DNA from: Terriglobia bacterium
Lineage (GTDB): Bacteria > Acidobacteriota > Terriglobia > JAIQFV01
NCBI GenBank assembly: GCA_028716525.1
Contig: JAQUPQ010000005.1
Span: 62,001-126,000, forward strand
Length of the DNA stretch: 64,000 nt
Direction of reading: 5' to 3'
Both the position numbers and the translations under genes were made by a program. Below, one piece after another: positions 1 to 64,000 of this stretch. Numbering within the stretch: the stretch's first letter is position 1; every line of letters begins with the position of its first letter. The notes under the pieces were generated by a model. It saw only the letters and a list, made by a program, of their open reading frames with translations, was not told the origin of the DNA and did not search any database.

Positions 1-1147
1 CCACCAAGGCATTCAAGCTCAAGACCGCCATGGAACCGTTGAGCGTTCCCGGCTGAATGTTTCCCGGTTGATCTCCCAGGGCCAGAGCCGGCGGATTGGC
101 GGCAAACTCGCGTCCCAATCTCAAAATGGTTTCCACGGGGACACCGGTCACGTCAGCCGCCAGATTGGGCGGGTAGTCCCGCAAAACCGCCGTTGAAAAA
201 CCCGTATGCTTCCGGCCGGCCGCGTCGGTCCATTCGTCAAATCCAAAAGTTTGTTCGGACACAAAGGGTTCATTGAATCGTCGTTCTGAAATGATGACAT
301 GGGCGATGCCCAAAGCCAGGGCAGCCTCGGTTCCCGGTCGGATGGGAACCCATTCATCCGCCTTGGCGGCTGTGATGGAGAGCCGGGGCGAAATTTGGAC
401 GAACTTGGTTCGCTGTCCTTCCATGGCCCGCCACGAACCGAAAACATGTGCTGCATAAGCGGGAGAACCCCAACCCTCAAGCAGATTCACACCAAAACTC
501 AAAACGTAGCTGGCTTTCTTGAGATCGTAAGCCGGGGCGGCTTTTGCTCCCATCATGTAATGAGCGGCCAGGCTGGGGCCGTCCTGCACACCCGGGTAAG
601 GAAAATAGTTTGGAGATCCGATGGCTCCCAGGAATTGGCGCCAGAGACTCGTCGACACGCTCGCTCGGGCACCGTCGAGCACCGCTACTTGTTTTTCGCG
701 GCCGGCTTTCCTGAGGGACAGCAACCGGTCTGCGACGCGCTCGACCGCCTGGTCCCACGAAATCGGTTCCCATCGCCCCGACCCCTTCTTGGATTGCCAG
801 AGCGGCTGTCGAAGGCGGTCGGGATGATAAAGCGCCTGAAGGAGGCCCTGTCCTTTCGGGCAGACTCCGCCTCGATTGATGGGATGGTTGGAATTTCCCA
901 CTACTTTGACGGCACGCTTGCCGATCATGCGAATCATGAGGCCACAGCCTCCAGCACAAGCTTGGCACGTGGTCGCGACCCAGCGTTCCGGGCCGCGCGG
1001 GGGACGTCGATCCACCGTCAAAGCATGAGACAGTGTGCTGATGCCTTTTAACGTCACACCAGCGGCTGCCGTTCCGACGGCGGCGCCTCCGGCAAGTCGG
1101 AAGAAGTCACGGCGATTGAAATCTCCGAGTAATTTTTCGGGTTTCAT
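1..1147 (-). CDS. Tat-exported molybdopterin oxidoreductase (MopB/CISM family), 3' end beyond the window
   Basis: The first 382 residues are present and the gene continues past the left edge. A twin-arginine leader (NRRDFFRLAGG, residues about 11-21) is followed by a [4Fe-4S] motif CQACAGGCG with a fourth cysteine in GGVCPKGQ, as in complex iron-sulfur molybdoenzymes. After that comes the start of the bis-MGD binding domain. Its ATG overlaps the stop of the upstream tetraheme cytochrome gene (ATGA), so the two are translationally coupled. With a pentaheme cytochrome just upstream, the order resembles the quinol/cytochrome modules Qrc and alternative complex III. The expected FeS and NrfD-type subunits would lie left of position 1. 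A respiratory reductase or oxidase of another substrate is equally possible from this fragment, so the substrate is unknown. Confidence 0.88.
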   Translation of the reverse strand, partial: MKPEKLLGDFNRRDFFRLAGGAAVGTAAAGVTLKGISTLSHALTVDRRPPRGPERWVATTCQACAGGCGLMIRMIGKRAVKVVGNSNHPINRGGVCPKGQGLLQALYHPDRLRQPLWQSKKGSGRWEPISWDQAVERVADRLLSLRKAGREKQVAVLDGARASVSTSLWRQFLGAIGSPNYFPYPGVQDGPSLAAHYMMGAKAAPAYDLKKASYVLSFGVNLLEGWGSPAYAAHVFGSWRAMEGQRTKFVQISPRLSITAAKADEWVPIRPGTEAALALGIAHVIISERRFNEPFVSEQTFGFDEWTDAAGRKHTGFSTAVLRDYPPNLAADVTGVPVETILRLGREFAANPPALALGDQPGNIQPGTLNGSMAVLSLNALV

Positions 1148-2472
1148 GATTTCTTCCTTCCCGGCTTCGAAGGTTCGTCTGGAACCGGGGCTTCCAGAAA
1201 CCTGATGAGATTCTCTATCTCCTCGCGACGCAACGAAGGCCATTCAATCTTTTGTTGCTGCATGTGTTCCAACATGGAGGGTCCATGATTCCACAGGGCA
1301 GCCGCGAGACGGGTCAGTGAAAGCTCTCCTTGCCAGTCTTTGAGATTGGGCCCGACTCCTGCGGGACCGGAGCCCAAGGTATGACAGCCCGCACATCCCT
1401 TGTTCTGAAAAACCTGTTTCCCTTCTTTGCCGTTTCCTGAAATTTCAAAATATCGGGAAGAAAAAAGATAGGAGATGAGATCCGCCATCTCCTTGTCGGA
1501 GAAGAGGGGCTGTTTCATCCCGAGGCTTTGCATGCGCTCGGCCATACGGGGGGCGTGATTCCACATCAATCCCGCAAATTGACCGACCGTTCGAGGCAGG
1601 GCGGCTCGCCCCAATTCCGGCGCTCCGACGGATTTCACTGCGGTGGTGTGAACGGATTTATGGCATTGTGAACATCCCTTGGACTGAAACAACGACTTTC
1701 CAGCAACGGGATCGGCAGGACGAATGTAGACGAGGTTACCTGCCTCGCTGGATTGGGTCCTGACATAAGCGATGAGATTGACCATGTCATTCTCCTGGAA
1801 CTGCGGCCAGGTCAGTCCCTGCCGTGTCATCTCCTTCCTCATTCCAGCGGCGTGGTTCCACATGGTCTGGGCCCACTGCACGGCGTTTCGAAGATTGGTC
1901 CAACGCTCGAGGTCAGGGCCGATCCGTCCACCTTTTGAACCGCTCATTCCCTGAATGGAGTGACATCGAGAGCAACTTTTGCTGGCGAAGACTTGGCGCC
2001 CCATTTCGGGATTTCCCGGATCGTCGAAGGAACGAATGGACAGAAGGAAGGCGAACAGATCCGTCATTTCGCTTTCTTCGAAGTGGGGGGCCGGCAATTG
2101 CTCAATTCGCATTTTTTCCCACATGCGAGGAGCGTGATTCCACATTTCAGCAACCAGTTGTGAAGCGCTGGTGTACGAGGCGGGAGATCGGGCCAGGTCG
2201 GGAGCGCTCCGTCCTCCCTCTCCTTGGATGGCGTGGCAACGAATGCAACCCTTCTCCGTAAACACACGGAGCCCGGTCCGGGGATTGCCGGGGAGGAAAT
2301 AAGAACTCTCCCCACCGCTCCCTTTAGCGGCGGCGATGGCTATTCCAAACATCGTGCAAAAAAGCACCAAAACGCAGAGCTTTTCAAACAGCCGTCGAGC
2401 TGGCGCTCTCTGCTTATCAGTTTTAGGAATGATCACGAGCCACCTCTTCTTGAACCTGTCCGGGGAAAACAT
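1144..2472 (-). CDS. Four-repeat tetraheme c-type cytochrome (second paralogue)
   Basis: This 442-residue protein has an N-terminal hydrophobic anchor or signal (residues about 32-50) and four tandem domains of roughly 95 residues. Each domain carries one CxxCH haem site (first at about 76-80: CIRCH; then CSRCH, CSQCH, CAGCH). Each ends with a conserved MWNHxPxM-type tract and an E-x-x-(D/N)-L-(I/F) helix. It is a clear paralogue of the product of 3114-4358 and probably acts as a periplasmic or membrane-anchored electron wire. The start has an AGAGGAAAGA ribosome site. It lies between the pentaheme cytochrome gene and the molybdopterin oxidoreductase gene, overlapping the latter by 4 bases. 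The domains look like mono-haem class I cytochromes; the electron partner is inferred from context only. Confidence 0.9.
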   Translation of the reverse strand: MFSPDRFKKRWLVIIPKTDKQRAPARRLFEKLCVLVLFCTMFGIAIAAAKGSGGESSYFLPGNPRTGLRVFTEKGCIRCHAIQGEGGRSAPDLARSPASYTSASQLVAEMWNHAPRMWEKMRIEQLPAPHFEESEMTDLFAFLLSIRSFDDPGNPEMGRQVFASKSCSRCHSIQGMSGSKGGRIGPDLERWTNLRNAVQWAQTMWNHAAGMRKEMTRQGLTWPQFQENDMVNLIAYVRTQSSEAGNLVYIRPADPVAGKSLFQSKGCSQCHKSVHTTAVKSVGAPELGRAALPRTVGQFAGLMWNHAPRMAERMQSLGMKQPLFSDKEMADLISYLFSSRYFEISGNGKEGKQVFQNKGCAGCHTLGSGPAGVGPNLKDWQGELSLTRLAAALWNHGPSMLEHMQQQKIEWPSLRREEIENLIRFLEAPVPDEPSKPGRKKS

Positions 2473-2496
2473 TCTTTCCTCTGCCTGTCACGGGTC

Positions 2497-3051
2497 TCAT
2501 CGATGACAACCGTAACAATTGGTGTAGGCATGCATCTTCTGGTGGCAGTCGAGACATCGGGACATCGAAAAAGTCACGGCTGGGCGCACCGGCGGGCGGA
2601 TACTTTCACCGATGCCTCCATGGCACACGGAACACTCCAAATGCGCCAAGCGGGCATGGCGGCGATGTGAAAAATAGACGTCTTGAGGAAGACGAGTCAC
2701 TTGGATCCATGCCAGCTCATTCCCGGCAGCCGCCAGCGTTCGAATTTTTTCTTCTTCCTTGCTCTGTGTTAAAGGAGCCTCGTGACAACCGAGGCACACG
2801 GACATCTGCGGCAAGCCGGCCTCGGCCTGGTCCAAAGCTCCGCTATGACAGTCGGTGCAGTTCAGGCCCGCTTCTTTATGTTTAGAGTGATTGAACTGGA
2901 TGGGTTGTGGTCCTGAAGAAACTACCCACCGGGACAGAGTAAACATCCCACCTATAAAGAACACCACCAATCCCAGGAAGAAGTAACGGCTGCGGAAAAA
3001 ACTCTTAAGACCCGCCTGGCCCGGAGAGTTCAGAGAATGATGACTCATCAC
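2497..3051 (-). CDS. Membrane-anchored pentaheme cytochrome (ActA/QrcA/cytochrome c3-like)
   Basis: This 184-residue protein has one N-terminal membrane segment (about residues 22-45) and five CxxCH sites (CTDCH, CLGCH, CSVCH, CLDCH, CYGCH). It also has an early FNHSKH motif and a later FSHRRHA motif that can supply distal haem ligands, as in class III-type cytochromes. In ActABC- and Qrc-type complexes a multihaem subunit of this kind passes electrons between the molybdopterin-like subunit and periplasmic carriers. Its place two genes upstream of such a subunit supports that role by inference. The open frame begins at GTG 3051, with an ATG immediately after at 3048; either could be used. It sits 24 bases upstream of the next cytochrome gene. 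Confidence 0.86.
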   Translation of the reverse strand: MMSHHSLNSPGQAGLKSFFRSRYFFLGLVVFFIGGMFTLSRWVVSSGPQPIQFNHSKHKEAGLNCTDCHSGALDQAEAGLPQMSVCLGCHEAPLTQSKEEEKIRTLAAAGNELAWIQVTRLPQDVYFSHRRHARLAHLECSVCHGGIGESIRPPVRPAVTFSMSRCLDCHQKMHAYTNCYGCHR

Positions 3052-3113
3052 AACGTCGGCAAGCCCCCTCTTATGAATTCAAATCAACTCCGATGAGATT
3101 TCCCTCTTGAGTT

Positions 3114-4358
3114 TCAAAGTTTTGACGAGTTCAGGAACGCGATCAGATTGGCCATGTCATTCCCTTGAAATTTTGGCCACGGGATATTTTGTTGTTGCGC
3201 CCGGGCATACATTTGAGGACCGTGTTGCCACATGGTGTAGGCCATTCGAACGACGGAGAATTTTCCTTTAAGCTGTTGGATGGCGGGCCCCCCTTTGCCG
3301 CCCTGGCCGTTCTCGCCGTGACACATGGCGCAACCTTTTTTCTTATAGACCTCATCCCCGCTCTGGACGTTTCCCGGATCATCGAAGTAGTGAATGGTAT
3401 AGAGATAAGCAATGAGATCGGGCATTTCCCGGCCCTCAAACCGGGGCCGTTCGATTCCCTTGGATTTCATGATCTGCCACATTTCGGGCGAATGATTCCA
3501 CATCCATCCGCCCAGTTGGGTGACCTTGTGGGGAACCTTTTGATTTTGTCCCAAATCCGGCCCGATCTTTCCGCCCTCCCCGTCGACCGCGTGGCACACA
3601 ATGCATCCTTTTTCACGGAAGATTTCCTGTCCATGAGCCGAGTCTGCCGGAAACACTTCAAAACCCTGACGCACGCCGGCGTTCATGTTTTGGACATAGC
3701 TCAACAGGTCCACCATTTCGTTATCTTCAAACTTAGGCCAGGGCAGGTGCTTCTGCCGAATCAACTCTTCCATGCGAGGGGCATGATTCCACATCTCCTG
3801 CGCCCAAATGAAGGGCAGCTGTAAAGAGGGATTGTTCGCCAGATCCGGGCCCACGCGCGCACCCTGACCCTGGATGGCATGACATTGAATACATCCTTTG
3901 CTCGAAAAGACTTCCGCACCGTGATCCGGATTTCCGTTTTCATTCACGTACCGGATGGTATAGAGGAAGGCGAACAGGTTCGTGACTTCCGTTTCGCTGA
4001 GGCGCGGATACTCGAGTTTTTCGTCTCCCATGCGTTTCCACATATCAGGCGCGTGATTCCACATGGCGGTCGCCAGTTCGTTCAAGCTCAAGTTCTCGTT
4101 GGGCATTTCTGCCAGATCACGCGCTTTTCCTCCGCCCTGACTTCCCCCGACACCCGCGATGGCATGGCAGCGACCACAGCCCTTGTCGGAAAAAACGCGT
4201 CCACCCTCGTGGGGATCTCCGGCCATGAAAGTACTCAAGGCGCGGTCATTTCGATTCCGCAACTCCCTCCCATACTTCAACACGAGAACGAACAGCAGAA
4301 GCGCAACAACGGCAGCCGCCGCCCAAAAAAGAAATTCCTTCTTTCGCCAGGATTCCAT
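3114..4358 (-). CDS. Four-repeat tetraheme c-type cytochrome (first paralogue)
   Basis: This 414-residue protein has a single N-terminal membrane helix (residues about 10-30) and four tandem mono-haem domains about 97 residues apart: CGRCH at 61-65, then CIQCH, CIVCH and CAMCH. Every domain repeats the pattern G-x-x-(V/I)-(F/Y)-x-x-K-G-C-x-x-C-H, then MWNHxPxM or MWQHGPQM, then PxF and an E/D-M-x-(D/N)-L helix. The start is fixed by AGGAGGTC placed 5 bases before ATG 4358. It belongs to the electron-transfer operon and is a paralogue of 1144-2472. The repeated WNH tract is the strongest family mark; I do not know a named family with four such copies. Confidence 0.9.
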   Translation of the reverse strand: MESWRKKEFLFWAAAAVVALLLFVLVLKYGRELRNRNDRALSTFMAGDPHEGGRVFSDKGCGRCHAIAGVGGSQGGGKARDLAEMPNENLSLNELATAMWNHAPDMWKRMGDEKLEYPRLSETEVTNLFAFLYTIRYVNENGNPDHGAEVFSSKGCIQCHAIQGQGARVGPDLANNPSLQLPFIWAQEMWNHAPRMEELIRQKHLPWPKFEDNEMVDLLSYVQNMNAGVRQGFEVFPADSAHGQEIFREKGCIVCHAVDGEGGKIGPDLGQNQKVPHKVTQLGGWMWNHSPEMWQIMKSKGIERPRFEGREMPDLIAYLYTIHYFDDPGNVQSGDEVYKKKGCAMCHGENGQGGKGGPAIQQLKGKFSVVRMAYTMWQHGPQMYARAQQQNIPWPKFQGNDMANLIAFLNSSKL

Positions 4359-4402
4359 GGATGACCTCCTGACTACAACCGATGTGGCTACCCGAACGAA
4401 TG

Positions 4403-5005
4403 TCAGTGGCGATACTTCAACGCCAAGTGTTGGTGGGTACCTTGCGCTTTGCGCTGTTCAAAATTGAAATGCCCGCTCTTCTTCGCAAACGGACTTTTGT
4501 CGTTATGGCAATTCAGACACGTTCCCGTATTGGGAATCACGAGCCCCGCCGCCATCACCGTTTCACGTTTGAATTCCTTGTTCTGAAGACTCATCAAACT
4601 CGGTTTGAGATAGGCATCGCCGGCGCCATGACACATCTCGCATTGAACTCCCGCCAGTTGCGGGGTGCTTTCGATGGTTTTGAAACCGCCGGGCTGGTTG
4701 TAGCCGGTCGTATGGCAAGACAGGCACAAAGAATCGTGGGTGTAGTCCTTTTGTGGATCGAGACCCACCGACTTCTTTTCCGCCGTCCGAGCACCCGGCT
4801 TCAGCAGGTCAAAAGCATTCGCCATCTTGGTGGTTTTCCACGACTCCGCCTGTTGCAAATGACAGGGCCGGCATCGGCCCGCGCCGACATAAGAACCGGT
4901 GACACGTGAGGGGACAAAGACGGCCAGCAGGGCCATCAAGCCCAGCCAGGGTAAGAGCGCTGTGCCGTGCTTCCTCATTCGATTCATCGCACAAGGTCTG
5001 TGCAT
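4403..5005 (-). CDS. Periplasmic tetraheme cytochrome, cytochrome c554-like
   Basis: This 200-residue protein has a signal sequence (hydrophobic stretch at about 17-30) and four CxxCH sites: CRPCH, CLSCH, CEMCH, CLNCH. The spacing and the SWKTTKMANAFDLL segment after the first haem, where K/H-rich helices surround haems, resemble the cytochrome c554/c' family of small multihaem periplasmic carriers. GGAGGAACGAA immediately before the ATG supports the start at 5005. It is the third gene of the operon, following the outer-membrane barrel by 72 bases. By inference it shuttles electrons between the inner-membrane cytochromes and the MtrA/MtrB-like conduit. Confidence 0.85.
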   Translation of the reverse strand: MHRPCAMNRMRKHGTALLPWLGLMALLAVFVPSRVTGSYVGAGRCRPCHLQQAESWKTTKMANAFDLLKPGARTAEKKSVGLDPQKDYTHDSLCLSCHTTGYNQPGGFKTIESTPQLAGVQCEMCHGAGDAYLKPSLMSLQNKEFKRETVMAAGLVIPNTGTCLNCHNDKSPFAKKSGHFNFEQRKAQGTHQHLALKYRH

Positions 5006-5077
5006 TTCGTTCCTCCGGAAAAATATTTAGTGCTTTGTGAAGCGGTGGTGCTCATAAAACAACAGTCCTGACGTAAT

Positions 5078-7762
5078 TTAGAACGTGTAGATCAGTGAAA
5101 CGCCTGCGGCATGAATTTTATAAGTGGGCACCCTTTCGTTCGTGGGGAGATAATTCGTACCCGTCCCGAACTGTAATCCCGCGTAAGCCCAGTCGGTATC
5201 CGAGAGCCGTTGGAACATATAAAACACTCGAAGCGAAGCCGCTTTGGTGAGCGTGTAGGTGAAACTCGGCCGCAGCGTGATTTCGTCGTTTCTGAGCGTC
5301 GGGTAATTAGTGGCCGGAATGAAAAATACGGCCGGCGTCCCGGCGGGCAAGGGGGGGGCCGGCGCTGCCTGGGCAAAAGGATTGTTGACGTAGCTCCCGC
5401 CATTGACTGCGGTGTCGGTCCGTGCGCGCGTGTACACGGCCTCGCCCGTCAATTCGAGCTTTCCGGACATCAAATTCTTCATTCGGATGACGAAGCCGGC
5501 GGAATCGATCTTGTCACGGCTATTTTTGGACCAGTTCAGGCACGGATCCATCTTGGCGTTGGCATTTCGCGCTGCGATCGTCGTGAAGCAGCCGCCTGAA
5601 ATGATCGTGTTGCCCGCTTGACCTTGAAATGTCGCGGTGCTGTTGCTGCCATAAGCATCGCCTGCCGTGAGATAACGCTGGTTGTCATAGGTATAGAACA
5701 GATCCGCAACCAAGTTATCACTCGCCACATACGTGAGATCGACACTTGCCGCCCAACTGGTTGCTTTCTGCAAACCGTAGATCGAATCCATGTAATCGTC
5801 GAAGTTAAAATCCCCGGTGCTCTGCAGCGAGAACTTTTCCGACGCTTGCCAATCCAGGGAGGAGCGCACCTTGTGGCGATTTCGATCGGCCACCATATAC
5901 CTTCTCATGCCCACCAATTCATTGATGTTGTTGCGGCTGCCGTAGAGTGACTGCGGCACAATGTTGTTGTTGGGTGAAAAAATGGAGGCGTTGCCGGTGA
6001 GGGGCGCGGGGGGTAAGCCCGCCAAGGGGCCGAACCCGGTAAGCCCCGTCGCGGTCAGGTAGCCCAAAACGCTTGTTGTTGCGCCGCCCGCAGGCACAAA
6101 GTTGGCCATGGGCACCAGCGCCAGGAAAGCATCCTCGTCATATTTGCCCCTGCGCCAGGAATAGGCATAACCCAATCGGGCGTTAAAATTCCCCACCCTG
6201 CTGGTGCGCCACTCCGCTCGCAGCGTGTTTTCATTGGTTACCGGGGCGTCTGCACAATTGATCCACGAGTCCGTGCAGCTGCGGCCGATTCTTTGCCAGT
6301 CATATCCGGCCTCGAGATATTGCCTCTTGCCCACGGAACGCTCACCTTGCAAGTTGAGCTGGTTGACCTGTCTGCTGTAGGCGCGATTGTTATAAATGTT
6401 GGTATTGCTTCCCAGGTTCGCCGGGAGTCCGTCGATGCCGGCAAAGGGTGAGACGCCGCTCTTTGATTCGTTCGCATCCTGGAATAGAAAGATGTTGACC
6501 GGGGTTTGATTGTCACGGTTGTCGAATTTATAGGCTGCGCTGAAGTTCCATTTCTTGCTCGGGCTTGCTGTCAGCTTGGCGTTCACCTTGCTTGAGACCA
6601 CCAACCCGTTGAGTGAAGCGACCGGCAGGCCGAAGGCCAGCTGTCCGTTGGACGCGGTCGAGGGATCCAGAAAAGTGTCGTTTTGTGTGCTGCGGCCGTA
6701 AGATCCGGTCACGACCAGCTTGATCTTGGGTGAAATCTTATAGCCCAAGCTCAAATTGAACTGATTGAATTGATTGCTGGGAGCGCTCGCCATAGTTGCA
6801 GACTTGGTCGGATCGTTCACATCCTGCCAGGTCATGGACTTGACGTGGTTGTTGAAGAACGAACCGTAATAACCGAACGTCACGAAGACTTTTTTGAGCT
6901 TGTAAATGACACTGGCGCTGGCCTGTTCCGTATCCCAGTCCACGCGATCGGGCATGATGATGGCATTCTCACTGACCTGAGATGAAACGGCACCCAGCGC
7001 CTTGACGCCCTCCTTGTGCTCATGGCTGAAGCTCACGGGGATATCCCAATGCAGGTCGGGGCTATAACTGAACCCGGCATCAATTCGGGTGCGCTTGGTC
7101 TTGAGATCGACATTGTGAAAAGCAGGAACGTCGGCCGCCCGTATATTCGCCAGGGCCGCCAGCTGATCGGCCGTGGGTGGAGTCAATACGCCGTTTTTGA
7201 TAACGCTCCCCGTACCCGCAATCGGATCGAACGACCGAAAATTCACGGCGGTGGAACTGACCTGCGGCACCTTGGGGGCAATCCAATTCGACGGCAGAGT
7301 CAGGCTATTGGTACCGGCGCCCAGGTATGGCGTCTGGAAAGTGTCCGAGCGGTTCGCGAGAATTTCCTCGTAACCTATATTGAATCGAAACTGGCCCTGC
7401 TTTCCGAACTCGGCGAACACAAAGCGAGTTCCGAGACCGAGATTGGTTCCGCGGAGGCGCCAGCGCCAGGTACCATCGCTGTCATAGGCAGCCCCGCCTC
7501 GTAGGTCGAAAAAGCCGATGCCGAAGGGGCCTTGATTCTGCAGGCCGTTGTATTCACCAAACTTGAAGGAGTTGTTGCTGACACCGCCAATACCGGCTTC
7601 AACTTTGTTGGTGGGCGTGGTCTGACTCGTCGCAGTGGTTTGCGCCGGTGAGTTCACACCAACGCCGGCCAGTACGGCTGACATCAGAACGAGGGCGATA
7701 AGCGTGCCGCGCAAAACCTGAAGCGAACGGGCCACGTGTTTATTTGTAAGGGTTTCCTTCAT
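5078..7762 (-). CDS. MtrB/PioB-family outer-membrane beta-barrel of a porin-cytochrome conduit
   Basis: This 894-residue protein has a signal peptide (hydrophobic part about residues 18-36). It then has the family entry motif VSNNSFKFGEYNGLQNQG, followed by many alternating amphipathic strands and a terminal strand ending SLIYTF, the aromatic end expected of an outer-membrane barrel. MtrB/PioB proteins sheath a decahaem cytochrome and let electrons cross the outer membrane. Here the partner cytochrome gene lies 27 bases upstream. At 894 residues it is longer than MtrB (about 700) and close to or longer than PioB. GGGAAGGATG precedes the start. No extracellular MtrC-like cytochrome or lipoprotein is visible in the window, so it may be a PioAB/MtoAB-type oxidation conduit or have its surface partner elsewhere. 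Confidence 0.93.
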   Translation of the reverse strand: MKETLTNKHVARSLQVLRGTLIALVLMSAVLAGVGVNSPAQTTATSQTTPTNKVEAGIGGVSNNSFKFGEYNGLQNQGPFGIGFFDLRGGAAYDSDGTWRWRLRGTNLGLGTRFVFAEFGKQGQFRFNIGYEEILANRSDTFQTPYLGAGTNSLTLPSNWIAPKVPQVSSTAVNFRSFDPIAGTGSVIKNGVLTPPTADQLAALANIRAADVPAFHNVDLKTKRTRIDAGFSYSPDLHWDIPVSFSHEHKEGVKALGAVSSQVSENAIIMPDRVDWDTEQASASVIYKLKKVFVTFGYYGSFFNNHVKSMTWQDVNDPTKSATMASAPSNQFNQFNLSLGYKISPKIKLVVTGSYGRSTQNDTFLDPSTASNGQLAFGLPVASLNGLVVSSKVNAKLTASPSKKWNFSAAYKFDNRDNQTPVNIFLFQDANESKSGVSPFAGIDGLPANLGSNTNIYNNRAYSRQVNQLNLQGERSVGKRQYLEAGYDWQRIGRSCTDSWINCADAPVTNENTLRAEWRTSRVGNFNARLGYAYSWRRGKYDEDAFLALVPMANFVPAGGATTSVLGYLTATGLTGFGPLAGLPPAPLTGNASIFSPNNNIVPQSLYGSRNNINELVGMRRYMVADRNRHKVRSSLDWQASEKFSLQSTGDFNFDDYMDSIYGLQKATSWAASVDLTYVASDNLVADLFYTYDNQRYLTAGDAYGSNSTATFQGQAGNTIISGGCFTTIAARNANAKMDPCLNWSKNSRDKIDSAGFVIRMKNLMSGKLELTGEAVYTRARTDTAVNGGSYVNNPFAQAAPAPPLPAGTPAVFFIPATNYPTLRNDEITLRPSFTYTLTKAASLRVFYMFQRLSDTDWAYAGLQFGTGTNYLPTNERVPTYKIHAAGVSLIYTF

Positions 7763-7789
7763 GATTGCATCCTTCCCGATTCAGTGAGG

Positions 7790-8746
7790 TCATCGCTGAA
7801 ACTTGGCACCGGCCGGATGATTCGAGCCGTGTATGAGTGAGTGACAATTCAAGCAGCCTCGGGCATTTCCCTGAGCCGGTGGGCTCTGGCTCGCCAGCGG
7901 GAGTTGGCCATTGACCGTTGTCACGTTTCCGGTGGGCAGGTTGGCACCGCTATAAAGATTTTTGCCGTGGTCACCGCTGTGACAGCTTTGACACAGCATC
8001 GGTGACCGCATCTTCAAGAGTGGGGTTATGTTCGAACCGTGGGGCGTGTGGCAGTTGGTGCAATCGTCGACCGCCGGGGCGTGCTCCCAAAGAAAGGGAC
8101 CGCGCTTTTCCGCATGACACGTGTAGCAGGTCTCGTTCACCGAATCCTTCACGAGCAACGTGGGACCATTGGAACCGTGCGGATTGTGGCAATTGGAGCA
8201 TGTCACTTTGCCTTCCAGGATGGGGTGCCTCGAAAAACGATGAATTTGCGCGCGCTGAGCTTTGTGGCAGGCAAAGCAGACTTCGGGCTGGGTCAGTTTG
8301 TTGAATACCCGCTGCTCCACGGGGTGTGACTCGTGGCAATCGGTGCAGGCGACGCCGTGGGATTCATGCGCGCTGCCCGACCAGTTCGTCCGGGGAAGAA
8401 CGCGAGACTCGTGGCAGCTGAGACAGGCTCCGTTTCTCGCCTCCACCGACGACACACCTTTCCACTTGGTACGGAAAACAATGTCCGCCGGCTTTGCCGT
8501 CGGATCCTTCAGGTGTTCGAGGCTCTCACCGTGGCAGGATTGGCAGCCGGGCGTTCGTGAATCGCCCTTTACGCCGTGCTTGGTCTGATAGATGGTGAGG
8601 ATCGGCACCTTCCAATTCTCATCGTGGCAGGTGGTGCATTTCTTATCGCCATCAAGAGACCGGTCTACTTCGGCTCTTACCGGAATAACCCCGAGAAGAC
8701 CAATAGCGAGCGCGCACAGCGCAAAAACATGATGCGGGATTTTCAT
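7790..8746 (-). CDS. DmsE/MtrA-family decaheme c-type cytochrome
   Basis: About 318 residues with an N-terminal signal peptide and exactly ten CxxCH sites (CTTCH, CQSCH, CLSCH, CTDCH, CFACH, CSNCH, CYTCH, CTNCH, CQSCH, CLNCH). The repeated CxNCHxPHGSN tracts and the late SGDHGKNLYSG segment are typical of DmsE/MtrA proteins, which sit inside an MtrB-type barrel. I chose the ATG at 8746: it is preceded by AAGGACA and starts a normal signal peptide. The open frame extends 28 codons further upstream, but that part looks non-coding. It is the first gene of the operon, about 125 bases downstream of the predicted start point of the sigma-54 promoter. Confidence 0.95.
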   Translation of the reverse strand: MKIPHHVFALCALAIGLLGVIPVRAEVDRSLDGDKKCTTCHDENWKVPILTIYQTKHGVKGDSRTPGCQSCHGESLEHLKDPTAKPADIVFRTKWKGVSSVEARNGACLSCHESRVLPRTNWSGSAHESHGVACTDCHESHPVEQRVFNKLTQPEVCFACHKAQRAQIHRFSRHPILEGKVTCSNCHNPHGSNGPTLLVKDSVNETCYTCHAEKRGPFLWEHAPAVDDCTNCHTPHGSNITPLLKMRSPMLCQSCHSGDHGKNLYSGANLPTGNVTTVNGQLPLASQSPPAQGNARGCLNCHSLIHGSNHPAGAKFQR

Positions 8747-8881
8747 ATTATGTCCTTGTGTCGAGCGGTTCAGGAGAGTGCCTGATTTCGGGGCATGATT
8801 CACCCCCCAGAAGAAAGGCCAGAATTTCACAGAGAAGGAGCCTCCGGCGAAAACACATCAACAGAATTCCGCTCTTGAAGA

Positions 8882-8897
8882 TGCAAGTGTCGTGCCA
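8882..8897 (-). promoter_or_regulatory. Sigma-54 (RpoN) -24/-12 promoter of the cytochrome operon
   Basis: Reading the minus strand, the sequence is TGGCACGACACTTGCA. It matches the RpoN consensus TGGCACG-N4-TTGC(A/T) at every defined base, with correct spacing between the GG and GC elements. It lies about 135 bases upstream of the decahaem cytochrome ATG on the same strand. The next gene upstream encodes a sigma-54-dependent NtrC-family activator. The rest of 8747-9144 holds the presumed leader and the upstream region where activator sites should sit; I see no clear dyad there. Confidence 0.9.
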
Positions 8898-9144
8898 TTT
8901 GCTGCGCCGGCATCAGGCGGAGTGAAATCTCCATGGATTCATTTTGAAGGAGTGATTGTTTTCATGAAGCTATGAACGAGTCGAGGGGAATAATGAACGG
9001 TTTTTTAACGGAGGGAAAGTTGGGCCACCTTGGAAGTTCGGACCCGTGGTTGTACGAGAATCAGACACCCGGCGTTATCTTACTGAAAGTGAATGAATGC
9101 GACGATTGCCTGATTTTAGTACACGCACACAGCCGGGCGAAGGT

Positions 9145-10641
9145 TCATCCTTCTCTTTTATCGGTGTCCAGACCGTACTGCCGTAATTTTCTGTAGAGCG
9201 AGTCGCGCGAAATTTCAAGGATTTCTGCAGCTCGGGATTTGTTATTTCCCGATAAGTGCAGCGCCTGTTGAATGGCAAATTTTTCCACGCTTTCCATGCT
9301 CAACAAACTCACATCCGGCGCCGGTTTCAATCGAGTCTTGCTGAACGGCAACCTCTGCCCCGCTGATGCCGAGGTCATTTCAGAAGTGGGATCGGCCACG
9401 GCTCGAAGATCAGCAACAGAAAGAGCCGTTCGGTCCGGTGGGGCGGTGGCCATGGCGCTTTCCAAGGCGTTCACGAGTTGCCGGATATTGCCCGGAAAGG
9501 AATAGGAAAGACACCAATCCAGAACTGCCGGGTCCAGAGAGATCGTTCTCCCATACTTGGCATTGAAAAGCCGGAGATAATGTTCGAGCAGCGGGGCGAT
9601 GTCCTCTCGCCGTTCGCGCAGCGGAGGGAGCTCGATGGTGATGGCCGAAACCCTGTAAAAAAGGTCTTCGCGAAGGTGTTCCTGCCGGATGGAAGACAAG
9701 GAGCTATTGGAAGCAGAGATGGTCCGCACATTGACTCGGACGGAAGAAGGTCCGCCGATCGGCCGCACTTCCCCTTCCTGCAGCACCCGGAGGAGTTTGA
9801 CTTGAGCTTCTCGCGGAAGGTCTCCAATCTCGTCGAGAAGAATGGTTCCTCCATCCGCCGCTCGAAATAATCCGATGGTTTCCGACAGCGCTCCGGTGAA
9901 CGATCCTCGTTGATGGCCGAACAATTCACTTTCCACCAGATCCCGCGGAAGAGCGCCGCAGTTGACCGGAATGAAGGGTCCGCCGGATCTCTTGCCGGCG
10001 GCGTGAATTTCACGTGCCAGCATTTCTTTCCCCGTCCCGGTCTCTCCCAAAAGCAATACCGGGAGGTCGGAGAGAGCGGCGGCCCGGGCCCGGTCCACAA
10101 CACCTCGCATTCGCGGTGAACGGGCAATGATAGTCTTGAAGTTTTGTGGTGCCTCACCCGAAGTCGCGTCGGGAGACTGAAGTCTTGCCGCTTCGCGTTG
10201 GCGATGGAGATCCAGGACCTGAGCAATCTTTTTCAGGAGAAGATCTTTTTCAAAAGGCTTTATTAAAAAATCCTCCGCCCCTTTCTTCATCGCCTCCACA
10301 GCAATTTCAATGGTTCCGAAACCCGTCATCATGAGAACCGGGATGTCGGTGCGGAAACTGCGAATCTCCTCGAGAAGACTCAGACCATCCACCAAAGGCA
10401 TGATGAGATCGATCAGGGCAAGGCAGATGGAATCCGAGTTGTTGCTTTGCTTCAATACGGCCAGCGCTTCCGGTGCAGACGAGGCCATCTTGACTCGATA
10501 CTTCTGCGACAATAAAACATCGCCGAGTGTGGTCAGCAACTCCTGATCATCATCCACCACCAAAATGGCGCAGGAATCATTACAATGAGTGCTCACAATA
10601 CAATCCTCAATGCTGGATTTCCATTCATCGTGTTCATTCAC
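9145..10641 (-). CDS. NtrC-family sigma-54-dependent response regulator
   Basis: This 498-residue protein has a receiver domain (about 25-140; VVDDDQE acidic cluster, phospho-acceptor Asp in ALIDLIMP, Lys in LIKPF). A AAA+ domain follows (about 170-400), with Walker A GETGTGKE and the sigma-54 contact loop GSFTGA, a tolerated variant of GAFTGA. A Fis-type helix-turn-helix is at the end (SRAAEILEISRDSLYRKLR). It starts at GTG 10641 inside the last codons of the kinase gene (8-base overlap), so the two are co-transcribed. The nearest downstream genes are the cytochrome operon with its RpoN promoter, which is its probable target by inference. Confidence 0.95.
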   Translation of the reverse strand: MNEHDEWKSSIEDCIVSTHCNDSCAILVVDDDQELLTTLGDVLLSQKYRVKMASSAPEALAVLKQSNNSDSICLALIDLIMPLVDGLSLLEEIRSFRTDIPVLMMTGFGTIEIAVEAMKKGAEDFLIKPFEKDLLLKKIAQVLDLHRQREAARLQSPDATSGEAPQNFKTIIARSPRMRGVVDRARAAALSDLPVLLLGETGTGKEMLAREIHAAGKRSGGPFIPVNCGALPRDLVESELFGHQRGSFTGALSETIGLFRAADGGTILLDEIGDLPREAQVKLLRVLQEGEVRPIGGPSSVRVNVRTISASNSSLSSIRQEHLREDLFYRVSAITIELPPLRERREDIAPLLEHYLRLFNAKYGRTISLDPAVLDWCLSYSFPGNIRQLVNALESAMATAPPDRTALSVADLRAVADPTSEMTSASAGQRLPFSKTRLKPAPDVSLLSMESVEKFAIQQALHLSGNNKSRAAEILEISRDSLYRKLRQYGLDTDKREG

Positions 10642-12040
10642 ATAAGGGAAGACGCAACACCACGCAGGTACCGCGCCCGGAAGAAGGTGAATTAACCCAC
10701 GCCGGCGGGTATCGATTCTGGATGATCAGCGATCCGCCGTGTTCCTGGGCAATGGTGCGAGCCAAAGGAAGACCCAAACCGGTTCCCTGGCCCGGCGGCT
10801 TGGTCGTAAAGAACGGCTCAAAGAGGCGCGGCATATCGCTCTCCGAAATGCCACATCCGTCGTCTTCGATGGTGATCTCCACGCTCCGGGCCGAAGGCGC
10901 AGATGATGGTCCCTCCAAGGGCAAATCGTCGTGATTATTTCCGCCGTTGGATGCGAACCCCGCTCGAGCCCGTTGTCCATCTTCAGTCGGATAAGCGGTG
11001 ATCTCAATATTGCCGCCTTCGGAAATAGCATCGGCCCCGTTTACCAGGATTGCGGACAGAAGCGCTTCCAACTGACCCCGGTTCGCCATGACCCTTCGGC
11101 CCTGGGCTCCTTCCAGCCGCAAACCCAGCTTGGCACGCTTGATGGTCAAACGCGGGCGCAGAAAGTTGACAACGGATTCAATGAGTTGACTGATTTCCTC
11201 AGGCTTCTTTTGATCCGGGATGCGGCGGGAAAAGTGGAGCAGGCGTTGAACAAAATTTTGGCACGAATGTATTCCGGTCTCCAGGTGCTCAAGATCGGCC
11301 CGCCCTGTTTCCTTCTGGGAATTCTCCTTCAACATCTGAACGCGCAAAAGCATGGCCGCCAGGGGTGTATTCAAGTGGTGCGCAATGCCGGCCGCCATCT
11401 GCCCCATCGTCGCCAGCCGCTCCACTTCCACCATCTTGTCCCGAAGGGCAATCTTTTCCCGTATATCCCGCGCCACCTCCAGGACATGAACACGCCCGCT
11501 CACTTCATCGCTGAATGAAGATAAGCTGACGGAGACCCAGATGGGTTCACCCGCGCTATTCCACCGGAGCGTTTCAAGATCCAGGAGCCGCTGCTGGCGC
11601 ATGAGTTTGGCGACCCCTTTCAGGGCTTCGGCTCGCTGGCTTGCAGGAATCGTCGGGAGCGTTTGACCGATGACGGCCTCTTTCTGGAAGCCGAACAAAC
11701 GCTCGGCACTCAAATTCCACTCCACCACGATGAGCTGATCGTCATAAAGCACCACGGCATCCGGCGATCCTTCCAAAATGCCGCGATAACGCTCGCGTGA
11801 TCGGCGCAGTTCTTCCTCATGAAAGCGCCTCTCCCGCAGCACATACCACACCGCCCACGTGGCCAGCAGCAGCGAAGAGACAATCCCTCGGCTGAGATAT
11901 AGAAAATGGAGAGTGCGATAATCCAGCGATTGGAAAAAGCGGTTCTGGATCAGTTCCCACATCGCAAAAACAAAGGTCACGATGGTGATGCTGGAAAGGA
12001 CCAAAGTGGCCCAAAACCATTGTTGGTTTCGTCGTCGCAT
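10634..12040 (-). CDS. Membrane histidine kinase with PAS domain, partner of the NtrC-type regulator
   Basis: This 468-residue protein has two membrane helices (about 10-30 and 49-67) with only about 18 residues between them. It then has a PAS domain (about 80-195), a HisKA dimerisation helix with the phospho-acceptor in AGIAHHLNTPL, and an HATPase domain (N-box LVNGADAIS, EDDGCGIS, FFTTKPPGQGTGLGL). With so short an external loop, no periplasmic sensor domain is present. Sensing is likely through the membrane, for example quinone redox state, or the cytoplasmic PAS domain; this is inference. A low-complexity insert of about 25 residues precedes the EDDG motif. The start has GAGGACGG before the ATG. 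Confidence 0.94.
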   Translation of the reverse strand: MRRRNQQWFWATLVLSSITIVTFVFAMWELIQNRFFQSLDYRTLHFLYLSRGIVSSLLLATWAVWYVLRERRFHEEELRRSRERYRGILEGSPDAVVLYDDQLIVVEWNLSAERLFGFQKEAVIGQTLPTIPASQRAEALKGVAKLMRQQRLLDLETLRWNSAGEPIWVSVSLSSFSDEVSGRVHVLEVARDIREKIALRDKMVEVERLATMGQMAAGIAHHLNTPLAAMLLRVQMLKENSQKETGRADLEHLETGIHSCQNFVQRLLHFSRRIPDQKKPEEISQLIESVVNFLRPRLTIKRAKLGLRLEGAQGRRVMANRGQLEALLSAILVNGADAISEGGNIEITAYPTEDGQRARAGFASNGGNNHDDLPLEGPSSAPSARSVEITIEDDGCGISESDMPRLFEPFFTTKPPGQGTGLGLPLARTIAQEHGGSLIIQNRYPPAWVNSPSSGRGTCVVLRLPLCE

Positions 12041-12370
12041 CCGTCCTCACACTTCAGGAGGAAGATTTATGCACTCAACACAGATTTACCCTATGCAGAA
12101 AGCTAAAAAAACGCGGTGGGTCTCACAAACCAGCCAACGAGAATGATGGGAATGTATAAAATGTGGACTAAATAATTTGGATTGGAAACTTGCCTCTAGC
12201 GTCTGACGGCAGGAAGCAGCCTCCAGCTTCATTCCTGCCAAATAACCAAGCCATGATAGCAAAAGCGAATCGTTTGTTCAACTGGACCAAAATTCTGGAA
12301 CAGCCCTGGTTCATCGGATCCTCCGGTGAAGTTGACGTGTTCGAATATGCGAATCAAGAGGGAGATTCCA
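12041..12370. other. Intergenic region upstream of the kinase, no gene seen
   Basis: This stretch separates the kinase start from the repeat array. An open frame from 12190 runs into the 74-bp repeats and reads only palindrome-derived residues, so I reject it. I see no confident promoter for the kinase gene. Confidence 0.5.
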
Positions 12371-12690
12371 GTCCCGCTCTGCGGGACGCAAGATCTTTAG
12401 CCCAGAACGTGAGTCCTGGGATTCGTCCGCAAGCTGAAGACCGAGTCCCGCTCTGCGGGACGCAAGATCTTTAGCCCAGGACGTGAGTCCTGGGATTCGT
12501 CCGCAAGCTGAAGACCGAGTCCCGCTCCGCGGGACGACAGATCTTTAGCCCAGGACGTGAGTCCTGGGATTCGTCCGCAGGCTGAAGATCCAGTCCCGCT
12601 CCGCGGGACGCAAGATCTCTAGCCCAGGACGTGAGTCCTGGGATTCGTCCGCAAGCTGAAGACCGAGTCCCGCTCCGCGGGACGACAGAC
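12371..12690. repeat. 74-bp tandem palindromic (REP-like) array, 4.3 copies
   Basis: Copies begin at 12371, 12445, 12519 and 12593, with a partial copy at 12667; the period is exactly 74 bases. Each unit holds two hairpins: GTCCCGC-tct/ccg-GCGGGAC and CCCAGGAC-gtga-GTCCTGGG. The array abuts the 3' end of the REP-associated transposase gene. There are no unique spacers, so it is not a CRISPR. Confidence 0.93.
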
Positions 12691-12695
12691 GATTC

Positions 12696-13148
12696 CTAGT
12701 TCCACATCGACCGTTCGTCTAATGAAATTTGGTGTTTCATGAAGAGTTCCCTCATTTCTTCTCGGAACGTCTTTTTGCGATGATGAATCTCCTGGTTTGA
12801 AATGTATTTCGCCACCCGGGACACGTTGGACATGCTAACGCTGAATCCCGCGTAACCTTCCTGCCAGGCAAATTTCGTTGGTAGGTGCAAGGTTTCGTTG
12901 ACCCAGCGCGATGAATTGGCCTTCAGTTTTTGGATGGCCTCGGCCAGGGCCAAGGTGGGAGTCAATTGGATCAGTAAGTGAACGTGGTCGATCGTTCCGC
13001 CAATCGTGATCACCTTTCCATGTAATCTGCGAATGATGCCGCCCATGTAGGAATGAAGACGAGGACGGATGTCGGAGGGGATAAGCGGGATCCGATCTTT
13101 GGTGCTGAAGACAGCATGGGTTAAGAGATTGGTAAAGGAGTGAGACAT
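12696..13148 (-). CDS. REP-associated tyrosine transposase (RAYT, Y1 family)
   Basis: About 150 residues. The HUH motif appears as GTIDHVHLLIQL, and the single catalytic-tyrosine helix region is QEGYAGFSVSMSNV. The opening HAVFSTKDRIPLI and the spacing match IS200/RAYT Y1 transposases of about 150 residues. RAYTs cut and join single-stranded DNA at REP hairpins. The gene lies between two arrays of the same palindromes in opposite orientation, which supports the RAYT call over a mobile IS200. I chose ATG 13148; 21 further in-frame codons upstream carry no conserved sequence. It appears intact. Confidence 0.9.
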   Translation of the reverse strand: MSHSFTNLLTHAVFSTKDRIPLIPSDIRPRLHSYMGGIIRRLHGKVITIGGTIDHVHLLIQLTPTLALAEAIQKLKANSSRWVNETLHLPTKFAWQEGYAGFSVSMSNVSRVAKYISNQEIHHRKKTFREEMRELFMKHQISLDERSMWN

Positions 13149-13220
13149 GTGAGAATCGCTTTCCGGGGGTAGGTTGGAGGGGATATTAACGCCGTTTGAT
13201 CCGGCGGACAACCGTCTGTC

Positions 13221-13555
13221 GTCCCGCAGGGCGGGACTGATATCTCCCTCTTGATTCGCATACCCAGGACTTACGTCCTGGGCTAAAGATCTTTCGTCCG
13301 TCTACGACGGACTCCGCCGATCGAAATTAAACCGTCTGTCCTGCGACAAACCGCCGAAGCAGGAACGTTTAATCCGGCGTCCCGCAGAGCGGGACTGATA
13401 TCTCCCTTTTGATTCGCATACCCAGGACTTACGTCCTGGGCTAAAGATCTTTCGTCCGTCTACGACGGACTCCGCCGATCGAAATTAAACCGTCTGTCCT
13501 GCGACAAACCGCCGAAGCAGGAACGTTTAATCTGGCGTCCCGCAGAGCGGGACTG
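13221..13555. repeat. 158-bp direct repeat array of REP-like palindromes (2.1 copies)
   Basis: Units start at 13221 and 13379, and a third partial unit at 13537; the period is 158 bases. Each contains GTCCCGC-nnn-GCGGGAC and CCCAGGAC-ttac-GTCCTGGG. The module AGATCTTTAGCCCAGGAC of the left array occurs here in reverse complement, so the two arrays flank the transposase gene as inverted repeats. Downstream to 13650 there are two more unrelated hairpins (around 13590-13615 and 13629-13645). No gene is supported in 13557-13797. Confidence 0.9.
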
Positions 13556-13797
13556 GAGAAAATAACACCATTCGATATAGCAGAAAGGTTCCTGCTCTCC
13601 CGCCCCTGAAGGGGCGGGCTGAGGTAGGCAAGCCGCATAAATGCGGCTGGCGGATGGAAATTCTGCAGACTTGACTGGCGAGGCCGATATGATCGGTACA
13701 TGCGCGATGCACGGAGCGGAACTACCGTGCCCGTGCCACCCTCACGCCAGTCTCGCCAGCCCGGCATGCATAAGCCCACCGTTGAGTTGAAACAAGA

Positions 13798-15978
13798 TCA
13801 CTCGCCGGGATGGTAGGTTCGCTCCGTATGGCCTTGGAGTTGAGAGCGGTAGAAATAGACCTCTCGCAAGTCGCCGGTGCTGTACCGCTGGATTTCATCA
13901 TTGAAATGGGGGGACGCCGGATTGCCGCTTTCGCCGCCGGCCGTCACGGCCCTGGTGCGCACCCTCTTTCCAAATTCCACTGCGGCCACAAAGCTGTTTC
14001 CGCTAGTGCCGTACCATTTCTTGGTATTGGGGTACGGACGCGCTGCAAAAGAGGCCAAAGATCCCCACGCCGAATAAGTGAACTCCACGGGAGTGCTGGG
14101 TTGGCTGTCATCAAAGTGCGAAACGATGTCGTCATCGAGGCGCTGGAAACGGTTGATGTTTCCCCACGGTGTCTTCCAGGTTCCAAAATCCTTCGTTAGC
14201 CGATCCGAAGCCGCCTCCAGCGATTGCAGCAGCTGCGCGGCCGGCACCTTGGTGCCCACATAGTCGTAAATGGGAACGCCGGAATTGCGAGCCTCACGGG
14301 CGACGCGGCGGGTGATCTCTTCACCCCAAAATACAGCCAGCGATGTGGGGATGGAATTTACTCCCCATCGCAGGTTCCACTCCCGCAGAACTTTGATCTG
14401 CTCCGCTAACCCGGCTTTCAGCGGATCCGAGTCTGCCTCCTGATCCCAAGCTTTGATCAGCGCCGGCAGCGTCTTTTCAAACCAGGGAAGATAACTGTCG
14501 AAGGCCGCACTAATGAGTGAATTGACCGTGAAATCTTTCTTCTTATCGAAGACGCGCAAGGCGTGAAGGCCGCGCGCGGATTCTCCGCCGGTTTCCACAT
14601 AAATTGGAAAGTTCTCCTTCTTCAAACTTCCCGGACCGGCCGCGGACCACGGTGCGTCGTTGGAGTTGTAGATCCAACCGCTTGGTGGATTCAGCAGGTG
14701 CGGCGTCTCATCCAGTGTCAACAGTCCGTGCCAATCCGTTGCCGGATTGCTGCCATCGACCGGCTTGGTCCAATCGAATCTCGTGTCACGTCGCGGAATA
14801 AAATCGCCGTGGAAATAGGCAATGTCGCCATCGGCACTGGCGAAGATCGTGTTGTTGGATGAATTGGTATGCAGAGCCATCGTCTGCCGAAACGATTTGT
14901 AATTCGTGGCCTTGGTGCGCGTGAAATCCTGAATGAGCGCTTTGATGGGTTCCTGCATTAAGCGGATGGTGATCCACTTCCCCTCACGAGCCCCGATGAC
15001 AGGGCCGTGGGGGGTACGGTAAACAGTAAATGTTTTCTCAGCCATTCCGTGATCAGTCGTGTAAGGAACCTTGATTTCTTCGGTAATGACCGGGAGTTCC
15101 TTGCTTCCGTACTTATAAAAGTAACGGTTCCCTTTCTTCTCCACTGTTTCGAGGTACTGGCTTATGGCATTGACGCCGCTGGAAGTGTGCATCCAGCCGA
15201 TGCGGGGATTGAATCCTTGGTACACGAAAAATTGTCCCCAAGTAACGGCACCATAGGCATTCAATCCTTGATCACTAACCATCTGTAATTCCGACCGAAA
15301 ATAAAACGACGTGTGCGGATTGATCAACAGCAGAGCGTGATGGTCGACGGTGTTCGCGGGAGCGATCGCCACGCCGTTGGACCCGCCGGGGTCCAGTGTT
15401 TCGTCAACGCTTGATGAAATCGCCATAGCTGTTTGTGTTTTGCCATAAAAGGCCTCGAGTTGGGCGAGGTTCACGTGCTCGATATCGCCGCCGATGCTTC
15501 CTTCCGTAAAGCTCAGCGCCATCCAGGGTTCGAATTTCTTGATGACCTTGGGTTTCACTTCCGGATGCTTGTACAAGTAGTAGTTCAAGCCGTCGGCGAA
15601 GGCGTTCATCAGACTCTTCAACCACGCCGGGCTTTCGGCATATTGCTTTTTCAAGGTTTGCGGGTCGATGAACAGCTTCATTCGCAGGTCCTGGTAAATC
15701 TTGGACTCACCCTCCGACTCTGCCAGCCGTCCCATGCCATTGATGTAATTGGTTTCGACGCGATTGAAGTCGTCTTCAGCTTGGGCATATTCCATTCCGA
15801 ACACGGAGTCGGCATCGGTTTTTCCGTAGACGTGTGCAATCCCCCAATCATCTCGAACGAGGGTGACGGCACGGGCCTCACGTTCCCATCGTGAGACTTC
15901 CATGTTCTGGGCGCCTTGGATCGCCAGAGGAAAGCAAGCGACAACTAAAATGAAAAAGTATTTCTTCATGAGTATCAT
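13798..15978 (-). CDS. Penicillin acylase family (Ntn-hydrolase) protein
   Basis: A 726-residue secreted enzyme. The N-terminal signal peptide begins either at 15978 or at the ATG three codons in (15969, preceded by AGGATGATACTC). The alpha-chain opening VTLVRDDWGIAHVYGKTDADSVFG is followed by a linker. The likely autocatalytic Ser is in DPGGSNGVAIAPANT, the start of the beta chain, then LLINPHTSFY. Family members cleave amide bonds of penicillins, acyl-homoserine lactones or cyclic lipopeptides after self-processing in the periplasm; the substrate here cannot be told. It has no co-directional neighbour close enough to suggest an operon. Confidence 0.9.
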   Translation of the reverse strand: MILMKKYFFILVVACFPLAIQGAQNMEVSRWEREARAVTLVRDDWGIAHVYGKTDADSVFGMEYAQAEDDFNRVETNYINGMGRLAESEGESKIYQDLRMKLFIDPQTLKKQYAESPAWLKSLMNAFADGLNYYLYKHPEVKPKVIKKFEPWMALSFTEGSIGGDIEHVNLAQLEAFYGKTQTAMAISSSVDETLDPGGSNGVAIAPANTVDHHALLLINPHTSFYFRSELQMVSDQGLNAYGAVTWGQFFVYQGFNPRIGWMHTSSGVNAISQYLETVEKKGNRYFYKYGSKELPVITEEIKVPYTTDHGMAEKTFTVYRTPHGPVIGAREGKWITIRLMQEPIKALIQDFTRTKATNYKSFRQTMALHTNSSNNTIFASADGDIAYFHGDFIPRRDTRFDWTKPVDGSNPATDWHGLLTLDETPHLLNPPSGWIYNSNDAPWSAAGPGSLKKENFPIYVETGGESARGLHALRVFDKKKDFTVNSLISAAFDSYLPWFEKTLPALIKAWDQEADSDPLKAGLAEQIKVLREWNLRWGVNSIPTSLAVFWGEEITRRVAREARNSGVPIYDYVGTKVPAAQLLQSLEAASDRLTKDFGTWKTPWGNINRFQRLDDDIVSHFDDSQPSTPVEFTYSAWGSLASFAARPYPNTKKWYGTSGNSFVAAVEFGKRVRTRAVTAGGESGNPASPHFNDEIQRYSTGDLREVYFYRSQLQGHTERTYHPGE

Positions 15979-16348
15979 CCTAAGCTGGGCGCCTCCACCG
16001 GTTTAACTAGGGGGGAGATGGCGCCAAGGATTAGACGCGCGGAGCAAAACGTTACTCTCGACTTGATGAATTTTCAAGCGGAGGATGCTCGACGCCGGTA
16101 TATCGAAACCCGATTCACAGCGGTGATCGTTTTGAAAATCAAGGAATACATGTCGTTCCCTTCAAGAAGCCTCACCGCAAAGACGCAGAGGGCGCCGAGG
16201 ATCGCGGCGTTTACCTCGTCACAAAAAATTTCCCGGTCGAAATCCAACCGACCATCCCGGTCGTATTTCTAATGAACCCATCACCAATAGGGTTGCCCGG
16301 CCATTCAATGGCTGGACACTTTCTTTCACTAGCAAAGGAGCTGGAACC
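15979..16348. other. Intergenic, holds a dispersed 'ctcaccgcaaagacgc' repeat
   Basis: Around 16170-16205 lies one copy of the dispersed word family also seen near 44865, 45305, 46700 and 62370. An open frame at 16018-16272 passes through this word and has no recognisable protein character. The leader of the globin gene occupies the end. Confidence 0.5.
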
Positions 16349-16813
16349 ATGAAAGATGCATTTCGTTGGGAACGTACGATTCTAATTCTGTTTCTCTTGA
16401 TCGGATTAGCCGGGAACGCAATCCTTATCCGGGCGGCGGGAACTCCCGAAAAATCCTTGTACTCCAGGCTGGGAGGCTATGACGCCATCGCCGCCGTAAC
16501 CGACGACTTTATCGGCCGGCTGGCGACGGATCCGCAGCTGAGCCGTTTTTTTAGCGGACTGAGCGTGGATTCGAAGAAGCGCGTTCGCGAACATGTTGTC
16601 GACCAACTGTGCGAAGCCACCGGAGGCCCTTGCGTCTATACCGGTCGCACCATGAAGACGGCCCACGCGGGATTGGGCATCACCAACAACGACTGGAACG
16701 TGACCGTAAATCATCTTGTCGAAACACTGAACAAATTCAATGTACCCGAAAGAGAGCAGAATGACCTGTTGACGGCTCTCACCAAGTTGAAGGCCGATAT
16801 TGTAGAGAAGTAA
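16349..16813 (+). CDS. Exported or membrane-anchored group I truncated haemoglobin
   Basis: This 154-residue protein has an N-terminal hydrophobic segment (about residues 10-29) that most globins lack. A group I truncated globin domain follows: SLYSRLGGYDAI start, FFSGL in the B/C-E region, proximal His in MKTAHAGLGI, and a C-terminal helix near FNVPEREQNDLL. AAAGGAGCTGGAACC precedes the ATG. The hydrophobic leader places the globin in the periplasm or at the membrane, where it could bind O2 or NO. It stands alone between two minus-strand genes. A role in protecting the cytochrome chain is only a guess. Confidence 0.9.
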   Translation: MKDAFRWERTILILFLLIGLAGNAILIRAAGTPEKSLYSRLGGYDAIAAVTDDFIGRLATDPQLSRFFSGLSVDSKKRVREHVVDQLCEATGGPCVYTGRTMKTAHAGLGITNNDWNVTVNHLVETLNKFNVPEREQNDLLTALTKLKADIVEK

Positions 16814-16927
16814 CCCGAGGCCCGTGCACCTGAAGTGGAACCCTGGGGGTCTGACCTGACCAAAGGATCTTTCACAAAGCAATTGAGGGATCTCTCAAAA
16901 CGAGTCCGACCCCATCGACATCCCAAT

Positions 16928-18007
16928 TCACTGCAAACGCTTCAGATCCTTTTTGGCCGGCTCGAAATTGGAATCCATGCGCACGGCCGTTTGCAGTTCT
17001 GCCACCGCTTCGGGTTTGCGGTTTTCTCGCTCCAGTACCAATCCGAGCTGCCAGTGAGCACGAGCCGGTGAAGGTCGTTCGGCTTCCGGCTCCTGGGTCA
17101 AATACTTTCGAAAGTAATTCTCGGCCCGTTTGAAATCCGATCCTTCGGAGTAAAGGACACGTCCCGCTTGATAATAGGGAGTGAGGTCGTCAGAAACTTT
17201 TTTCTCCGCCTCCCTCAGCACGGCCTCCAGTTCCTGCCAGCGTTTTTGTTGCGCCAGAATACGGGCCAAAGTCACATAAGCCCCAACGCGCCCGGGGTCA
17301 AGGTGCAGTGCGTTTCGGGCATACTTTTCGGCCAGAGGCCGTTTCGGCGGCTGTGAAGCATAAAAATTCGCTAAAGCCATATCGGCTCCATACGAGCTGG
17401 GATTGGAGTTTTCCGCTTTGACAAGGTTGTCTTCAGCGGCCGCAGCATTCTTTTCAGCTTCGGCGATGGAGGCCTTTGCCCGGTAACCCCGCTCCGGATT
17501 GATACGCCGGATCTCATCGGCCAGTTCTGAAGCTTTCTTCTTGTCCCCGCCCACCAACCCGGGAGCATTCAAATGGAATCCAATCCATTCCATTTTGGCT
17601 TCCACGTGATTGGGATCCAAGGCCAGCGCCGTGTTCAATTCCTTTTTAAAAGTCCCCAGCATCATCATGGCGCGAAAACGGCTAACCTTCTCCATGATTT
17701 GCCCTTGAATGTCGGCAAGCAGAACGTGGGTGTCGGCGCTTCGGCCGTCCAGGGCTGCCGATTTTTGCGCCAGCTGAAGGGCTCCGTCCAGATCTCCAAA
17801 AGCCTCCCTGATCTCCGCCAGAAGATAAAGCGTTCGGGCATTGTTCGAAGTGGCGGCCGATTGCGCTTCCAAGGCCGCTCGAGCCCGTTTCCAATGGTCG
17901 GCTTTGATGAGCGCTTCGGGTGAAAGGTCCGCGCCACAAAGTGGTCGGGTCATCATGAGTGCGAATATCACTTGAAATCCAAACACAGAAACTCGAGTTG
18001 AGGTCAC
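16928..18007 (-). CDS. Secreted tetratricopeptide-repeat protein
   Basis: This 359-residue protein has a signal peptide (about residues 1-25) and a series of TPR-like helical pairs. Examples are ARTLYLLAEIREAFGDLDGAL, which opens the array, KYARNALHLDPGRVGAY, RAENYFRKYL and HWQLGLVLERENRKPEAV. The start is a GTG at 18007 with CAGGAGATGCG before it. TPR proteins are scaffolds; no catalytic motif is seen. It is not obviously part of the neighbouring bufferin operon, being separated by about 220 bases that contain no gene. Confidence 0.85.
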   Translation of the reverse strand: MTSTRVSVFGFQVIFALMMTRPLCGADLSPEALIKADHWKRARAALEAQSAATSNNARTLYLLAEIREAFGDLDGALQLAQKSAALDGRSADTHVLLADIQGQIMEKVSRFRAMMMLGTFKKELNTALALDPNHVEAKMEWIGFHLNAPGLVGGDKKKASELADEIRRINPERGYRAKASIAEAEKNAAAAEDNLVKAENSNPSSYGADMALANFYASQPPKRPLAEKYARNALHLDPGRVGAYVTLARILAQQKRWQELEAVLREAEKKVSDDLTPYYQAGRVLYSEGSDFKRAENYFRKYLTQEPEAERPSPARAHWQLGLVLERENRKPEAVAELQTAVRMDSNFEPAKKDLKRLQ

Positions 18008-18230
18008 CGCATCTCCTGAGAAAAGTCAACTCACTGCCCGGGTGTCAAAAATCTTAAACGTCCCCAACGACCGAAAAGTTCGTTCTATCTCACGGCTGCA
18101 TCAAACCCCGCAATCACATTCTATTCTTAGCGCTGGGCACCGCAGAACACGGTTTGAAATCCTTCGACACGAGGTCGTGTGAATTCCAGAGACGTGATCG
18201 CGCCGGAGGACTAGTCAGCCCGTGTGGGAT

Positions 18231-18716
18231 CTATCGCGAGTACTTGGAAACGCCGATCCAGCGACCCAGGAGGGTGTCGAGCGAAAATGTTCCTGCCCCA
18301 AATATTAGGATCAACATGGAGGCAAAAAGAAAAGTGTAGGGATCAGCCGCATAGAATTTTCCCGGGTCGGAAAAGAAAGAACGGAGTGCTTCCCGATCGG
18401 CCGTGACATAGGCCATGATCATGTTGATGGTCAAGATCAGGGAGATCGGCCGGGAGAGCAGACCCAGAAAAAGAAGAAGCCCCCCGAAAAACTCCAACGA
18501 GGAAATGAATGGCGCCATGAGGCCGGGATGCGGAAGTCCGATGCTGGTGAAGTAATCGGCCACATTGGAAAGGTTGTGCAGCTTGCCCCATCCGCTTTGC
18601 ATAAACTGCCAACCCCAATAAAGCCGCACGAACAGGAGAAAGGGCGATTGCAGGAAGGAAACTCCGCGGAAAAACTGGTCGTGCCAGTGCCTCAATCGAT
18701 GAAACAAGGAATTCAT
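18231..18716 (-). CDS. DoxX-family membrane protein of the bufferin operon (HvfD-like)
   Basis: About 161 residues and four membrane helices (FVRLYWGWQFMQSGWGKL; ISSLEFFGGLLLFLGLL; ISLILTINMIMAYV; TFLFASMLILIFGAG), the pattern of DoxX proteins. The W-G-K-L-H motif after helix 1 is also typical. I use ATG 18716, following GTGGGGATTG; ATG 18728 is an alternative, and the longer frame to 18803 overlaps the preceding gene and is unlikely. DoxX-type proteins are the fourth component of HvfABCD/Buf operons, where they are thought to help in export or redox handling. It lies directly downstream of bufC. Confidence 0.87.
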   Translation of the reverse strand: MNSLFHRLRHWHDQFFRGVSFLQSPFLLFVRLYWGWQFMQSGWGKLHNLSNVADYFTSIGLPHPGLMAPFISSLEFFGGLLLFLGLLSRPISLILTINMIMAYVTADREALRSFFSDPGKFYAADPYTFLFASMLILIFGAGTFSLDTLLGRWIGVSKYSR

Positions 18717-18739
18717 CAATCCCCACATTCCCAATTCAA

Positions 18740-19648
18740 TTAACGGCCTCCGGCTTTGGAGCTCTCCTTCTCGGGGGCGCAGAACCAACCGAGGGCCGTC
18801 CAATTTCTAAACCAGCGTTCCACTGCAGAGGCCATTTCTTCAGCCGAGTTGCGGGTCTCGCGAACCGCCGACCGAATGGCCTGCTGAACGGTCTTCCCTT
18901 CCCGAAGGGTCTGCAGCGCTGCAAATTCTCCCGCTTCCAGCCGCCGAAAGTAAACGGAGTTGTCGACACGGTGCACGGCCAGAAAGATCGGTTGGGGCCG
19001 GAGCGTTGCGATCTTTCGTATTCGCTTCCGCTTGCGTCGTTCCAGAACGGCATTGCTCGCGACATCGGTTTCATCGCCATCCTCCCGCAAGTCGATCAGA
19101 AGTTCATCGACCGGGTAACGCAGATGCAGAAGCCGAATATAGGGTTGGAGGCGCAGGTGCGCGGGCAGTCGGGCGAGCCCGCTCACATGCTCCGGGAGGA
19201 AGGCCGGCTCCGACCTCTCGTCGAAGGCTTCTATTTCCGCCCACTCCAAGCTCGCCAAATCCACAGCCAGAATCTTCTTGCGCCCGGCCCACTGAGGATG
19301 TCGGCGCAGCCAGGTTTCCAGATTCGACCCCAGATCGCGCAGGGTGTAGGATCGGGAAGGGCAATCCAGCATATAAGCCTTGCACATTGCTTCGAATCGT
19401 TTGTCGCCCAGCACCGCGCGCAGCCCGACGAAATCATCCATCAAGCTCGAAATGACCCGCCACCAATACTGCTGATTGTAAATTTGAAGCCGTTGAAACG
19501 ATGTCAGGCGGTCATTGGGCTTGATGAAGCGGGTCGCGTAGCCTTGCATGGATTGGCCGGTGGGCGTGAATCGCTGCATGCGATCCGACGCCGTCAAGGG
19601 CCGCATCACGACCCGAGCCATGGTCCGCTGTAGGGTTTGAAGGTTCAT
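18740..19648 (-). CDS. bufC: HvfC/BufC-family MNIO partner protein (DUF2063)
   Basis: This 302-residue protein starts with the DUF2063 domain (about 1-110; RMQRFTPTGQSMQGYATR, the LQIYNQQYWWRVISSL segment, then the DFVGLRAVLGDKRFEAM core). The C-terminal half has SLEWAEIEAFDERSEPAF, typical of HvfC/BufC. These proteins bring the precursor peptide to the iron-containing MNIO enzyme. The ATG overlaps the bufB stop by 4 bases (ATGA), so the pair is translationally coupled. A short basic RRKRKRIRK stretch is a local oddity. Confidence 0.92.
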   Translation of the reverse strand: MNLQTLQRTMARVVMRPLTASDRMQRFTPTGQSMQGYATRFIKPNDRLTSFQRLQIYNQQYWWRVISSLMDDFVGLRAVLGDKRFEAMCKAYMLDCPSRSYTLRDLGSNLETWLRRHPQWAGRKKILAVDLASLEWAEIEAFDERSEPAFLPEHVSGLARLPAHLRLQPYIRLLHLRYPVDELLIDLREDGDETDVASNAVLERRKRKRIRKIATLRPQPIFLAVHRVDNSVYFRRLEAGEFAALQTLREGKTVQQAIRSAVRETRNSAEEMASAVERWFRNWTALGWFCAPEKESSKAGGR

Positions 19649-20496
19649 GAGGCGTTGGCCAATGCCAGGGGAACTAAAAATCGATTGGCTTTAAGCGCTT
19701 CACGATGCACTTCCTCGAAGGGAGGAATGTGATCGTCCCATTCCAGCAGTGTGGCGGTGTTGCCTACACGCTGAATGGCGCGCTCGTAAAGTTTCCATAC
19801 GGGGTCGATCACGGGATGATCATGCGTGTCGAGAATCACTTTGTGGTATTTCGTGTGACCGGCAATATGAATTTGTGCCACTCGTTCAGCCGGAATGCGG
19901 TCGAGATAAGTCATCGGATCAAAATTGTGATTCTGTGATGACACGTAAATATTGTTCACATCCAACAAGATTCCACAATCGGCCCGCTCCACCACTTCGG
20001 TGAGAAACTCCCATTCCGTCATGCGGGAATCCTGAAATTCCGCATAGCTGCTGACATTTTCGACCGCAATGGGAACTTCGAGAAAATCCCGTGCTTCTTG
20101 AATTTTCTGCGCGGTCCGGCGCACCGCTTCCAAGGTATAAGGCAGGGGCAACAAATCATGGGTGTAGCGGCCGTCCACGCTCCCCCAGCAGAGATGGTCC
20201 GTGAGCCAGGGAGTCTGGGTTCGCCGGACGAGTTCCTTCAGCCGCCGGAGGTGATCGCGATTCAACTTCTCGGCGGACCCGAAATACATGGAGACGCCGT
20301 GCTGCACGACGCGATAGCTCTCAAGAATCTGATCGAGCGCCTGGAGCGGCCGTCCGCCGCCCACCATGAAGTTTTCCGATATGATTTCGAACCAATCGAC
20401 CGGCGGCTTTTTCTCGAAGATGTAGTTGTAATGAGGAATTCGAAGTCCGACACCCACACCGTAGTCGGTGTATCCGTTAAATCGATTTGCAGGCAT
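19645..20496 (-). CDS. bufB: BufB/HvfB multinuclear non-haem iron-dependent oxidative enzyme (MNIO, DUF692)
   Basis: This 283-residue protein has the DUF692 TIM-barrel pattern: GVGLRIPHYNYI, DWFEIISENFM, VVQHGVSMYFG, LTDHLCWG, IAVENVSSY, ILLDVNNIYVSSQNHNFDP, QIHIAGH and DTHDHPV. The His/Asp/Glu ligands of the iron cluster are all present. MNIO enzymes oxidise cysteines of RiPP precursors (to thiooxazoles in bufferins, oxazolone/thioamide groups in methanobactin-type systems). The precursor gene is immediately upstream and the partner gene overlaps downstream, so the substrate is very probably the 20569-20868 product. Confidence 0.95.
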   Translation of the reverse strand: MPANRFNGYTDYGVGVGLRIPHYNYIFEKKPPVDWFEIISENFMVGGGRPLQALDQILESYRVVQHGVSMYFGSAEKLNRDHLRRLKELVRRTQTPWLTDHLCWGSVDGRYTHDLLPLPYTLEAVRRTAQKIQEARDFLEVPIAVENVSSYAEFQDSRMTEWEFLTEVVERADCGILLDVNNIYVSSQNHNFDPMTYLDRIPAERVAQIHIAGHTKYHKVILDTHDHPVIDPVWKLYERAIQRVGNTATLLEWDDHIPPFEEVHREALKANRFLVPLALANAS

Positions 20497-20515
20497 AAAT
20501 GATATTTGACAAGAC

Positions 20516-20548
20516 GGAGGGTCTGCAAAGCAGCTACGCCGACCCTCC
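20516..20548 (-). promoter_or_regulatory. Hairpin between bufA and bufB
   Basis: GGAGGGTC (20516-20523) pairs with GACCCTCC (20541-20548) across a 17-base loop. It stands between the precursor stop and the bufB start and lacks a following U-run. It could stabilise bufA mRNA or partly end transcription, so that the precursor is made in excess over the enzymes. Confidence 0.6.
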
Positions 20549-20568
20549 CGCCTTGAGAAATTTTCAGG

Positions 20569-20868
20569 TTACTTGGACTTGTCCATCGGTTTTCCGTCGG
20601 TCCTGCATTCCCCCTTGCCCTTGCAATCGTTCTTACCCTTGGTCGATCCGCAGCCGCCTTTTCCCTTACAGGAATTCATCCCCTTACAAGCGTGCTTCTC
20701 GACCTTGGATTTGCTGGTAGCCTTCTTGCCGCTGGCCGCAGTCTTGTCCTTATCGGTATTCGGATTCGGACCACTGCTGTGCGGAGCGGCTTGAAGACTG
20801 AGGGTGCCACCAGCCAGCAAGCCTGCAAAAGCCGCCGCGGAAAGAAGTGATTTAGTCGACTTTTTCAT
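20569..20868 (-). CDS. bufA: Bufferin-type RiPP precursor (BufA2-like, Cys/Lys/Gly-rich)
   Basis: A 99-residue protein: signal peptide (residues about 1-27, ending near LQAAPHS), a Lys/Ser/Thr linker, then a core with five cysteines in ACKGMNSC-KGKGGC and NDCKGKGEC units. Bufferin precursors are exported peptides whose core cysteines become thiooxazole groups that bind copper. I chose ATG 20868 because AAGGAG lies ten bases before it and the signal peptide starts there; the frame extends to 20940. It is the first gene of the four-gene operon. Copper binding is inferred from the family. Confidence 0.9.
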   Translation of the reverse strand: MKKSTKSLLSAAAFAGLLAGGTLSLQAAPHSSGPNPNTDKDKTAASGKKATSKSKVEKHACKGMNSCKGKGGCGSTKGKNDCKGKGECRTDGKPMDKSK

Positions 20869-21762
20869 TTTCTCGGACTCCTTTTTGATTGAAATGAACA
20901 GCAAAAATTGTTCTTTTGGAAGCTCAGAAAATAAGGACAAAAAGCCTTCTCGCCTTGGTCTTGACCTCCGAGAGGTTTGATCACTTCTTCAGCCGCCGTG
21001 CTCCCAAGGGGCCCGACGAGCCAAAACATGCGCGTTAGTTTGAAGTGGGCGAAGCGTACCAAAAACGAGATTGAAAACAAAGCAAAAATTTGTCTTGGCA
21101 GAATTTACGCCCTGGTGCCAAAGATCCCCATCCTCTGGATGATTACCATGAATATCGTATTCAATCTCCTAATACGCCTAGGGGCTGTTTTTGGATTTGA
21201 ATACAGGGTGTTTAGTTGAGGGGAGATTCGGGGATCGATCTGGAATTTAAATCTAAGCGCTGAAAATACAGGGGTTAGCCACAGGAGCTGGTGTGTAGTG
21301 TCATTTCAAGCTGTATTATAATCTGGCACATCCGGAAGTTGTGGGTGTAGCAAGCGTGTGACGCGATAAGCTTGCGGTCTGCCACAAAAGGGAAAACAAG
21401 CGAAATATGAAACCCCGAACTTTACGGTAGTGATTCAATTTAAGGCGTTTCCGTCCTTCCTATTCTTAGCCGGCAGGGACTGGGTGTCATAGTGGATAAG
21501 TTCCGGAGTTGCCGGCCTTGTTGCAAGCACGATTCATCGAGCTGAAATAATTGTAGCCCCGCAGGGCGGGGCTACGGTTACTCCGTCCGCACAAGGCGGA
21601 CTGGCTTTAGGCGAAGGGCTGAATGCGGACTCTTCTACCTCTTGAACGAGGTACTCAATTTTCGGAAGTGCTCGATCTATTAGCGCACTAAAACGGAAGC
21701 GCCCTTAATCTAATAGTGCCCTTGTGCCGTGACTTCCGATGCCGAGGAAAGTCTTCGCATTC
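20869..21762. other. Long intergenic region upstream of bufA
   Basis: Almost 900 bases without a supported gene. At 21550-21600 there are two hairpins, TAGCCCCGC-ag-GGCGGGGCTA type and GTCCGC-acaag-GCGGAC, another REP-like unit. The near-upstream 150 bases should contain the bufferin promoter; I find no clear binding site. Open frames here (for example 20977-21219) show no protein features. Confidence 0.5.
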
Positions 21763-22677
21763 CTACCCAGTCAACCCAAGGGTTTCCAACATTCCCAGGA
21801 TCCTGTGAGCGTATTGTTGTGCACCCGCGAGGTTGGGATGTCCTGCAGATGCCCGGTAACACTGTTCCCGCTCCAAGATGTGCAAGCGGTCAAACGTAGC
21901 GTCACAGGAAGCGTGGCGCTCCGCCGCCATGGGGTCTTCCGGACTCAAGCCGAAGTCGTCGTTCAAGCCGAACAGATAAGTGTGAGAAGAAAATACAGCG
22001 TTATCCTCCGTGAAACCGGAATCGACAAACACAATTCTCGGATCCCCGGTGTCGCGGACAGCTTTTAGAATACAAAAAGTTGATTCCTCGTAAAACTGCC
22101 GGCAGCGCTCCGCTACTGCAGAACCCATCCATTGGTCTTCAATAAACGAAGGCTGGGCAATGCCGTGAATTCTAAGAAAATCGCCCAGTTTACCGATCTC
22201 GCTGTGATGACTCCATATGATGTAATACCCCGTCACTATAATTCTGCAATGAGGATGCTTAAACCGGGCTTTGGCTCTCTCCAGGAGTTCGGCCATGGAC
22301 TGCCCACAAAAGGCCCGCGTCTTTGCGGAAAGGACGGCCCTGGGGACCAAGGGATTCAGAATCGTTCGAATGTCGATATCGTGGATTCCTCCGCTGAGAA
22401 GAACCAATCGCACTTTCTCGGGAGAGTCACTGAAGCTTTCACACTGTTCCAGCAGGGTGGGCCGCGCGACTGGAACCTCTCCTTTGGCGATGGGGCCACT
22501 GGCTGAAAACGCCCCGATTACCGCACCCGAATGCGCCAGGCGCTGGAGCGTCACCTTGCTGTAATGTCGACGGAGCGTATCTCCCACAAGAACATCATAC
22601 TTTTCCTTGTCTCGAAGGCCTTGACCCCAGGCAACGGAATCCCCTATCGAGACCATCCTCAATTCGCCGGTCACCAT
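21763..22677 (-). CDS. SGNH/GDSL-like hydrolase
   Basis: This 304-residue protein has block I MVSIGDSVAWGQGL (nucleophile Ser) near the N terminus. A block III-like LLSGGIHDIDI replaces the usual GxND, and a C-terminal SAGHPNLAGAQQYA holds the catalytic His. There is no signal peptide, so it is probably cytoplasmic. The change of Asn to His/Asp in block III may alter the oxyanion hole. The start ATG follows GCGGGGGTA. The neighbours do not suggest a substrate. Esterase or lipase activity is plausible but unproven. Confidence 0.75.
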   Translation of the reverse strand: MVTGELRMVSIGDSVAWGQGLRDKEKYDVLVGDTLRRHYSKVTLQRLAHSGAVIGAFSASGPIAKGEVPVARPTLLEQCESFSDSPEKVRLVLLSGGIHDIDIRTILNPLVPRAVLSAKTRAFCGQSMAELLERAKARFKHPHCRIIVTGYYIIWSHHSEIGKLGDFLRIHGIAQPSFIEDQWMGSAVAERCRQFYEESTFCILKAVRDTGDPRIVFVDSGFTEDNAVFSSHTYLFGLNDDFGLSPEDPMAAERHASCDATFDRLHILEREQCYRASAGHPNLAGAQQYAHRILGMLETLGLTG

Positions 22678-23258
22678 TACCCCCGCGGTATTAGATTCAA
22701 AACCACAAATTCAAAAATCCCCGCAGAAACATCCAAGATCAAACCGGGAATGGGGGAGAATTTGCACTGAATAGAATCAGTTGGGGCTGGTTTGAAACTT
22801 GGAGCGGGCAGGGTTTTGTACCGATCGTCGGTGCCTGAGAAACAAATCAGACCCGCTGCCGAATGGTTCATTCAAAACGACGGGAAAACCCTGAGGCGCT
22901 GCCGAAAAATCCCGGTGTAAAGCTCATCAGAGGATCTTCCACAGCCATCCACACCACGGAGCAGCCCGAACCTGCATCGCACCAAGACAAATCAATACTT
23001 TTGTCTCTGACCCCGATGCTCTCCGAACACTCTTCCATTGTTTTTTCCGCGGGGTTCAAGGCCCGCAGCCGAGGAACATTCGAGCCTTCGTGAGGTGTCT
23101 CTCAATGACGCCAGCTCTCGTTCAACACGTTCGATCTCTTTTACAACATGAACCAATCGTTTCACGTCCATGGGAATTAGCGCTCCTTTTTGGTAGTCAG
23201 TCGGAGATTACAATCGCACCCGCGTTTAAATCAGAGGACATCCTCGCGATGAAGCTCT
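22678..23258. other. Intergenic, nothing recognised
   Basis: About 580 bases. Short open frames (for example 23090-23341) overlap the 3' end of the ORF6N gene on the opposite strand and have no domain. I see no RNA gene or repeat. Confidence 0.4.
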
Positions 23259-23783
23259 TCAGTCGCTCCGGGAATTCAATCGGGAACAGCCGACCAATCG
23301 CTGAACTGGAAGTTGAACAAGTCCCGGAAGAGCATCGCTGACGATTTTCAACGGCAAGATATTGGTCTTGGCCAGTTCTTCAAGTTTGCGGGCCAACTCA
23401 CTGGTGGACTTTTGAATTTCATTTAAATTGTCCAGGATTTTGTTGATGGCAACGCCCACTTGGGCGGAATGTTTTTTCTTAAGCACCTTCAACACAATCT
23501 CGAGCCCGCCTTCGGTGTAGACATAAGGGGGATAGCGCCGGCCTCCTTGAGCTTTCGAATCGCCGGATTGTGATTTTAGAGACTTGAATTCCTCGGGAGT
23601 CAGTCTGAAACGGGAATCGGGAGGAAACAGATTTTGGTGGCGTTTCATTTCGCGATTGAAACTGCTGGTCTTCATGCCCTGTAGCTGCGCAATGTCCTCA
23701 TCGAGGACGACGCTCTGATCGTGCAGTTGAATGATGCGCGATTTGAATATCCCTGTTCGACGCTGCGGTTTTTTGAATATCAC
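23259..23783 (-). CDS. ORF6N-domain protein
   Basis: This 174-residue protein has the phage-type ORF6N DNA-binding domain in the first 110 residues: SRIIQLHDQSVVLDEDIAQL, SFNREMKRHQNLFP, FRLTPEEF, and GGRRYPPYVYTEGGLEIV. A coiled segment follows (INKILDNLNEIQKSTSELARKLEEL). Such proteins occur in prophages and genomic islands and have unknown roles in gene control. The frame opens at 23783 without a strong ribosome site. The 3' end reads an unusual LNSRSD tail, so the C terminus may have been altered. Its neighbourhood is sparse in genes, in keeping with accessory DNA. Confidence 0.82.
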   Translation of the reverse strand: MIFKKPQRRTGIFKSRIIQLHDQSVVLDEDIAQLQGMKTSSFNREMKRHQNLFPPDSRFRLTPEEFKSLKSQSGDSKAQGGRRYPPYVYTEGGLEIVLKVLKKKHSAQVGVAINKILDNLNEIQKSTSELARKLEELAKTNILPLKIVSDALPGLVQLPVQRLVGCSRLNSRSD

Positions 23784-24658
23784 AAAAGCGCTTCCATCGG
23801 GACCGTCGGAATCCAGCCGACCACTGCTGGCCTGAATCAGTCTTCGGTCTGCAAATCCATCAATTTATAAATTTCCGTTTCGCCCGGCGATTCCCAATGA
23901 TCCCGGTACCAAGGTGCGTTCTATATCCCGGACTCCAGGGATCACTAGGCGAGGGGAAGTGTCGCCTTCTAATGGGGATTAGAACTACAAAGCAAAACAC
24001 TCACCCTCGCTTGGGACCACGTACAGTACGACTCTGCCGTAAGGTAACAAAACCAATAGGGATTGAAAGCCTCAGCTGCATTTTGTCGATATCCTGACAG
24101 GAGATATCCGAAGCGAAGAGAGTCAACCGGAACCCCGTTTTTCCGCTTCGCCACTTGCCTTAGAGAAAAATTACTCGAGGCCCTAGATTATCCTTTGACT
24201 TTACAACTGCGGTTAAGTATGCCGACCCTCATTCCCAACGCCACTCGCATTGTGCGGCTTGGGCGGCTTGGTGTAGATCCTAAGATCCAAGAGAGGTGAA
24301 AACGGAAAGTCGAGACACCGCTTTTAGCCCCGATTTTGGCTTACACGATTCGAATGCCCCATCTTTTTGGTCCGCCTCCAATGCTCGTCGCGCCTTTCGT
24401 TATCGTGGCCTGCGACGCCACACGAGATGTGTGGTAAAATTAATTTCGCGGTGGCCTGCTGTGAATTGTCGGCCTCTTTCTTCAATCATAAATCATAGCC
24501 AGTCGCCGCCATTCACACGGGCGCCTGCATGTGGAAATGAAATGATGCTTACATCCTGTCGGTGGACGAAATATTTAGAAAAAAGACCGGCCGACAAGAA
24601 GGGCTTGCCTGTCAAGATTTTGACATTCTAGTGCAGATCGACTGAGGTTCATTGACCA
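23784..24658. other. Gene-poor stretch upstream of the XRE regulator
   Basis: About 875 bases with no supported gene; open frames at 23897-24097, 24063-24299 and 24296-24631 lack any protein signature. The last 50 bases carry a dyad (see 24610-24625) and the leader of the regulator gene. Confidence 0.45.
24610..24625 (+). promoter_or_regulatory. Perfect dyad TGTCAA-N4-TTGACA, candidate operator
   Basis: A 6-4-6 inverted repeat (TGTCAAGATTTTGACA) lies 34 bases before the ATG of the XRE-family gene. Its position over the probable promoter suggests auto-regulation by that protein. Part of it also reads as a -35 box (TTGACA), but no good -10 lies 16-18 bases downstream. Confidence 0.45.
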
Positions 24659-25441
24659 ATGGCTCCCTCGGATGGTGGCTTCCGGCTTAAAAAAATCCGT
24701 GAAAAGTTGGGCTTGACGCAGGAAGTCATCCAGGAAGCCAGCCTGGAAATTGCGCACCGCGAAGACAATCCTCAATTTGCCATCCGTCACAGCCATCTTT
24801 CGATCATTGAGAATTCACGATCCGTACCCAACATCTACAAGCTGTATTCCTTGTGCGCCATCTACCGGTTGGATATAGATGAAATTCTGGGCTGGTACGG
24901 CATCTCCACCGAAAAGCTGAAGGCACTGCAGGCTGTCGTCAAGGTGGACAAAACCCACCTGGTCAACCTGCGCGTGGAAATGATCCAACAAGGAAAGACG
25001 TTGGCTGTTCCCGCGAGGCTGGATCCATCCTTCGATCCCCGCCACACGAACTTTCTAACACGCCTCGTTCAGGCGTGGAAAGAAGTCCCGATAGGATTGC
25101 TGGCCCAGCTGGATTTGAAGCATCACGTGTATGGCTTTATCGGCTTGGACGACTACATGATGTTCCCGCTTCTCAAACCCGGCGCTTTCGTTCAGGTGGA
25201 TGTTAAACGCAATAAGATTGCGCCGGAAGGCTGGGCGAGTGAATTTGATCGTCCCATATATTTCCTGGAACTCCGCGACCGCTATGCCTGTTGTTGGTGC
25301 AGTTTGGAGGAAAGCCGTCTGCACTTGATTCCTCATCCCGCTTCCCCATGCAAGGCGAAAGTCATGAGCTATCCCGCCGAGGTGACCGTGGTAGGCCAAG
25401 TGGTCGGTGTCACCATGCGGTTGGTCGCATCTACGCCTTGA
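24659..25441 (+). CDS. XRE-family regulator with S24/LexA-like C-terminal domain
   Basis: This 260-residue protein has an N-terminal helix-turn-helix (about 8-80): LKKIREKLGLTQEVIQEAS ... HLSIIENSRSVPNIYKLYSLCAIYRLDIDEIL. The C-terminal part (about 150-255; YGFIGLDDYMMFPLLKPGAFVQVD, RPIYFLELRDRYACCWC, TVVGQVVGVTMRL) has the strand order of the S24 peptidase/LexA fold. The Ser-Lys catalytic pair is not evident, so self-cleavage is doubtful. The HTH contains an insert (about 10 residues, IAHREDNPQF) relative to ordinary XRE domains. It is probably an auto-regulated repressor; the signal is unknown. Confidence 0.83.
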   Translation: MAPSDGGFRLKKIREKLGLTQEVIQEASLEIAHREDNPQFAIRHSHLSIIENSRSVPNIYKLYSLCAIYRLDIDEILGWYGISTEKLKALQAVVKVDKTHLVNLRVEMIQQGKTLAVPARLDPSFDPRHTNFLTRLVQAWKEVPIGLLAQLDLKHHVYGFIGLDDYMMFPLLKPGAFVQVDVKRNKIAPEGWASEFDRPIYFLELRDRYACCWCSLEESRLHLIPHPASPCKAKVMSYPAEVTVVGQVVGVTMRLVASTP

Positions 25442-25475
25442 GCTGCGAATGCTCTCCGCTGCGATGACAATTCAT

Positions 25476-25943
25476 TTATGAGTGGGTCCGGGAATGATTC
25501 CGGGAAGGAGCCGGGTTTTTCTTCATTTGAACCAGCAGGAGCAAACGTTCGCAGTTGAGCATGAAGATCTTTTTCAATAGGGGTGTGGCGGTATCGGGAA
25601 CGAGCGTCCGATAAAACTGTTGATCTTGCCAGTGTTTTGATAAGGATCGCGGGTCCTCTTCCGTTTCTGCAAGACAGCGTTCCAAGTCGTCGTGTTGTCC
25701 CTCCAGCGTCAGACTCATTAATCCCCTGAATACCTCTCGGTGGCAGCGTTCCAAGGCTTGAACGGCTGAATCTGTGCCGTAAAGCATCGACAGGCCCTCA
25801 TGCTGATAGGCCGACACTCCCGACGGCCGCAGCGAACTCAGAAACACCAGCCGCTCAAATTCGGATTTCAAAGGTCCCAGCGAATGTCGATAGACGTCTT
25901 CGACGACTCTCTCGAAATCCGGGACCGAACCTTCCTGTGACAT
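25476..25943 (-). CDS. Hypothetical protein, about 155 residues
   Basis: Not recognised. A soluble, helix-rich, acidic protein without signal peptide or membrane segment. Cysteines are few (for example ERCH and ERCLAETEEDP) and do not form a metal motif. The start at 25943 is well supported by GGAGGAAAA directly before the ATG; the frame extends six codons further. It converges with the XRE gene (34 bases between stops) and has no obvious operon partner. Confidence 0.7.
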   Translation of the reverse strand: MSQEGSVPDFERVVEDVYRHSLGPLKSEFERLVFLSSLRPSGVSAYQHEGLSMLYGTDSAVQALERCHREVFRGLMSLTLEGQHDDLERCLAETEEDPRSLSKHWQDQQFYRTLVPDTATPLLKKIFMLNCERLLLLVQMKKNPAPSRNHSRTHS

Positions 25944-26120
25944 TTTTCCTCCAGCCTTCACACCTAAAGTCTACATCCTTTTTACGAAGAGATTTTCACT
26001 CCGCTGATTTTGTCAACATCTTGAGATTCCTACACGCCGTCCCCCGCCTCCTCTTTAGTTCTTCTAGATTGCATTCACCTTCGATGGGGATCCACACCAA
26101 TCACAAAGGAGATGAATGCA

Positions 26121-26315
26121 ATGTCCAAACTAACAGTAACAGTAGGTTTGTTGGCGCTTCTGGCAACTCCTATAGTTGCTCTCTATACCAGCGCTCACAG
26201 GCCAAACGCTAAAACCTATTCCACCTGTTCGCTGGCTGTACCCTCAAACCCCTTGGGTAGCGCCTGGACCGACGGCGTATTGCCTCCACCGCCGCCCCCG
26301 CCCCCCGAAGTGTAA
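26121..26315 (+). CDS. Small secreted peptide with an octaproline tail
   Basis: A 64-residue product beginning MSKLTVTVGLLALLATPIVA, a signal-peptide-like hydrophobic segment. A short polar middle with one Cys (KTYSTCSL) follows, then a C terminus of eight consecutive prolines and EV. AAAGGAGAT lies nine bases before this ATG; an ATG three codons earlier is possible. Eight prolines would stall ribosomes without EF-P. The function is unknown. It precedes a co-directional membrane-protein pair by 81 bases, so a signalling or regulatory peptide is one possibility. Confidence 0.65.
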   Translation: MSKLTVTVGLLALLATPIVALYTSAHRPNAKTYSTCSLAVPSNPLGSAWTDGVLPPPPPPPPEV

Positions 26316-26396
26316 TTCGTAAACCCCCAGACTGGGCTGGTTCTTGGGCTGTGATATACTTCCAAGAGTGGCCCAGTCCCGGGCGGGTCTAGTCGA

Positions 26397-27182
26397 ATGA
26401 TACCAGTTAGTCTAACCGTTACACAATACATCCTGGGGATCGCCGGCATGCTCGGAGAGATTTATCTGATCACCGTCGGCTTGACCCGGAGGCTGTATGT
26501 TTCCTTTTTCATTTTCTATATTTACCTCACCGTGGTGTTCGTTCGGGACGCTTGGGGCTTTCTGGTCATTTACCACGGTTTCATGGCTCGCCCCCTCTAC
26601 AATTATTACTACAAGATTGAATTGGTTGTTTACATCCTCTTGTTCGGGATTGTCTTCGATCTTTATCACCAGGTGTTCAAACCCTTTCCCGCCATTCACA
26701 AATTTTTCCGGGGACTGCTGCTACTGTTCTTTGTCGGGCCTTTAATCCTCGCGGCCACCAAATTTCCGCTGGGCTCACAGTGGTGGACCATGACCATGAT
26801 GGAATTTGGAAAAAACATCCGGTTTGCTGTCGCCCTGCTTCTCATGCTGATTCTCTCCATTGTGGGATATTATAAGGTGCCGTTAAACCGCAACTTGAAG
26901 GGTTTGTTGTTCGGCTTGGCCTTTTATAACATTGTGGCGGTGGCGATATCCGCACTCTTTGCCTCCCAAGGGCCGCAGTTGACGGCGTTGTGGCAGATGA
27001 TTTCGGTATTGACGTATATGGGCGCCATTTTGATCTGGATATTTTCACTTTCGACTGTCGCCGCCCCGATCAGCGCCGTGTCGAGCTCCTCCGAGGCAAC
27101 CGGCTACGCGGTCCTGATGCCTGAAGTGATTGACGGTTTGTGTAGAATTAACTCGCGCCTTTCGCTCTGGTTGGAAAAATGA
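26397..27182 (+). CDS. Polytopic membrane protein, about seven helices, unknown function
   Basis: This 261-residue protein has around seven hydrophobic helices (about 10-28, 33-58, 72-92, 103-122, 140-158, 166-190, 198-220) and a short hydrophilic tail. The topology is like some seven-helix sensor modules, but no signalling domain is attached. The stop overlaps the next gene's start (ATGA), so the two are co-translated. A GTGATATACTT promoter-like element lies near 26346-26356. Not assigned to a family. Confidence 0.78.
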   Translation: MIPVSLTVTQYILGIAGMLGEIYLITVGLTRRLYVSFFIFYIYLTVVFVRDAWGFLVIYHGFMARPLYNYYYKIELVVYILLFGIVFDLYHQVFKPFPAIHKFFRGLLLLFFVGPLILAATKFPLGSQWWTMTMMEFGKNIRFAVALLLMLILSIVGYYKVPLNRNLKGLLFGLAFYNIVAVAISALFASQGPQLTALWQMISVLTYMGAILIWIFSLSTVAAPISAVSSSSEATGYAVLMPEVIDGLCRINSRLSLWLEK

Positions 27183-27787
27183 CGGCTCCGTGGTTATATC
27201 TTGGCATTTCCGCAGTGCTTATGGTGGTCTTGCTGCTGCTCTTCGCCAGACAGCGCGGCCGCCCCGGCGCCCTGGCCGCTCCCCTGCGCTACGATCACAA
27301 GATGGACCTTCGGCCATTTTTGAAGACCCAGTCTTCCGACATCGAGTATTTGCCTCGATTGTTCGACCGCGACGATTTCGAGTACCTGCGCCGACAGTCT
27401 TTTCCTCCGGCGGAAATAGAGCGCTTTCGAAAAGAACGCATGACCGCCGTGCTGGATTTCCTCAAATCCGTCCGGGAGGACTTCAATCGCATTCTGTTCG
27501 TCCACCGATATCTGGCTCGCTGTGCCGGGCGTTTGAGCGCCTACTATGAATGGGTGGTGTTGCGAGAAAGATTTCGCTTTGCGATACGATTCCAAATGGT
27601 TCGTTGGTCCTTTGAACTTCGCCGCCGCATATCCCACCCGGCCCCGCTCGGGATCATCGACTTGGCCGAAGTCTTAGAGCGTTGGAGAATCTTCGCAGAG
27701 GAAAACCTGCCGCTCTTGAATCCCCTTCAACTCGATGAACTGAAATCCGATTTGCGGCTCCAGATGATGCAAACCGAATCCCGTTAG
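27179..27787 (+). CDS. Single-pass membrane protein with helical cytoplasmic domain, unknown
   Basis: This 202-residue protein has one N-terminal membrane helix (about 5-22). A long charged helical domain follows, rich in Arg/Glu/Leu (for example ERFRKERMTAVLDFLKSVRED and EWVVLRERFRFAIRFQM). It overlaps the seven-helix gene by 4 bases and must act with it. No enzymatic motif is recognised. Confidence 0.75.
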   Translation: MTAPWLYLGISAVLMVVLLLLFARQRGRPGALAAPLRYDHKMDLRPFLKTQSSDIEYLPRLFDRDDFEYLRRQSFPPAEIERFRKERMTAVLDFLKSVREDFNRILFVHRYLARCAGRLSAYYEWVVLRERFRFAIRFQMVRWSFELRRRISHPAPLGIIDLAEVLERWRIFAEENLPLLNPLQLDELKSDLRLQMMQTESR

Positions 27788-28018
27788 ACAATCTCTTCCA
27801 GGACGTGGATACCACCTCCTTCATTCCGGCTTGACACCTCCCCTCTCTCATGGAAGACTTTTACCAATAATGTGAGTGCCTGAGGCTCGCTTAGATCATC
27901 CGGTTTGACCGCCGATTGATCCCTGTCGTAATCGAACAAGAAGCGAGTCCACGAGAACTCTTTTCCCGCCGACGGCATGGGGCGGGAGGCAAATTCTTCA
28001 AGCGAGGCGGGAGGCCTT

Positions 28019-29287
28019 ATGCGATTCATTCATTATCTGACGATCGTCATTTTTCTTGCAGCCATGTTCGTCCCCACCGTCAATCCGGCCGATACGTGTG
28101 TCGGATGCCACACCCAAGCGACGCCCAAGATTGTGGCTGATTGGCAAGCCAGCAAGCACAGCCGGAACAACATTGATTGTTCTTCCTGTCACGGTGATCA
28201 ACACCAGACAGCCACTGATTTTTCCAAAGCTCAAATTCCCACCTATAAGACCTGCGCTCCTTGTCATGACAAACAAGCGGGTCAGTTCTCCAAGGGCAAG
28301 CATGCCCTGGCCTGGGCCTCAATGACGGCTATGCCGACCATCCATTGGCAGCCCATGATGTTGACCGACGGCATGAAAGGCTGCGGGGGATGCCATAAAA
28401 TCGGAATCAAATCAGAAAAAGAGATTCAGCAATTACAAACCGAAGGCAACACTTTTGGCAACGCTTCTTGCGACGCCTGTCATACGCGCCACACCTTCTC
28501 GGTTCAGGAGGCTCGGCAGCCGCAGGCGTGCGAGACCTGCCATATGGGTTTCGATCATCCTCAATGGGAAATGTATTCGGCCTCAAAACACGGCGTTCGC
28601 TCTGAGATGAAACAAATGGGCGTTTTGCCCGCCAGCACGGCGGCCCCGACTTGCCAAACCTGTCACATGCCGGAAGGTGATCACGCCGTTCATACCAGTT
28701 GGGGTTTTCTCGCGGTCCGACTTCCGATGCCGGAAGATGCGCAGTGGGCTTCCGACCGGGCCACGATTTTGCAGGCGCTGGACGTTTTAGATCCCACAGG
28801 AAAGCCCACCGCTCGACTCGACGTGGTGAAGGCGGCGGATGTGGCTCGGCTCACTCAACAAGATTGGCAGAAGGATCGCGATCGCATGCTGCAGACCTGC
28901 GCTCAGTGTCATTCGGCCGGCTTTGCCAAAACCGAATTGGAAAAAGGCGACAAGCTCATCCGCGACGCCGATCATCTCATGGCACAGGCTATTCGCATCG
29001 TCGCCGGGTTGTACAAGGATGGGATCGTGCAACAGCCTAAGAACTACGCTTACGCCTTCCCGGACCTTCTGACATTTCACGACGCCCCAACCGTCATCGA
29101 GCAACGGCTCTTTGTGATGTTCCTGGAACACCGCATGCGGACGTTTCAAGGCGCCTTTCACAACAATCCGGATTATGCCCTGTGGTACGGCTGGAGCGAG
29201 ATGCAGCGCGATTTGACGGAAATCAAATCGATGGCGGAGGAAATGCGAAGAACGGCGCCGCCTCCTGTGGCCGCAGCATCAAACTGA
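28019..29287 (+). CDS. Octaheme cytochrome of the hydroxylamine-oxidoreductase (HAO) family
   Basis: About 422 residues with a signal peptide and eight CxxCH sites (CVGCH, CSSCH, CAPCH, CGGCH, CDACH, CETCH, CQTCH, CAQCH). The C-terminal HAO signature is present: FQGAFHNNPDYALWYGWSEM. HAO-family enzymes oxidise hydroxylamine or hydrazine, or reduce nitrite/hydroxylamine when the cross-linking Tyr is absent. I could not decide from sequence alone whether that Tyr is present. The start at 28019 follows GGCGGGAGGCCTT. No ammonia-oxidation genes and no HaoC/NrfH-type quinol oxidase are in the window. An intrinsic terminator follows the stop. Confidence 0.92.
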   Translation: MRFIHYLTIVIFLAAMFVPTVNPADTCVGCHTQATPKIVADWQASKHSRNNIDCSSCHGDQHQTATDFSKAQIPTYKTCAPCHDKQAGQFSKGKHALAWASMTAMPTIHWQPMMLTDGMKGCGGCHKIGIKSEKEIQQLQTEGNTFGNASCDACHTRHTFSVQEARQPQACETCHMGFDHPQWEMYSASKHGVRSEMKQMGVLPASTAAPTCQTCHMPEGDHAVHTSWGFLAVRLPMPEDAQWASDRATILQALDVLDPTGKPTARLDVVKAADVARLTQQDWQKDRDRMLQTCAQCHSAGFAKTELEKGDKLIRDADHLMAQAIRIVAGLYKDGIVQQPKNYAYAFPDLLTFHDAPTVIEQRLFVMFLEHRMRTFQGAFHNNPDYALWYGWSEMQRDLTEIKSMAEEMRRTAPPPVAAASN

Positions 29288-29357
29288 CTAGAAGTAGCCT
29301 GAGTCGTTTGGTTATCGGTCGATGAAAATTGATCCTTGGCGTTGTTGAGAGTTTGGC

Positions 29358-29393
29358 AGCCACGATCCCCCGCGGAGGATCGTGGGCTTTTTA
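29358..29393 (+). terminator. Intrinsic terminator after the HAO-family gene
   Basis: CCACGATCC pairs with GGATCGTGG (29360-29368 and 29377-29385), followed by GCTTTTT. It lies about 70 bases past the stop codon. Confidence 0.88.
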
Positions 29394-29504
29394 AAATACC
29401 CACGGAAATTCACTGAGAATTCTTCCCCAATCCGCTTTTCATACAAGGACTCTTTTCCCGACATCCGACACCTGAAACCCGGTACCCGATTCCCAGTGAG
29501 ATCC

Positions 29505-29897
29505 TCATGGAAGTGTCTTGAGATAGGTGACAATTTGCCACAGCGTCGGCTCCGGAAGTTGCGACCACGCCGGCATGCTGTGTTTCAGATCCCCCTTCTT
29601 CAAAAACCACAAAATCGCCCCGGGTGCTGTGTATTGGATGACATCGCCTTTTAAAGAAGGTGCCCGGCCGGAGCCTTCGGCTCCGCGTCCGTGACAAGCG
29701 CTACAGTGGTGATCGAACAGCTTTTTGCCGGCCAGAACGGCTTGGGGATGGCCGCTGTATGGATTTGCTTTCGCCAACATGGACGAAGGGACATTCGAAA
29801 AATGATCCGAGTGATTCGGTGCGGCTCCATAGATAAAGCCGGAGGTAAAAGTCAAAACCATCAAAATCTTCAAGACCCAACGAATTGAAGTCTTCAA
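29505..29897 (-). CDS. Small mono-haem class I cytochrome c
   Basis: This 130-residue protein has a signal peptide (about 1-24) and one haem site, HHCSACHGRG. A typical distal Met is in LKHSMPAWSQL, and the C-terminal helix TLWQIVTYLKTLP is that of the cytochrome cbb3-type class I fold. The start is TTG at 29897, supported by GGAGG five bases upstream; no in-frame ATG begins the signal peptide. It faces the HAO-family gene convergently and could be its periplasmic electron acceptor, by proximity only. Confidence 0.9.
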   Translation of the reverse strand: MKTSIRWVLKILMVLTFTSGFIYGAAPNHSDHFSNVPSSMLAKANPYSGHPQAVLAGKKLFDHHCSACHGRGAEGSGRAPSLKGDVIQYTAPGAILWFLKKGDLKHSMPAWSQLPEPTLWQIVTYLKTLP

Positions 29898-29934
29898 CCC
29901 CGCCTCCTATTCATCCCTTTTGTAGTTTTACAGA

Positions 29935-30873
29935 TTAATGAAGAAGTTTCCGAACCTTTCGACCGAAATCCTGGATTTCATAAGACACACCCACGCGCAG
30001 GACCGTGCGAACGCTATGGGGTGTTAATCCGAACCCCGGTGACAGGCGAAGCGTCACACCGCCGGGAAGTTCCCAGCTCACCATAGGCGCCAAGTAATGC
30101 GATGTGCCCCGGGCTGTGAAATGATGAGCATCGCCCAATCCCCCATACATCTCCAGGCCGACTCGAAAATTCTCGCGACAGAAGGTGCACTCTTCCGGCG
30201 ACGCCTCCAAGGCTAAGGGCCGGCTGGCACCGACCGCATATCCGAACTCCCATGGCTCATGGGTGAGATTCCTTTCCGCCACGAAATTCTCCGACAGATT
30301 CCATCCTTTGAAATCGCTTCCCAGGATGAGCTTCAACTCCAGCTCTCGCTCCTTTTCTTGTCGAGCTTCGGATACAGGTTCTGCCAGATCCGATTGAGAA
30401 TCAAACCCCACCACCTCTTTCAGCGACTTGTTGGCGGCGTTAATGTCTTCAAATTCAAAATAGAACACCGGATTGATCCAATGAGAACCGGCCAGAGGCC
30501 GAATGCGATTCTCGATGCGGTAGCCGGTGAAAGCGCTGCCCTCGTTCCGCACCGCTGCCCCTTCCAAGTAAAACTCCGTGGTCCACCAGGCGCGGGTTCC
30601 ATACTCATACTCGGTTAACGTTCCCAGAAATGAATTCCCGCCTTTGGGCTTGGCGAAGGAGGGGTTGAAGCCCACCTCCAGGTTGCCGGGCTCTTCCATG
30701 TGGTGACTGTAGGTGACGAAATAGGGATCATCTCCCCGGACCGGCCGGGTCAAAACCAGAAACGCCGCCAGCAGCGCCGCCCGGCGCAGGTGCCCGGCCC
30801 TGCGGTTTTGATGTCCCGCGAAAGACGGCCGGGGGAGGGTTTCGAAAAAACCACGGAGAAACTCGAGAAACAT
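29935..30873 (-). CDS. Putative outer-membrane beta-barrel protein under Fur control
   Basis: This 312-residue protein has an N-terminal leader (hydrophobic AALLAAFLVL near 32-41). It then has alternating aromatic strands (LEVGFNPSF, WWTTEFYLEG, VFYFEFED, YLAPMVSWEL, TLRVGVSYEI), the look of a 10-12-strand barrel. A CTFC pair (EECTFCRENF) is unusual. The start at 30873 has GGAGGCATGCG. A strong Fur-box match overlaps the promoter region 19 bases upstream of the start, so iron probably represses it. The cargo is unknown; transport or surface binding of a metal compound is the first guess. The small cytochrome gene is co-directional, 37 bases downstream. Confidence 0.72.
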   Translation of the reverse strand: MFLEFLRGFFETLPRPSFAGHQNRRAGHLRRAALLAAFLVLTRPVRGDDPYFVTYSHHMEEPGNLEVGFNPSFAKPKGGNSFLGTLTEYEYGTRAWWTTEFYLEGAAVRNEGSAFTGYRIENRIRPLAGSHWINPVFYFEFEDINAANKSLKEVVGFDSQSDLAEPVSEARQEKERELELKLILGSDFKGWNLSENFVAERNLTHEPWEFGYAVGASRPLALEASPEECTFCRENFRVGLEMYGGLGDAHHFTARGTSHYLAPMVSWELPGGVTLRLSPGFGLTPHSVRTVLRVGVSYEIQDFGRKVRKLLH

Positions 30874-30891
30874 TCCGCATGCCTCCTAAAT

Positions 30892-30910
30892 GATAATGAC
30901 AATCATTTTC
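30892..30910 (-). promoter_or_regulatory. Fur box
   Basis: GATAATGACAATCATTTTC matches the 19-base Fur consensus GATAATGATAATCATTATC at 17 positions and is near-palindromic. It lies just upstream of the ribosome site of the barrel gene. The remainder of 30911-31293 holds no gene that I can support. Confidence 0.85.
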
Positions 30911-31293
30911 ATTGTGAAGTTTATCTGCGGAAGTGTCAAGAAAAATCCCACACCGGCAGCCAGCCCTTGTAAACAGAACCGCGAAGAACGGCAAGAAGGC
31001 GCCGGGAGCGCCAAAAACTCAGGATCCCCTCCCGGCATCCTCGGCGCATACTTAGCGACCTTCACGGTTAAACCGACCTTACGATTTCGAGTGAAATCGA
31101 AAACGAGCCCCCCTTTGAACCTCAAGCCGCTCAAAGCCCGCCGGGACATGAAACAACGCCGGAACCAAAGCCGATAGAAGAAAGGGTTAAACGAAGGGAA
31201 AAGAAACGTCGGGGGAGTCCTGCGGGGTTTGGCCAAAAATCAACGACGGTCCCCCATCGTTGAAACTCTGCCGCGGGAAACCACACGAGGCGG

Positions 31294-32385
31294 TCAATAC
31301 ATAATCGTCCGGGTCAGATGGTGCGGCCAGTGGGTGGTGTGGAAATGCGTCCACAGCCGGGCATCAATTTGCGGAATGATCACTTGCCGGTCGGCGGGGC
31401 GGCGCTTGTTGACTTCCTCGCGCAGCAGCGCCGTGGCGTAAAGGCAATGGGCGCGAATCTCTATTTCTTGAGTGCTGTCGCGGGGGATGAGCTGATAATT
31501 TCCGATCGCCTTCTCAAGAGAGGGAGAGTACGAAATCATTCCCATCACACGCAGGGCGACCGGAACAATGTAATCGGCAAAGGCCGTCATGTGGGCGAGG
31601 TCTTCGATCGGAAAACGAGTGGATCTCCTCAAAAACTGATAGTTGACCCACACGCTCAGCTGCGCCAGCTTATAAAACTTGATTTCGCGGCCCTCATAGG
31701 CGCTGACATCGTTGAAACGAGGAAATTCCTTTACGAGCTTGTCGATGATGCCGCGGCCATTATCGTAAAGGCGCGGTGAACAGGATTCGACGAAGTGATG
31801 GAAACGCCCCTTGTACCTGGCTTCCAGAACATTCCCTACGGAATGGAAAATTTCCACCCGTTCATCCAGCATGGGCATTTCAATATTGCCGCGAAATACA
31901 TGCTCCAAATCTTTACGGGTCACCTGGGCCAGGTATTTTCCATCCAGAAACGGAATACCTTCATCCAGAGCGCGCTTGATGGCGGCGAACATGCCGTCAG
32001 AATCCGACCATGTGCGGCCGGCATATTCACTTGCAAATTTGATGTGTGTTCTAAAGTCGGTGAATGCGAAGTTGATGCAATTCGCCGCCATCGCGAAATC
32101 GATGGATTGGTCCACATTTTCGCCCAGGCCGAACGGCAGGATGAAATCGGGAAAGGGCAACTCCTCATAAGCCATCCAGCCGGCGTGTTCGACGATCTTG
32201 TCGACGTGCGTGCGCACGTCGTGAGAGTTTTCAATGACCGGCAGGAGGCTGTCGAGGACCGGGCTTCCGATGGATTGAAGAGGTCGAATCGGCGTTGCAG
32301 GCGCCGCAAAGTCGGGCACCCCGGGTTGAATCAAAGCACCCAAACCGAAACCTCCGACTCGTGTAATGAAAGTCCGGCGTCGCAT
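31294..32385 (-). CDS. Queuosine-salvage family protein (Qng1/DUF2419) with a Tat-like leader
   Basis: About 363 residues. The core matches the queuosine 5'-phosphate N-glycosylase family: AANCINFAFTDFRTH, RALDEGIPFLDGKYLAQVT, DLEHVFRGNIEMPMLDERVEI, EFPRFNDVSAYEGREIKFYKLAQL, MTAFADYIVPVALRVMG, EIEIRAHCLYATALLREE, IDARLWTH. This enzyme frees queuine from Q-5'-phosphate. Unlike usual members it begins RRRTFITRVGGFGLGALI, a good twin-arginine signal, which suggests export. I use ATG 32385; a start seven codons upstream is possible. QueA, for de novo queuosine, is encoded at 54663-55748. Confidence 0.88.
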   Translation of the reverse strand: MRRRTFITRVGGFGLGALIQPGVPDFAAPATPIRPLQSIGSPVLDSLLPVIENSHDVRTHVDKIVEHAGWMAYEELPFPDFILPFGLGENVDQSIDFAMAANCINFAFTDFRTHIKFASEYAGRTWSDSDGMFAAIKRALDEGIPFLDGKYLAQVTRKDLEHVFRGNIEMPMLDERVEIFHSVGNVLEARYKGRFHHFVESCSPRLYDNGRGIIDKLVKEFPRFNDVSAYEGREIKFYKLAQLSVWVNYQFLRRSTRFPIEDLAHMTAFADYIVPVALRVMGMISYSPSLEKAIGNYQLIPRDSTQEIEIRAHCLYATALLREEVNKRRPADRQVIIPQIDARLWTHFHTTHWPHHLTRTIMY

Positions 32386-32810
32386 CATTTCAGTTCGCTC
32401 GGCCATGCAGAAGATCAGTGTATCAGATTGTACTCCCTTGGATCGTTGCCCAAAAACATATCCTCAGGTGGGTTCGAAGAAAATGGGCCGCACAGAACAG
32501 AAGACCCGGTTGTCTTGTTATCTGTTCCCTGGCGCAGCATTAGAACTTAATAGTGCACCCATGCCTTTGATTGGCACCTACAATTGAGTGGCAAAGGAGT
32601 GCTGCTATCTCCAAAGAAGGATAGAGCGGCTGCAATCGCCCCTCCCGAAGGGTTCAACAGGCGGTGTCCCATCCTCATCTAAATCGGCCGTAGTCAACGC
32701 CGATAGCTCGACTTGACCCAGCTCCGTTGCACGTTTTGCCCCTTCGGTAGGAATCTATTGCCAATCAGTGTACAAACTCTATTATGAGCAGTCGGTTAAG
32801 AGAAACTTCG
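32386..32810. other. Intergenic, nothing recognised
   Basis: About 425 bases between the queuosine-salvage start and the 3' end of the lipase-like gene. Open frames on the plus strand are shadows of the neighbours. I see no repeat or RNA signature. Confidence 0.4.
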
Positions 32811-33656
32811 CTAAACCCCCTCTCCAAAATCTCCGAGTGCCACGGGCCACAACTCTCTTGGAACATGCGTCACCGCAGCGCCGAAGTCCCCGCCTTGAAC
32901 CAACCACCGTCCCACCACGTAGCCCACCAATGCCCCATGCATGGCGGTGTGCGCATGGACTCCTGCATCTCGAGTCGGAATTTCGTAATCGCGATACACC
33001 GCCCGGGCCCGGACGTCTTGTTCCATCCTGTGAGAAGACGATGGGATCCAATCGGCCATTCGACCACCCGGCAGACCCTGAAAAGTTTCAGCAAAAGAGG
33101 TCTGCACGGAATCCTGCGGCGAATAGAGGTTAAGAATCGTTCCGAAGCGCTGCGGCGCCAGACGGTAGGTGAACGTCTTTCCATCGGCCCCCACAAAATG
33201 AGGGCAAGCCAGGAAAACCGCCTGAGGAAAGCGGATCCCGGGCAGAAGCTTCTTATCCGCGCTGGCCCGCTTGACTACATTGCAACCATGACTGTGCGCC
33301 ACGATGCGGATTGGCTCCTGCGGCGAGATTTGATGCAGCGTGTTGATGTACTTCACCAGCTGATAAGCCGCCGCTTCTCGTGAAATGCCCATATCCGCCC
33401 CATCCCACATGAAGTGACCGCGGTGTTGACCAAACTGCCCCCATCGTCCGGACCACACACTCCATTTCGGATTCAATGCCGGGACTTCGGACACCTCTCG
33501 TCCACCGATGTGCCACACATCATGTCTTCCTGACGCCTCCAGCATTCCGCGTGACACCGCATCTAGAAACCCCATCTTGCCCCACGAATTCCACCACCAC
33601 TTAGTGAATTGCGCCGCCGTAAGGGTCATCGTTCCATGAACCACGATCGTCGCCAT
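32811..33656 (-). CDS. Alpha/beta-hydrolase, lipase-like
   Basis: About 281 residues without a signal peptide. The N-terminal strand ATIVVHGTM supplies the HG oxyanion motif, and the nucleophile elbow is IVAHSHGCNVV (HSHG, a GxSxG variant with Ser). A later Asp region (NLYSPQDSV) and His region (HTAMHG) could complete the triad. The start at 33656 has AAGGAG upstream; the longer frame to 33767 is not needed. It is probably an esterase or lipase of unknown substrate and has no operon partner. Confidence 0.75.
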   Translation of the reverse strand: MATIVVHGTMTLTAAQFTKWWWNSWGKMGFLDAVSRGMLEASGRHDVWHIGGREVSEVPALNPKWSVWSGRWGQFGQHRGHFMWDGADMGISREAAAYQLVKYINTLHQISPQEPIRIVAHSHGCNVVKRASADKKLLPGIRFPQAVFLACPHFVGADGKTFTYRLAPQRFGTILNLYSPQDSVQTSFAETFQGLPGGRMADWIPSSSHRMEQDVRARAVYRDYEIPTRDAGVHAHTAMHGALVGYVVGRWLVQGGDFGAAVTHVPRELWPVALGDFGEGV

Positions 33657-34123
33657 AAAGCGGCTCCTTATTGCAGAGGAAAAATGGCCGGGCTTCTGGA
33701 ACTCCTGGATGTCATCGATTCCGGATTCGAGATAAACAAGCTTAGCACCAATGGACTTTTTCCCCACAGGCGAAATTCAGAACACAACTTAATTTAGAAA
33801 GGGACAGTGAGATGCGGGGCTTGGACTCGTGTTCCACACTTGAAACGCCCACAGGCTCTCAATCGTGAATTGTGCTTTAGCTTTCTATCTGCAGATGATG
33901 ACAGAATATAGTGACGCCTCGAGGCCCGCGGTGCAGAAACCGCACCGCGGCTACCCAAGCCAACGCGCTTCGAGGGGAGTTGCCGTCTGTCCCTATATTC
34001 TATCTTCGTCGATAAAACACCGCTGCTCCCGCGGTGCGAGATAAACCCAAACAGACGGTAGGAGCCTGGAGAGTGTCGGATGGATCAGTTGACCGGGATG
34101 TTCCAAGAAGCGGAACATTTCGG
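33657..34123. other. Intergenic with palindromes
   Basis: Around 33926-33955 the sequence GCGGTGC-agaaacc-GCACCGC forms a strong hairpin with further GC-rich repeats nearby. It may act as a terminator or REP-like unit. No gene is supported. Confidence 0.5.
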
Positions 34124-36370
34124 CTATCCGGGCATCTCATAAAGGCGATCGACATAGTGTGTGAAAGGTTGGAAGGCCTCGAGGAGTGCCTGCTGATATT
34201 CCCCGATGTCGTAGCCGCGCCAGGCTTCCCACAATGTCCAAGCGCGGACGCGATCGTCGGGCAGCGCCGAATCCGTGCGGCACAGCAGGTATTGAATATT
34301 TTCACCGGCGCGCAACTGCACGCCGGCCCGGTCCAACTGCCGCGCCACAATGGCGGTGTGGTTATTTTTGGTGTAAGCCTCGGGTTGGCGCGTCAATCGC
34401 CGCGTGATCAGCAACTCTTCCGGATTCATATCCCCTTTCGTGACACCATCCAAGTATCGATTTAACACTTCGCGCGCCTGCTCGAGCTTCACGCAGTAAC
34501 TCTCAAAATCGCGCGCTTCCGCCAGGATGTGGAGCACTTCGTTTTGCATGCGCGCCACCACACGCGGCGTGTCGTGTCGGCGGCACTCCAGCCCGCGGAT
34601 CTTCACGTGGTCCTCGTCCACGACGCAAAAAAAGCGATTGGGAACCGGGATCTCGGCATACTGTTTGGACGGCAGAAACACCACATACCGATAGACCGCT
34701 TCCACGGCCAACGGCAGGTTGGTGATGGATTCAATCTCCACCGCGAGCCGCTCGTAATCCTCCGACGTGGCGCCTTCTTTCTGCACGTAAAGCGAATCGA
34801 CCAGCGCGTGCAGCACGCGATAGCCGCGCTCCTCGGCAGCTTCCTTGGCCACCAACAGTTTCTCGCGGGCGACGGCGTTGATGGCTTCATGAGCTTCAAT
34901 TTTTCCAAAGCGCGCGTTCTTGTAGCCGGTGTAACCGAAACAACACACCAGCAGCCACTTCAAGGCGCTGCGCCGCAGCAGATACGACGGCGCTCGAGCC
35001 GCATTCTCGCGCGCCGCTTGTTTATAGCGCTGCCGTTTGGCGATCAAACGCTCCACCACGCGGCTGGTGATGCCGCGCCGCCGGGTGCAGATGCGGTAAC
35101 CCAATTCCGGAATGCGCGGCGCTTCCGGACAGCAGGCGCAGTTCACCGTCTCCGGCGAAACATTGAACCGCGCCATGATGCTCGGGTACTCACTCACAAA
35201 ATCGAGCTCGCAGACGTTCTCAAAAAAACCCAGGCGTGGCGGAAACACCAGGCCGCCCCGGTCGGCGCTGAGCAACTCATCGGGATGTTTGGGGCTTTCG
35301 GGCTCGGCTTTCTGCTCCGGAATCAACACGCCGTCGTGATAAGCCAGTTCCATCTGCAAATGCGAAATACCGGTGCCGGTGGTGGTGCGGCAGGCGTATT
35401 GCACCGGGAGCTTGGTGAGCCGCGCCAATTCCCAGAGGCCGTCGAGCTCACACTGATGCGTGATGAAAGAATTTTGGGTATCGACATGCAGCCGTCCGAA
35501 GAGCGTGGTGGCGCTTTCTTTAAAAAGAATGCGCCCGTAGCTCATGTAACTGCGGGCCCGGCTCCGCTGAATGGGCAGGGGATCGCGGTTCAAACTCAAT
35601 CGAACGCCGCGTTTTTCGGCCTGCCCCATCAAGGCCGGAAACAACGTGGAGTCGCCCCACTCCGTCAAGATAATGTCGGGATCATGCCGGCGCAGCAATC
35701 GTTCAAAGCCGCACACCACCGGCTCTTCGGAGTCGTCGAGCAGCAGCGTGCGGGAGGCGGAGAAACGCTCGCCCTCCCACCGGCTCACTTCCACCTCCAG
35801 GGCTCCGCGGCGGCCGTGTTGAGGATCCACCCGCGAAAGTCCTTCCAGCCGCAGCGACAGCATCGTCAACGGCGGCAGCTCGAAATCCAGCACCCACTCA
35901 TCGTCGCGGCAGTGCAGCGCCTTGACGCCAAGTGTTTCCCGGCCCGCGCTGCGCGCCTCTTCACCCGCCTCGACCTCCACTTCCACCCGGGCCAGTGGAA
36001 AAACTTTTTTTTGCCAGCAATACAGCGGCGCCAGCATTAAATCGGAATTAAATAGCTGCAGGGTGGAATCAAGCCGGCGCACCAGGCGCGCCAGCCCGAA
36101 AAATTGGAGGGGATGCGGCACGCACACTTCCAGCACCCGGAGCGGCTGATCCTCCCAGAGGTTCCGCTTCTCCGTAAAACTGCACGCCACGGGCGCGCGG
36201 GCTTCCAAAAGCGGCGACAACCGCGAGAGCTGCCGTTCCCGTCCGGCCACGTAGAAAGAAGGCGCGAAGGAGCGGTCCAGCAGGCGGTATCGCCGGCCTT
36301 CAGAGGTGATCAACCACAGCGCCATCCCGTGATGCGTCGGGTAGAGATCGAGGAGCCATCCATGCAGCAT
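34124..36370 (-). CDS. Divergent family-B DNA polymerase
   Basis: About 748 residues. Motif A is ELDFVSEYPSIMARF (about residue 390; the catalytic Asp is kept). Motif B is a KWLLVCCFGYTGYKNARFG variant of Kx3NSxYG (about 473). Motif C is LHALVDSLYV (about 523), where the usual DTD reads LVD, so only the second Asp remains. The exonuclease part has a DFE like ExoI (about 160), but ExoII and ExoIII look eroded. Primer extension is possible, proofreading doubtful. The start is taken at ATG 36370; the frame opens further upstream but overlaps the preceding gene. It is the last gene of a three-gene operon with a RecA-like protein. Confidence 0.85.
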   Translation of the reverse strand: MLHGWLLDLYPTHHGMALWLITSEGRRYRLLDRSFAPSFYVAGRERQLSRLSPLLEARAPVACSFTEKRNLWEDQPLRVLEVCVPHPLQFFGLARLVRRLDSTLQLFNSDLMLAPLYCWQKKVFPLARVEVEVEAGEEARSAGRETLGVKALHCRDDEWVLDFELPPLTMLSLRLEGLSRVDPQHGRRGALEVEVSRWEGERFSASRTLLLDDSEEPVVCGFERLLRRHDPDIILTEWGDSTLFPALMGQAEKRGVRLSLNRDPLPIQRSRARSYMSYGRILFKESATTLFGRLHVDTQNSFITHQCELDGLWELARLTKLPVQYACRTTTGTGISHLQMELAYHDGVLIPEQKAEPESPKHPDELLSADRGGLVFPPRLGFFENVCELDFVSEYPSIMARFNVSPETVNCACCPEAPRIPELGYRICTRRRGITSRVVERLIAKRQRYKQAARENAARAPSYLLRRSALKWLLVCCFGYTGYKNARFGKIEAHEAINAVAREKLLVAKEAAEERGYRVLHALVDSLYVQKEGATSEDYERLAVEIESITNLPLAVEAVYRYVVFLPSKQYAEIPVPNRFFCVVDEDHVKIRGLECRRHDTPRVVARMQNEVLHILAEARDFESYCVKLEQAREVLNRYLDGVTKGDMNPEELLITRRLTRQPEAYTKNNHTAIVARQLDRAGVQLRAGENIQYLLCRTDSALPDDRVRAWTLWEAWRGYDIGEYQQALLEAFQPFTHYVDRLYEMPG

Positions 36371-36623
36371 CAAGGTGAATCCCCAAAAGCGCTTCGATTC
36401 TTCGCAGGCGCATTTCGTGATCGAGCGCCACCGCCACCTGGATGCCGTCCATGGCATGCGCCGGAAATTGATAGGTGCACGCCTGAATGTACAAACGGAC
36501 GCGCTGAAACATCAGCTCGAGCTGTTCCCGTTCTTCGCGGCGAAGGGCGCGGCCGAAGGTGCGCTCCCAGCGTTCCAATTCCTGTTCAATTAAATCGCGA
36601 AACGTGGCAACGGTTCGTCCCAT
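36300..36623 (-). CDS. Small protein of the polymerase operon, unknown
   Basis: A 107-residue protein rich in Arg/Glu/Leu, probably helical (FRDLIEQELERWERTFGR, REEREQLELMFQRVRLYI). Its ATG lies three bases after the RecA-like stop, with GAGGTGA as ribosome site. Its 3' end overlaps the predicted polymerase start by about 70 bases in another frame, so either the polymerase starts later or the genes truly overlap. Not assigned to a family; it may be a polymerase accessory. Confidence 0.7.
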   Translation of the reverse strand: MGRTVATFRDLIEQELERWERTFGRALRREEREQLELMFQRVRLYIQACTYQFPAHAMDGIQVAVALDHEMRLRRIEALLGIHLDAAWMAPRSLPDASRDGAVVDHL

Positions 36624-36626
36624 AAA

Positions 36627-37283
36627 TCACCTCGTCACATGACGTTCGACCGGCCGAAGCGGGCGCGGCAAATCCGGCGCGTCCCCGGGCGCCTGCAGAC
36701 GCCATTGAATGTGGCCCTCGAGGTCGGCCGCACATTTCCGCCGTTCCGCTGCCAGGGCCCGAACTCGAAGAAGAAACGGCCGACGGGCCGGCAGCGGCGA
36801 AAAACTTTCGGCCGAAGAAAACAGCGCCGCCGTCAAAGGCCGCTCTCCCTGCTGAAGCTCGTCGAGATGCTCCAGCGCCTGGTCGAAAGCCGCGCGCGCC
36901 GGCTCGTCGCGCACGTCTTCATCAAAATAAAGCTCCGGCAGAGCGGTAATCATGAGCACCTGCGCCGGAAAGGTTTCCAGAAAACGGGGAACGCGGGCGA
37001 TGAGTTCGGTCAGCTGAAAACAGGTGAAGGCCCGGGCAATTTCGATTTCCCGATTGAGCTGTTCAAAACCAATTCCACGCTGTTCGCCCAAGCGCTTCAT
37101 CAAACGCGGATCGACGGCATTGGCCCCGTCCAGAAACAGAATTTTTTTGCCCTCTTGAATCAGCCCGGGCAGGAAATAATGACTGAGGCGGGCCGTCGTC
37201 CGCTCCCCTTCAAAGAGAATCAGTCCGCGGGCCGGCAGGCTCCACGGCTTACTTTCAGCTTTCGATACCTCGACGCTCGTCAT
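36627..37283 (-). CDS. RecA-like protein lacking a Walker A motif
   Basis: About 218 residues with RecA-core-like order: ARGLILFEGERTTARLSHYFL in the P-loop position, KILFLDGANAVDPRLM as a Walker B-like strand, AQVLMITALPELYFDE, and a C-terminal arginine-rich tail. The P-loop reads GERTTARLSHY instead of GxxxxGK(T/S), so ATP binding is doubtful. GGAGGAG supports the start (ATG 37283, or GTG 37286). It heads a tight operon with the small protein and the divergent polymerase, and is divergent from the SAM-riboswitch unit. Compare ImuA-type proteins, which are RecA-like partners of translesion polymerases. Confidence 0.72.
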   Translation of the reverse strand: MTSVEVSKAESKPWSLPARGLILFEGERTTARLSHYFLPGLIQEGKKILFLDGANAVDPRLMKRLGEQRGIGFEQLNREIEIARAFTCFQLTELIARVPRFLETFPAQVLMITALPELYFDEDVRDEPARAAFDQALEHLDELQQGERPLTAALFSSAESFSPLPARRPFLLRVRALAAERRKCAADLEGHIQWRLQAPGDAPDLPRPLRPVERHVTR

Positions 37284-37424
37284 CACTCCTCCACCGTTTC
37301 AGCAAAAAATCATCATAGGCGAATAAAAAGCGAAAGTCAAGCAAAGCAAAAATGTGTCTCCGGGGGGCGTTTCCTGTTGACATCCGCGATACTGAAGTTG
37401 TAAGGTGACGCTTCTTTTGGCGCG

Positions 37425-37480
37425 ACGTGGTGATTTAAAGCAAATTGCTCCACGTTAAACATGTGCTAAACCGCTCAGGG
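37425..37480 (+). ncRNA. SAM-II-type riboswitch aptamer, first of two
   Basis: Stem P1 ACGTGG (37425-37430) pairs with CCACGT (37450-37455). The loop carries TGATTT...TTGC, and downstream TAAA and GCTAAA (37465-37470) fill the pseudoknot positions. These elements occur in the same order as in the known SAM-II fold (TGATTT, TTGC, TAAA, GCTAAA). A -35-like TTGACA lies at 37377-37382; the best -10 is weak (TTGTAA, 37398-37403), which would start RNA about 15 bases before P1. An intrinsic terminator follows at 37488. SAM-II senses S-adenosylmethionine and normally controls methionine genes. Confidence 0.85.
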
Positions 37481-37487
37481 ATTTTTC

Positions 37488-37525
37488 AAGCCTTGCGCAG
37501 ATTGGCGCAAGGCTTTTCTGTTTTT
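37488..37525 (+). terminator. Intrinsic terminator after the first SAM-II-type aptamer
   Basis: AAGCCTTGCGC (37488-37498) pairs with GCGCAAGGCTT (37505-37515), an 11-bp perfect stem, followed by TTCTGTTTTT. Its place directly after the aptamer suggests transcription attenuation. I do not see an obvious antiterminator. Confidence 0.88.
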
Positions 37526-37545
37526 AGGGCTCTTTGATAACGGCT

Positions 37546-37600
37546 CGGGTGGCGATTTAGGCAACTTGCTCCACCATAAAAACAGCTAAACAGCAGGGAG
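37546..37600 (+). ncRNA. SAM-II-type riboswitch aptamer, second of two
   Basis: GGTGG (37548-37552) pairs with CCACC (37571-37575). The loop has CGATTTAGGCAACTTGCT, and the 3' part ATAAAAACAGCTAAACAGC. It repeats the layout of the first aptamer with compensatory base changes in P1, as expected for a second functional copy rather than a recent duplication. A second terminator follows at 37609, then the threonine-synthase-like gene. Confidence 0.85.
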
Positions 37601-37608
37601 TGTTTCGA

Positions 37609-37637
37609 AACCCCACGCCGTTTAGCGTGGGGTTTTT
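37609..37637 (+). terminator. Intrinsic terminator after the second SAM-II-type aptamer
   Basis: AACCCCACGC (37609-37618) pairs with GCGTGGGGTT (37625-37634) over a six-base loop and runs into TTTTTC. It lies about 70 bases before the ATG of the next gene and would stop transcription in the leader. Confidence 0.9.
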
Positions 37638-37705
37638 CATTTTGGCCATGAATTTCCGATTGGCCGCCCTGTTGCCAGGATTTTCTACAAAAGGAGAATA
37701 ACCAC

Positions 37706-38986
37706 ATGAGTTTTGTAACGGGGCTGAAATGCCGCGAATGCGGGCAGATTTATCCGCTCCAACCGCAGGGCGGATGTGCCGAATGTTTTGCGCCGCTGGA
37801 AGTGATGTACGACTACGAAGCCATCGGGCGGGCGCTGTCGAGAGAGCGCATTGCCGCGCGGGGGCCTTCCCTGTGGCGTTATCGCGAACTGTTGCCGCTC
37901 GAAAGTGAACCCACGGTCGGGCGCAGCAGCGGCTTTACCCCCTTGGTGCCGGCCGAACGATTGGGCGCCGCGTTGGGGTTGAAGAATCTTTATCTCAAGA
38001 ATGACAGCGTCAATGCCCCGACGCTTTCCTTCAAAGATCGCGTCACGGCCGTGGCCATCAACAAGGCGCTCGAATTTCAATTGGAAGCGGTGGGCTGTGC
38101 CTCCACAGGAAATCTGGCGAATGCCGTGGCCGCACAAGCGGCGACGGCGGGACTTGCGGCCTACATTTTGATTCCGGAGGATCTGGAGTGGAGCAAGATC
38201 ACGGCGACGTCCATCTTCGGCGCCCAGGTGGTGGCCGTGCGGGGAAACTACGACGAAGTTAACCGCCTGTGCACTCAAATCGCCGACCGCTTCCCCATCG
38301 GTTTTGTGAACGTCAACCTGCGCCCTTTTTACGGGGAAGGCTCGCGCACCGTCGGCTACGAAATCGCCGAGCAGCTGGGATGGCGCGCCCCCGACGCCGT
38401 GGTCGTTCCGATGGCCGGCGGATCGCTCGTCACGAAGATTTACAAGGGTCTGTGCGAATTCCAGCGACTGGGTCTGTTGGAGAATGAAGTCCACACGCGG
38501 ATGTACGGGGCGCAAGCGCGCGGCTGCAATCCCATCGTCGAAGCCGTCCAACGGAATTCCCGCGATATTCGTCCGGTCAAACCTCACACCATTGCCAAAT
38601 CGCTGGCCATCGGAAATCCGGCCGACGGCTACTATGCCGCGGGAGTGATCGCGGAGAGCGGCGGCTGGGCCGAGGATGTGAGCGACGACGAGATTCGAGC
38701 CGGCATCCGCTTGTTGGCATCCACGGAAGGCATTTTCACGGAGACCGCCGGCGGCGTCACCGTAGCCGTGACTAAAAAACTGGTGGAGCAACAGCGCCTC
38801 CAACCGCAGGACCTGACCGTGCTGGCCATTACCGGAAATGGACTAAAAACATTGGAAGCGGTTGAGCTGCCCCCGCCACCGGTCATCGAGCCGAGTTTGA
38901 GCGAATTCGAGCGCTTAGCGAAAAGCTTTTCGGGGCCAGCAGGAATTCATTCGACTTCGCGTGCTTCGGCGGCTGCCCAGGCGTAG
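37706..38986 (+). CDS. Threonine synthase homologue, candidate O-phosphohomoserine sulfhydrylase
   Basis: A 426-residue fold-type-II PLP enzyme. An N-terminal zinc ribbon (CRECG ... CAECF, about 9-29) is followed by the PLP lysine in LSFKDR (about 109-114) and the phosphate-binding glycine loops. AAAAGGAGAAT precedes the ATG. By homology it is threonine synthase. Two facts point elsewhere: the leader has two SAM-sensing aptamers with terminators, and the next gene encodes a ThiS/MoaD-like carrier. Both fit an enzyme that replaces the phosphate of O-phosphohomoserine with sulfur to give homocysteine, as CysM/CysO does for O-phosphoserine. This reassignment is inference. Confidence 0.88.
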   Translation: MSFVTGLKCRECGQIYPLQPQGGCAECFAPLEVMYDYEAIGRALSRERIAARGPSLWRYRELLPLESEPTVGRSSGFTPLVPAERLGAALGLKNLYLKNDSVNAPTLSFKDRVTAVAINKALEFQLEAVGCASTGNLANAVAAQAATAGLAAYILIPEDLEWSKITATSIFGAQVVAVRGNYDEVNRLCTQIADRFPIGFVNVNLRPFYGEGSRTVGYEIAEQLGWRAPDAVVVPMAGGSLVTKIYKGLCEFQRLGLLENEVHTRMYGAQARGCNPIVEAVQRNSRDIRPVKPHTIAKSLAIGNPADGYYAAGVIAESGGWAEDVSDDEIRAGIRLLASTEGIFTETAGGVTVAVTKKLVEQQRLQPQDLTVLAITGNGLKTLEAVELPPPPVIEPSLSEFERLAKSFSGPAGIHSTSRASAAAQA

Positions 38987-39022
38987 CCCGAGTTTTTAAA
39001 CAACCTGAGAAAGGAAGAACCC

Positions 39023-39298
39023 ATGAGCCATCGAATCGTTTTGCCCACACCGCTGCGGCGTTTTGCCGGAAATGCGGACAGCATCGACGTGGAAGCGGAG
39101 ACCATCGGGGAAATTATCGAGAGAATTGAGACGCTGCATCCGGGTTTTCGCGATCGCATTTGCGAACCCAACGGAGAATTGCGGCGCTTCATCAATATCT
39201 ATCTGAACGGCGAAGATGTTCGTTTTCTCGAAAAACTGGCCACAAAAATCCCCGCCGGCGCGGAGGTGGCCATTATTCCTGCGATTGCGGGAGGATGA
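39023..39298 (+). CDS. ThiS/MoaD-like ubiquitin-fold sulfur carrier
   Basis: A 91-residue beta-grasp protein: LPTPLRRFAG first strand, IDVEAETIGEIIERIETLHPGFRDRI, INIYLNGEDVRFLEKLATKI, then AEVAIIPAIAGG with the C-terminal Gly-Gly needed for adenylation and thiocarboxylation. AAAGGAAGAACCC precedes the ATG. It lies 36 bases after the threonine-synthase homologue in the same SAM-riboswitch-led unit. It most resembles CysO/HcyS-type carriers in size and context. The activating E1-like enzyme and any JAMM protease are not in the window. Confidence 0.92.
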   Translation: MSHRIVLPTPLRRFAGNADSIDVEAETIGEIIERIETLHPGFRDRICEPNGELRRFINIYLNGEDVRFLEKLATKIPAGAEVAIIPAIAGG

Positions 39299-39362
39299 GC
39301 GAGGAAATACATTTCGCGATTTGGGGATTGCGCGAATTGAAGACATTTGGTTATTTGGATAT

Positions 39363-39408
39363 TGCGCGATTGCGTGATTTGAAAACCGATGACCTAAAGA
39401 AATGCGGT
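39363..39408 (+). repeat. Left arm of a 46-bp inverted repeat flanking the LolA-like gene
   Basis: The 46 bases match, in reverse complement, 40479-40524 on the other side of the 39478-40314 gene without a mismatch that I can see. The surroundings are rich in the words gcgcgat and atttggatatt, so the arms belong to a low-complexity repeat family. Confidence 0.85.
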
Positions 39409-39477
39409 ATGTAATTCGCGCAATCTCAATTCACAATTGGTTTTAATTCGCGCAATATCCAAATCGCGAAATAATCT

Positions 39478-40314
39478 CTACCGCTTGTCCTTCGAATCAA
39501 TCTGGATTTCAAGCTTGTTGCCGCGTTTGCGAATTTCTGCGGCCCGCTCCTCCAAACCGGGCTGGTTGATCTGATAGTTGGAATATTCCAGTTCGGTCGT
39601 GGTTTTTCCAAAGAGAAACACCTGGGCGACGGAATGGTTCCGGACGGGCAGCCAAAATGGCCCGAATTTCTGATACTCATGAGTGAATTCCACTTTGCGC
39701 GTCCAGAAGGAAGGATTCTTGGCGGGACGCCCTTCGATGCGGGTCACCGCCAAGTCCTCAACATCGACCCAAATTTTGGCGTCAAACAGCAACAGATCTT
39801 TTCGCCGCGGCTTGGCATGAAGGATGTATTGTGGCCGTCCGTTAACGGTTTCCTGGCCCAGCCATTCGAACTCATAATTGTCTGAGGTGATCGCCGTCTT
39901 GGGTTTTTCTGCCGGTACGGCATTCTTCTGCTCCGTGTCAATGATCCGGTTAATCACTCCTCGACGCAGGAAGGTCGAACCCGATTGCGATCGTATTTCA
40001 AACAGTTTTTCTCCCGGCGCCAGGAAGATCATGGCGGCACTCTCCTCGGCTACCATGCCGAGCCGCTTGTTCTCCACCTTGTAAACCCGGTCGACCGAAT
40101 AGTTCTTCAGCAGCGCATCACGTTCGCGGGCGTGCTGCTCCATCTGCTGAACCAGCGTTTTCACTTCCGGTGTTGTACGGTCGGCCGCCGTAATAAAAGA
40201 AGTCCAAGAGAACCACAGAAAGACCCAGAGAATCGTTGCCATCGAAAATGGAAAACGATGTGGAGTTATTGAAAAGATGCGGGATAAGCCGGTTTTTTCG
40301 AAATCTGCATTCAT
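39478..40314 (-). CDS. Secreted LolA-like/outer-membrane lipoprotein-sorting-type protein
   Basis: About 278 residues with a late hydrophobic segment (after about 26 residues: TILWVFLWFSWTSFI). A LolA/LppX-like beta-rich domain follows: YRVYKVENKRLGMVAEESAA in outline, FEWLGQETVNGRPQYILHAKPR, KIWVDVEDLAVTRIEGRP, FTHEYQKFGPFWLPVRNHS and TTELEYSNYQI. Such domains carry lipids or lipoproteins through the periplasm. The start is uncertain: ATG 40314 and ATG 40242 (right before the hydrophobic stretch) both lack a good ribosome site. The gene is enclosed by 46-bp inverted repeats. Confidence 0.75.
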   Translation of the reverse strand: MNADFEKTGLSRIFSITPHRFPFSMATILWVFLWFSWTSFITAADRTTPEVKTLVQQMEQHARERDALLKNYSVDRVYKVENKRLGMVAEESAAMIFLAPGEKLFEIRSQSGSTFLRRGVINRIIDTEQKNAVPAEKPKTAITSDNYEFEWLGQETVNGRPQYILHAKPRRKDLLLFDAKIWVDVEDLAVTRIEGRPAKNPSFWTRKVEFTHEYQKFGPFWLPVRNHSVAQVFLFGKTTTELEYSNYQINQPGLEERAAEIRKRGNKLEIQIDSKDKR

Positions 40315-40478
40315 AGCGCGGTCCGTGGTACAACAATTATGGCAGCAAGTCAACCGTAGGCAGCCTGATCAATCTTTCCACCGTGTGACATCTGGATATT
40401 TCAATATTGCGCGATTTGGATATTGGCCAAATAAAAACATTTGGTTATTTGGGTATTGCGCGAATGCGCGATTTACAA

Positions 40479-40524
40479 ACCGCATTTCTTTAGGTCATCG
40501 GTTTTCAAATCACGCAATCGCGCA
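40479..40524 (-). repeat. Right arm of the 46-bp inverted repeat
   Basis: Reverse complement of 39363-39408. The rest of 40315-40653 consists of AT-rich variations on gcgcaat/aaatcgcg words and holds no gene. Confidence 0.85.
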
Positions 40525-40653
40525 TTCTCAAATCACAAATGTTTTTATTTCGCGCAATATCCAAATATCCAAATGATTTTAATTCGCCTAATCTCAAATC
40601 ATCAAATGCCTTTCCTCTGGTATGATGGCGCGCTTGGATGTTTGGAGGTCTAC

Positions 40654-41181
40654 ATGGCTGTCAACCGCTTTGAAGAATACACGCCTGAAATTGGCGCCGA
40701 GACGTATGTTCATCCCAGTGCCGACGTGTTCGGCAACGTGAAGGTGGGAAGGCAATGCTGGATTGGCCCGGGGGCGCGTATCCGGGGCGACTACGGCCGA
40801 ATCATCATCGGCGATTGCACCAGTGTTGAGGACAATGTAGTCATCCACGCCCGGCCCGGCGAGATCTGCACCCTCGGAAACTGGGTGACGCTCGGCCACG
40901 GGTCGGTGATTCACAACGTGGCGCTGATTGACGACTACGCCGTCATCGGCATGGGATCGATTGTCAGCGATTGGGCGCGTGTGGGTCGATGGGCCGTGGT
41001 GGCCGAGGGCGCGGTGGTCCGACAGCGCATGGAAATTCCCAACGAACGCATCGCCGTGGGGGTTCCGGCCAAGATCCTCGAAAAAAGTGTGGATGAAAAC
41101 TACAAAGCAGAATGGAAACGATTCAAGGAAATCTACGTTGATCTAGCGCGCCGTTACCCCGCCGGCTTCCGCCCCCTGTAA
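40654..41181 (+). CDS. Left-handed beta-helix hexapeptide protein, gamma-carbonic-anhydrase-like
   Basis: About 175 residues. Hexapeptide repeats run from VHPSADVFGNVKVG to IGMGSIVSDWARVG, with the metal-site pattern RGDYGRIIIGDCTSVEDNVVIH and TLGHGSVIHNV, two of the three His of gamma-class carbonic anhydrases/PaaY proteins. The third His (GHGSVIHN) is also in place. The start at 40654 is fixed by TTGGAGGTCTAC. It may be a carbonic anhydrase or a thioesterase/acyltransferase relative. It converges with the metallophosphoesterase gene. Confidence 0.87.
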   Translation: MAVNRFEEYTPEIGAETYVHPSADVFGNVKVGRQCWIGPGARIRGDYGRIIIGDCTSVEDNVVIHARPGEICTLGNWVTLGHGSVIHNVALIDDYAVIGMGSIVSDWARVGRWAVVAEGAVVRQRMEIPNERIAVGVPAKILEKSVDENYKAEWKRFKEIYVDLARRYPAGFRPL

Positions 41182-41182
41182 A

Positions 41183-41935
41183 TCACCTTCCAAACGACAG
41201 CCTCTTGATGAGGTAGTCCGGCAAACGAAACTCCCGCATCTTCTTCTGGACCGATTCAATGTCATATTTCACACGCCTCAACTCCAGGCGGCGTGTCCCG
41301 CTATCGTATAATCCGAACGCTGCCCGTGGATCATCGTCGCGGGGCTGTCCGACCGAACCGGGATTGACCAGATAGATCCATCCTTTTTCCAGTTCCATTT
41401 CAATCACCGGGTGCGGTGCTCCCGGCTCGTGAAACGTGCTGACAAACTCTCCCTGCGGACTCAAACTGAACACACACTGATAATGGGTGTGGCCGAAAAA
41501 GGTCAACGGCAGCCGGGCCACATGGAGGTCGTCAAAAGCTTCGGCCGGATCGTAAAGATACTCATCTTCATCGTGAACGGCCCCATGCACCAATTGGAAG
41601 GCTCCCCCTTCCACGGGAAGAGGGCCGTGCGGCAGGTTCAGAAGATACTGGTGTTGATCCGGAGAAAGAATTTTCCGGGTCCAAAGAATCGCCTCCCGGG
41701 CGGTATCGTTGAAGTCGGCGGCATCGTCAAGACCGCACACGGCTTTGTCATGATTCCCACGGACGAGCCGAGCGCCGCAGTGTTGCAGTTTATCGATGAT
41801 TTCTCGAGGATTGGGCCCGTAGCCGACAATATCGCCGCAGCAGAGAATCTCATCAAATTTTCCGGAGGCTGCAGCCAAGACTGCTTCGAGAGCTTCCCAG
41901 TTGGAGTGGATATCGCTGATCACCAGATAACGCAT
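41183..41935 (-). CDS. Calcineurin-like metallophosphoesterase (YfcE/MJ0936-like)
   Basis: This 250-residue protein has all metal motifs of the family: SDIHSN, CCGDIVGYGPNP, VRGNHD, LVHGAVH and FFGHTHY. It lacks a signal peptide, so it is cytoplasmic. Family members hydrolyse phosphodiesters or nucleotides; the substrate is open. The stop lies one base from the stop of the convergent hexapeptide gene. Confidence 0.92.
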   Translation of the reverse strand: MRYLVISDIHSNWEALEAVLAAASGKFDEILCCGDIVGYGPNPREIIDKLQHCGARLVRGNHDKAVCGLDDAADFNDTAREAILWTRKILSPDQHQYLLNLPHGPLPVEGGAFQLVHGAVHDEDEYLYDPAEAFDDLHVARLPLTFFGHTHYQCVFSLSPQGEFVSTFHEPGAPHPVIEMELEKGWIYLVNPGSVGQPRDDDPRAAFGLYDSGTRRLELRRVKYDIESVQKKMREFRLPDYLIKRLSFGR

Positions 41936-42233
41936 GTCGGGCCCAAGCTCACACTGTAACGAAAACGGAGCAGAGAAGCAATTGGCTTACTTTGCTCAGA
42001 TGAAAAATTCTTGCGATTCCATTATGATGAGAAGCGCTGAATCGATTACACGATGGAGAAACGGCACACACTTACCAGAAATTCACCTGTGAGCCTGCTC
42101 ATCGTAACCAGGACGCCGCGGACTGTCGTCCGGTGGCGCAAGATCTTTACACGGGCGCAATCCCCAGGCTCGCCTTTCACGGATGCGATGCACACATCTC
42201 GAGCCCATTCATCGGCAATAATTCGAGGGCCCC

Positions 42234-43610
42234 ATGATCAAATCCATCATTGAACCGTTCAAGATCAAGGTGATCGAACAAATCAAGATGACCAGCCCCC
42301 CGGAACGTCAACGCTATCTCGAGGAGGCCGGTTACAATCCCTTTCTCATCGACGCCGAGAACGTTTTGATCGATCTGCTCACCGACAGCGGCACCGCGGC
42401 CATGAGCGCCGAGCAGTGGGCGGCCATCGCCCAAGGCGATGAAGCCTATGCCGGCAGCCGCAGCTGGATTCGTTTCAAAAATTCCGTTCAGAACATTTTC
42501 GGGTTCAAACATGTCATCCCCACGCATCAAGGCCGTGCCGCGGAGCGCATTCTTTTCAGCTGCATGGTCAAGAATGGAGACGTGGTTCCCAACAATACCC
42601 ACTTCGACACCACCCGGGCCAATATTGAATACCTGGGCGGCGAGGCGGTGGATCTCGTCATTCCCGAAGGAAAACAGCCGGCCACGCTCCATCCCTTCAA
42701 GGGCAACATGGACATCGCGGCTCTGTGCGCCACCATCCAGAAAGCAGGCCGCGACCGCGTTCCCCTGGTGATGTTGACGTTGACCAACAATTCCGGCGGG
42801 GGTCAACCGGTGTCCATGGCCAATATTCGCGCGGTGAGGAAGATTTGTAATGAGCATCAGATTCCGCTTTACATCGATGCCTGCCGCTTTGCCGAGAACG
42901 CCTACTTCATCAAATTGCGGGAGGAAGGATATAAAGCGAAAGCCCCGCTCGACATCGCTCGTGAGATCTTTTCCTATGCCGACGGGTGCACCATGAGCGC
43001 TAAGAAAGACGGACTGGCCAACATCGGCGGCTTTCTCGCCACCAACGACGACACCTTGGCCCAACAAGAAAAAAATCTTTTGATTCTTACGGAAGGATAT
43101 CCCACCTACGGAGGTTTGGCAGGACGCGATCTTGAGGCCATTGCCGTGGGACTCAACGAGGCCTTGCACGAGGATTATTTGAATTATCGCATTGCTTCGA
43201 CCCGCTACCTCGGCGATCACATCACTCGCGAAGGGGTGCCCATTGTTCAACCTCCCGGGGCCCACGCCATTTATATTGACGCCGCAGCATTTCTGCCGCA
43301 CATCCCGAGATACCAGTATCCCGGACAGGCTTTGGTCGCCGAACTCTATTTAGAAGGCGGAATTCGAGCCGTCGAAATCGGGTCGGTCATGTTCGGCAAA
43401 CCCGGACCCCGACCCGGAGAAGAGATTCCTGCCACCATGGAGCTTGTCCGATTGGCGATCCCACGACGCGTCTATACGCAGTCGCACATCGATTATGTTG
43501 TGGAAGCCATCTTGGACGTGTGGTCGCGCCGCGACAAAATCCGCGGTTTGAAGATGGTTTATCAGGCGCCGTTCTTGCGGCACTTTACGGCGAGGTTTGA
43601 ACGGGTGTGA
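42234..43610 (+). CDS. tnaA: Tryptophanase
   Basis: A 458-residue beta-eliminating PLP lyase that splits tryptophan to indole, pyruvate and ammonia. The PLP lysine is in TMSAKKDGLANIGG, with YPTYGGLAGRDLEAIAVGL and AIYIDAAAFLPHIP also characteristic. The C terminus LRHFTARF has the His that marks tryptophanase, where tyrosine phenol-lyase reads LRFFTARF. The ATG follows GAGGGCCCC. No tnaC-type Trp-containing leader peptide is visible upstream. It is monocistronic or co-transcribed with the isocitrate dehydrogenase gene 240 bases on. Confidence 0.93.
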   Translation: MIKSIIEPFKIKVIEQIKMTSPPERQRYLEEAGYNPFLIDAENVLIDLLTDSGTAAMSAEQWAAIAQGDEAYAGSRSWIRFKNSVQNIFGFKHVIPTHQGRAAERILFSCMVKNGDVVPNNTHFDTTRANIEYLGGEAVDLVIPEGKQPATLHPFKGNMDIAALCATIQKAGRDRVPLVMLTLTNNSGGGQPVSMANIRAVRKICNEHQIPLYIDACRFAENAYFIKLREEGYKAKAPLDIAREIFSYADGCTMSAKKDGLANIGGFLATNDDTLAQQEKNLLILTEGYPTYGGLAGRDLEAIAVGLNEALHEDYLNYRIASTRYLGDHITREGVPIVQPPGAHAIYIDAAAFLPHIPRYQYPGQALVAELYLEGGIRAVEIGSVMFGKPGPRPGEEIPATMELVRLAIPRRVYTQSHIDYVVEAILDVWSRRDKIRGLKMVYQAPFLRHFTARFERV

Positions 43611-43850
43611 AGAAAGGAATTAGGTGTCGGGTATCGGGTATCAGAAAACCGCTGTCAGCTTTCAGCTATCAGCTCTAAGCCCCAAGCTGGAAGCAAACAG
43701 GAGACAGATTTACACTACCGTTTCTAATTAAAGAAAATGCCTATTCAGCCGAAGTCCGCTCAGAGAAGTGCTTGATCTTGTGTTATTTTTGATTGCTTAG
43801 AGCTTGGGGCTGATTCTCTTTGCTGAAAGCTGACGGCTGAGAGCTACATC
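43611..43850. repeat. Dispersed 'gtcggg...gctgtcagctttcagc' words between tnaA and the dehydrogenase gene
   Basis: The words TCAGCTTTCAGCTATCAGC and TGAAAGCTGACGGCTGAGAG lie in opposite orientation around 43650-43680 and 43825-43845. They resemble words at 51840-51880 and 63870-63940. No gene is seen. Confidence 0.6.
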
Positions 43851-44858
43851 ATGACTCATCGCATTACATTAATTCCCGGCGACGGCATCGGGCCCGAGGT
43901 GGTCGGGGCGGCACGACGCGTCATTGAAGCCACCGGAGTCTCGATCCAGTGGGAAGAAATCAATGCCGGCGGAGAGGCGCTCAAGCGATACGGCAAGCTG
44001 TTGCCGGAGGAGTTGCTGGAAGCCATCAAACGGAACAAAGTCGCCCTGAAGGGGCCGATCACCACTCAAGTCGCGGAGGGATTTCCCAGTCTCAACGTCC
44101 GCCTGCGAAAGATGTTTGATCTGTACGCCAATTTCCGGCCGATCAAGAACCTGCCGAATGTTCCGTGCCGCTTCGGAGATTTGGATTTGATCGTCGTCCG
44201 CGAGAACACCGAAGATCTCTACGCCGGCTTGGAACATGAAGTGGTGCCGGGAGTCGTGGAGAGCTTGAAGATCATTACTGAGAAAGCATCGACGCGCATT
44301 GCGCGCTTTGCCTTTGACTACGCCCGCCAACACCACCGCCGCGAGATCTGCGCCATCCACAAAGCCAACATCATGAAGTTGAGCGACGGCCTGTTTCTGA
44401 ACTGCGTCAGGGCGGTGGCGCAGGAATATTCCGACGTCAAGTATCGCGAACTGATCGTCGACAATACCTGCATGCAGCTGGTTATGAATCCGCAACAATT
44501 CGATATTCTGCTTCTGGAGAATCTCTACGGGGACATCATCTCCGATCTCGGGGCCGGACTGATCGGCGGGCTGGGATTGGTTCCCGGCGCCAACATTGGA
44601 ATCGATGGAGCCATTTTCGAGGCGGTGCATGGTTCCGCGCCCGATATCGCCGGAAAAGGAATTGCCAATCCCACGGCTGTGATGTTGACTTCGGTGCTGA
44701 TGCTTGAGTATCTCAAGGAATCGGAGGCGGCCCGACGCCTGCAAAACGCCATCGAGCAGGTCTATCGCGAGGGAAAGCACCTGACGCGCGATGTCGGCGG
44801 CAGGGCCACGACGGAAGAGTTTACCGATGCAGTGGTCAAAGCTATTAGTGCTCCCTGA
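43851..44858 (+). CDS. NAD-dependent isocitrate dehydrogenase-type beta-decarboxylating dehydrogenase
   Basis: This 335-residue protein has the family opening LIPGDGIGPEV, the substrate loop SLNVRLRKMFDLYANFRP, RENTEDLYAGLEHEV, and the metal and catalytic segments KANIMKLSDGLF, NTCMQLVMNPQQFD and GDIISDLGAGLIGGLG. The Ser and Asn of SLNVRLRK fit isocitrate rather than 3-isopropylmalate. At 335 residues it corresponds to NAD-type (IDH3-like) enzymes. Citrate synthase is encoded 2 kb away on the other strand, which agrees with a TCA-cycle role. Confidence 0.92.
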   Translation: MTHRITLIPGDGIGPEVVGAARRVIEATGVSIQWEEINAGGEALKRYGKLLPEELLEAIKRNKVALKGPITTQVAEGFPSLNVRLRKMFDLYANFRPIKNLPNVPCRFGDLDLIVVRENTEDLYAGLEHEVVPGVVESLKIITEKASTRIARFAFDYARQHHRREICAIHKANIMKLSDGLFLNCVRAVAQEYSDVKYRELIVDNTCMQLVMNPQQFDILLLENLYGDIISDLGAGLIGGLGLVPGANIGIDGAIFEAVHGSAPDIAGKGIANPTAVMLTSVLMLEYLKESEAARRLQNAIEQVYREGKHLTRDVGGRATTEEFTDAVVKAISAP

Positions 44859-44904
44859 AAAAACCCTCACCGCAGAGACGCGGAGACGCAGAGAATTCGC
44901 AGAG

Positions 44905-45294
44905 CTATTCCTTGAAATTTAATACCCTTCTGTGGATGCCGTCCTTCAATACCGGAACATTGAAATTAATAAGAAGCCCTACTGTCCACCCACCCAATCT
45001 CAGGTAAGTTAACAATTGCGCATCATGAACCGGAGCCAGCACTTCCACCGCCTTTATTTCGACGGCGACCAAGCCCTCAACCACAAGGTCCACTCGATAA
45101 CCGCACTCCAATCGGATTCCCTTGTATTCCAGCGGTAAAGCACGCTCGCGATGAAACCGGATGTTTCCGAGCCACAACTCCCGACACAAACACTCCTGAT
45201 AGGCGGATTCCAAGAGCCCCGGTCCCAGCTTACGATGGACTTCCAATGCGGCTCCGATGATCTTCTGTGTAATCAAATTTATGTTTTCACTCAT
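44905..45294 (-). CDS. GxxExxY protein
   Basis: About 129 residues with the family motif [14 protein letters not shown], then [48 protein letters not shown] and [18 protein letters not shown]. This has the PD-(D/E)xK-like core seen in this widespread family of unknown function. I use ATG 45294; the frame extends another 63 codons into repeat DNA and the next gene's leader. It is flanked by inverted copies of the 'ctcaccgcagagacgcggag' word (44868-44895 and 45303-45345), the usual company of these genes. Confidence 0.88.
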
Positions 45295-45406
45295 CAAGAA
45301 TCCTCTGCGCCACCTCTGCGCCCTCCGCGTCTTTGCGGTTAAAGGAATTCTAAAAACCCCGGTGGATTCACCCCTCCACCGGGAAAGGAGGACTGCAACT
45401 CTCAAA

Positions 45407-45790
45407 TTAGGATTTTTTCGATTTGGAACGGGATATCGGTGTGGGATTGGTGACTTCCAATTTGTTCTCCACACTCTTAACACCGGCCACAGCCTTGGCC
45501 ATGCGCGTGGCGGCGCCTTTTTGTCGACCGGTTTCCACCTTTCCGGTTAATGTCACCACTCCCTCTTTCACCGCAACTTGAATCGACTGTCCCTGAGTGG
45601 ATTTCGCATTCGCGAGTTTCTCCTGAATGGCCGCCTGCAACGAGGCATCGTTGGGCGTCGCTTCGTCAGGTGTCATCAGAGACGGCGAACCGGCGGGGTC
45701 GACGGGCGCAACAGCCGGATGGGATAAAGAAAGCGTCGTAAGAACCGTGAGAAAGACGACCGCCAAAAGCAGGGTTTTGACGAATTTCAT
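45407..45790 (-). CDS. Secreted BON-domain protein
   Basis: A 127-residue protein with a signal peptide (about 1-24) and one BON domain (about 48-117; [52 protein letters not shown]). A short basic tail (SRSKSKKS) ends it. AAAGGAGCGTTT precedes the ATG. BON proteins bind phospholipid or peptidoglycan and help keep the envelope stable. Confidence 0.92.
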
Positions 45791-45951
45791 AAACGCTCCT
45801 TTGCGGCACAGAGAATCACCGCAGCTGCGGGGGTAGGTTTTCGGGGGACCAAACGTCTGGGGGGAACGGCATTAAGCAGACTTGCGATTCACACCTTACC
45901 AGATTAAGATGCCCAAAACAAGGTTCAGTCAGGCGCCAACAAAGGGGACTC

Positions 45952-46692
45952 ATGGACAACCGCATCGCTGTATACATCGATTTCGACAACATGGTGCTGA
46001 GCTTGCGCGAAGAAGAAACATTTCAAGTGGAACTCATTCTGGATCGGCTGAAGGAGAAGGGCAAAATTCTTCTCAAGCGCGCCTATGCCGACTGGACGCG
46101 CTTTCAGAAGTATCAGCGCCCTCTCCAGGAAAACGGCATCGAGATGATTGAAATGCCCACGCGCGGCATTCAGCAGAAAAACGCCGCCGATATCAAGATC
46201 GTGATCGACGCGCTGGAAACCGCCTTCGCGCGCAATTATGTGGATATCTTCGCCATCGTCTCGGGGGACAGCGATTTCACACCGCTGGTGTCCAAGCTGC
46301 GGGAATACAACAAAACGGTCATCGGCTTCGGACACCAAAAAACCACCAATCGCCTGCTGATCGATCAGTGCGATGAGTTCATCTTCTACGATGCCTTGGT
46401 GCGCGCCAAGAGCGGACGGCGGCCGGCACAACGAGGGCGCGAGAACATTGCCCCGGAACCGCACTTCGAATTATTGCGTGACGCCATGGCCGCTCTCGAA
46501 CGGGAAGGCATTGCGGAACCCCATTTTTCCCACGTCAAACAATTCATGCTTCGAAAGAACCCGGCATTTGACGAGAACGGCCTGGGTTACAAGACCTTCG
46601 GAAAGTTTCTGGAAGCGGCCCAACGAAAGGGCGTCATCAAGATCGTTCGGGACAAGAAGCAGAATATCTCAAAGGTTGAAAGTCTGGATTAA
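45952..46692 (+). CDS. NYN/LabA-type ribonuclease-like protein with OST-HTH domain
   Basis: A 246-residue protein. An N-terminal NYN (PIN-like) domain has its acidic residues in VYIDFDNM, AADIKIVIDAL and IVSGDSDFTPLV. The C-terminal part (about 168-245; LLRDAMAALEREG, HFSHVKQFMLRKNPAFDENGLGYKTFGKFL) is an OST-HTH/LOTUS RNA-binding domain. It probably cuts or monitors RNA; the target is unknown. An AAAGGGGACTC sequence precedes the ATG. Confidence 0.92.
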   Translation: MDNRIAVYIDFDNMVLSLREEETFQVELILDRLKEKGKILLKRAYADWTRFQKYQRPLQENGIEMIEMPTRGIQQKNAADIKIVIDALETAFARNYVDIFAIVSGDSDFTPLVSKLREYNKTVIGFGHQKTTNRLLIDQCDEFIFYDALVRAKSGRRPAQRGRENIAPEPHFELLRDAMAALEREGIAEPHFSHVKQFMLRKNPAFDENGLGYKTFGKFLEAAQRKGVIKIVRDKKQNISKVESLD

Positions 46693-46795
46693 AAAAGTCT
46701 CACCGCAGAGACGCCGAGCACGCGGAGAAACGCAGAGTAAATCTCAGCGCCCTCTGCGCCTTTGCGGTGAATGAAATGTAAAAGAACTCCATTCT

Positions 46796-48085
46796 CTACT
46801 TCCTTTTCACAATCGGCACGTAGGGCCGCTCGGCATGTCCCAGGAAGAGCTGCCGCGGACGCGCAATTCTCTGCTCCGGGTCCAGGATCAACTCTTCCCA
46901 CTGCGCGATCCAACCGGAAGCCCGCGGGATGGCAAACAGCACCGGAAACATATCCAGGGGAAATCCCATGGCCTGATAGATCAAACCGGAATAGAAATCC
47001 ACATTGGGATAGAGCTTGCGTTTGACGAAGTACTCGTCCTCGAGCGCAATCCGCTCCAGCTCCAGCGCAATCTTCAGCAATGGGTTGACGCCGGTCACTT
47101 CGAATACCTGATCGGCCAGGCGTTTAATCACCTTGGCGCGGGGATCGTAATTCTTGTAAACGCGGTGTCCAAATCCCATCAACCGGCCTTCCCCGGCCTT
47201 GGCTTTCTTGATGAACTCCGGAACCCGGTCGATCGATCCGATCTGCTGGAGCATGTGCAGAACTTCCTCATTGGCCCCGCCATGGAGCGGTCCGTAGAGG
47301 GCGGCTGCCGCGGCGGCAATGGCGGAATAAGGATCCACGTGGGAGCTGCCCACACTGCGCATGGCATTGGCACTGCAATTTTGCTCGTGGTCGGCATGCA
47401 GGATAAACAGGACATCCAAGGCCTTCTCCAGCACGGGATGCGGCCGGTACTTTACCTCCGTCATCTTGAACATCATGTTGAGCAAATTCCCGGTATAACT
47501 CAGATCGTTGTCGGGATAGGCATAGGGCATCCCGATGGAATGTCGGTAGGCAAAAGCGGCCAGCGTAATCATTTTGCCGATCAGCCGCCAGGTCTGTTTG
47601 CGCCGCAATTCTTCATCAAAGATATTCTTGGCATCGGGATAAAATGTCGACAGCGCTGCCACGGTCGACACCAGCATGCCCATGGGATGAGCATCGTGGT
47701 GAAATCCGTCCATCAACTTTTTGATGTTCTCGTGAATGATGGTGTGATGAATGACGTTGTCGTGCCACTCGTTGAGTTGAGCCTGGGTGGGCAGCTCCCC
47801 GTACAAGATCAAGTAGGCCGTCTCCAGATAGGTGGACTGCTCCGCCAACTGATCGATGGGGTAGCCGCGGTACCGTAATATGCCTTTGTCGCCGTCAATG
47901 AAGGTGATCTTGCTCTTGCAGGCTGCCGTATTCATGAAGGCCGGATCGTAGGTCATCAGACCAAAATCGTCGTCCCCCACCTTGATCTGGCGCAAATCCA
48001 TGGCGCGGATGGCGCCGTTCTCAACGGGCACTTCGTACTTCTTCCCGGTGCGATTGTCGATGATCGTCAGCGTATTGGAGGCCAT
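46796..48085 (-). CDS. gltA: Citrate synthase (type II)
   Basis: About 429 residues, the usual length of a hexameric type II enzyme. The catalytic residues lie in DHEQNCSANAMRSVGSSHVDPYSAIAAA (His), ALYGPLHGGANEEVL (His) and PRASGWIAQWEELI near the end; the MGFGHRVYKNYDPRA loop is intact. It condenses acetyl-CoA and oxaloacetate in the TCA cycle. I use ATG 48085, preceded by AAGGAGAAACG; the longer frame upstream is leader DNA. Confidence 0.96.
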   Translation of the reverse strand: MASNTLTIIDNRTGKKYEVPVENGAIRAMDLRQIKVGDDDFGLMTYDPAFMNTAACKSKITFIDGDKGILRYRGYPIDQLAEQSTYLETAYLILYGELPTQAQLNEWHDNVIHHTIIHENIKKLMDGFHHDAHPMGMLVSTVAALSTFYPDAKNIFDEELRRKQTWRLIGKMITLAAFAYRHSIGMPYAYPDNDLSYTGNLLNMMFKMTEVKYRPHPVLEKALDVLFILHADHEQNCSANAMRSVGSSHVDPYSAIAAAAAALYGPLHGGANEEVLHMLQQIGSIDRVPEFIKKAKAGEGRLMGFGHRVYKNYDPRAKVIKRLADQVFEVTGVNPLLKIALELERIALEDEYFVKRKLYPNVDFYSGLIYQAMGFPLDMFPVLFAIPRASGWIAQWEELILDPEQRIARPRQLFLGHAERPYVPIVKRK

Positions 48086-48404
48086 TCGTTTCTCCTTGAA
48101 AGGTCGGCTCGAACTCGCACTCGGCGGGGACGGAACGCTCCTCCGTGCGAGACGGAGTTTGTGAAAGAATTTATTATACTGAATTCCTGCCGTGTGGCGC
48201 GAATTCGTTTTAAAAGGGCCGCTATCCCTCAGCGCCGCGAGCATTTCTTTTCCAATTGAAAGGCCCTCCTAAAACCCTTATGATGAACCACCCTTCAAGG
48301 GAGGCTGTAATCAAATCCGCGCTGAAGGGCACGCAGAAAAAACAATAACGCTCGAGCCCCTCACCCTGAGGCGGCTGACCGGTTGGGCTTTGCAAGGAGA
48401 TCCC
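48086..48404. other. Divergent intergenic region between gltA and the acyl-CoA dehydrogenase gene
   Basis: About 320 bases that must contain both promoters. I find no confident regulatory site, repeat or small gene. Confidence 0.4.
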
Positions 48405-49604
48405 ATGGATGAACTGTTGACCAAAGAAAATTTGGATTATCGCGGCCGTGCCCGCGAAGTCGCGGAGAAGTATGTCCGTCCCATCGCCGCCGAGCTGGAT
48501 CGGGAGGCCCGCTACCCCTGGGAAATTGTGGAGCGGCTCAAGGAATATCAGCTCATGGGCGAATGGATTCCCAAGGAATATGGCGGTGGAGGCGGCGGAG
48601 TTTTGAATTTGTGCATCATCGTCGAGGAACTCTCGCGCGCCTGCGGCGGCGTGGGTGTGGCTTATGCCGTCAACGCGCTGGGCTCGTTTCCGATCATTTT
48701 TGGGGGAACTGAAGACCAAAAACAGCGCTGGCTGCCGGACATCGCGAAAGGCCAACGCCTCATCAGTTTTGGTCTCTCGGAGCCCACGGCCGGAAGCGAC
48801 GCCGCCAGCCTTAAGACTCGCGCGGAAAGAAACGGCGCTTTCTACGTTTTGAATGGCGACAAGAAATGGAACACCAACGGCGGCGCTGCTGAAATCTATA
48901 CCATCTTCTGTGTCACCAACCCGGAACGGGGAACGCGTGGCATCAGCGCCATCGTGGCCGAGAAAGGAATGCCGGGATTTGAGATCGGGCGGAAGGAAGA
49001 TTTGATGGGCATCCGCTGCGTCAGTGTCCACAACCTGCACTTCCGCAACTGCCGAATTCCCGAGGGGAATTTACTGGGAGGCAAGGAAGGCTTGGGGTTT
49101 GCTCATGCCATGCAGACGCTGGATTTCGCCCGGCCCGGTGTGGCGGCTCAAGCCGTGGGGCTGGCGCAAGGCGCCTTGGAGCTGGCTTTAGAATATGCCC
49201 GCGGTCGGGAGCAATTCGGACAGGCCATCGCATCGTTTCAAGGATTACAGTGGATGCTCGCCGACATGGCGACGCAGGTGGAAGCGGCACGACAATTGGT
49301 GTACTACTCGGCCCGGCTGCTCGATGCCGGCGCCAAAAATGTCTCCAAGATTGCCGCCATGGCCAAAGTGTTCGCCACCGATACGGCTATGAAAGTGACC
49401 ACCGACGCCGTGCAGATTTTCGGCGGGTACGGATACTGCAAAGATTATCCCATCGAGAAATACATGCGCGATGCCAAGATTACGCAGATTTATGAAGGCA
49501 CCAATCAGATTCAGCGCCTCGTGATTGCACGCAATTTGATCAAGGAATCGGCTTCGATGGAGCCCAAGCTGGCCGAAATGAAGGAACCGGCCGCGGTGAG
49601 TTAA
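48405..49604 (+). CDS. Acyl-CoA dehydrogenase
   Basis: About 399 residues with the standard architecture: helical N-domain, FAD/substrate segment SFGLSEPTAGSDAAS, NGDKKWNTNGG, the C-domain with GREQFGQAIASFQGLQWMLADM and VQIFGGYGYCKDYPIEKYMRDAKITQIYEGTNQIQR. The catalytic Glu is the one in YEGTNQIQ. It oxidises acyl-CoA and passes electrons to ETF. The start has AAGGAGATCCC. ETF genes are not nearby, so chain-length preference cannot be judged. Confidence 0.95.
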   Translation: MDELLTKENLDYRGRAREVAEKYVRPIAAELDREARYPWEIVERLKEYQLMGEWIPKEYGGGGGGVLNLCIIVEELSRACGGVGVAYAVNALGSFPIIFGGTEDQKQRWLPDIAKGQRLISFGLSEPTAGSDAASLKTRAERNGAFYVLNGDKKWNTNGGAAEIYTIFCVTNPERGTRGISAIVAEKGMPGFEIGRKEDLMGIRCVSVHNLHFRNCRIPEGNLLGGKEGLGFAHAMQTLDFARPGVAAQAVGLAQGALELALEYARGREQFGQAIASFQGLQWMLADMATQVEAARQLVYYSARLLDAGAKNVSKIAAMAKVFATDTAMKVTTDAVQIFGGYGYCKDYPIEKYMRDAKITQIYEGTNQIQRLVIARNLIKESASMEPKLAEMKEPAAVS

Positions 49605-49747
49605 TCACGGAAGTTGAAATCAATCAGGAAACCCGGAATGCAGGAGAGCAAGGTCTAGAACAAGAACCCCGGAAAATCTTCTTCGTTAACCTCTTTGGGT
49701 TTGGTCCTCTGGGCTTCCTGGCTTCCTCATCTCATTTTGTTTGGCGT

Positions 49748-51496
49748 TTATTTTTTCACACTCCAACCCATCTCATACATCCCCGGCAAACTGATCGGCA
49801 ATTTTCCCCGAAAAGGAATCTCCCCCGTCAAGGCCTCGACTGCTGCCACTTCCGCATCGGGAAAAATTTCGAACGTCAGCACAAAGGCCGGCAGTTCAGG
49901 AACCGACATGGGGATATAGGGATTTCCAAACACGGTGGTCACGACCGGTTTGCTGAGGGTCGCCAGTTGTTTCAAAAAAAACGTTTCGTTCTGGGTCAGA
50001 TCGATGGAGCCTCGATAAGAGGCCACGCGCGCAAAGGTGTTGATGAGAATGCAGTCGAAATCCGGCGCCACCTTTCGGATGACATCAAATTCCGGCAGCG
50101 TGCTGAGATCAGATATTTCAAAAACCATGGAAGCCGGATGTCGTTTCTGAAATTCCCGCACAAAGGTTCCGCCGGGTTTGCCCTCGCGCCAGCCTCCCGC
50201 ACTGTCGTACACATTCAGGATTAGCACGCGGTCCGTGGGCTTCATTTTTAACGGAAGAACGTTCTTGTCATCCTTGATCAACGTCATGGCGTTTTCGGCG
50301 ATATCGCGCGCCACCTTGAGATGAGGCTGCGTGGACACCATGGCGTCGAGTTGGCTGATATCGGTCTTGTCGTTCTCATAGAGTCCCAGCCGCGCCTTGG
50401 CTTCGAGGATGCGACGCACCGACTGGTCGATGCGATCCTGTGTGATGGCCCCGGTTTCGAGGGCCTTCTTCAGCGCATTGAAGGACGTGGCCACATCCGG
50501 GGTGAACAAGACGAAGTCAGCGCCGGCCTGGACGGCCCGCACGGTGGCCACATCGTTGGGAAAACCACTGGTGACGCCTTTCATATCCATGGCATCGGTG
50601 AAGATTAGATTTTTGAATTTCAATTCATTGCGCAGCAAGCCCGTCAAAATATTCTTTGAAAGTGTCGCGGGGACGCCCTTTTCCGGCTCCAAAGCGGGAA
50701 AATAAATGTGCGCGCTCATGACGGCATCCACACCGGCATCGATGGCCGCTTTAAACGGCGGCAGCTCCACCTTCTCGAGGCGCGCTTTGTCGATGGTCAA
50801 GGTCGGCAACTGCAGGTGCGTGTCCTCGCTGGTGTCGCCGTGGCCGGGAAAATGTTTGGCCGTGGCCAGCAGGCCTCCATCGTGGGCGCCGCGAATATAT
50901 GCCAGCGCCATCTTTTCGACTGAATCGACCGACTCACCGAACGATCGGATGTTGATGATGGGATTACGGGGATTGTTGTTGACATCGACCACCGGATAAA
51001 AATTAATCCCGACGCCCAGGGCCCGGCCCTCCGCAGCCGCCACCTTGCCGGCTTCATACGCCAACTCGGGATTGCCGGTGGCCCCGATCATCATGGCGCG
51101 CGGCAGTCGCGTGGCATCTCGAAATTGATATCCCACCCCGCCTTCAAAATCGGCCGTAATCAGCAGCGGCACCTTGGCCAGTTCCTGCATGCGATTGATC
51201 AACAAAGCTCCGCTGACCAGTTCGTTGCCGAAAACATGATAGGCGCCCACATGATACTTTTCGATGTTTTCGCGAATTTTCTCAAAGGCATCGCTATCGA
51301 CAGCCGTGAACTGGGCAGTCGCCACCGGCACGAGCAGTTGTCCGATTCTTTCATCGGGAGTCATGGATTTAAACGTGGACTCCACCCAGACCCGGGCCTG
51401 CGGGGTTAAGGGCACGTTGCCTAATCCCTGCGCCATGACACTCGCTCCTGCCAAACCGCAAAACAGAAATCCAAGTAAAATGCCCCGGCGTTTCAT
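49748..51496 (-). CDS. Secreted glycoside hydrolase family 3 protein (beta-N-acetylhexosaminidase-like)
   Basis: A 582-residue protein with a signal peptide (about 1-22), a GH3 N-domain with ADFEGGVGYQFRDATRLP and the NagZ-type motif KHFPGHGDTSEDTHL (His/Asp acid-base). The nucleophile is in LIFTDAMDMKG, and a C-terminal GH3 domain follows. NagZ-like enzymes remove N-acetylglucosamine from peptidoglycan fragments or chitin. The signal sequence places it in the periplasm or outside. Confidence 0.93.
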   Translation of the reverse strand: MKRRGILLGFLFCGLAGASVMAQGLGNVPLTPQARVWVESTFKSMTPDERIGQLLVPVATAQFTAVDSDAFEKIRENIEKYHVGAYHVFGNELVSGALLINRMQELAKVPLLITADFEGGVGYQFRDATRLPRAMMIGATGNPELAYEAGKVAAAEGRALGVGINFYPVVDVNNNPRNPIINIRSFGESVDSVEKMALAYIRGAHDGGLLATAKHFPGHGDTSEDTHLQLPTLTIDKARLEKVELPPFKAAIDAGVDAVMSAHIYFPALEPEKGVPATLSKNILTGLLRNELKFKNLIFTDAMDMKGVTSGFPNDVATVRAVQAGADFVLFTPDVATSFNALKKALETGAITQDRIDQSVRRILEAKARLGLYENDKTDISQLDAMVSTQPHLKVARDIAENAMTLIKDDKNVLPLKMKPTDRVLILNVYDSAGGWREGKPGGTFVREFQKRHPASMVFEISDLSTLPEFDVIRKVAPDFDCILINTFARVASYRGSIDLTQNETFFLKQLATLSKPVVTTVFGNPYIPMSVPELPAFVLTFEIFPDAEVAAVEALTGEIPFRGKLPISLPGMYEMGWSVKK

Positions 51497-51885
51497 GAGT
51501 TATGCCTCCATCAAAAGGACAGAGCTGAAGCCAGAATGAAGGGTGAACGAAGTTGCCCGGCAACCAGCTCCAGAGCCGCCGCGCAATGGACAAGCATAAC
51601 ATAGGGTCGAGACTTATTGCGTTGAGTCCAACAGGTAAACACATTCCAAGCCCTAAGAGCCAAACTCCAAATAATCTCCAAGTTCCAGACTCCAAACGAT
51701 GGCGATCTTGAGAAATTACCCTCTATCAAGGACCATTTTGGATTTTGGAAGTTAACGATTGGAATTTAACTGGGGTATGGAATTTGACACTCTGAATATC
51801 CAGTGGTTGCCTTTTACTGCAATGTTCAGGGTCACGCGCAGGCTGCGGGCTGATTACTGATGGCTGATAGCTAGTGCTCGTGAAG
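51497..51885. other. Intergenic with dispersed words
   Basis: Contains ccaaactccaaataatctcc-type words (51640-51700) and a ggctgatagctagtgctcg word near 51860 related to other window repeats. No gene is supported. Confidence 0.45.
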
Positions 51886-51926
51886 ACAAAAAAAGAGCGC
51901 TCCGATGCTTTCATATCGGAGCGCTC
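51886..51926 (-). terminator. Intrinsic terminator of the ribonucleotide reductase gene
   Basis: On the minus strand, GAGCGCTCCGAT and ATCGGAGCGCTC (51915-51926 and 51895-51906) form a 12-bp stem followed by a T-run. It is located just after the nrdJ stop. Confidence 0.93.
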
Positions 51927-51932
51927 GGCAGA

Positions 51933-54317
51933 TTAACACTCCGTGTGTGAACAGGAGTAACACTTTTGGCAGCCCTCTTGATACACCAGCGTGGCGTTGC
52001 CGCACTGCGGACAGAGATCGCCGATGCGGGCTGAGGCCGACGTGCTGCCGCCGGGCTGCGCCTCCACCATGCCAATGTGTTGTCCCAAGACTTGCGCCAC
52101 GGCATCCGGCAGGGAGCGAATAGCCCGCTGTCCATAACCGAAGCTGTGTTTGCCACCAATGTTGGAAAGTTGCTTGACGATTTCCTTCATGCGCTCCGTC
52201 GGGGAGAGTTGCGACGGGAGACGCAGCACCAGCGACACCAGCCGTCCGATGGCCTCCGCGACGGCCGCGGTGTCGCTCCCGGCTTTTCCAATATTCGTGA
52301 AGACTTCGAAGGGCTCATCGTTGCCGTTGGAATTGACGGTGACGAAGGCCGTCCCGAGCGGGGTTTGCTGGCGATACGTTTTGCCGTTCACCACATCCGG
52401 TCGCGGCTTCAGCTTGACATTGGCGTCCATGGAATCGGGGCGCACAAACTCATTGCCCGCCGTTACGGCCACTTCCGGCGTGGCGGTCTCCGCAACCGGG
52501 GGCGCCGCTTCGGGCGCAGCGACCGCCGGTGATTCTTTGACCTTCCCTAAATTGAGCACCTGATTGTCGCGGCTGCCGTCGCGATAAATGGTCACGCCCT
52601 TGCAACCCAGTTCATAGGCCAGCATGTACACGCGTTCCACCTCTTCCGGTGTGGCGGAAGAGGGGAAGTTCACCGTCTTCGACACGGCATTGTCGGTGTA
52701 CTTTTGAAATGCGGCCTGCATCCGGATGTGCCATTCGGGTGTGATGTCGTGCGAAGTCACAAACACGCGCCGCACCGTCTCGGGAATCTCATCAAGGTGC
52801 TGGACCGACCCGCGTTCCGCCACTTTCTCCATCAAGGCATCCGAATAAATGCCCTCGCGCTCCAGCAATTGTTTAAAGTAGTTGTGAACCTCCGGTAGCC
52901 GGGTGTTGTCCATGACATTCCGGAAAAACACCAGCGCAAACACCGGCTCGATGCCGCCGGAGCAACCCGCGATGATGGAAATCGTTCCGGTGGGAGCGAT
53001 GGTGGTGACGGTGGAATTACGCATCTTGAGGCCGCGCTTTTCATACACCGATCCCTTCCAATACGGAAACACGCCGCGCTCCTCCGCCAGGGCTTGCGAA
53101 CTTCGCACGCCCTCGTCTTCGATGAATCCCATGACCGTTTCCGCCAACTGAATGGCCTTGTCGCTGTTGTAGGGAATTTGCATTTTGTAAAGCATGTCGG
53201 CCCAGCCCATCACGCCCAATCCGATTTTGCGGGAACCCAGCGTCACCTCGCGGATGGCATCGACGGGGTACTTGTTCATATCAACGACGTTGTCCAGGAA
53301 GCGAACCGACTTTTGCACCACGGCGCGGAGATGCTCGTAGTCGATCCGGGTGGCGGTTTCATTCAGCATGTTGGAGAGGTTGATGGAACCCAGGTTGCAG
53401 CTTTCGTTCGGCATCAGCGGTTGTTCGCCGCAGGGATTGGTGGATTCAATCGGCATGACGTGCGGGGTGGTGTGAGCTCGGTTGATGCGGTCCAAAAAGA
53501 TGATCCCGGGATCGCCGTTCTTCCAGGCATTGCGGATCAGGAGATTGAAGACCTCGCGGGCGTTGAGCCGCCCCTCCACCACCTGTGTCTTGGGATTGAC
53601 CAGGTCGTACTCCTCGTTCTTTTCCACGGCCTCCATGAATTTCTCGGTGATGGCCACCGAGATGTTGAAATTGGTCAAGGTCTTCATGTCCGCTTTCATG
53701 CGGATGAAGTCCAGGATGTCGGGATGATCCACACGCAGGATGCCCATGTTGGCGCCGCGGCGCGTGGAACCCTGCTTGATGGTTTCCGTGGCGGCGTCAA
53801 AGACCTTCATGAAGCTGACCGGGCCGCTGGCCACGCCGCGCGTGGTCAGGACGATATCGTTGGCCGGTCGAATGCGCGAAAACGCGAAACCCGTGCCGCC
53901 GCCGGTTTTGTGAATCAGGGCGGCCTGTTTGACCGCTTCAAAGATTCCGTCGATCGAATCCGGGACCGGCAGCACAAAACAGGCCGAAAGCTGCTGCAGC
54001 TCCCGCCCCGCGTTCATCATGGTCGGTGAGTTGGGAATAAAATCGAGCTGGGCCATCATGGAATAGAACTGATTCTGCATCTCCAGGCGCTGCTCCTCGG
54101 TCGCCCCGTACTGCAGTTCCGCCTGGGAGAGATTTTCAGCCACCCGCATGAACATTTCCGCGGGGGTTTCCACCACCCGGCAGTCCGGATCCTTGATCAG
54201 GTACCTCCGCTCCAAAACTTTGATGGCGTTATCGCTCAGCTGAGGTTCAAACGGAATGCGGGCGGGCGGGACCTGTTCGGCGGTTTGAATTTTGGTTCGA
54301 AGATCGGACGTGGCCAT
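51933..54317 (-). CDS. nrdJ: Adenosylcobalamin-dependent (class II) ribonucleotide reductase
   Basis: A 794-residue protein. The catalytic Cys/Asn/Glu region is ESTNPCGEQPLMPNESCNLGSINLSNM, and the substrate-cysteine segment is LQQLSACFVLPVPDS. A TSCPD domain (about 640-745) precedes a C-terminal redox pair and zinc-type cysteines (CPQCGNATLVYQEGCQKCYSC). It makes deoxyribonucleotides aerobically or anaerobically using vitamin B12. I found no cobalamin riboswitch in the 345-base leader. GGAGGGGTTGTC precedes the ATG. No class I or III reductase is seen here. Confidence 0.95.
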   Translation of the reverse strand: MATSDLRTKIQTAEQVPPARIPFEPQLSDNAIKVLERRYLIKDPDCRVVETPAEMFMRVAENLSQAELQYGATEEQRLEMQNQFYSMMAQLDFIPNSPTMMNAGRELQQLSACFVLPVPDSIDGIFEAVKQAALIHKTGGGTGFAFSRIRPANDIVLTTRGVASGPVSFMKVFDAATETIKQGSTRRGANMGILRVDHPDILDFIRMKADMKTLTNFNISVAITEKFMEAVEKNEEYDLVNPKTQVVEGRLNAREVFNLLIRNAWKNGDPGIIFLDRINRAHTTPHVMPIESTNPCGEQPLMPNESCNLGSINLSNMLNETATRIDYEHLRAVVQKSVRFLDNVVDMNKYPVDAIREVTLGSRKIGLGVMGWADMLYKMQIPYNSDKAIQLAETVMGFIEDEGVRSSQALAEERGVFPYWKGSVYEKRGLKMRNSTVTTIAPTGTISIIAGCSGGIEPVFALVFFRNVMDNTRLPEVHNYFKQLLEREGIYSDALMEKVAERGSVQHLDEIPETVRRVFVTSHDITPEWHIRMQAAFQKYTDNAVSKTVNFPSSATPEEVERVYMLAYELGCKGVTIYRDGSRDNQVLNLGKVKESPAVAAPEAAPPVAETATPEVAVTAGNEFVRPDSMDANVKLKPRPDVVNGKTYRQQTPLGTAFVTVNSNGNDEPFEVFTNIGKAGSDTAAVAEAIGRLVSLVLRLPSQLSPTERMKEIVKQLSNIGGKHSFGYGQRAIRSLPDAVAQVLGQHIGMVEAQPGGSTSASARIGDLCPQCGNATLVYQEGCQKCYSCSHTEC

Positions 54318-54662
54318 GACAACCCCTCCAGTTTCTTTATTATTTTGATAATTTCAGGACCACCAAGGATGCCAGTGAAACCCGCGACCCGCTCACGACC
54401 GGAAAGGGCAACCCGCCGCCTTCCGGAAATCCCTGCAACGATTTTGAAACCACCTCGAGGCTTACGACAGAAATGCCGACAACACGACAGACTGGATGCA
54501 GTGCCTGAAACCCATGTATTGTATTTGGTCTTCTCCGGAATACTAGATGCTGGGTTGTTTTAATCCCGCGCCGGGCTCTTGTCAAGAAGAAAATGAAAAA
54601 GGTCTTGTGAAATGTTTTCCAAATTAAAGGGAAGAAACAGGGATAAAAACAAAAAGAAGGGC
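54318..54662. other. Leader of nrdJ, nothing recognised
   Basis: About 345 bases between queA's stop and the nrdJ ATG. I searched for the cobalamin-riboswitch box and for NrdR-type boxes by eye and saw no convincing match. Confidence 0.4.
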
Positions 54663-55748
54663 CTAATTCTCCAATGTTGATGGGGGTCCCAGAAGCAGCA
54701 TGGCATCGCCGTAGCTGAAGAACCGGTACCCTCTTTGTATCGCAATACGATAGGTTTCGAGGAGGCGTTCCCGGCCCCCTAGGGCCGCCACCAGCATCAG
54801 CAGGGTGGATCGGGGAAGATGAAAATTGGTGATCAGGGCATCGGTGACGCGGAACCGAAACCCCGGGAAAATGAAGAGCCCGGTTTCTCCCTGTGCGGCC
54901 CGCACGCTGCCGTACTTCTGCGCCACCTGTTCGAGTGTCCGCACGGCCGTGGTCCCGACGGCCACCACCCGGCCTCCGCGCTCGCGGGTCTTCTGAATCC
55001 TCTCCGCCGCAGCTTCCGAAACTTCGAACCATTCCCGATGCAGAACGTGTTGTTCCACATCCTCAACGTGAACCGGCTGAAAGGTTCCCAACCCCACATG
55101 TAAGGTAATTTCGCAATGATCGATCCCCCGCTCACGGAGTTGCTTGAGCAGCTTCTCGGTAAAGTGAAGACCGGCGGTAGGCGCCGCCACGGCTCCCCAG
55201 GACCGCGCGTACACGGTTTGGTAATCGGCTTCATCCTGAGCCGCGTCGGGACGCTGGATGTAAGGCGGCAGGGGCACGTGCCCCAGGCGCTGCAGCGTTT
55301 CAAAAAAATCTCCGGGGCATTCGAAATCCATGAGGCGCCAACCCAATTCGCCGCGATCCACAACGGTAGCCCGTAATTCCCCTTCCCCAAACACCACCAC
55401 TTCTCCGACCCGCATCTTGCGTCCGGGCTTGACCAGGGCTTCCCATCGCAGCCCTTCCTGAGGCTTGAGCAACAACACTTCGATTTGAGATTTCAGGTCC
55501 GCCTTTTTGGTCCGGGGGGCGGCCTGCGTTCCCAAACGATGTCCGAACAGGCGCGCCCGCAACACGCGGGTGTCGTTCAAAACCAATAAGTCACCCGGTG
55601 TCAGAAGGTCCGGCAACTCATAAAAATAGTGATCAGTTACCCCGCTGGCGTGATCCAATACCATAAGCCGAGCCAGGTCACGCCGAGGGAGCGGATATTG
55701 GGCTATCAATTCATCCGGAAGATAAAAATCAAAATCGGAAACCTTCAT
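54663..55748 (-). CDS. queA: S-adenosylmethionine:tRNA ribosyltransferase-isomerase
   Basis: About 361 residues with typical QueA segments: SDFDFYLPDELIAQYPLPRRD, RLMVLDHASG, LLVLNDTRVLRARLFG, YQTVYARSWGAVAAPTAGLHFT, GLGTFQPV, VVAVGTTAVRTLE and FIFPGFRFRVTDALITNFHLP. It adds the epoxycyclopentanediol part in queuosine synthesis. I use ATG 55748; the longer frame has no conserved residues. Together with the 31294-32385 gene it gives the organism both queuosine synthesis and a salvage-type protein. Confidence 0.96.
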   Translation of the reverse strand: MKVSDFDFYLPDELIAQYPLPRRDLARLMVLDHASGVTDHYFYELPDLLTPGDLLVLNDTRVLRARLFGHRLGTQAAPRTKKADLKSQIEVLLLKPQEGLRWEALVKPGRKMRVGEVVVFGEGELRATVVDRGELGWRLMDFECPGDFFETLQRLGHVPLPPYIQRPDAAQDEADYQTVYARSWGAVAAPTAGLHFTEKLLKQLRERGIDHCEITLHVGLGTFQPVHVEDVEQHVLHREWFEVSEAAAERIQKTRERGGRVVAVGTTAVRTLEQVAQKYGSVRAAQGETGLFIFPGFRFRVTDALITNFHLPRSTLLMLVAALGGRERLLETYRIAIQRGYRFFSYGDAMLLLGPPSTLEN

Positions 55749-55925
55749 TCCGACGAGGGTAAAGGGAGGGGAACGTGTTGTCAAATGAAGCGGCCACACG
55801 GTTCAGCTCGAAAACGAAATCCCCGATTGAAACTCTCATCGGTGGTTTCCGGCAACTCCTCTTCGGTGAGGCTTCTTCCTCATCAGCCGCCGCCCCGCCC
55901 CCATTTGTGCTAAAGTACCGGCCCG

Positions 55926-57101
55926 ATGAATACAAATCCCACTGCCGTCATCAATCGCAAAGCGGCTCTTCGTCTCCGCTCGGGACATCTGTGGGTTTAT
56001 AAGAGCGACATTTTGCGGTTAGACAATGCAGAGCCGGGCGTCATTGTGGAGGTTCGGGACGAGCGCGGGCGTTTCCAAGCCCGTGCCTTCTACAGTTCGA
56101 AATCGAAAATTGCGTTGCGCCTGCTGACCACGCGCGAAGACGAGAGCCCGGACGCCGGCTTTTTCAGGCGGCGCATTCAAGAGGCCGCGCGGCGGCGCCC
56201 TGCTTTTGATTCCAGGACCAGCGCCTATCGCCTCGTCAACGGTGAAGGCGACGGCTTGCCTTCGATCATTATCGATCGATTCAATAACGTCCTGGTATTG
56301 CAAACCCTCAGCCAGGGCGCCGATGCCGTCAAGTCCGATTTGATCCAAATTCTTCAGGAAGAATTTCATCCCGCCGGCATTGCCGAGCGCAACGACGTCG
56401 GGGTGCGGGAGCTGGAGGGACTGCCTCTCATTTCACAGCTCGTCGCCGGCGAAGTGCCGGAAGAAATGGAATATTGCGAGAACGGCATCCGGTTCATCGC
56501 GCGCTTACTGGAAGGACAGAAGACCGGAAGTTTTCTCGATCAACGTGAGAATCATCAGGCCGCACGCGGTTACGCCCGAGGCCAGGCGCTGGATTGTTTC
56601 ACTTATGCCGGAGGGTTTGCCCTGCATCTCGCCGCCACGTGCCGTCAGGTGTTGGCGATCGACAGCTCCGCAAGCGCTGTGGATTTGGGCCGGCGCAATG
56701 CTCTCCTCAATGGAGTCCAAAATGTGGAATTCAAAGAAGCGAATGTCTTCGATGAATTGAAAGCCTTCGATCGCGCCCAGGAAAGATTCGATACCATCGT
56801 CCTGGACCCCCCGGCCTTCGCCAAAAAACGCGCCAATCTGGACAGCGCCATGCGCGGCTACAAGGAAATCAATCTCCGGGCCATGAAACTGCTCTCACCC
56901 GGCGGCGTGCTGATCTCCTGCTCCTGTTCGCAACATATTTCTGAAATCGATTTTCTGAATCTTTTATCGGATTCGGCCTCCGATGCTTACCGCCATTTCG
57001 CTGTGCTGGAGAAACGCACCCAGTCCAGCGACCATCCCTTCCTCCTCTCCATGCCGGAGACGCTGTATCTCAAATGCGCCATCCTGCAAGCAATTGACTA
57101 A
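55926..57101 (+). CDS. rlmI: Class I SAM-dependent rRNA methyltransferase (RlmI-like)
   Basis: A 391-residue protein. An N-terminal PUA domain (RKAALRLRSGHLWVYKSDI) is followed by a linker, then the Rossmann domain with LDCFTYAGGFALHLA and the motif IV-type DTIVLDPPAFAKK. ISCSCSQHIS and HPFLLSMPETLYLK near the end complete the RlmI pattern. It methylates a cytosine of 23S rRNA (C1962 in E. coli). It is divergent from queA. Confidence 0.93.
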   Translation: MNTNPTAVINRKAALRLRSGHLWVYKSDILRLDNAEPGVIVEVRDERGRFQARAFYSSKSKIALRLLTTREDESPDAGFFRRRIQEAARRRPAFDSRTSAYRLVNGEGDGLPSIIIDRFNNVLVLQTLSQGADAVKSDLIQILQEEFHPAGIAERNDVGVRELEGLPLISQLVAGEVPEEMEYCENGIRFIARLLEGQKTGSFLDQRENHQAARGYARGQALDCFTYAGGFALHLAATCRQVLAIDSSASAVDLGRRNALLNGVQNVEFKEANVFDELKAFDRAQERFDTIVLDPPAFAKKRANLDSAMRGYKEINLRAMKLLSPGGVLISCSCSQHISEIDFLNLLSDSASDAYRHFAVLEKRTQSSDHPFLLSMPETLYLKCAILQAID

Positions 57102-57147
57102 CAATGCAGAAGGACAACAGGCGATGGAATGACCGTGTGGATATTTA

Positions 57148-57303
57148 AATTCCAAGCTCCAAGCACCAAAATCCAAATAAATTCCAATCATCAAAGTCCA
57201 CAATCCAGGATTTGTCTTGAAGGGCAACTGCGTCCAAAGTGTTTTTTGTTTGGAATCTGGAATTTGGAGCCTATTTGGATTTTGGTGCTTGGAGCTTGGA
57301 ATT
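57148..57303. repeat. Long inverted repeat of the 'tccaagctccaagcacc' word family
   Basis: The left arm (about 57148-57180: AATTCCAAGCTCCAAGCACC and onward) is nearly the reverse complement of the right arm (about 57270-57303). Together they would form a long imperfect hairpin in the intergenic region before hsp20. Related words occur at 51640-51700. Confidence 0.8.
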
Positions 57304-57353
57304 TATCCCCCCAGTTGGTGGGCCTGCTCGCCGCATCTCCGGCGCTCCCTTCC

Positions 57354-57382
57354 TTGACAGCCCTTTCCTTCAATCTTAGTAT
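57354..57382 (+). promoter_or_regulatory. Sigma-70-type promoter of hsp20
   Basis: TTGACA (57354-57359), 17-base spacer, TAGTAT (57377-57382). It stands about 125 bases before the hsp20 ATG. No CIRCE element (TTAGCACTC-N9-GAGTGCTAA) is visible. Confidence 0.6.
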
Positions 57383-57506
57383 GCGATTCGAAAGTCGTGG
57401 TTGGACGGTTTGACTTGAAACAGCTCCCGAGCCGATGGTTCGGGTGCAGTTTGAGTTCAATCAAAACAATCCCCTTCATGGGATGAAACCTGGTTAGGAG
57501 GACATT

Positions 57507-57956
57507 ATGGCAATTGTTCGATGGGAACCGTTCCGTGATCTCATGTCGCTGCAAGAGCGCATGAATCGCATGTTCGATGAAAGTGTGGGGCATGTTCGTG
57601 GAGCCAATGAGGCTCTGGATTCCGGTGCCTGGTCGCCGGCGGTCGACATTTATGAAACCGAGCAGGCCATCGTGTTGAAGGCGGAATTGCCGGAAATCAA
57701 TCAAAAGGACATCGACATCCGCATCGAGAACAACACCTTGACGTTGCGCGGTGAACGCAAATTCGAGCGCGAAACCAAGGAAGAAAACTATCACCGCGTG
57801 GAGCGCTCCTACGGAGCGTTCTGCCGCACCTTTACGCTGCCCTCGACGGTCGATCAAGACAAAGTCAAGGCCGAATATAAGGACGGCATCTTGAAAGTGA
57901 CGCTGCCGAAGCGCGAAGATTCCAAGCCGAAGCAGATCAAAGTGGGCGTCAACTAA
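57507..57956 (+). CDS. Small heat-shock protein, Hsp20/alpha-crystallin family
   Basis: This 149-residue protein has [20 protein letters not shown], then an alpha-crystallin domain (about 44-140; [65 protein letters not shown]). An ATP-independent holdase. AGGAGGACATT precedes the ATG. The gene is followed after 70 bases by clpB, with a hairpin between. Confidence 0.95.
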
Positions 57957-57970
57957 GAAAGGACCCGGCT

Positions 57971-58027
57971 AAAGGACCACACCGGTCGCGCGTTCGTCGC
58001 TCCGTCCCGGTCCTTTGGCCTATTTTT
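57971..58027 (+). terminator. Partial terminator/attenuator between hsp20 and clpB
   Basis: AAAGGACC (57971-57978) pairs with GGTCCTTT (58009-58016), enclosing further pairs. GGCC and a seven-base T-run follow immediately before clpB. It would reduce clpB expression relative to hsp20. Confidence 0.7.
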
Positions 58028-58033
58028 TTGTTT

Positions 58034-60712
58034 ATGCGATTCGACAAATTCACTTTGAAAGCCCAGGAGGCCATTCAGGCCGCACAGGACCTGGCCTCCA
58101 AACAGAACCACCAGCAGCTGGAATCGCTGCATCTGCTGATGGCGTTGCTGCTGCAACCCGAAGGAGTGGTCCTGCCGACCCTGCAAAAGCTGGGCGCCCC
58201 GTCGAACGCCGTTGTAGCCGACACGGAACGAGCTCTGGAAACTCTCCCCAAGGTATCCGGCGGAGCCTCACAATTCATTTCTCCCGCGCTGAATCAAATA
58301 TTGGAGCATGCCTTCAAAGAAGCGGATCAGTTCAAGGACGAATACGTTTCCACGGAGCATCTGTTGCTGGCGATCGCGGACCGCAAAGGAGATGCCGCAC
58401 AAACCATTCTGCAGAAGCACGGGGTCACACGTGACGCCATTCTGAAAGTGCTTACTTCGATTCGCGGCACCCAGCGGATCACCGATCAAAATCCGGAAGA
58501 CAAGTATCAGGCCTTGGAGCGTTACGCCCGCGATCTCACGGACTTGGCGCGCAAAGGAAAACTCGATCCCGTGATCGGCCGTGACGACGAAATTCGGCGC
58601 GTGGTGCAAGTGTTGTCGCGGCGCACCAAAAACAATCCCGTCTTGATCGGCGAACCGGGGGTCGGAAAGACCGCCATCGTGGAAGGACTGGCGCGTCGCA
58701 TCGTGGCCGGCGATGTTCCGGAATCCCTTAAGAACAAACGTTTGGTCGCTCTCGACATGGGCGCGCTGGTGGCCGGAGCCAAGTACCGGGGCGAGTTCGA
58801 AGATCGCTTGAAGGCGGTCCTGAAAGAAATCAACGAGGCGGAAGGTCAGGTTGTTTTGTTCATCGATGAGCTGCACACCGTCGTCGGTGCAGGCGCCGCA
58901 GAAGGCGCCATTGATGCTTCCAACATGTTGAAGCCGGCGCTGGCTCGCGGCGAATTGCACTGCATAGGCGCCACCACGATCAATGAATATAAGAAGTACA
59001 TCGAAAAAGACGCCGCCTTGGAGCGACGTTTCCAGCAGGTCTATATCGGCGAGCCGTCAGTGGAGGACACCATCTCCATTCTGCGGGGCTTGAAAGAACG
59101 CTACGAAGTACATCACGGCGTCAAGATCAAAGACAGCGCCATCATTGCGGCGGCCACACTCTCGAATCGTTACATCACCGATCGCTTCCTGCCGGACAAA
59201 GCCATCGACCTGGTAGACGAAGCGGCGTCTTCGTTGCGCATCCAAATCGATTCCATGCCGACGGAAATCGATGAGCTGGAGCGCCAGATTATGCAACTTC
59301 AAATCGAAAAACAGGCGCTCAAGCGCGAAGAGGATCCGGCCTCCAAGGAGCGCCTGAAAAAGATCGATCAGGAGTTGAGCGAGCTGGGCGAGAAGTCCAG
59401 CCAGATGAAACTGCGCTGGCAGGCGGAAAAAGACTCCATCGCCAAGATTCGCGAACTGAAGGAAAAGATCGAACGCCTCAAACTGGATGAAGAAAAGGCC
59501 GAGCGCGAGGGCAATTTCGAGCGTGTGGCCGCCATTCGCTACGGCGAGCGGGTCACGGTCCAAAAGGAACTCGACAAACTGAATGAAGAGCTCAAGGAGC
59601 AATCGATCTCCACGGGGACCCGTTTCCTGAAAGAGGAAGTCGACGAGGAAGACATTGCCTCCGTGGTTTCCAAATGGACCGGAATTCCTGTCTCCAAAAT
59701 GTTGGAAGGCGAAGTGGCCAAGCTGGTGAAAATGGAGGACCGCTTGCGTGCCCGTGTGATCGGACAGGATGAAGCACTGGTGGCCGTGGCCAATGCCATC
59801 CGTCGCAGCCGCGCCGGCTTGCAGGATCAGAAACGGCCCATCGGTTCATTTATTTTCCTGGGCCCCACGGGTGTCGGAAAAACTGAATTGGCCAGGGCGT
59901 TGGCGGAATTTCTCTTTGACGACGAACATGCCATGGTGCGTATCGATATGAGCGAGTACATGGAAAAACATTCCGTGTCGCGTCTGATCGGCGCCCCGCC
60001 GGGCTACGTGGGTTACGAGGAAGGCGGTCAACTCACCGAAGCCATCAAGCGGCGCCCTTACTCCGTTGTTCTGTTTGATGAAATTGAGAAAGCCCACAGC
60101 GATGTGTTCAACGTTCTCTTGCAGATTCTGGACGACGGGCGGCTGACCGACGGCAAAGGCCGCACCATCGATTTCAAGAACACAGTGCTGATCATGACCT
60201 CCAATCTCGGTTCCTCGATGATTCAGGAATTCCAATCCAAGTTCGGGGAGTCCTTGAAAGAAGACCGCAAGCACGGCGTCACGGCGAGTGATATCGAATC
60301 CCGGCTGCAGGACCAGGTGCTGCAAATTCTGCGCGAACATTTCAAGCCGGAATTCTTGAACCGTATCGACGACATCATTGTCTTCCACTCGCTGGGACGG
60401 AACGAAATCCAGAAGATCATCGACCTGCAACTGTTTCAGTTGGAGCGCCTGGTCGCCGAAAAGAACCTGCAAATCTCTTTGACCGACCGGGCCCGGGAGC
60501 TGCTGCTGCGCGAGGGATACGATCCACAGTACGGCGCCCGCCCCATGAAGCGCGCGATTCAGCGATTGATCATCAATCCGCTGTCTCTGCAACTGCTGGA
60601 AGGCAAAGTGAAGACCGGCGATCGGCTGGAGATCGACGCGGATCTCACCCGTGGCGAGATGATTTTTGCCCCCGCTTCCAAATCCGCCACCAAACGCGCC
60701 CGCGTGAGTTGA
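58034..60712 (+). CDS. clpB: ClpB disaggregase
   Basis: About 892 residues. The Clp N-domain ([16 protein letters not shown]) is followed by NBD1 with [15 protein letters not shown], a coiled-coil middle domain (about 405-530, with [19 protein letters not shown]), NBD2 with [16 protein letters not shown], and the C-terminal domain. It rescues aggregated proteins with DnaK. The ATG at 58034 has no strong ribosome site; the frame also allows 58028. Its stop lies inside a 28-bp sequence that is repeated 247 bases downstream. Confidence 0.96.
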
Positions 60713-60964
60713 GAACCCATGCTGACAGGGTGGCGCATACCCCGATCATTCGGGGTGTGCGGCAGGTTTGAGGGAATGGTGCTCCGCAACGGTTTTGGGG
60801 AGAGAGCTCTGAAGATTCAAATTAAGCTGGTGCTTCAAGGCAAGTAAATGTGCATTTGATGCGAGCCGTTTCAACTATCCTCCAACCAAGAAGAACCGCA
60901 CACATGCCACATACGCATGTGTGCGCCACCCCACCGCCAAACGCGCCCGCGTGAGTTAAGAACC
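60690..60964. mobile_element. 204-bp palindromic element with 10-bp terminal inverted repeats, flanked by 28-bp direct repeats
   Basis: The inner element (60728-60931) begins GGGTGGCGCATACC and ends GTGCGCCACCC, a 10-bp perfect terminal inverted repeat. It has internal hairpins CCCCGA-tcat-TCGGGG type and CACATGC/GCATGTG. The flanking sequence CCAAACGCGCCCGCGTGAGTT plus seven bases (60690-60717) recurs at 60937-60964 with one or two differences; its left copy is the end of clpB. A shorter relative is at 62207-62330. Confidence 0.8.
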
Positions 60965-61028
60965 GCTCTTGCCGTTGAATAACCGAATATCAGCGGTTCT
61001 GCAAAGCGAAGCGTGATAGGATATTTGC

Positions 61029-61271
61029 ATGATCCAAAAAGTGGTGAAGAAACGTCATCTGAAGAATCAGGACTCCGTACGCGAAGATTTGGCTTACTGG
61101 TTGAGCAAAAGGCCGGAAGAACGCATCGCGGCCGTTGAACACTTGCGGAGGCAGTATTTTGGAGATTCAGCCCGACTTCAAAGAGTTGCTCGCGTTATTC
61201 AACGCCCGAAGAGTCAAATATGCAATCTTGCCGAGGAAATTGTTGGTGCCGACCCCAACAACCGTGAGTAA
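61029..61271 (+). CDS. Small antitoxin-like protein, partner of a truncated nucleotidyltransferase gene
   Basis: This 80-residue protein has VREDLAYWLSKRPEERIAAVEHLRRQYFG and RLQRVARVIQRP, a pattern I recall in small proteins encoded just before DUF6036-type nucleotidyltransferases. The normal end would be near IQRP; here about 20 extra residues follow before the stop, so the C terminus is probably altered. The downstream partner survives only as a fragment that overlaps this gene in another frame. It lacks a good ribosome site. Confidence 0.6.
   Translation: MIQKVVKKRHLKNQDSVREDLAYWLSKRPEERIAAVEHLRRQYFGDSARLQRVARVIQRPKSQICNLAEEIVGADPNNRE
61159..61227 (+). pseudogene. Remnant of a nucleotidyltransferase gene (MNT/DUF6036-like)
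   Basis: From a TTG at 61159 the frame reads EIQPDFKELLALFNARRVKY then AI, the typical N terminus of these nucleotidyltransferases. Where GGYAL should follow, unrelated residues begin. Only about 23 residues remain, so the gene is deleted rather than frameshifted. Confidence 0.6.
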
Positions 61272-61282
61272 GGAAATTCCAA

Positions 61283-61579
61283 ATGGGAAAATCAACAAAA
61301 ATCACGATTCGCGTCTTTGTATCAGTTGTGCTGGGATGGTTTTTCGTAACGATTCTAGCGTTTGGGTCCTACTGGTTTAAAGAGGGGCAACCTCTCAGAT
61401 ATTGGCGAGCAAACAACTGGATTGCGAAATTCCTCCAGAATGCTGGTTCACTGTTTGGTTGGACGTATTTCGGCTTCGTCTGCACACTCATACTTTATTC
61501 CGCATTAATATTCTCTCTTCTGACATACTTGAGTGCTTGGAGAGGAAAAAAGTCTAGTAGACATACCATCAAATGCTAG
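61283..61579 (+). CDS. Small two-helix membrane protein, unknown
   Basis: This 98-residue protein has two hydrophobic helices (about 8-28 and 58-82) and a basic C terminus. AAGGAAATTCC precedes the ATG. Not assigned to a family. It lies directly after the nucleotidyltransferase remnant, in an area of small repeats, so it may be recent accessory DNA. Confidence 0.6.
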   Translation: MGKSTKITIRVFVSVVLGWFFVTILAFGSYWFKEGQPLRYWRANNWIAKFLQNAGSLFGWTYFGFVCTLILYSALIFSLLTYLSAWRGKKSSRHTIKC

Positions 61580-61684
61580 GAATGTATTTCCGAATGGCAT
61601 TTTCCTTGCCCAAAGCCAATTACAAGCTGCTGAAGCGCAAAGCCTTCGTCAGCACATAGGTATCTCGGAACGGTGAGGTTTCAT

Positions 61685-62194
61685 ATGTCAAACTCGGAAG
61701 ATCCTAAACGCATTCTCCTCAGGCACTTTCTCGCCGCTTTGGCTTATCGCACGCAGAAGGCCTTACGCGGCGCACCGCCGGATTTTGGTGATTATGACCC
61801 GGGCGCACAAGTGCGTCCTCCGGGAGAACTCGTTCGCCATATGACCAGCGTCCTGGGGTATGCACGGACGTTCTTTCTCGGCGGTGTCTATCGGCCCGAG
61901 CCGCTCGACACGCTGGCGGCCGAGGAACAACGCTTTCACGGCATGCTGCAGGAACTCGGCACGCTTTTGGCAGGCAGTACACCGCTTCGGGGGATCACGG
62001 AGGAGCAGTTGCTCCAAGGTCCGTTCTCGGATGCCATGACGCATGCCGGTCAACTTGCTCTCCTCCGACGCTTGGCCGGCTCGCCCGTGCCGCCTGAGAA
62101 CTTCGTGTTTGCATCAATCAGCGGTGATCGGCTCGGTTCGGATCAGTCGGAGCCCGCAAGCCCCGACGCCGAGTGGCCGGAGCGGCCTGAATGA
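61685..62194 (+). CDS. DinB-like protein
   Basis: About 169 residues. A four-helix-bundle pattern with LLRHFLAALAYRTQKAL, ELVRHMTSVLGYART, and MTHAGQLALLRRLAG, which carries the His of the DinB/YfiT metal site (RHM and MTHAGQ). DinB-type proteins act as thiol transferases or have unknown roles. ATG 61685 is preferred; a GTG at 61673 extends the frame. Pro/Glu-rich end (SPDAEWPERPE). Confidence 0.82.
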   Translation: MSNSEDPKRILLRHFLAALAYRTQKALRGAPPDFGDYDPGAQVRPPGELVRHMTSVLGYARTFFLGGVYRPEPLDTLAAEEQRFHGMLQELGTLLAGSTPLRGITEEQLLQGPFSDAMTHAGQLALLRRLAGSPVPPENFVFASISGDRLGSDQSEPASPDAEWPERPE

Positions 62195-62206
62195 AATGGC
62201 CGCGCC

Positions 62207-62330
62207 GGTGGGGTGCATACCCCGACCTATCGGGGTGTGCGATGCTTCGTGGGAGAGCGCTTCACCCCTTCGATCGCAACACGCAAATTCCCAGCCGCAC
62301 ACATGCCATACACGCATGTGTGTGCCACCC
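62207..62330. mobile_element. Short palindromic element related to the one at 60728-60931
   Basis: It begins GGTGGGGTGCATACCCCGA and ends ACGCATGTGTGTGCCACCC, with the same hairpin order. The length is about 124 bases. The following 62340-62410 stretch has the gcgccctcggcgtctcggcg word. Nothing else is seen up to the next gene. Confidence 0.75.
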
Positions 62331-62551
62331 ACCACCCACGCCCGGGTGGGCTAAGGAGCAGGATTTCTCTGCGCAATCTCCGCGCCCTCGGCGTCTCGGC
62401 GTTGAATAACCTTCTGTAGACCCAACGCTCTCATTCCCCACGGAAAATCCGCGCCCCAGTTTCCCTGCAGTCGAGCTTAGTGATAGTCTTATGGGTCGCG
62501 ATGTCGCGAAAAACAGGACCTATACGACTAGATATGACCAATGCGAGTTGC

Positions 62552-63862
62552 ATGAACAAAAAAGATCTTCTTGAACAAATGATAGCGACGCATCCGACGG
62601 TGCCCCAAGAAGCCATCGTCAAGGAAGATCTGCTGCGCGGAGGAGTGGCCTTCAGTGACGACGCCTTGCGCGTCGCCGCCGGTTTTCAACCCAAGTCCTA
62701 TTTCATTTTTTCATTCGATTTGATTCCCATCAAAGAGATGGGCGAGCGGCGCGACGATCTTCACGCGCCGGAAGAGATTTGTCTCCAAGGCGGGCCCTCG
62801 AATTTCCGTCGCACCATCGTCTCGGTGCGATTGAATCCCGCTTCGCCCTATCGCATCGAGATCAGCGACGACGGCAAGATGGTGCTGACCGTCGAAAGCG
62901 GATCGGAAAACGGAAATCCAAAACGCACGATTGTTACTGAAGTCAGCTATCGCCCTTTGCCGGAATATTATGCGCGGACACTTGCCAGCGGCCGCCCGCT
63001 CCACGAAGTTGCTCCCAACATCGAGTGGGGATATTTGCTATACCTGACGGTCTACCGCAAGTGCCAGTACTTCGGATTCGAAGAAGAGTGCCGGTTTTGC
63101 GATATCAACGAAAATTATCGACAACAGATTGCAGCAGGCCGCCCCTACGAAATCGTAAAGACACCGGAAGAGATTCTCGAAGCGTTGGAGATCATCGCCG
63201 AGATGGATGAAACTGCGCGGGCCTATACCGTCACCGGGGGCTCCATCACTTCAAAGCTGCGCGGTCACACCGAGGCGGATTTCTACGAGCGTTATCCGCT
63301 GGCGATCGAAAAGCGTTTTCCAGGTCGCTGGATTTCCAAGTTGGTGGTGCAAGCCCTGCCGCTGGACGACGTGAAGCGGTTCAAAGACGCCGGGGTTCAA
63401 ATCTACCACCCCAACTATGAAGTTTGGGACGACCGATTGTTTGGAATCATTTGTGCGGGAAAAAATCGTTACGTCGGGCGCGAGGAGTGGCATCGGCGAA
63501 TCATTGATGCCGCGAAAGTCTTCGGGCCGGATTACGTCATACCAAATTTCGTGGCCGGAATCGAGATGTCGCAACCGGATGGATTTCGAACTGTAGACGA
63601 GGCGATCGCTTCGACCGCGGAAGGCCTGGAATTCTTCATGTCACACGGCATCAAACCGCGATTCACAACCTGGTGTCCCGAACCGCTGAGCGTATTGGGA
63701 CAAAGAAATCCGCAAGGGGCCCCGCTCGAATATCACGTGCGACTGCTGGAAACTTATCATTCTCTAATTCGTAAATATAAGTTGTCGCCTCCGCCGGGAT
63801 ACGGTGAACCCGGCCTGGGCAGAGCGGTGTTCTCAGTGAGTGCATTTATGGATTGTTTTTGA
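62552..63862 (+). CDS. Radical-SAM protein with an atypical Cys-x8-Cys-x2-Cys cluster motif
   Basis: About 436 residues. The cluster cysteines lie in YRKCQYFGFEEECRFCDIN: eight residues separate the first two, rather than the usual three. This is followed by a GGS-type SAM loop (YTVTGGSIT) and the TIM-barrel strands. An N-terminal domain of about 170 residues precedes it, without known match. No precursor peptide or other partner is evident; the gene runs up to the window edge region. The start is uncertain (62480, 62534 and 62552 possible). The function is unknown; B12-binding and SPASM domains are not visible. Confidence 0.85.
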   Translation: MNKKDLLEQMIATHPTVPQEAIVKEDLLRGGVAFSDDALRVAAGFQPKSYFIFSFDLIPIKEMGERRDDLHAPEEICLQGGPSNFRRTIVSVRLNPASPYRIEISDDGKMVLTVESGSENGNPKRTIVTEVSYRPLPEYYARTLASGRPLHEVAPNIEWGYLLYLTVYRKCQYFGFEEECRFCDINENYRQQIAAGRPYEIVKTPEEILEALEIIAEMDETARAYTVTGGSITSKLRGHTEADFYERYPLAIEKRFPGRWISKLVVQALPLDDVKRFKDAGVQIYHPNYEVWDDRLFGIICAGKNRYVGREEWHRRIIDAAKVFGPDYVIPNFVAGIEMSQPDGFRTVDEAIASTAEGLEFFMSHGIKPRFTTWCPEPLSVLGQRNPQGAPLEYHVRLLETYHSLIRKYKLSPPPGYGEPGLGRAVFSVSAFMDCF

Positions 63863-64000
63863 AGCAGGTGCCAGGGGTCAGGTGTCGGGTGTCAGAAAAC
63901 AGCTGTCAGCAATCAGTTTTCAGCTACAAGCCTCAAGCCATAAGCCCGAAGCGAGCAAAGACCACTGACAAGAAGGAAACACCTTAAATCCGTTTTGTTT
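63863..64000. repeat. Dispersed 'gtcaggtgtcgggtgtcag...agctgtcagc' words at the window end
   Basis: About 100 bases made of the words GGTGCCAGGGGTCAGGTG, AACAGCTGTCAGC and CAGTTTTCAGCTACAAGCC, shared with 43620-43690. No gene begins before the edge. Confidence 0.6.

Follow-up and report, generated by a model that had tools for sequence, protein, structure and literature searches.

Organization of the locus

Which kind of element is formed by a Y1 transposase-like gene that lies between two tandem arrays of hairpins? The initial annotation of this locus had proposed a RAYT gene between inverted arrays of its own REP-like hairpins. In the window (the whole stretch of DNA that was analysed, 64,000 nt), TRF recovered the two arrays with the periods and copy numbers reported there (Table 1). 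They are inverted about the Y1 gene and both point at it. The shared 18-mer AGATCTTTAGCCCAGGAC had six matches in the window when three mismatches were allowed, all of them with none or one. Four are located on the plus strand in the left array and two on the minus strand in the right array (0.02 expected), which bears out a common module in opposite orientation. The sequence GTCCCGCnnnGCGGGAC occurs in eight exact copies in the window, every one inside the two arrays, and a ninth match with two mismatches is located at 21556.

Comparison of the hairpin list with the dispersed copies described below defined a composite repeat unit. It consists of a hairpin H7 (7-bp stem, short loop), a linker ending in TAG (GNNAGATCTTTAG), a hairpin H8 (8-bp stem, 4-nt loop), a spacer of 23-25 nt and another hairpin, H7'. 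Units of the left array share their H7 hairpins, the H7' of one unit being the H7 of the next; the array contains five H7 and four H8 hairpins, one H8 being imperfect. Its period of 74 equals 17 + 13 + 20 + 24 because H7' doubles as the next H7. The period of 158 on the right results from two complete 92-nt units (H7-linker-H8-25-nt spacer-H7'), each with approximately 66 nt of filler, and this array also holds a terminal hairpin beyond the two complete units. The three hairpins formed when two parts of the left array were folded as single-stranded DNA (z = -3.8 and -4.7).

A relic spacer to the left of the left array is an inverted match of the spacer in the right-hand units. As judged from the sequence, the two flanking units probably once had a common spacer, and the present left array, with its different spacer, would have arisen later than the relic. 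Independent tandem growth of the two arrays, as initially suggested, is plausible because they differ in spacer and period; slippage and enzyme action are indistinguishable as its cause here.

A second, different hairpin pair (13599-13648) adjoins the right array and reads CCCGCCCC-TGAA-GGGGCGGG, then AGCCGCATAAATGCGGCT. Its part 13599-13638 scored 22.3 bits against the Rfam model RF01687, under the cut-off. By eye, a stretch at locus L027 (contig C73) resembles this pair, perhaps as another dispersed repeat. Elsewhere in the window, TRF reported two short tandem repeats (40518-40608, period 34, and 57146-57207, period 32).

Table 1 Features of the locus, in window positions
Feature	Position	Strand	Basis
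Left array, 74-bp period, 4.3 copies, 94% matches	12370-12684	+	TRF
Right array, 158-bp period, 2.1 copies, 98% matches	13220-13555	-	TRF
Relic spacer left of the array	12346-12369	+	Inverted repeats I1/I2, 90% over 49 and 48 nt
First H7, GTCCCGC-TCT-GCGGGAC	12371-12387	+	Hairpin list
Further left H7 copies	12445-12461, 12519-12535, 12593-12609, 12667-12683	+	Hairpin list
Imperfect left H8 copy	12401-12420	+	Hairpin list
Left H8, CCCAGGAC-GTGA-GTCCTGGG, TTAG on the 5' side	12475-12494	+	Hairpin list
Further left H8 copies	12549-12568, 12623-12642 (tag CTAG)	+	Hairpin list
TnpA_Y1 subclass 1.2 gene, 150 aa + stop	12696-13148	-	PF01797, motifs
Right gene-proximal H7'	13221-13237, 13379-13395, 13537-13553	-	Hairpin list
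Right H8, loop GTAA on the minus strand	13263-13282, second copy 13421-13440	-	Hairpin list
Right outer H7, GTCCGTC-GTA-GACGGAC on the minus strand	13296-13312, second copy 13454-13470	-	Hairpin list
RF01687 matches, left array	12518-12568 (39.9 bits), 12444-12494 (38.8 bits), 12592-12642 (37.2 bits)	-	Over cut-off
RF01687 match, left array	12370-12420 (34.7 bits)	-	Under cut-off (37)
RF01687 matches, right array	13263-13290, 13421-13448 (30 bits each)	+	Under cut-off

The enzyme

The ORF between the arrays, readable from a TTG at 13211, matches PF01797 (Y1_Tnp) with an E value of 2.2e-24. In an alignment of 70 sequences including the window protein, the ATG at 13148 was favoured as start over this TTG, and the resulting 150-aa gene matches with 1.4e-24. 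The protein carries the motifs DHVH (His55, His57), Trp95-Gln96 (WQ), Tyr115 and YISNQEIHH. Trp95 is invariant and Gln96 present in at least 90% of the 70 aligned sequences. On its motifs (DH[IV]H, WQ and Y---Q--HH), the window protein is a TnpA_Y1 of subclass 1.2. A genome scan found 205 relatives, and 77 of the best 80 share Y...Q..HH. Those without it are L122, L152 and L154, of which L122 and L154 are apparent short fragments; L079, also among the best 80 of 205, has no [DN]H.H match.

RAYTs are defined by an NP motif next to the catalytic tyrosine, according to the accessible text of Nunvar 2010 (PMC2817692). In the window protein, the motif NP(L/V)(R/K)xG is absent beside this tyrosine, where the sequence reads YISNQEIHH. 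The protein scores 22.7 with the NCBIfam model REP_Tyr_transpos (NF047646, cut-off 80) and 70.5 with the IS200 equivalog (NF033573, cut-off 55), hence failing the former and passing the latter. The canonical RAYT label was dropped on the missing NP motif and the low REP_Tyr_transpos score. Of the initial annotation, the Y1 transposase-like gene between inverted arrays is retained.

The AlphaFold2 model of the protein (pLDDT 94.8, pTM 0.88) has a predicted fold whose nearest Foldseek matches are the TnpA proteins of ISDra2 (E 4e-9) and IS608 (E 9e-9); TnpA_REP (4er8) was also returned (E 1e-5). A sequence profile found eight transposase sequences with solved structures at E < 1e-10, ISDra2 and IS608 included. 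The host genome contains ten PF01797 genes, compared with a mean of 1.7 in the subclass table (Quentin 2018). The nearest paralogue is 73-76% identical to the window protein, the other five aligned paralogues 38-46%. No tnpB was found among the five neighbouring proteins tested. The paralogue L012 (C3:86155-86640) contains one in-frame TAA, yet has units on both sides. On one side of the window locus lie genes for a PAS histidine kinase and a sigma-54-type response regulator (9145-12040, minus strand), on the other side a gene for a member of the penicillin-amidase family (13798-15978, minus strand); no tie of these neighbours to the repeat was found.

Affiliation with Acido-Lenti-1 and dispersed copies in the host genome

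Three of the six window units exceed the gathering cut-off (37 bits) of the Rfam family RF01687 (Acido-Lenti-1), a model of 46 positions filed under the type sRNA. The accessible text of Weinberg 2010 (PMC2864571) rates the family as probably RNA, non-cis-regulatory, and occurring in Acidobacteria and Lentisphaerae. The H8 hairpin of the window repeat is also that of RF01687, where the TAG tag appears as its complement. The repeat described here differs from the Rfam family in its length of approximately 92-100 nt, in a third hairpin (H7') and in its association with a Y1 enzyme. RF01687 is also listed in PMC10059132, and a paper of June 2026 (PMC13298647) describes its function as little known and suggests regulation of neighbouring genes, in the portions of both that were accessible. 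In the accessible literature on RF01687, which comprised few subscription papers, we found no link to a transposase, and such a link may thus exist in print.

The host genome has at least 79 matches to RF01687 at E <= 1e-3, 23 of them over the gathering score; the number is a lower bound, as the census scored 150 of 906 candidates. None of 14 control genomes was positive. The hairpin H7', which lies outside the Rfam model, starts 18-32 nt past H8 in 71 of the 78 matches that extend far enough (shuffled sequences: mean 2.3, maximum 5), and a looser rule found it in 76 of 79. The spacer between H8 and H7' measures 23 or 24 nt in 44 of these 71. With ORFs defined by length rather than by a gene finder, 77 of the 79 matches are located outside ORFs of at least 170 aa, a compartment that makes up 42% of the same sequence. 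A cut-off of 150 aa leaves 74 outside. The matches inside ORFs accordingly number two at 170 aa, five at 150 aa and 27 at 90 aa, the last mostly in ORFs shorter than 170 aa.

Forty-nine of the 79 matches are isolated, with no other match within 300 nt. Neighbouring pairs number 19, of which three are inverted and 16 run in the same direction, 11 of the 16 at the enzyme loci of C5, C19 and C37. The commonest stems of the 58 matches more than 1.5 kb away from an enzyme gene were CCCAGGGC (13 matches), CCCGGCAC (10), CCTGAGGC (10), CCCGGGGC (9) and CCCGGAGC (5). Three of these five flank enzyme genes of the host, namely CCCGGCAC at C19, CCTGAGGC at C37 and CCCGGAGC at C64. The exact H8 stem of the window, CCCAGGAC, is absent among the 58 dispersed matches and confined to its locus, and the exact hairpin CCCAGGACnTnnGTCCTGGG has no second place in the host genome. 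The initial annotation had called the hairpins the gene's own and named their absence from the rest of the genome as evidence against its reading. Related hairpins of the module family are dispersed in at least 79 RF01687 matches, whereas the exact sequences are restricted to the locus.

The 13 matches with stem CCCAGGGC (e.g. C1:200931, C5:50732 and C49:16806), many with TGCCCC/TTGCCC flanking hairpins, resemble a separate subfamily; this stem was not present in those enzyme flanks of the host genome that were read.

Units beside related enzyme genes

Among the enzyme loci of named genomes (best 80 of 205), RF01687 was found at gathering score in 11 of 80, with 17 matches. All 17 lie within approximately 450 nt of the enzyme gene and 13 within approximately 200 nt; of the latter, the seven upstream are all on the minus and the six downstream all on the plus strand (distances taken by hand). 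Perfect H8 hairpins cluster in the first 200 nt on each side of the gene (11 of 76 and 13 of 78 loci); past 600 nt, each 200-nt bin holds such hairpins at 0-2 loci. The 27 H8 hairpins within 250 nt of the gene belong to 18 of the 80 loci, and in 18 of the 27, H7 and H7' are both present (shuffled sequences: mean 0.05, maximum 1). None of the 18 perfect H8-like hairpins farther than 250 nt from the gene has a 5' H7, and five have an H7'-like hairpin.

A set of 58 genes was searched for units, defined as a perfect H8 within 300 nt of the gene, accompanied at the proper distance by H7 or H7'. It comprised eight of the ten host Y1 genes (C83 and C6 were left out), 15 genes of relatives and 35 loci out of the 80 named ones, picked as mostly non-Bacteroidetes. 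Units were present at 28 of the 58 genes, on both sides at 20; under this perfect-H8 descriptor, 30 genes had none. The H8 stems were identical on both sides in 18 of the 20 (mean distance 0.1, permuted 2.6, permutation p 1e-4). The tag NTAG precedes H8 on the 5' side in 40 of 48 units and has the form GTAG in 19 of the 48. Enzyme distance and stem distance were correlated (Mantel r 0.34, p 0.002, without phylogenetic correction).

A comparison of the two flanks that uses no hairpin rule gave matches at far more loci than this descriptor. An inverted repeat of at least 12 nt between the two 250-nt flanks was present at 46 of 71 loci, nine of the 80 having been dropped for short flanks; further out, the counts were 1 of 62, 1 of 59 and 1 of 56. 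By group, 33 of 39 non-Bacteroidetes loci and 13 of 32 loci of the Bacteroidetes group (Ignavibacteriaceae, Calditrichaceae and Balneolia included) had such repeats. Subclass 1.2 loci with REP-like units are also found in records of Planctomycetota, Verrucomicrobia, Acidobacteria and Parachlamydiaceae. At L086, from a metagenome-assembled genome of Parachlamydiaceae, inverted units with the stem CCCCGGAT are located on both sides of the gene.

Co-occurrence and presence/absence of units

Across 199 genomes of the phylum, RF01687 was detected in 50 and a subclass 1.2 gene (E <= 1e-20) in 44. Both were present in 38, the enzyme only in six, the repeat only in 12 of the 50 positive genomes, and neither in 143 (odds ratio 75, Fisher p 5e-24, without phylogenetic correction); at most approximately 29 repeat candidates were scored per genome. 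Among the listed genomes of family f9, the repeat was present in all eight with the gene and in four of 11 without it (p 0.013). In 41 relatives searched with the window protein (E <= 1e-3), 18 had both, two the gene only, eight the repeat only and 13 neither. Three of these eight (G017, G025 and G033) lack PF01797 at E <= 1e-3; G025 is 99% complete and holds 28 RF01687 matches, yet is without PF01797. G017, the sole species of genus g9 without a Y1 gene, has eight RF01687 matches, compared with 51-75 in its gene-bearing congeners (G009, G031 and G038). Its low count would fit a decay of copies following enzyme loss.

Two sites in one trio of genus g22 differ in the presence of units. In G025, a single unit (C12:172061; RF01687, 53 bits) is located between two genes, and no unit was found at the syntenic place in G032 and G039. 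The unaligned gap at this site measures 109 and 113 nt in the latter two genomes versus 172 and 174 nt in G025, being approximately 60 nt shorter, and is too diverged for exact ends. The second site separates two ATP synthase genes assigned by Pfam, the gamma gene and its neighbour; here the gap is 277-283 nt in G025 versus 12 and 23 nt in G032 and G039. The 254-271 extra nucleotides of G025 form a clean insert that contains one GTAG-H8-H7' unit by the descriptor, without outer H7, and a second, imperfect one by eye; both score far under 37 bits with RF01687 (16 and 18.8 bits). On sequence comparison, the two sites lend weak support to mobility.

A candidate empty site in genus g9 (L058, L170) was rejected. 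The L170 region is approximately 500 nt shorter in G038, but G017 carries other hairpins there, and insertion and deletion are indistinguishable.

Interpretation of the locus

We consider it quite probable that the locus represents a kind of REPtron for which we found no description: a gene for a TnpA_Y1 of subclass 1.2 between inverted composite REP units (H7-linker-NTAG-H8-spacer-H7') of the Acido-Lenti-1 family, operating by the TnpA mechanism proposed below. This interpretation draws on the architecture, the dispersal of the units and their placement outside long ORFs, the matching stems on both sides of the gene, the tag, the co-occurrence with the enzyme and the presence/absence at two sites. 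Counter-evidence comes from the 12 of 50 repeat-bearing genomes without a subclass 1.2 gene, among the relatives from G017, G025 and G033, which carry the repeat but no PF01797 match, from the 30 of 58 genes at which the descriptor found no unit, and from the exact H8 stem of the window, which is not dispersed. The type of REPtron is probably new, and RF01687 likely represents DNA hairpins that were catalogued as RNA.

Acido-Lenti-1 might instead be a true small RNA or terminator-like family, with the TnpA genes as mere neighbours or landing on its hairpins. The rating as probable RNA by Weinberg 2010 and the Rfam filing as sRNA speak for this possibility, as does the presence of RF01687 in genomes without the enzyme. 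Gaps between convergent genes also contain more matches than those between divergent genes (19 vs 5, p 0.007 with ORFs of at least 170 aa; 12 vs 4, p 0.08 with 150 aa), as expected for terminators, but REPs behave likewise. An sRNA family is difficult to reconcile with the unbiased orientation relative to co-directional genes (same/opposite 14/18 at 170 aa, 20/27 at 150 aa), with inverted pairs of the same stem on both sides of one enzyme class and with the presence/absence at syntenic sites, and we regard it as unlikely. Even less credit is given to an ordinary insertion sequence of the IS200/IS605 kind whose ends were amplified in tandem, which appears very improbable despite the passed IS200 equivalog model and the predicted fold, nearest to those of the ISDra2 and IS608 TnpA proteins. 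The paralogues have diverged (76%, then 38-46%), whereas copies of an insertion sequence are near-identical; it was on this divergence that the explanation was set aside. The lack of tnpB among the five neighbouring proteins tested, WQ in place of W[TS], the Y...Q..HH pattern and the inverted flanks also argue against it.

An explanation that concerns the arrays only, and is compatible with a REPtron, is their growth by replication slippage or unequal recombination between H7 hairpins, the enzyme being uninvolved. In its favour, the copies within an array are 94-98% alike and have H7 in common at both ends. Against it stand the concentration of same-orientation pairs within 300 nt at three enzyme loci (11 of 16) and the isolation of most matches (49 of 79), and the left-array spacer differs from the relic spacer, by which a new unit would apparently have been added before amplification. 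We give this origin of the arrays slightly less than an even chance.

Comparison with known systems

As far as the accessible parts of the sources describe them, REPtrons (RAYT/TnpA_REP with GTAG REPs; Nunvar 2010, PMC2817692; Quentin 2018, PMC6006769) resemble the present system in the HUH/Y1 gene flanked by inverted hairpins, the dispersed intergenic copies, the tag 5' of the hairpin and the enzyme-specific stems. Unlike a canonical RAYT, the present enzyme shows the motifs of subclass 1.2 and no NP motif. Its REP is a composite of three hairpins, and NTAG takes the place of GTAG as the tag, reading TTAG or CTAG in the window. Moreover, the matches of the host genome are mostly isolated, with three inverted neighbouring pairs, whereas relatives such as G008 and G019 show inverted pairs.

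The accessible text of Quentin 2018 tabulates subclass 1.2 with REP 'no' and for Cyanobacteria and Bacteroidetes. The present enzymes agree with this subclass in DH[IV]H, WQ, Y---Q--HH, a length of approximately 150 aa, low copy number and divergent copies, but differ from the tabulated lack of REPs by their REP-like units and inverted flank repeats (28 of 58 genes and 46 of 71 loci, respectively). Class 3 TnpA_Y1 with CnGA-foot hairpins, in the same portion of that source, is similar in its occurrence in Planctomycetes and Acidobacteria and in its atypical dispersed hairpins (approximately 600 copies in Solibacter usitatus). Its Y motif is Y----Q versus Y---Q--HH here. Di Nocera 2013 (PMC3733652) reported GTAG repeats from the PVC superphylum, GTAG-tagged hairpins that occur in Planctomycetes, Verrucomicrobia and Chlamydiales, with many in Opitutus terrae. 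The accessible text presents them as single tagged palindromes, unlike the composite units here. The TnpA proteins of IS608 and ISDra2 (subclass 1.1) share the predicted fold and catalytic core with the window enzyme, but belong to single-strand insertion sequences with near-identical copies and a W[TS] motif, whereas the window enzyme has WQ and a nearest copy at 73-76% identity.

Proposed mechanism and implications

By analogy with TnpA_REP, a dimer of the subclass 1.2 TnpA would recognize the hairpins on single-stranded DNA. The NTAG 5' of H8 may serve as recognition tag and guide, like GTAG in canonical REPs, and Trp95 and Gln96 may help to read it; for TnpA_REP, the accessible text of PMC8266576 reports that GTAG plays a part in recognition and, for one member, in where cleavage takes place. 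Tyr115 would cut beside the hairpins, and strand transfer could move or copy units to other intergenic sites. Transfer next to a unit's own end might give rise to tandem arrays.

A broader reading is tentative, and we hold it with somewhat less than even confidence: Acido-Lenti-1 would be the DNA substrate of a widespread REPtron class based on TnpA_Y1 subclass 1.2, not a family of sRNA genes, and the three-hairpin unit of approximately 92-100 nt would itself move as a minimal single-strand element, in which H7 and H7' form the ends and NTAG-H8 the centre of recognition. Earlier reports may already include some of these repeats under other names (GTAG repeats, class 3 atypical REPs), and some RF01687 copies may give a functional transcript.

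The REPtron reading joins two open entries, an Rfam 'sRNA' without known function and an enzyme subclass tabulated as free of REPs. If it is right, the features annotated as RF01687 would be mobile repeats of DNA and not genes for RNA, and the REP/RAYT model would take in a separate branch of Y1 enzymes, one whose hairpin unit is composite. Hairpin recognition by these enzymes could readily be tested on each pair of a gene and its matching stem.

Follow-up and report, generated by a model that had tools for sequence, protein, structure and literature searches.

A PolB2 mutasome operon in a Terriglobia bacterium, with a probable LexA-type promoter element and an orphan iRadA paralogue

What is the function of a divergent family-B DNA polymerase encoded next to a small protein and a recombinase homolog that has no P-loop? 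A first-pass annotation of 64,000 nucleotides from a Terriglobia bacterium (contig JAQUPQ010000005.1, positions 62,001 to 126,000; "the window") described such a three-gene cassette and proposed that it might be a translesion or repair system lacking a standard name. Three adjacent minus-strand open reading frames do lie at 34124-37286 of the window: 36627-37286, 36300-36623 and a long frame ending at 34124. The features of the locus are as follows.

36627..37286, minus strand: iRadA, 219 aa, which opens the operon; a P-loop-less member of the RadA/Rad51 family (profile and motif evidence)
36300..36623, minus strand: PPB2, the small partner, 107 aa, with an MGRT N-terminal arm
34124..36370, minus strand: PolB2 (group G2), a family-B DNA polymerase, 748 aa, its start moved from 36457 to 36370
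37316..37334, minus strand: probable LexA box TTCGCTTTTTATTCGCCTA, a direct repeat with a period of 11, its exact pattern also found upstream of the organism's own lexA
37312..37340, minus strand: sigma-70-like promoter TTGACT-N17-TATGAT, matching 10/12 consensus positions, spacer 17

The first ATG of the polymerase frame (36457) is 29 codons too early; the best start is the ATG at 36370 (MLHGWLLDLYP), placed there because homologs align from GW[IL][LF]D[LV]YP. Given this start, PPB2 and PolB2 overlap by 71 nt. iRadA begins at GTG 37286 or ATG 37283.

The system already has a name. Judged by its sequence features, the cassette is a PolB2 mutasome operon (iRadA-PPB2-PolB2) of bacterial group G2. 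PolB2 mutasomes were first known from archaea. An operon of 'inactivated' PolB2, arCOG07300 and inactivated RadA, in some bacteria also with lexA, was predicted in 2014 (PMC4104785), and in 2020 the bacterial PolB members, which branch within archaeal B2, were classed as group G2; their hallmarks are a motif C with a single Asp, the D(K/R) motif, a non-conserved ExoI and a missing ExoIII (PMC7544198). The names PolB2, PPB2 and iRadA come from a 2025 modelling study, which noted the MGRT arm, gave iRadA-PPB2-PolB2 as the sole gene order reported in bacteria, and predicted, by modelling only, a heteropentamer of 1:1:3 (PMC11791011). Every defining sequence-level feature of a PolB2 mutasome that we examined is present in the window: the gene order, the MGRT arm, LVDS (one Asp) in motif C, the D(K/R) motif, the loss of ExoI, and a P-loop-less RadA/Rad51-family protein. 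The cassette itself is thus known; what is new is its regulatory wiring, its distribution, and an orphan iRadA paralogue elsewhere in the genome. In the literature we found no expression or biochemical data on any bacterial PolB2 mutasome member.

Are the three genes consistently linked? A single-sequence search of the genome contig collection found no relatives; an alignment-based search of the genome collection found 554 stretches encoding relatives, of which 80, from several phyla, were kept. Relatives of the operon occur in Acidobacteriota, Nitrospirota, Chloroflexota, Armatimonadota, Ignavibacteriota and other phyla, and lexA adjoins the operon in Nitrospirota and at some other loci. The polymerase is present in 12 of 61 related genomes. 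As in the window, all three genes stand in the order iRadA-PPB2-PolB2 on a single strand at 76/94 PolB2 loci, a set in which a few sites are represented twice. At 17 further loci the upstream sequence is shorter than 1.5 kb and one or both partners are missing. Homologs are thus not scattered without their neighbors, the outcome that the first-pass annotation had named as refuting its reading. The one exception is an Ignavibacteriales locus (L082), where neither iRadA nor PPB2 was found in 3.9 kb of upstream sequence.

The polymerase has a single significant Pfam match (DNA_pol_B, E=1.8e-30); it also matches NCBIfam type-B polymerase models with E-values down to 2.5e-114, below their curated cut-offs, and the nearest solved structures are archaeal PolB enzymes. 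The motifs reported at first pass were borne out. The motif A Asp is kept in ELDFVSEYPSIM (D390 of the 748-aa form, window 35201-35203), and motif C is HALVDS (H521-A-L-V-D525-S), in which only the second Asp is kept (D525, window 34796-34798). The D(K/R) motif is D370-R371, its Asp being invariant in a nine-sequence alignment, and D(K/R)GG is present at 82/94 PolB2 loci. Reading the ExoI region of the same alignment by eye, we found no equivalent of the ExoI DxE. The only hint of a clamp motif in this PolB2 is a weak QALL, with no canonical QLxLF. A role in anti-phage defence was considered and rejected: the sole PADLOC hit, to a homing-endonuclease model lying across the polymerase palm, is read as an artefact, since that model includes an intein-bearing PolB.

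The first gene was described as RecA-like without a P-loop, and RadA/Rad51-like is more exact: the family profile matches RadA/Rad51 structures in PDB at E=3.9e-12, and Walker A is absent from the window protein and from all homologs (0/77). In its RAFTCFQ block R85, T88 and Q91 are invariant. At 219 aa there is no room for the N-terminal helical domain, which the protein presumably lacks. An ImuA identity is not favored, given the RadA/Rad51 profile match and the location in a PolB2 operon. The window iRadA has no canonical QLxLF clamp tail; a clamp-binding motif in iRadA or PolB2 occurs only in a fraction of PolB2 mutasome members. PPB2, of which the source genome has one copy, begins MGRTVATFRDL, and 75/82 homologs start with MGRT or VGRT. 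A PDB search with PPB2 gave no match.

How is the operon regulated? The first-pass annotation had suggested looking for a LexA site upstream of 37283, and a probable one is there. The best sigma-70-like promoter upstream of iRadA has TTGACT at 37340 and TATGAT ending at 37312, and its 17-nt spacer, TTCGCTTTTTATTCGCC, is filled by a direct repeat, TTCGC-N6-TTCGCC, of period 11. With its CCTA tail (TTCGC-N6-TTCGCCTA) the element has exactly three copies in the 4.2-Mb genome, one ahead of this operon, one ahead of lexA and one ahead of a second iRadA gene. TTCGC-N6-TTCGC precedes 24/27 acidobacterial PolB2 operons with enough upstream sequence, versus 0/34 in other phyla. The element also precedes lexA in several families of relatives (the count, 19/54, is of alignment rows, in which many loci appear more than once), and dnaE2 at two loci (L116, L117). 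The direct repeat is therefore probably the LexA box of this lineage, and from this placement we infer LexA control of the operon in the source bacterium. In Sulfolobales, PolB2 mutasome expression has been shown to be DNA-damage-inducible. A search of titles and abstracts of the open-access literature found no published description of the TTCGC-N6-TTCGCC element.

Could the repeat instead be a general promoter feature of these bacteria, and no LexA operator? It lies between the -35 and -10 hexamers, so that its conservation could partly reflect promoter structure, and the pattern was first noticed at the operon and its relatives and searched for afterwards. We nevertheless consider this reading, which bears on regulation only, improbable: there are only three exact CCTA-tailed copies in 4.2 Mb (before lexA, the window iRadA and the second iRadA), the lexA genes of two families (f3 and f8) have other upstream sequences whereas the element stands before lexA across several families, and the pattern outnumbers its reversed control across 61 genomes.

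The element also occurs in relatives upstream of DinB/YfiT-like and SRAP-like genes, named by eye (L106, L179, L128), which would widen the likely SOS regulon. In the source genome a one-mismatch inverted copy (G000:C40:12517-12535; L102 1501-1519) lies about 85 bp upstream of a radical-SAM gene, by eye of the spore-photoproduct-lyase type. Two strong terminator-like hairpins (37488-37515 and 37607-37636) lie between the operon and a divergent threonine synthase gene.

Does the operon stand in for the better known ImuA-ImuB-DnaE2 mutasome? In 200 genomes of the class, a DnaE2 model scored above cut-off in 102 and PolB2 was clearly present in 34, with both in only two, a count in which contig ends interrupt some of the DnaE2 genes. 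This avoidance has a Fisher p of 1e-9 ignoring phylogeny. The first 61 of these genomes include none with both genes. Within family f4 there are likewise no genomes with both (p=0.005); within families f6 and f7 the exclusion is not significant. The pattern fits alternative SOS mutasomes, on statistics that ignore kinship, and the near-exclusion makes functional replacement testable. In the source genome itself the single DnaE match scores below the DnaE2 cut-off, and the single Y-family polymerase gene adjoins lexA. With its probable LexA box, in a genome with no DnaE2 match above cut-off and just one Y-family polymerase, the window operon is a candidate for the main SOS mutasome of this organism.

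The first-pass annotation had likened the cassette to ImuA-ImuB-DnaE2 in logic, and the likeness is sound: both comprise a P-loop-less recombinase homolog, a partner and an error-prone polymerase, here of family B. They share a promoter element, which in relatives stands before dnaE2, and are largely alternative in the class. The ImuA-ImuB-DnaE2 system differs in having a C-family polymerase and an inactive Y-family partner, and the only homology between the two systems is the remote one of RecA to Rad51; the cassette, having a family-B polymerase, does not encode the DnaE2 and inactive Y-family ImuB that define it. The Sulfolobus dpo2 operon (PolB2, iRadA, and PPB2 = arCOG07300) is a closer counterpart, with the same three families, MGRT arm, D(K/R), single-Asp motif C and lost ExoI; the window operon, by contrast, has a bacterial host, the bacterial order iRadA-PPB2-PolB2, and probable LexA control in place of archaeal damage regulators. 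Bacterial G2 operons such as that of Leptospirillum ferriphilum (PolB2, arCOG07300 homolog, inactivated radA, lexA; PMC4104785) share the families and the SOS link, but the window operon has no adjoining lexA and is linked through its promoter element. The Pol V mutasome (UmuC, UmuD', RecA) has a similar proposed architecture (PMC11791011), although with a Y-family polymerase, a different small subunit and an active RecA. Eukaryotic Pol zeta is likewise a B-family extender without proofreading, of a different clade and with different subunits.

What might the three proteins do? Sulfolobus Dpo2, an archaeal PolB2 whose motif C likewise has one Asp, is active and works as an extender polymerase on mispaired ends (PMC8764526), so by analogy the change in motif C is no sign of an inactive enzyme. 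By the same analogy the most likely function is SOS-induced translesion synthesis, mainly extension past lesions, as for Dpo2. DNA damage would lead to LexA cleavage, freeing the promoter at 37312-37340, and iRadA, PPB2 and PolB2 would be made together. PolB2, without proofreading, would extend primer ends that are mismatched or lie opposite a lesion; a PPB2 trimer would put its MGRT arm near the PolB2 active site; and iRadA would contact PolB2 in the manner of adjoining RadA subunits and might dock the polymerase at damaged DNA. Taken whole, this account of a bacterial G2 operon with a LexA-freed promoter, proteins made together and an extender working past lesions is in our estimate very likely correct.

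The operon might alternatively serve recombination or replication restart, with iRadA modulating RecA filaments and PolB2 extending recombination intermediates. That iRadA is a RadA/Rad51 homolog would suit such a role, as would the existence of orphan iRadA genes, close to lexA or controlled by the same type of promoter element, that have no polymerase with them. We think it decidedly unlikely, however, because in archaea damage-induced targeted mutagenesis requires PolB2 (as stated in PMC11791011) and because PolB2 is rarely found in the same genome as DnaE2, a mutagenic polymerase. That PolB2 is catalytically dead, with the three proteins making up a structural or regulatory assembly that acts in replication or at stalled forks, was the first proposal for the family. 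Motif C has a single Asp, ExoI is lost, and early papers inferred inactivation (PMC2527604; PMC4104785). We think this very unlikely, however: across nine aligned sequences there is no variation in the Asp of motif A, the Lys of motif B, or the His and Asp of motif C, and the archaeal single-Asp enzyme is active (PMC8764526).

Translesion extension by a complex of the three proteins being the preferred reading, what is the second iRadA for? This orphan (G000:C2:81526-82337; L098 1501-2315, L162 5527-6338) has the exact LexA-type element in its promoter, and neither PPB2 nor PolB2 adjoins it; the source genome, 96.5% complete, yielded no further copy of either gene. Its C-terminus, SRQLRLF, is a beta-clamp-like motif that the window iRadA does not have. 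In the PolB2 tree the window sequence falls among polymerases from a different family of the class, f4 (SH-aLRT 98), whereas the PolB2 of the two other genomes in the source organism's own family is distant and lies outside the main acidobacterial clade. In the iRadA tree the orphan clusters with the iRadA from these two genomes (99). Both trees are quick ones made without an archaeal outgroup; for the transfer of PolB2 from archaea to bacteria we rely on published work. On the simplest reading, an f4-like donor supplied the window operon, and an older operon shrank until only its iRadA was left.

A broader proposal would combine these points: the acidobacterial PolB2 mutasome would be a LexA-controlled replacement of ImuA-ImuB-DnaE2, acquired here from another family, while the older iRadA survives as a separate SOS gene whose QLRLF tail could provide a beta-clamp tether in trans for a mutasome with no clear tether in its own subunits. 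We regard the combination as rather doubtful. The orphan nonetheless raises the question of what role an inactive recombinase homolog has without its polymerase. In one genome of family f3, lexA is followed directly by an iRadA-like gene (G004, L178 6897-8071), with no PPB2 or PolB2 nearby, and weaker iRadA-like matches lie near lexA at three other loci (L133, L138, L143).

Elsewhere in the window, MtrB/PioB outer-membrane porin and cytochrome c or multihaem cytochrome genes (5078-7762, 1144-2472 and 27977-29287) suggest extracellular electron transfer.

Follow-up and report, generated by a model that had tools for sequence, protein, structure and literature searches.

The analysed window, a stretch of 64 kb from an acidobacterial genome (4.2 Mb in 104 contigs, 96.5% complete), harbors a threonine-synthase homologue (metM) followed by a ThiS-type sulfur carrier gene (metO) whose product ends in GG, a gene pair already recognized in the first-pass annotation of this DNA. 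Two aptamer-like elements, each succeeded by an intrinsic terminator as that annotation had indicated, sit between a divergent upstream gene and metM (Table 1), and the units of aptamer plus terminator span 37425-37526 and 37548-37647. The promoter-like element ahead of them is tentative, since a consensus scan did not call its TTGACA element. The closest named relatives with metM are Acidobacteria (loci L065 and L133). Elsewhere on the minus strand, the window carries a family-B DNA polymerase gene (34124-37286, 777 aa) preceded upstream by two genes, one encoding 107 aa and one encoding 219 aa, the latter matching no Pfam family, and three tandem Acido-Lenti-1 RNAs (RF01687; 12444-12642) at 74-base spacing, all above the Rfam cut-off.

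Table 1. Features of the metM leader and operon, with positions counted from the first base of the window.
Feature	Position	Strand	Evidence
Weak promoter-like TTGACA-18-TAAGGT (tentative)	37377-37406	+	By eye from sequence
SAM-II-like aptamer 1	37425-37479	+	Rfam SAM_alpha 24.9 bits; relatives-only model 66.2 bits; covariation
Helices of aptamer 1	P1 37425-37430/37450-37455; P2a 37447-37448/37465-37466; P2b 37439-37441/37473-37475	+	
Intrinsic terminator 1 (stem 37488-37515 plus T tract)	37488-37526	+	Terminator scan
SAM-II-like aptamer 2	37548-37601	+	Rfam SAM_alpha 20.2 bits; relatives-only model 56.4 bits
Helices of aptamer 2	P1 37548-37552/37571-37575; P2a 37568-37569/37585-37586; P2b 37561-37562/37593-37594	+	
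Proposed antiterminator: GCUAAAC 37585-37591 with GUUUAGC 37620-37626 (in terminator 2)	37585-37626	+	Sequence; relatives' complementarity
Intrinsic terminator 2 (stem 37607-37636 plus T tract)	37607-37647	+	Terminator scan
metM: threonine-synthase homologue, PLP enzyme, 426 aa, proposed homocysteine synthase	37706-38986	+	PF00291 218.8 bits; TIGR00260 272 bits
metO: ThiS/MoaD-type sulfur carrier, 91 aa, C-terminus IPAIAGG	39023-39298	+	PF02597 50.9 bits

When a 421-base query was compared with 4227 Rfam families, both elements matched SAM_alpha (SAM-II, RF00521), at 37417-37490 (24.9 bits, E 0.0013) and 37539-37609 (20.2 bits, E 0.025). Both miss the gathering cut-off of 36 bits, for which reason they are filed here as SAM-II-like; that cut-off is a score line drawn by curators and not a structural feature, and the best score among the relatives, that of a sister aptamer, was 34.6 bits. 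We set aside low-scoring hits to such families as Thr_leader, mir-490 and rnk_leader, taking them for chance matches of hairpins. Ranked over the whole genome by RF00521 score, the window copies came first and third, a copy before asd-lysC was second, and a fourth match (17.4 bits) was dismissed because it falls within coding sequence. A covariance model made from ten relatives' aptamers, with all three of the source genome excluded, scored copy 1 at 66.2 bits (E 1.3e-14), copy 2 at 56.4 bits (E 4e-12) and the asd copy at 69.8 bits, and gave no further match in the 137 kb searched. In the P1 loop (GAUUUA..UUGC) and the GCUAAA strand every SAM-II element is present in both window copies, and the core pattern TTGCTCCAC-TAAA-GCTAAAC occurs twice in the 64 kb against 0 expected. 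Across 11 aptamers, 98.3% of the cells are paired, and three pairs have changed on both sides, where shuffled alignments gave 0.7 such pairs and each slid control 0. One of the three belongs to P1, which is 98.5% paired, and the other two to the P2b pseudoknot helix, which is 96.7% paired; P2a is invariant, and the P2 figures come from few sequences. Two SAM-II-type aptamers with P1 stems that differ and still pair had been proposed at these places from the letters alone, and both points were borne out, the stem of copy 2 having exchanged a C-G pair for G-C.

The third SAM-II-like aptamer of the source genome (L012:3431-3560; G000:C48, C48:3425) lies directly before asd and lysC, has its own terminator and is preceded by a consensus-like promoter, TTGACA-TATATT. 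Among the 299 class genomes searched, no other carried strong copies in excess of one set, whether single or tandem.

The 3′ pseudoknot strand, GCUAAA plus the following base, is complementary to the loop and 3′ arm of the terminator, and that following base covaries with its terminator partner between families (C/G, G/C, U/A): family f6 has a G and the partner CUUUGGC, families f1 and f3 a C and the partner GUUUAGC or GUUUGGC, and one f1 leader joins GCUAAAU with AUUUAGC. In the asd leader, GCUAAAGAAC faces GUUCUUGAGC with 9 of 10 positions paired, and minimum-energy folding of the truncated leader chose the antiterminator. For the truncated leader 2 of the window the same procedure settled on a different pairing, and the antiterminator of the window's own leader is hence a prediction; in window leader 1 the partner is imperfect (GATTGGC), and among the leaders compared the second copies in G012 and G040 have no terminator complementary to the GCUAAA strand. 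Judging from the parts, homology, conservation, covariation and context, the leader would bind SAM and repress: with SAM plentiful, each successive aptamer would hold its GCUAAA strand in the pseudoknot, its own terminator would form and transcription would stop, while with SAM scarce the strand would be free to pair with loop and arm of the terminator, letting the polymerase read through. Two such switches in series would be expected to give a steeper response.

Within the class, each of the 30 metM loci that were examined has a SAM riboswitch, SAM-II-like in 11 (the window included) and SAM-I in 19, the class relatives lacking SAM-II having SAM-I in 19 cases out of 19. The SAM-II-like element was found in 45 of 299 class genomes, confined to three families, and scored 69-82 bits in 44 of them; wherever a fetched SAM-II-like leader had metM in reach, leader and gene shared a strand, and in the newly fetched set the gene followed after 78-334 bases. 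A genome search found no SAM-I in the source genome, in agreement with an earlier report that the SAM-I and SAM-II classes occurred together in no single species (PMC2258182). The two classes have been swapped, in a lineage-specific manner, at orthologous metM genes within one class of bacteria. Between families f6 (L050, L052) and f3 (L032, L034) the aptamers differ at only 1-2 core bases despite distinct terminators and MetM proteins of separate clades, so that the leader may be strongly constrained or may have been transferred.

Beyond the class, orthologues of the MetM clade occur in Acidobacteria, Nitrospirota, Nitrospinota, Omnitrophota, Planctomycetota, Aquificota, Chloroflexota and others. 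The window protein is 54-75% identical to this clade against 34-36% to the genome's own ThrC proteins, from which the clade also separates in the tree with support of 100/99, values that do not serve as a main argument since the branches are long. In 80 named loci, a carrier gene was near metM in 72, and a sense-strand SAM-I riboswitch was upstream of it in 31, from many phyla (74-404 bases away in 28 of the 31); no other Rfam family was above threshold before metM in these loci. The actinomycete Nonomuraea has the order SAM-I, metM (51% identical to the window protein), carrier, and the sole match in a plasmid search was one actinomycete chromosome. SAM-I heads a cysK-like - metM operon in Nitrospira (L106:1397-3739) and a ThiF - metM - metO operon in a Binatia genome (L082:1524-3766). 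Neighbours of metM in other genomes comprise thrB (homoserine kinase), core methionine synthase and ThiF activating enzymes and, in one case, a metY-like gene with metX; apparent fusions in L035-L037 were rejected, the long frames being merely open and a separate ThiF gene lying downstream. In the bacterium isolate NAT430, a divergent SAM-II-like leader stands directly before metM (L137:2388-2448; 25.5 bits with model R2, no Rfam call), possibly a separate adoption of SAM-II at this gene.

The gene content of the source genome bears on what metM does. A profile search gave no MetX above 90 bits, the best match being a 90-bit hydrolase (PRK06489), and neither MetA nor HcyBio was found in the 104 contigs; thrB is present, so O-phosphohomoserine should be available. 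Besides metM there are two complete ThrC homologues and one split across contigs C80 and C48, and one of these genes matches the PRK08197 threonine synthase model best; a count of five was rejected because the C80 and C48 halves are one gene (127 identical overlapping bases), and a candidate on C6 because its match is weak and distant. The first-pass annotation had named a missing covariance-model hit, or a sole thrC beside complete metX/metY with threonine as its only product, as speaking against its reading; a model hit was in fact obtained, and the genome has other ThrC homologues and lacks metX and metA. Carrier-activating enzymes are encoded on C46 (ThiF) and, apart from MetM/MetO, in a C17 cluster of a cysM-like gene, a JAMM protease and a ThiS-ThiF-rhodanese fusion. 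Over 41 class genomes, metX (threshold over 300 bits) occurred in 6 of the 9 without metM and 3 of the 32 with it (Fisher p 0.0012, a value that ignores kinship), an anticorrelation amounting to few independent events since five of the six metX genomes without metM belong to one family; three relatives have neither gene. The two nearest family members (G001:C4:109533 and G002:C43:30780) have metM plus a MetX-like match of 347 bits within a 763-aa open frame, possibly a fusion.

We consider it highly likely that metM and metO form a MetM/MetO operon that serves methionine supply and is subject to feedback by SAM. A ThiF/MoeB-type enzyme encoded elsewhere would thiocarboxylate MetO, from which the PLP enzyme MetM would transfer the sulfur to O-phosphohomoserine, yielding homocysteine, a reaction that we infer. 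This reading is favoured by the family-wide SAM control of metM, through SAM-I or SAM-II-like elements; by the absence of metX, MetA and HcyBio where thrB, other ThrC and activating enzymes are present; by the third aptamer before asd-lysC; by the greater frequency of metX in relatives without metM; and by the thrB, methionine synthase and ThiF neighbours elsewhere. Counted against it are the sub-threshold Rfam scores, the three relatives lacking both metM and metX, and the imperfect antiterminator of leader 1 together with the other pairing folded in leader 2.

Two further points against it are the ground for rival explanations. An ordinary or bifunctional threonine synthase, with the adjoining carrier serving another pathway, would fit the score of MetM over the TIGR00260 thrC cut-off and the Microcystis ThrC, 51.6% identical to MetM, whose activities were reported as mainly threonine synthase/deaminase (PMC12172450). 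We nonetheless find it improbable, given the other ThrC genes of the genome, one of them best matched to PRK08197, the general adjacency of the carrier, and the SAM riboswitches of two unrelated classes that precede metM across phyla. Homocysteine might otherwise come from transsulfuration, a PF01053 enzyme using O-phosphohomoserine and cysteine like the plant cystathionine gamma-synthase, with MetM/MetO minor or parallel. Two strong PF01053 proteins are indeed encoded (C3:21078 and C39:33669), but the former, which adjoins cysK, scores best as cystathionine gamma-lyase and the latter as methionine gamma-lyase, in keeping with catabolic or reverse roles; both fall short of the curated cut-offs of the cystathionine-synthase models compared, and the SAM-II-like RNA stands at metM and asd-lysC rather than at their genes, which makes this route less probable again.

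The leader itself admits other readings. That the tandem aptamers, which two families retain next to each other in partly distinct subtypes, are non-redundant and sense different ligands or SAM ranges (e.g., SAM and a related adenosyl metabolite), so that two inputs would gate the homocysteine branch of the aspartate pathway, we rank lower still. Least probable of all is a structured leader for a ligand other than SAM, such as S-adenosylhomocysteine: the sub-threshold Rfam scores would fit it, but the SAM-II core and P2 pairs are conserved, the sister aptamer comes within reach of the cut-off, and the element takes the place of SAM-I at the same gene in sister lineages.

The MetM/MetO operon proposed here has precedents, and the earlier claim that no described system combines these parts was mistaken. 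Hasebe et al. (2024; doi 10.1128/aem.01247-24) are reported to have identified MetM as a homocysteine synthase in Streptomyces, with a metO sulfur-carrier gene, and a SAM riboswitch is reported upstream of S. albulus metM (PMC12172450). The systems share a ThrC-like PLP enzyme adjoining a sulfur carrier, an upstream SAM riboswitch and O-phosphohomoserine as substrate, proposed in our case; the window differs in being acidobacterial, in having two SAM-II-like aptamers instead of one SAM riboswitch, and in that its activity is predicted. The identity of the window protein with the tested S. albulus enzyme was judged through homology and the citing paper. The enzyme of Hasebe and co-workers is said to use O-phosphohomoserine and a carrier thiocarboxylate. 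In CysM/CysO and in HcyS of Wolinella, too, the thiocarboxylate of a GG-ended carrier delivers sulfur to a PLP enzyme, although the enzyme and substrate differ from those proposed here. As to the leader, 44 tandem SAM-II arrangements have been described, some with a terminator for each aptamer, and classed as pseudo-cooperative (PMC9481103); the window likewise has a pair of aptamers with individual intrinsic terminators ahead of a single operon, but its copies diverge from the Rfam model, lie in Acidobacteria and precede metM. The methionine biosynthesis gene metZ of Sinorhizobium meliloti is similarly preceded by SAM-II with a terminator predicted to be induced by SAM, in a single copy and for another enzyme (PMC9373788). 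Both halves of the finding are thus of known kinds, since MetM/MetO and tandem SAM-II had been described: sequence and context give good support to the SAM-II-type control and the putative carrier-thiocarboxylate route of the first-pass annotation, whose proposed chemistry is very probably correct, though not new. For SAM-II before metM, SAM-II in Acidobacteria or the within-class swap we found no description in the open-licence literature. The newer points are the SAM-I/SAM-II swap at one gene, the sub-threshold SAM-II in Acidobacteria and the covarying antiterminator as a proposed basis for switching.

To our knowledge, the MetM/MetO route to methionine has been experimentally shown only in Streptomyces. 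The strong regulatory evidence assembled here would extend it across numerous uncultured phyla, in which annotation would label the gene a threonine synthase. The locus also offers a clean case of orthologous genes in one bacterial class carrying either of two unrelated SAM riboswitch classes, and points to a SAM-II variant that the Rfam threshold misses.
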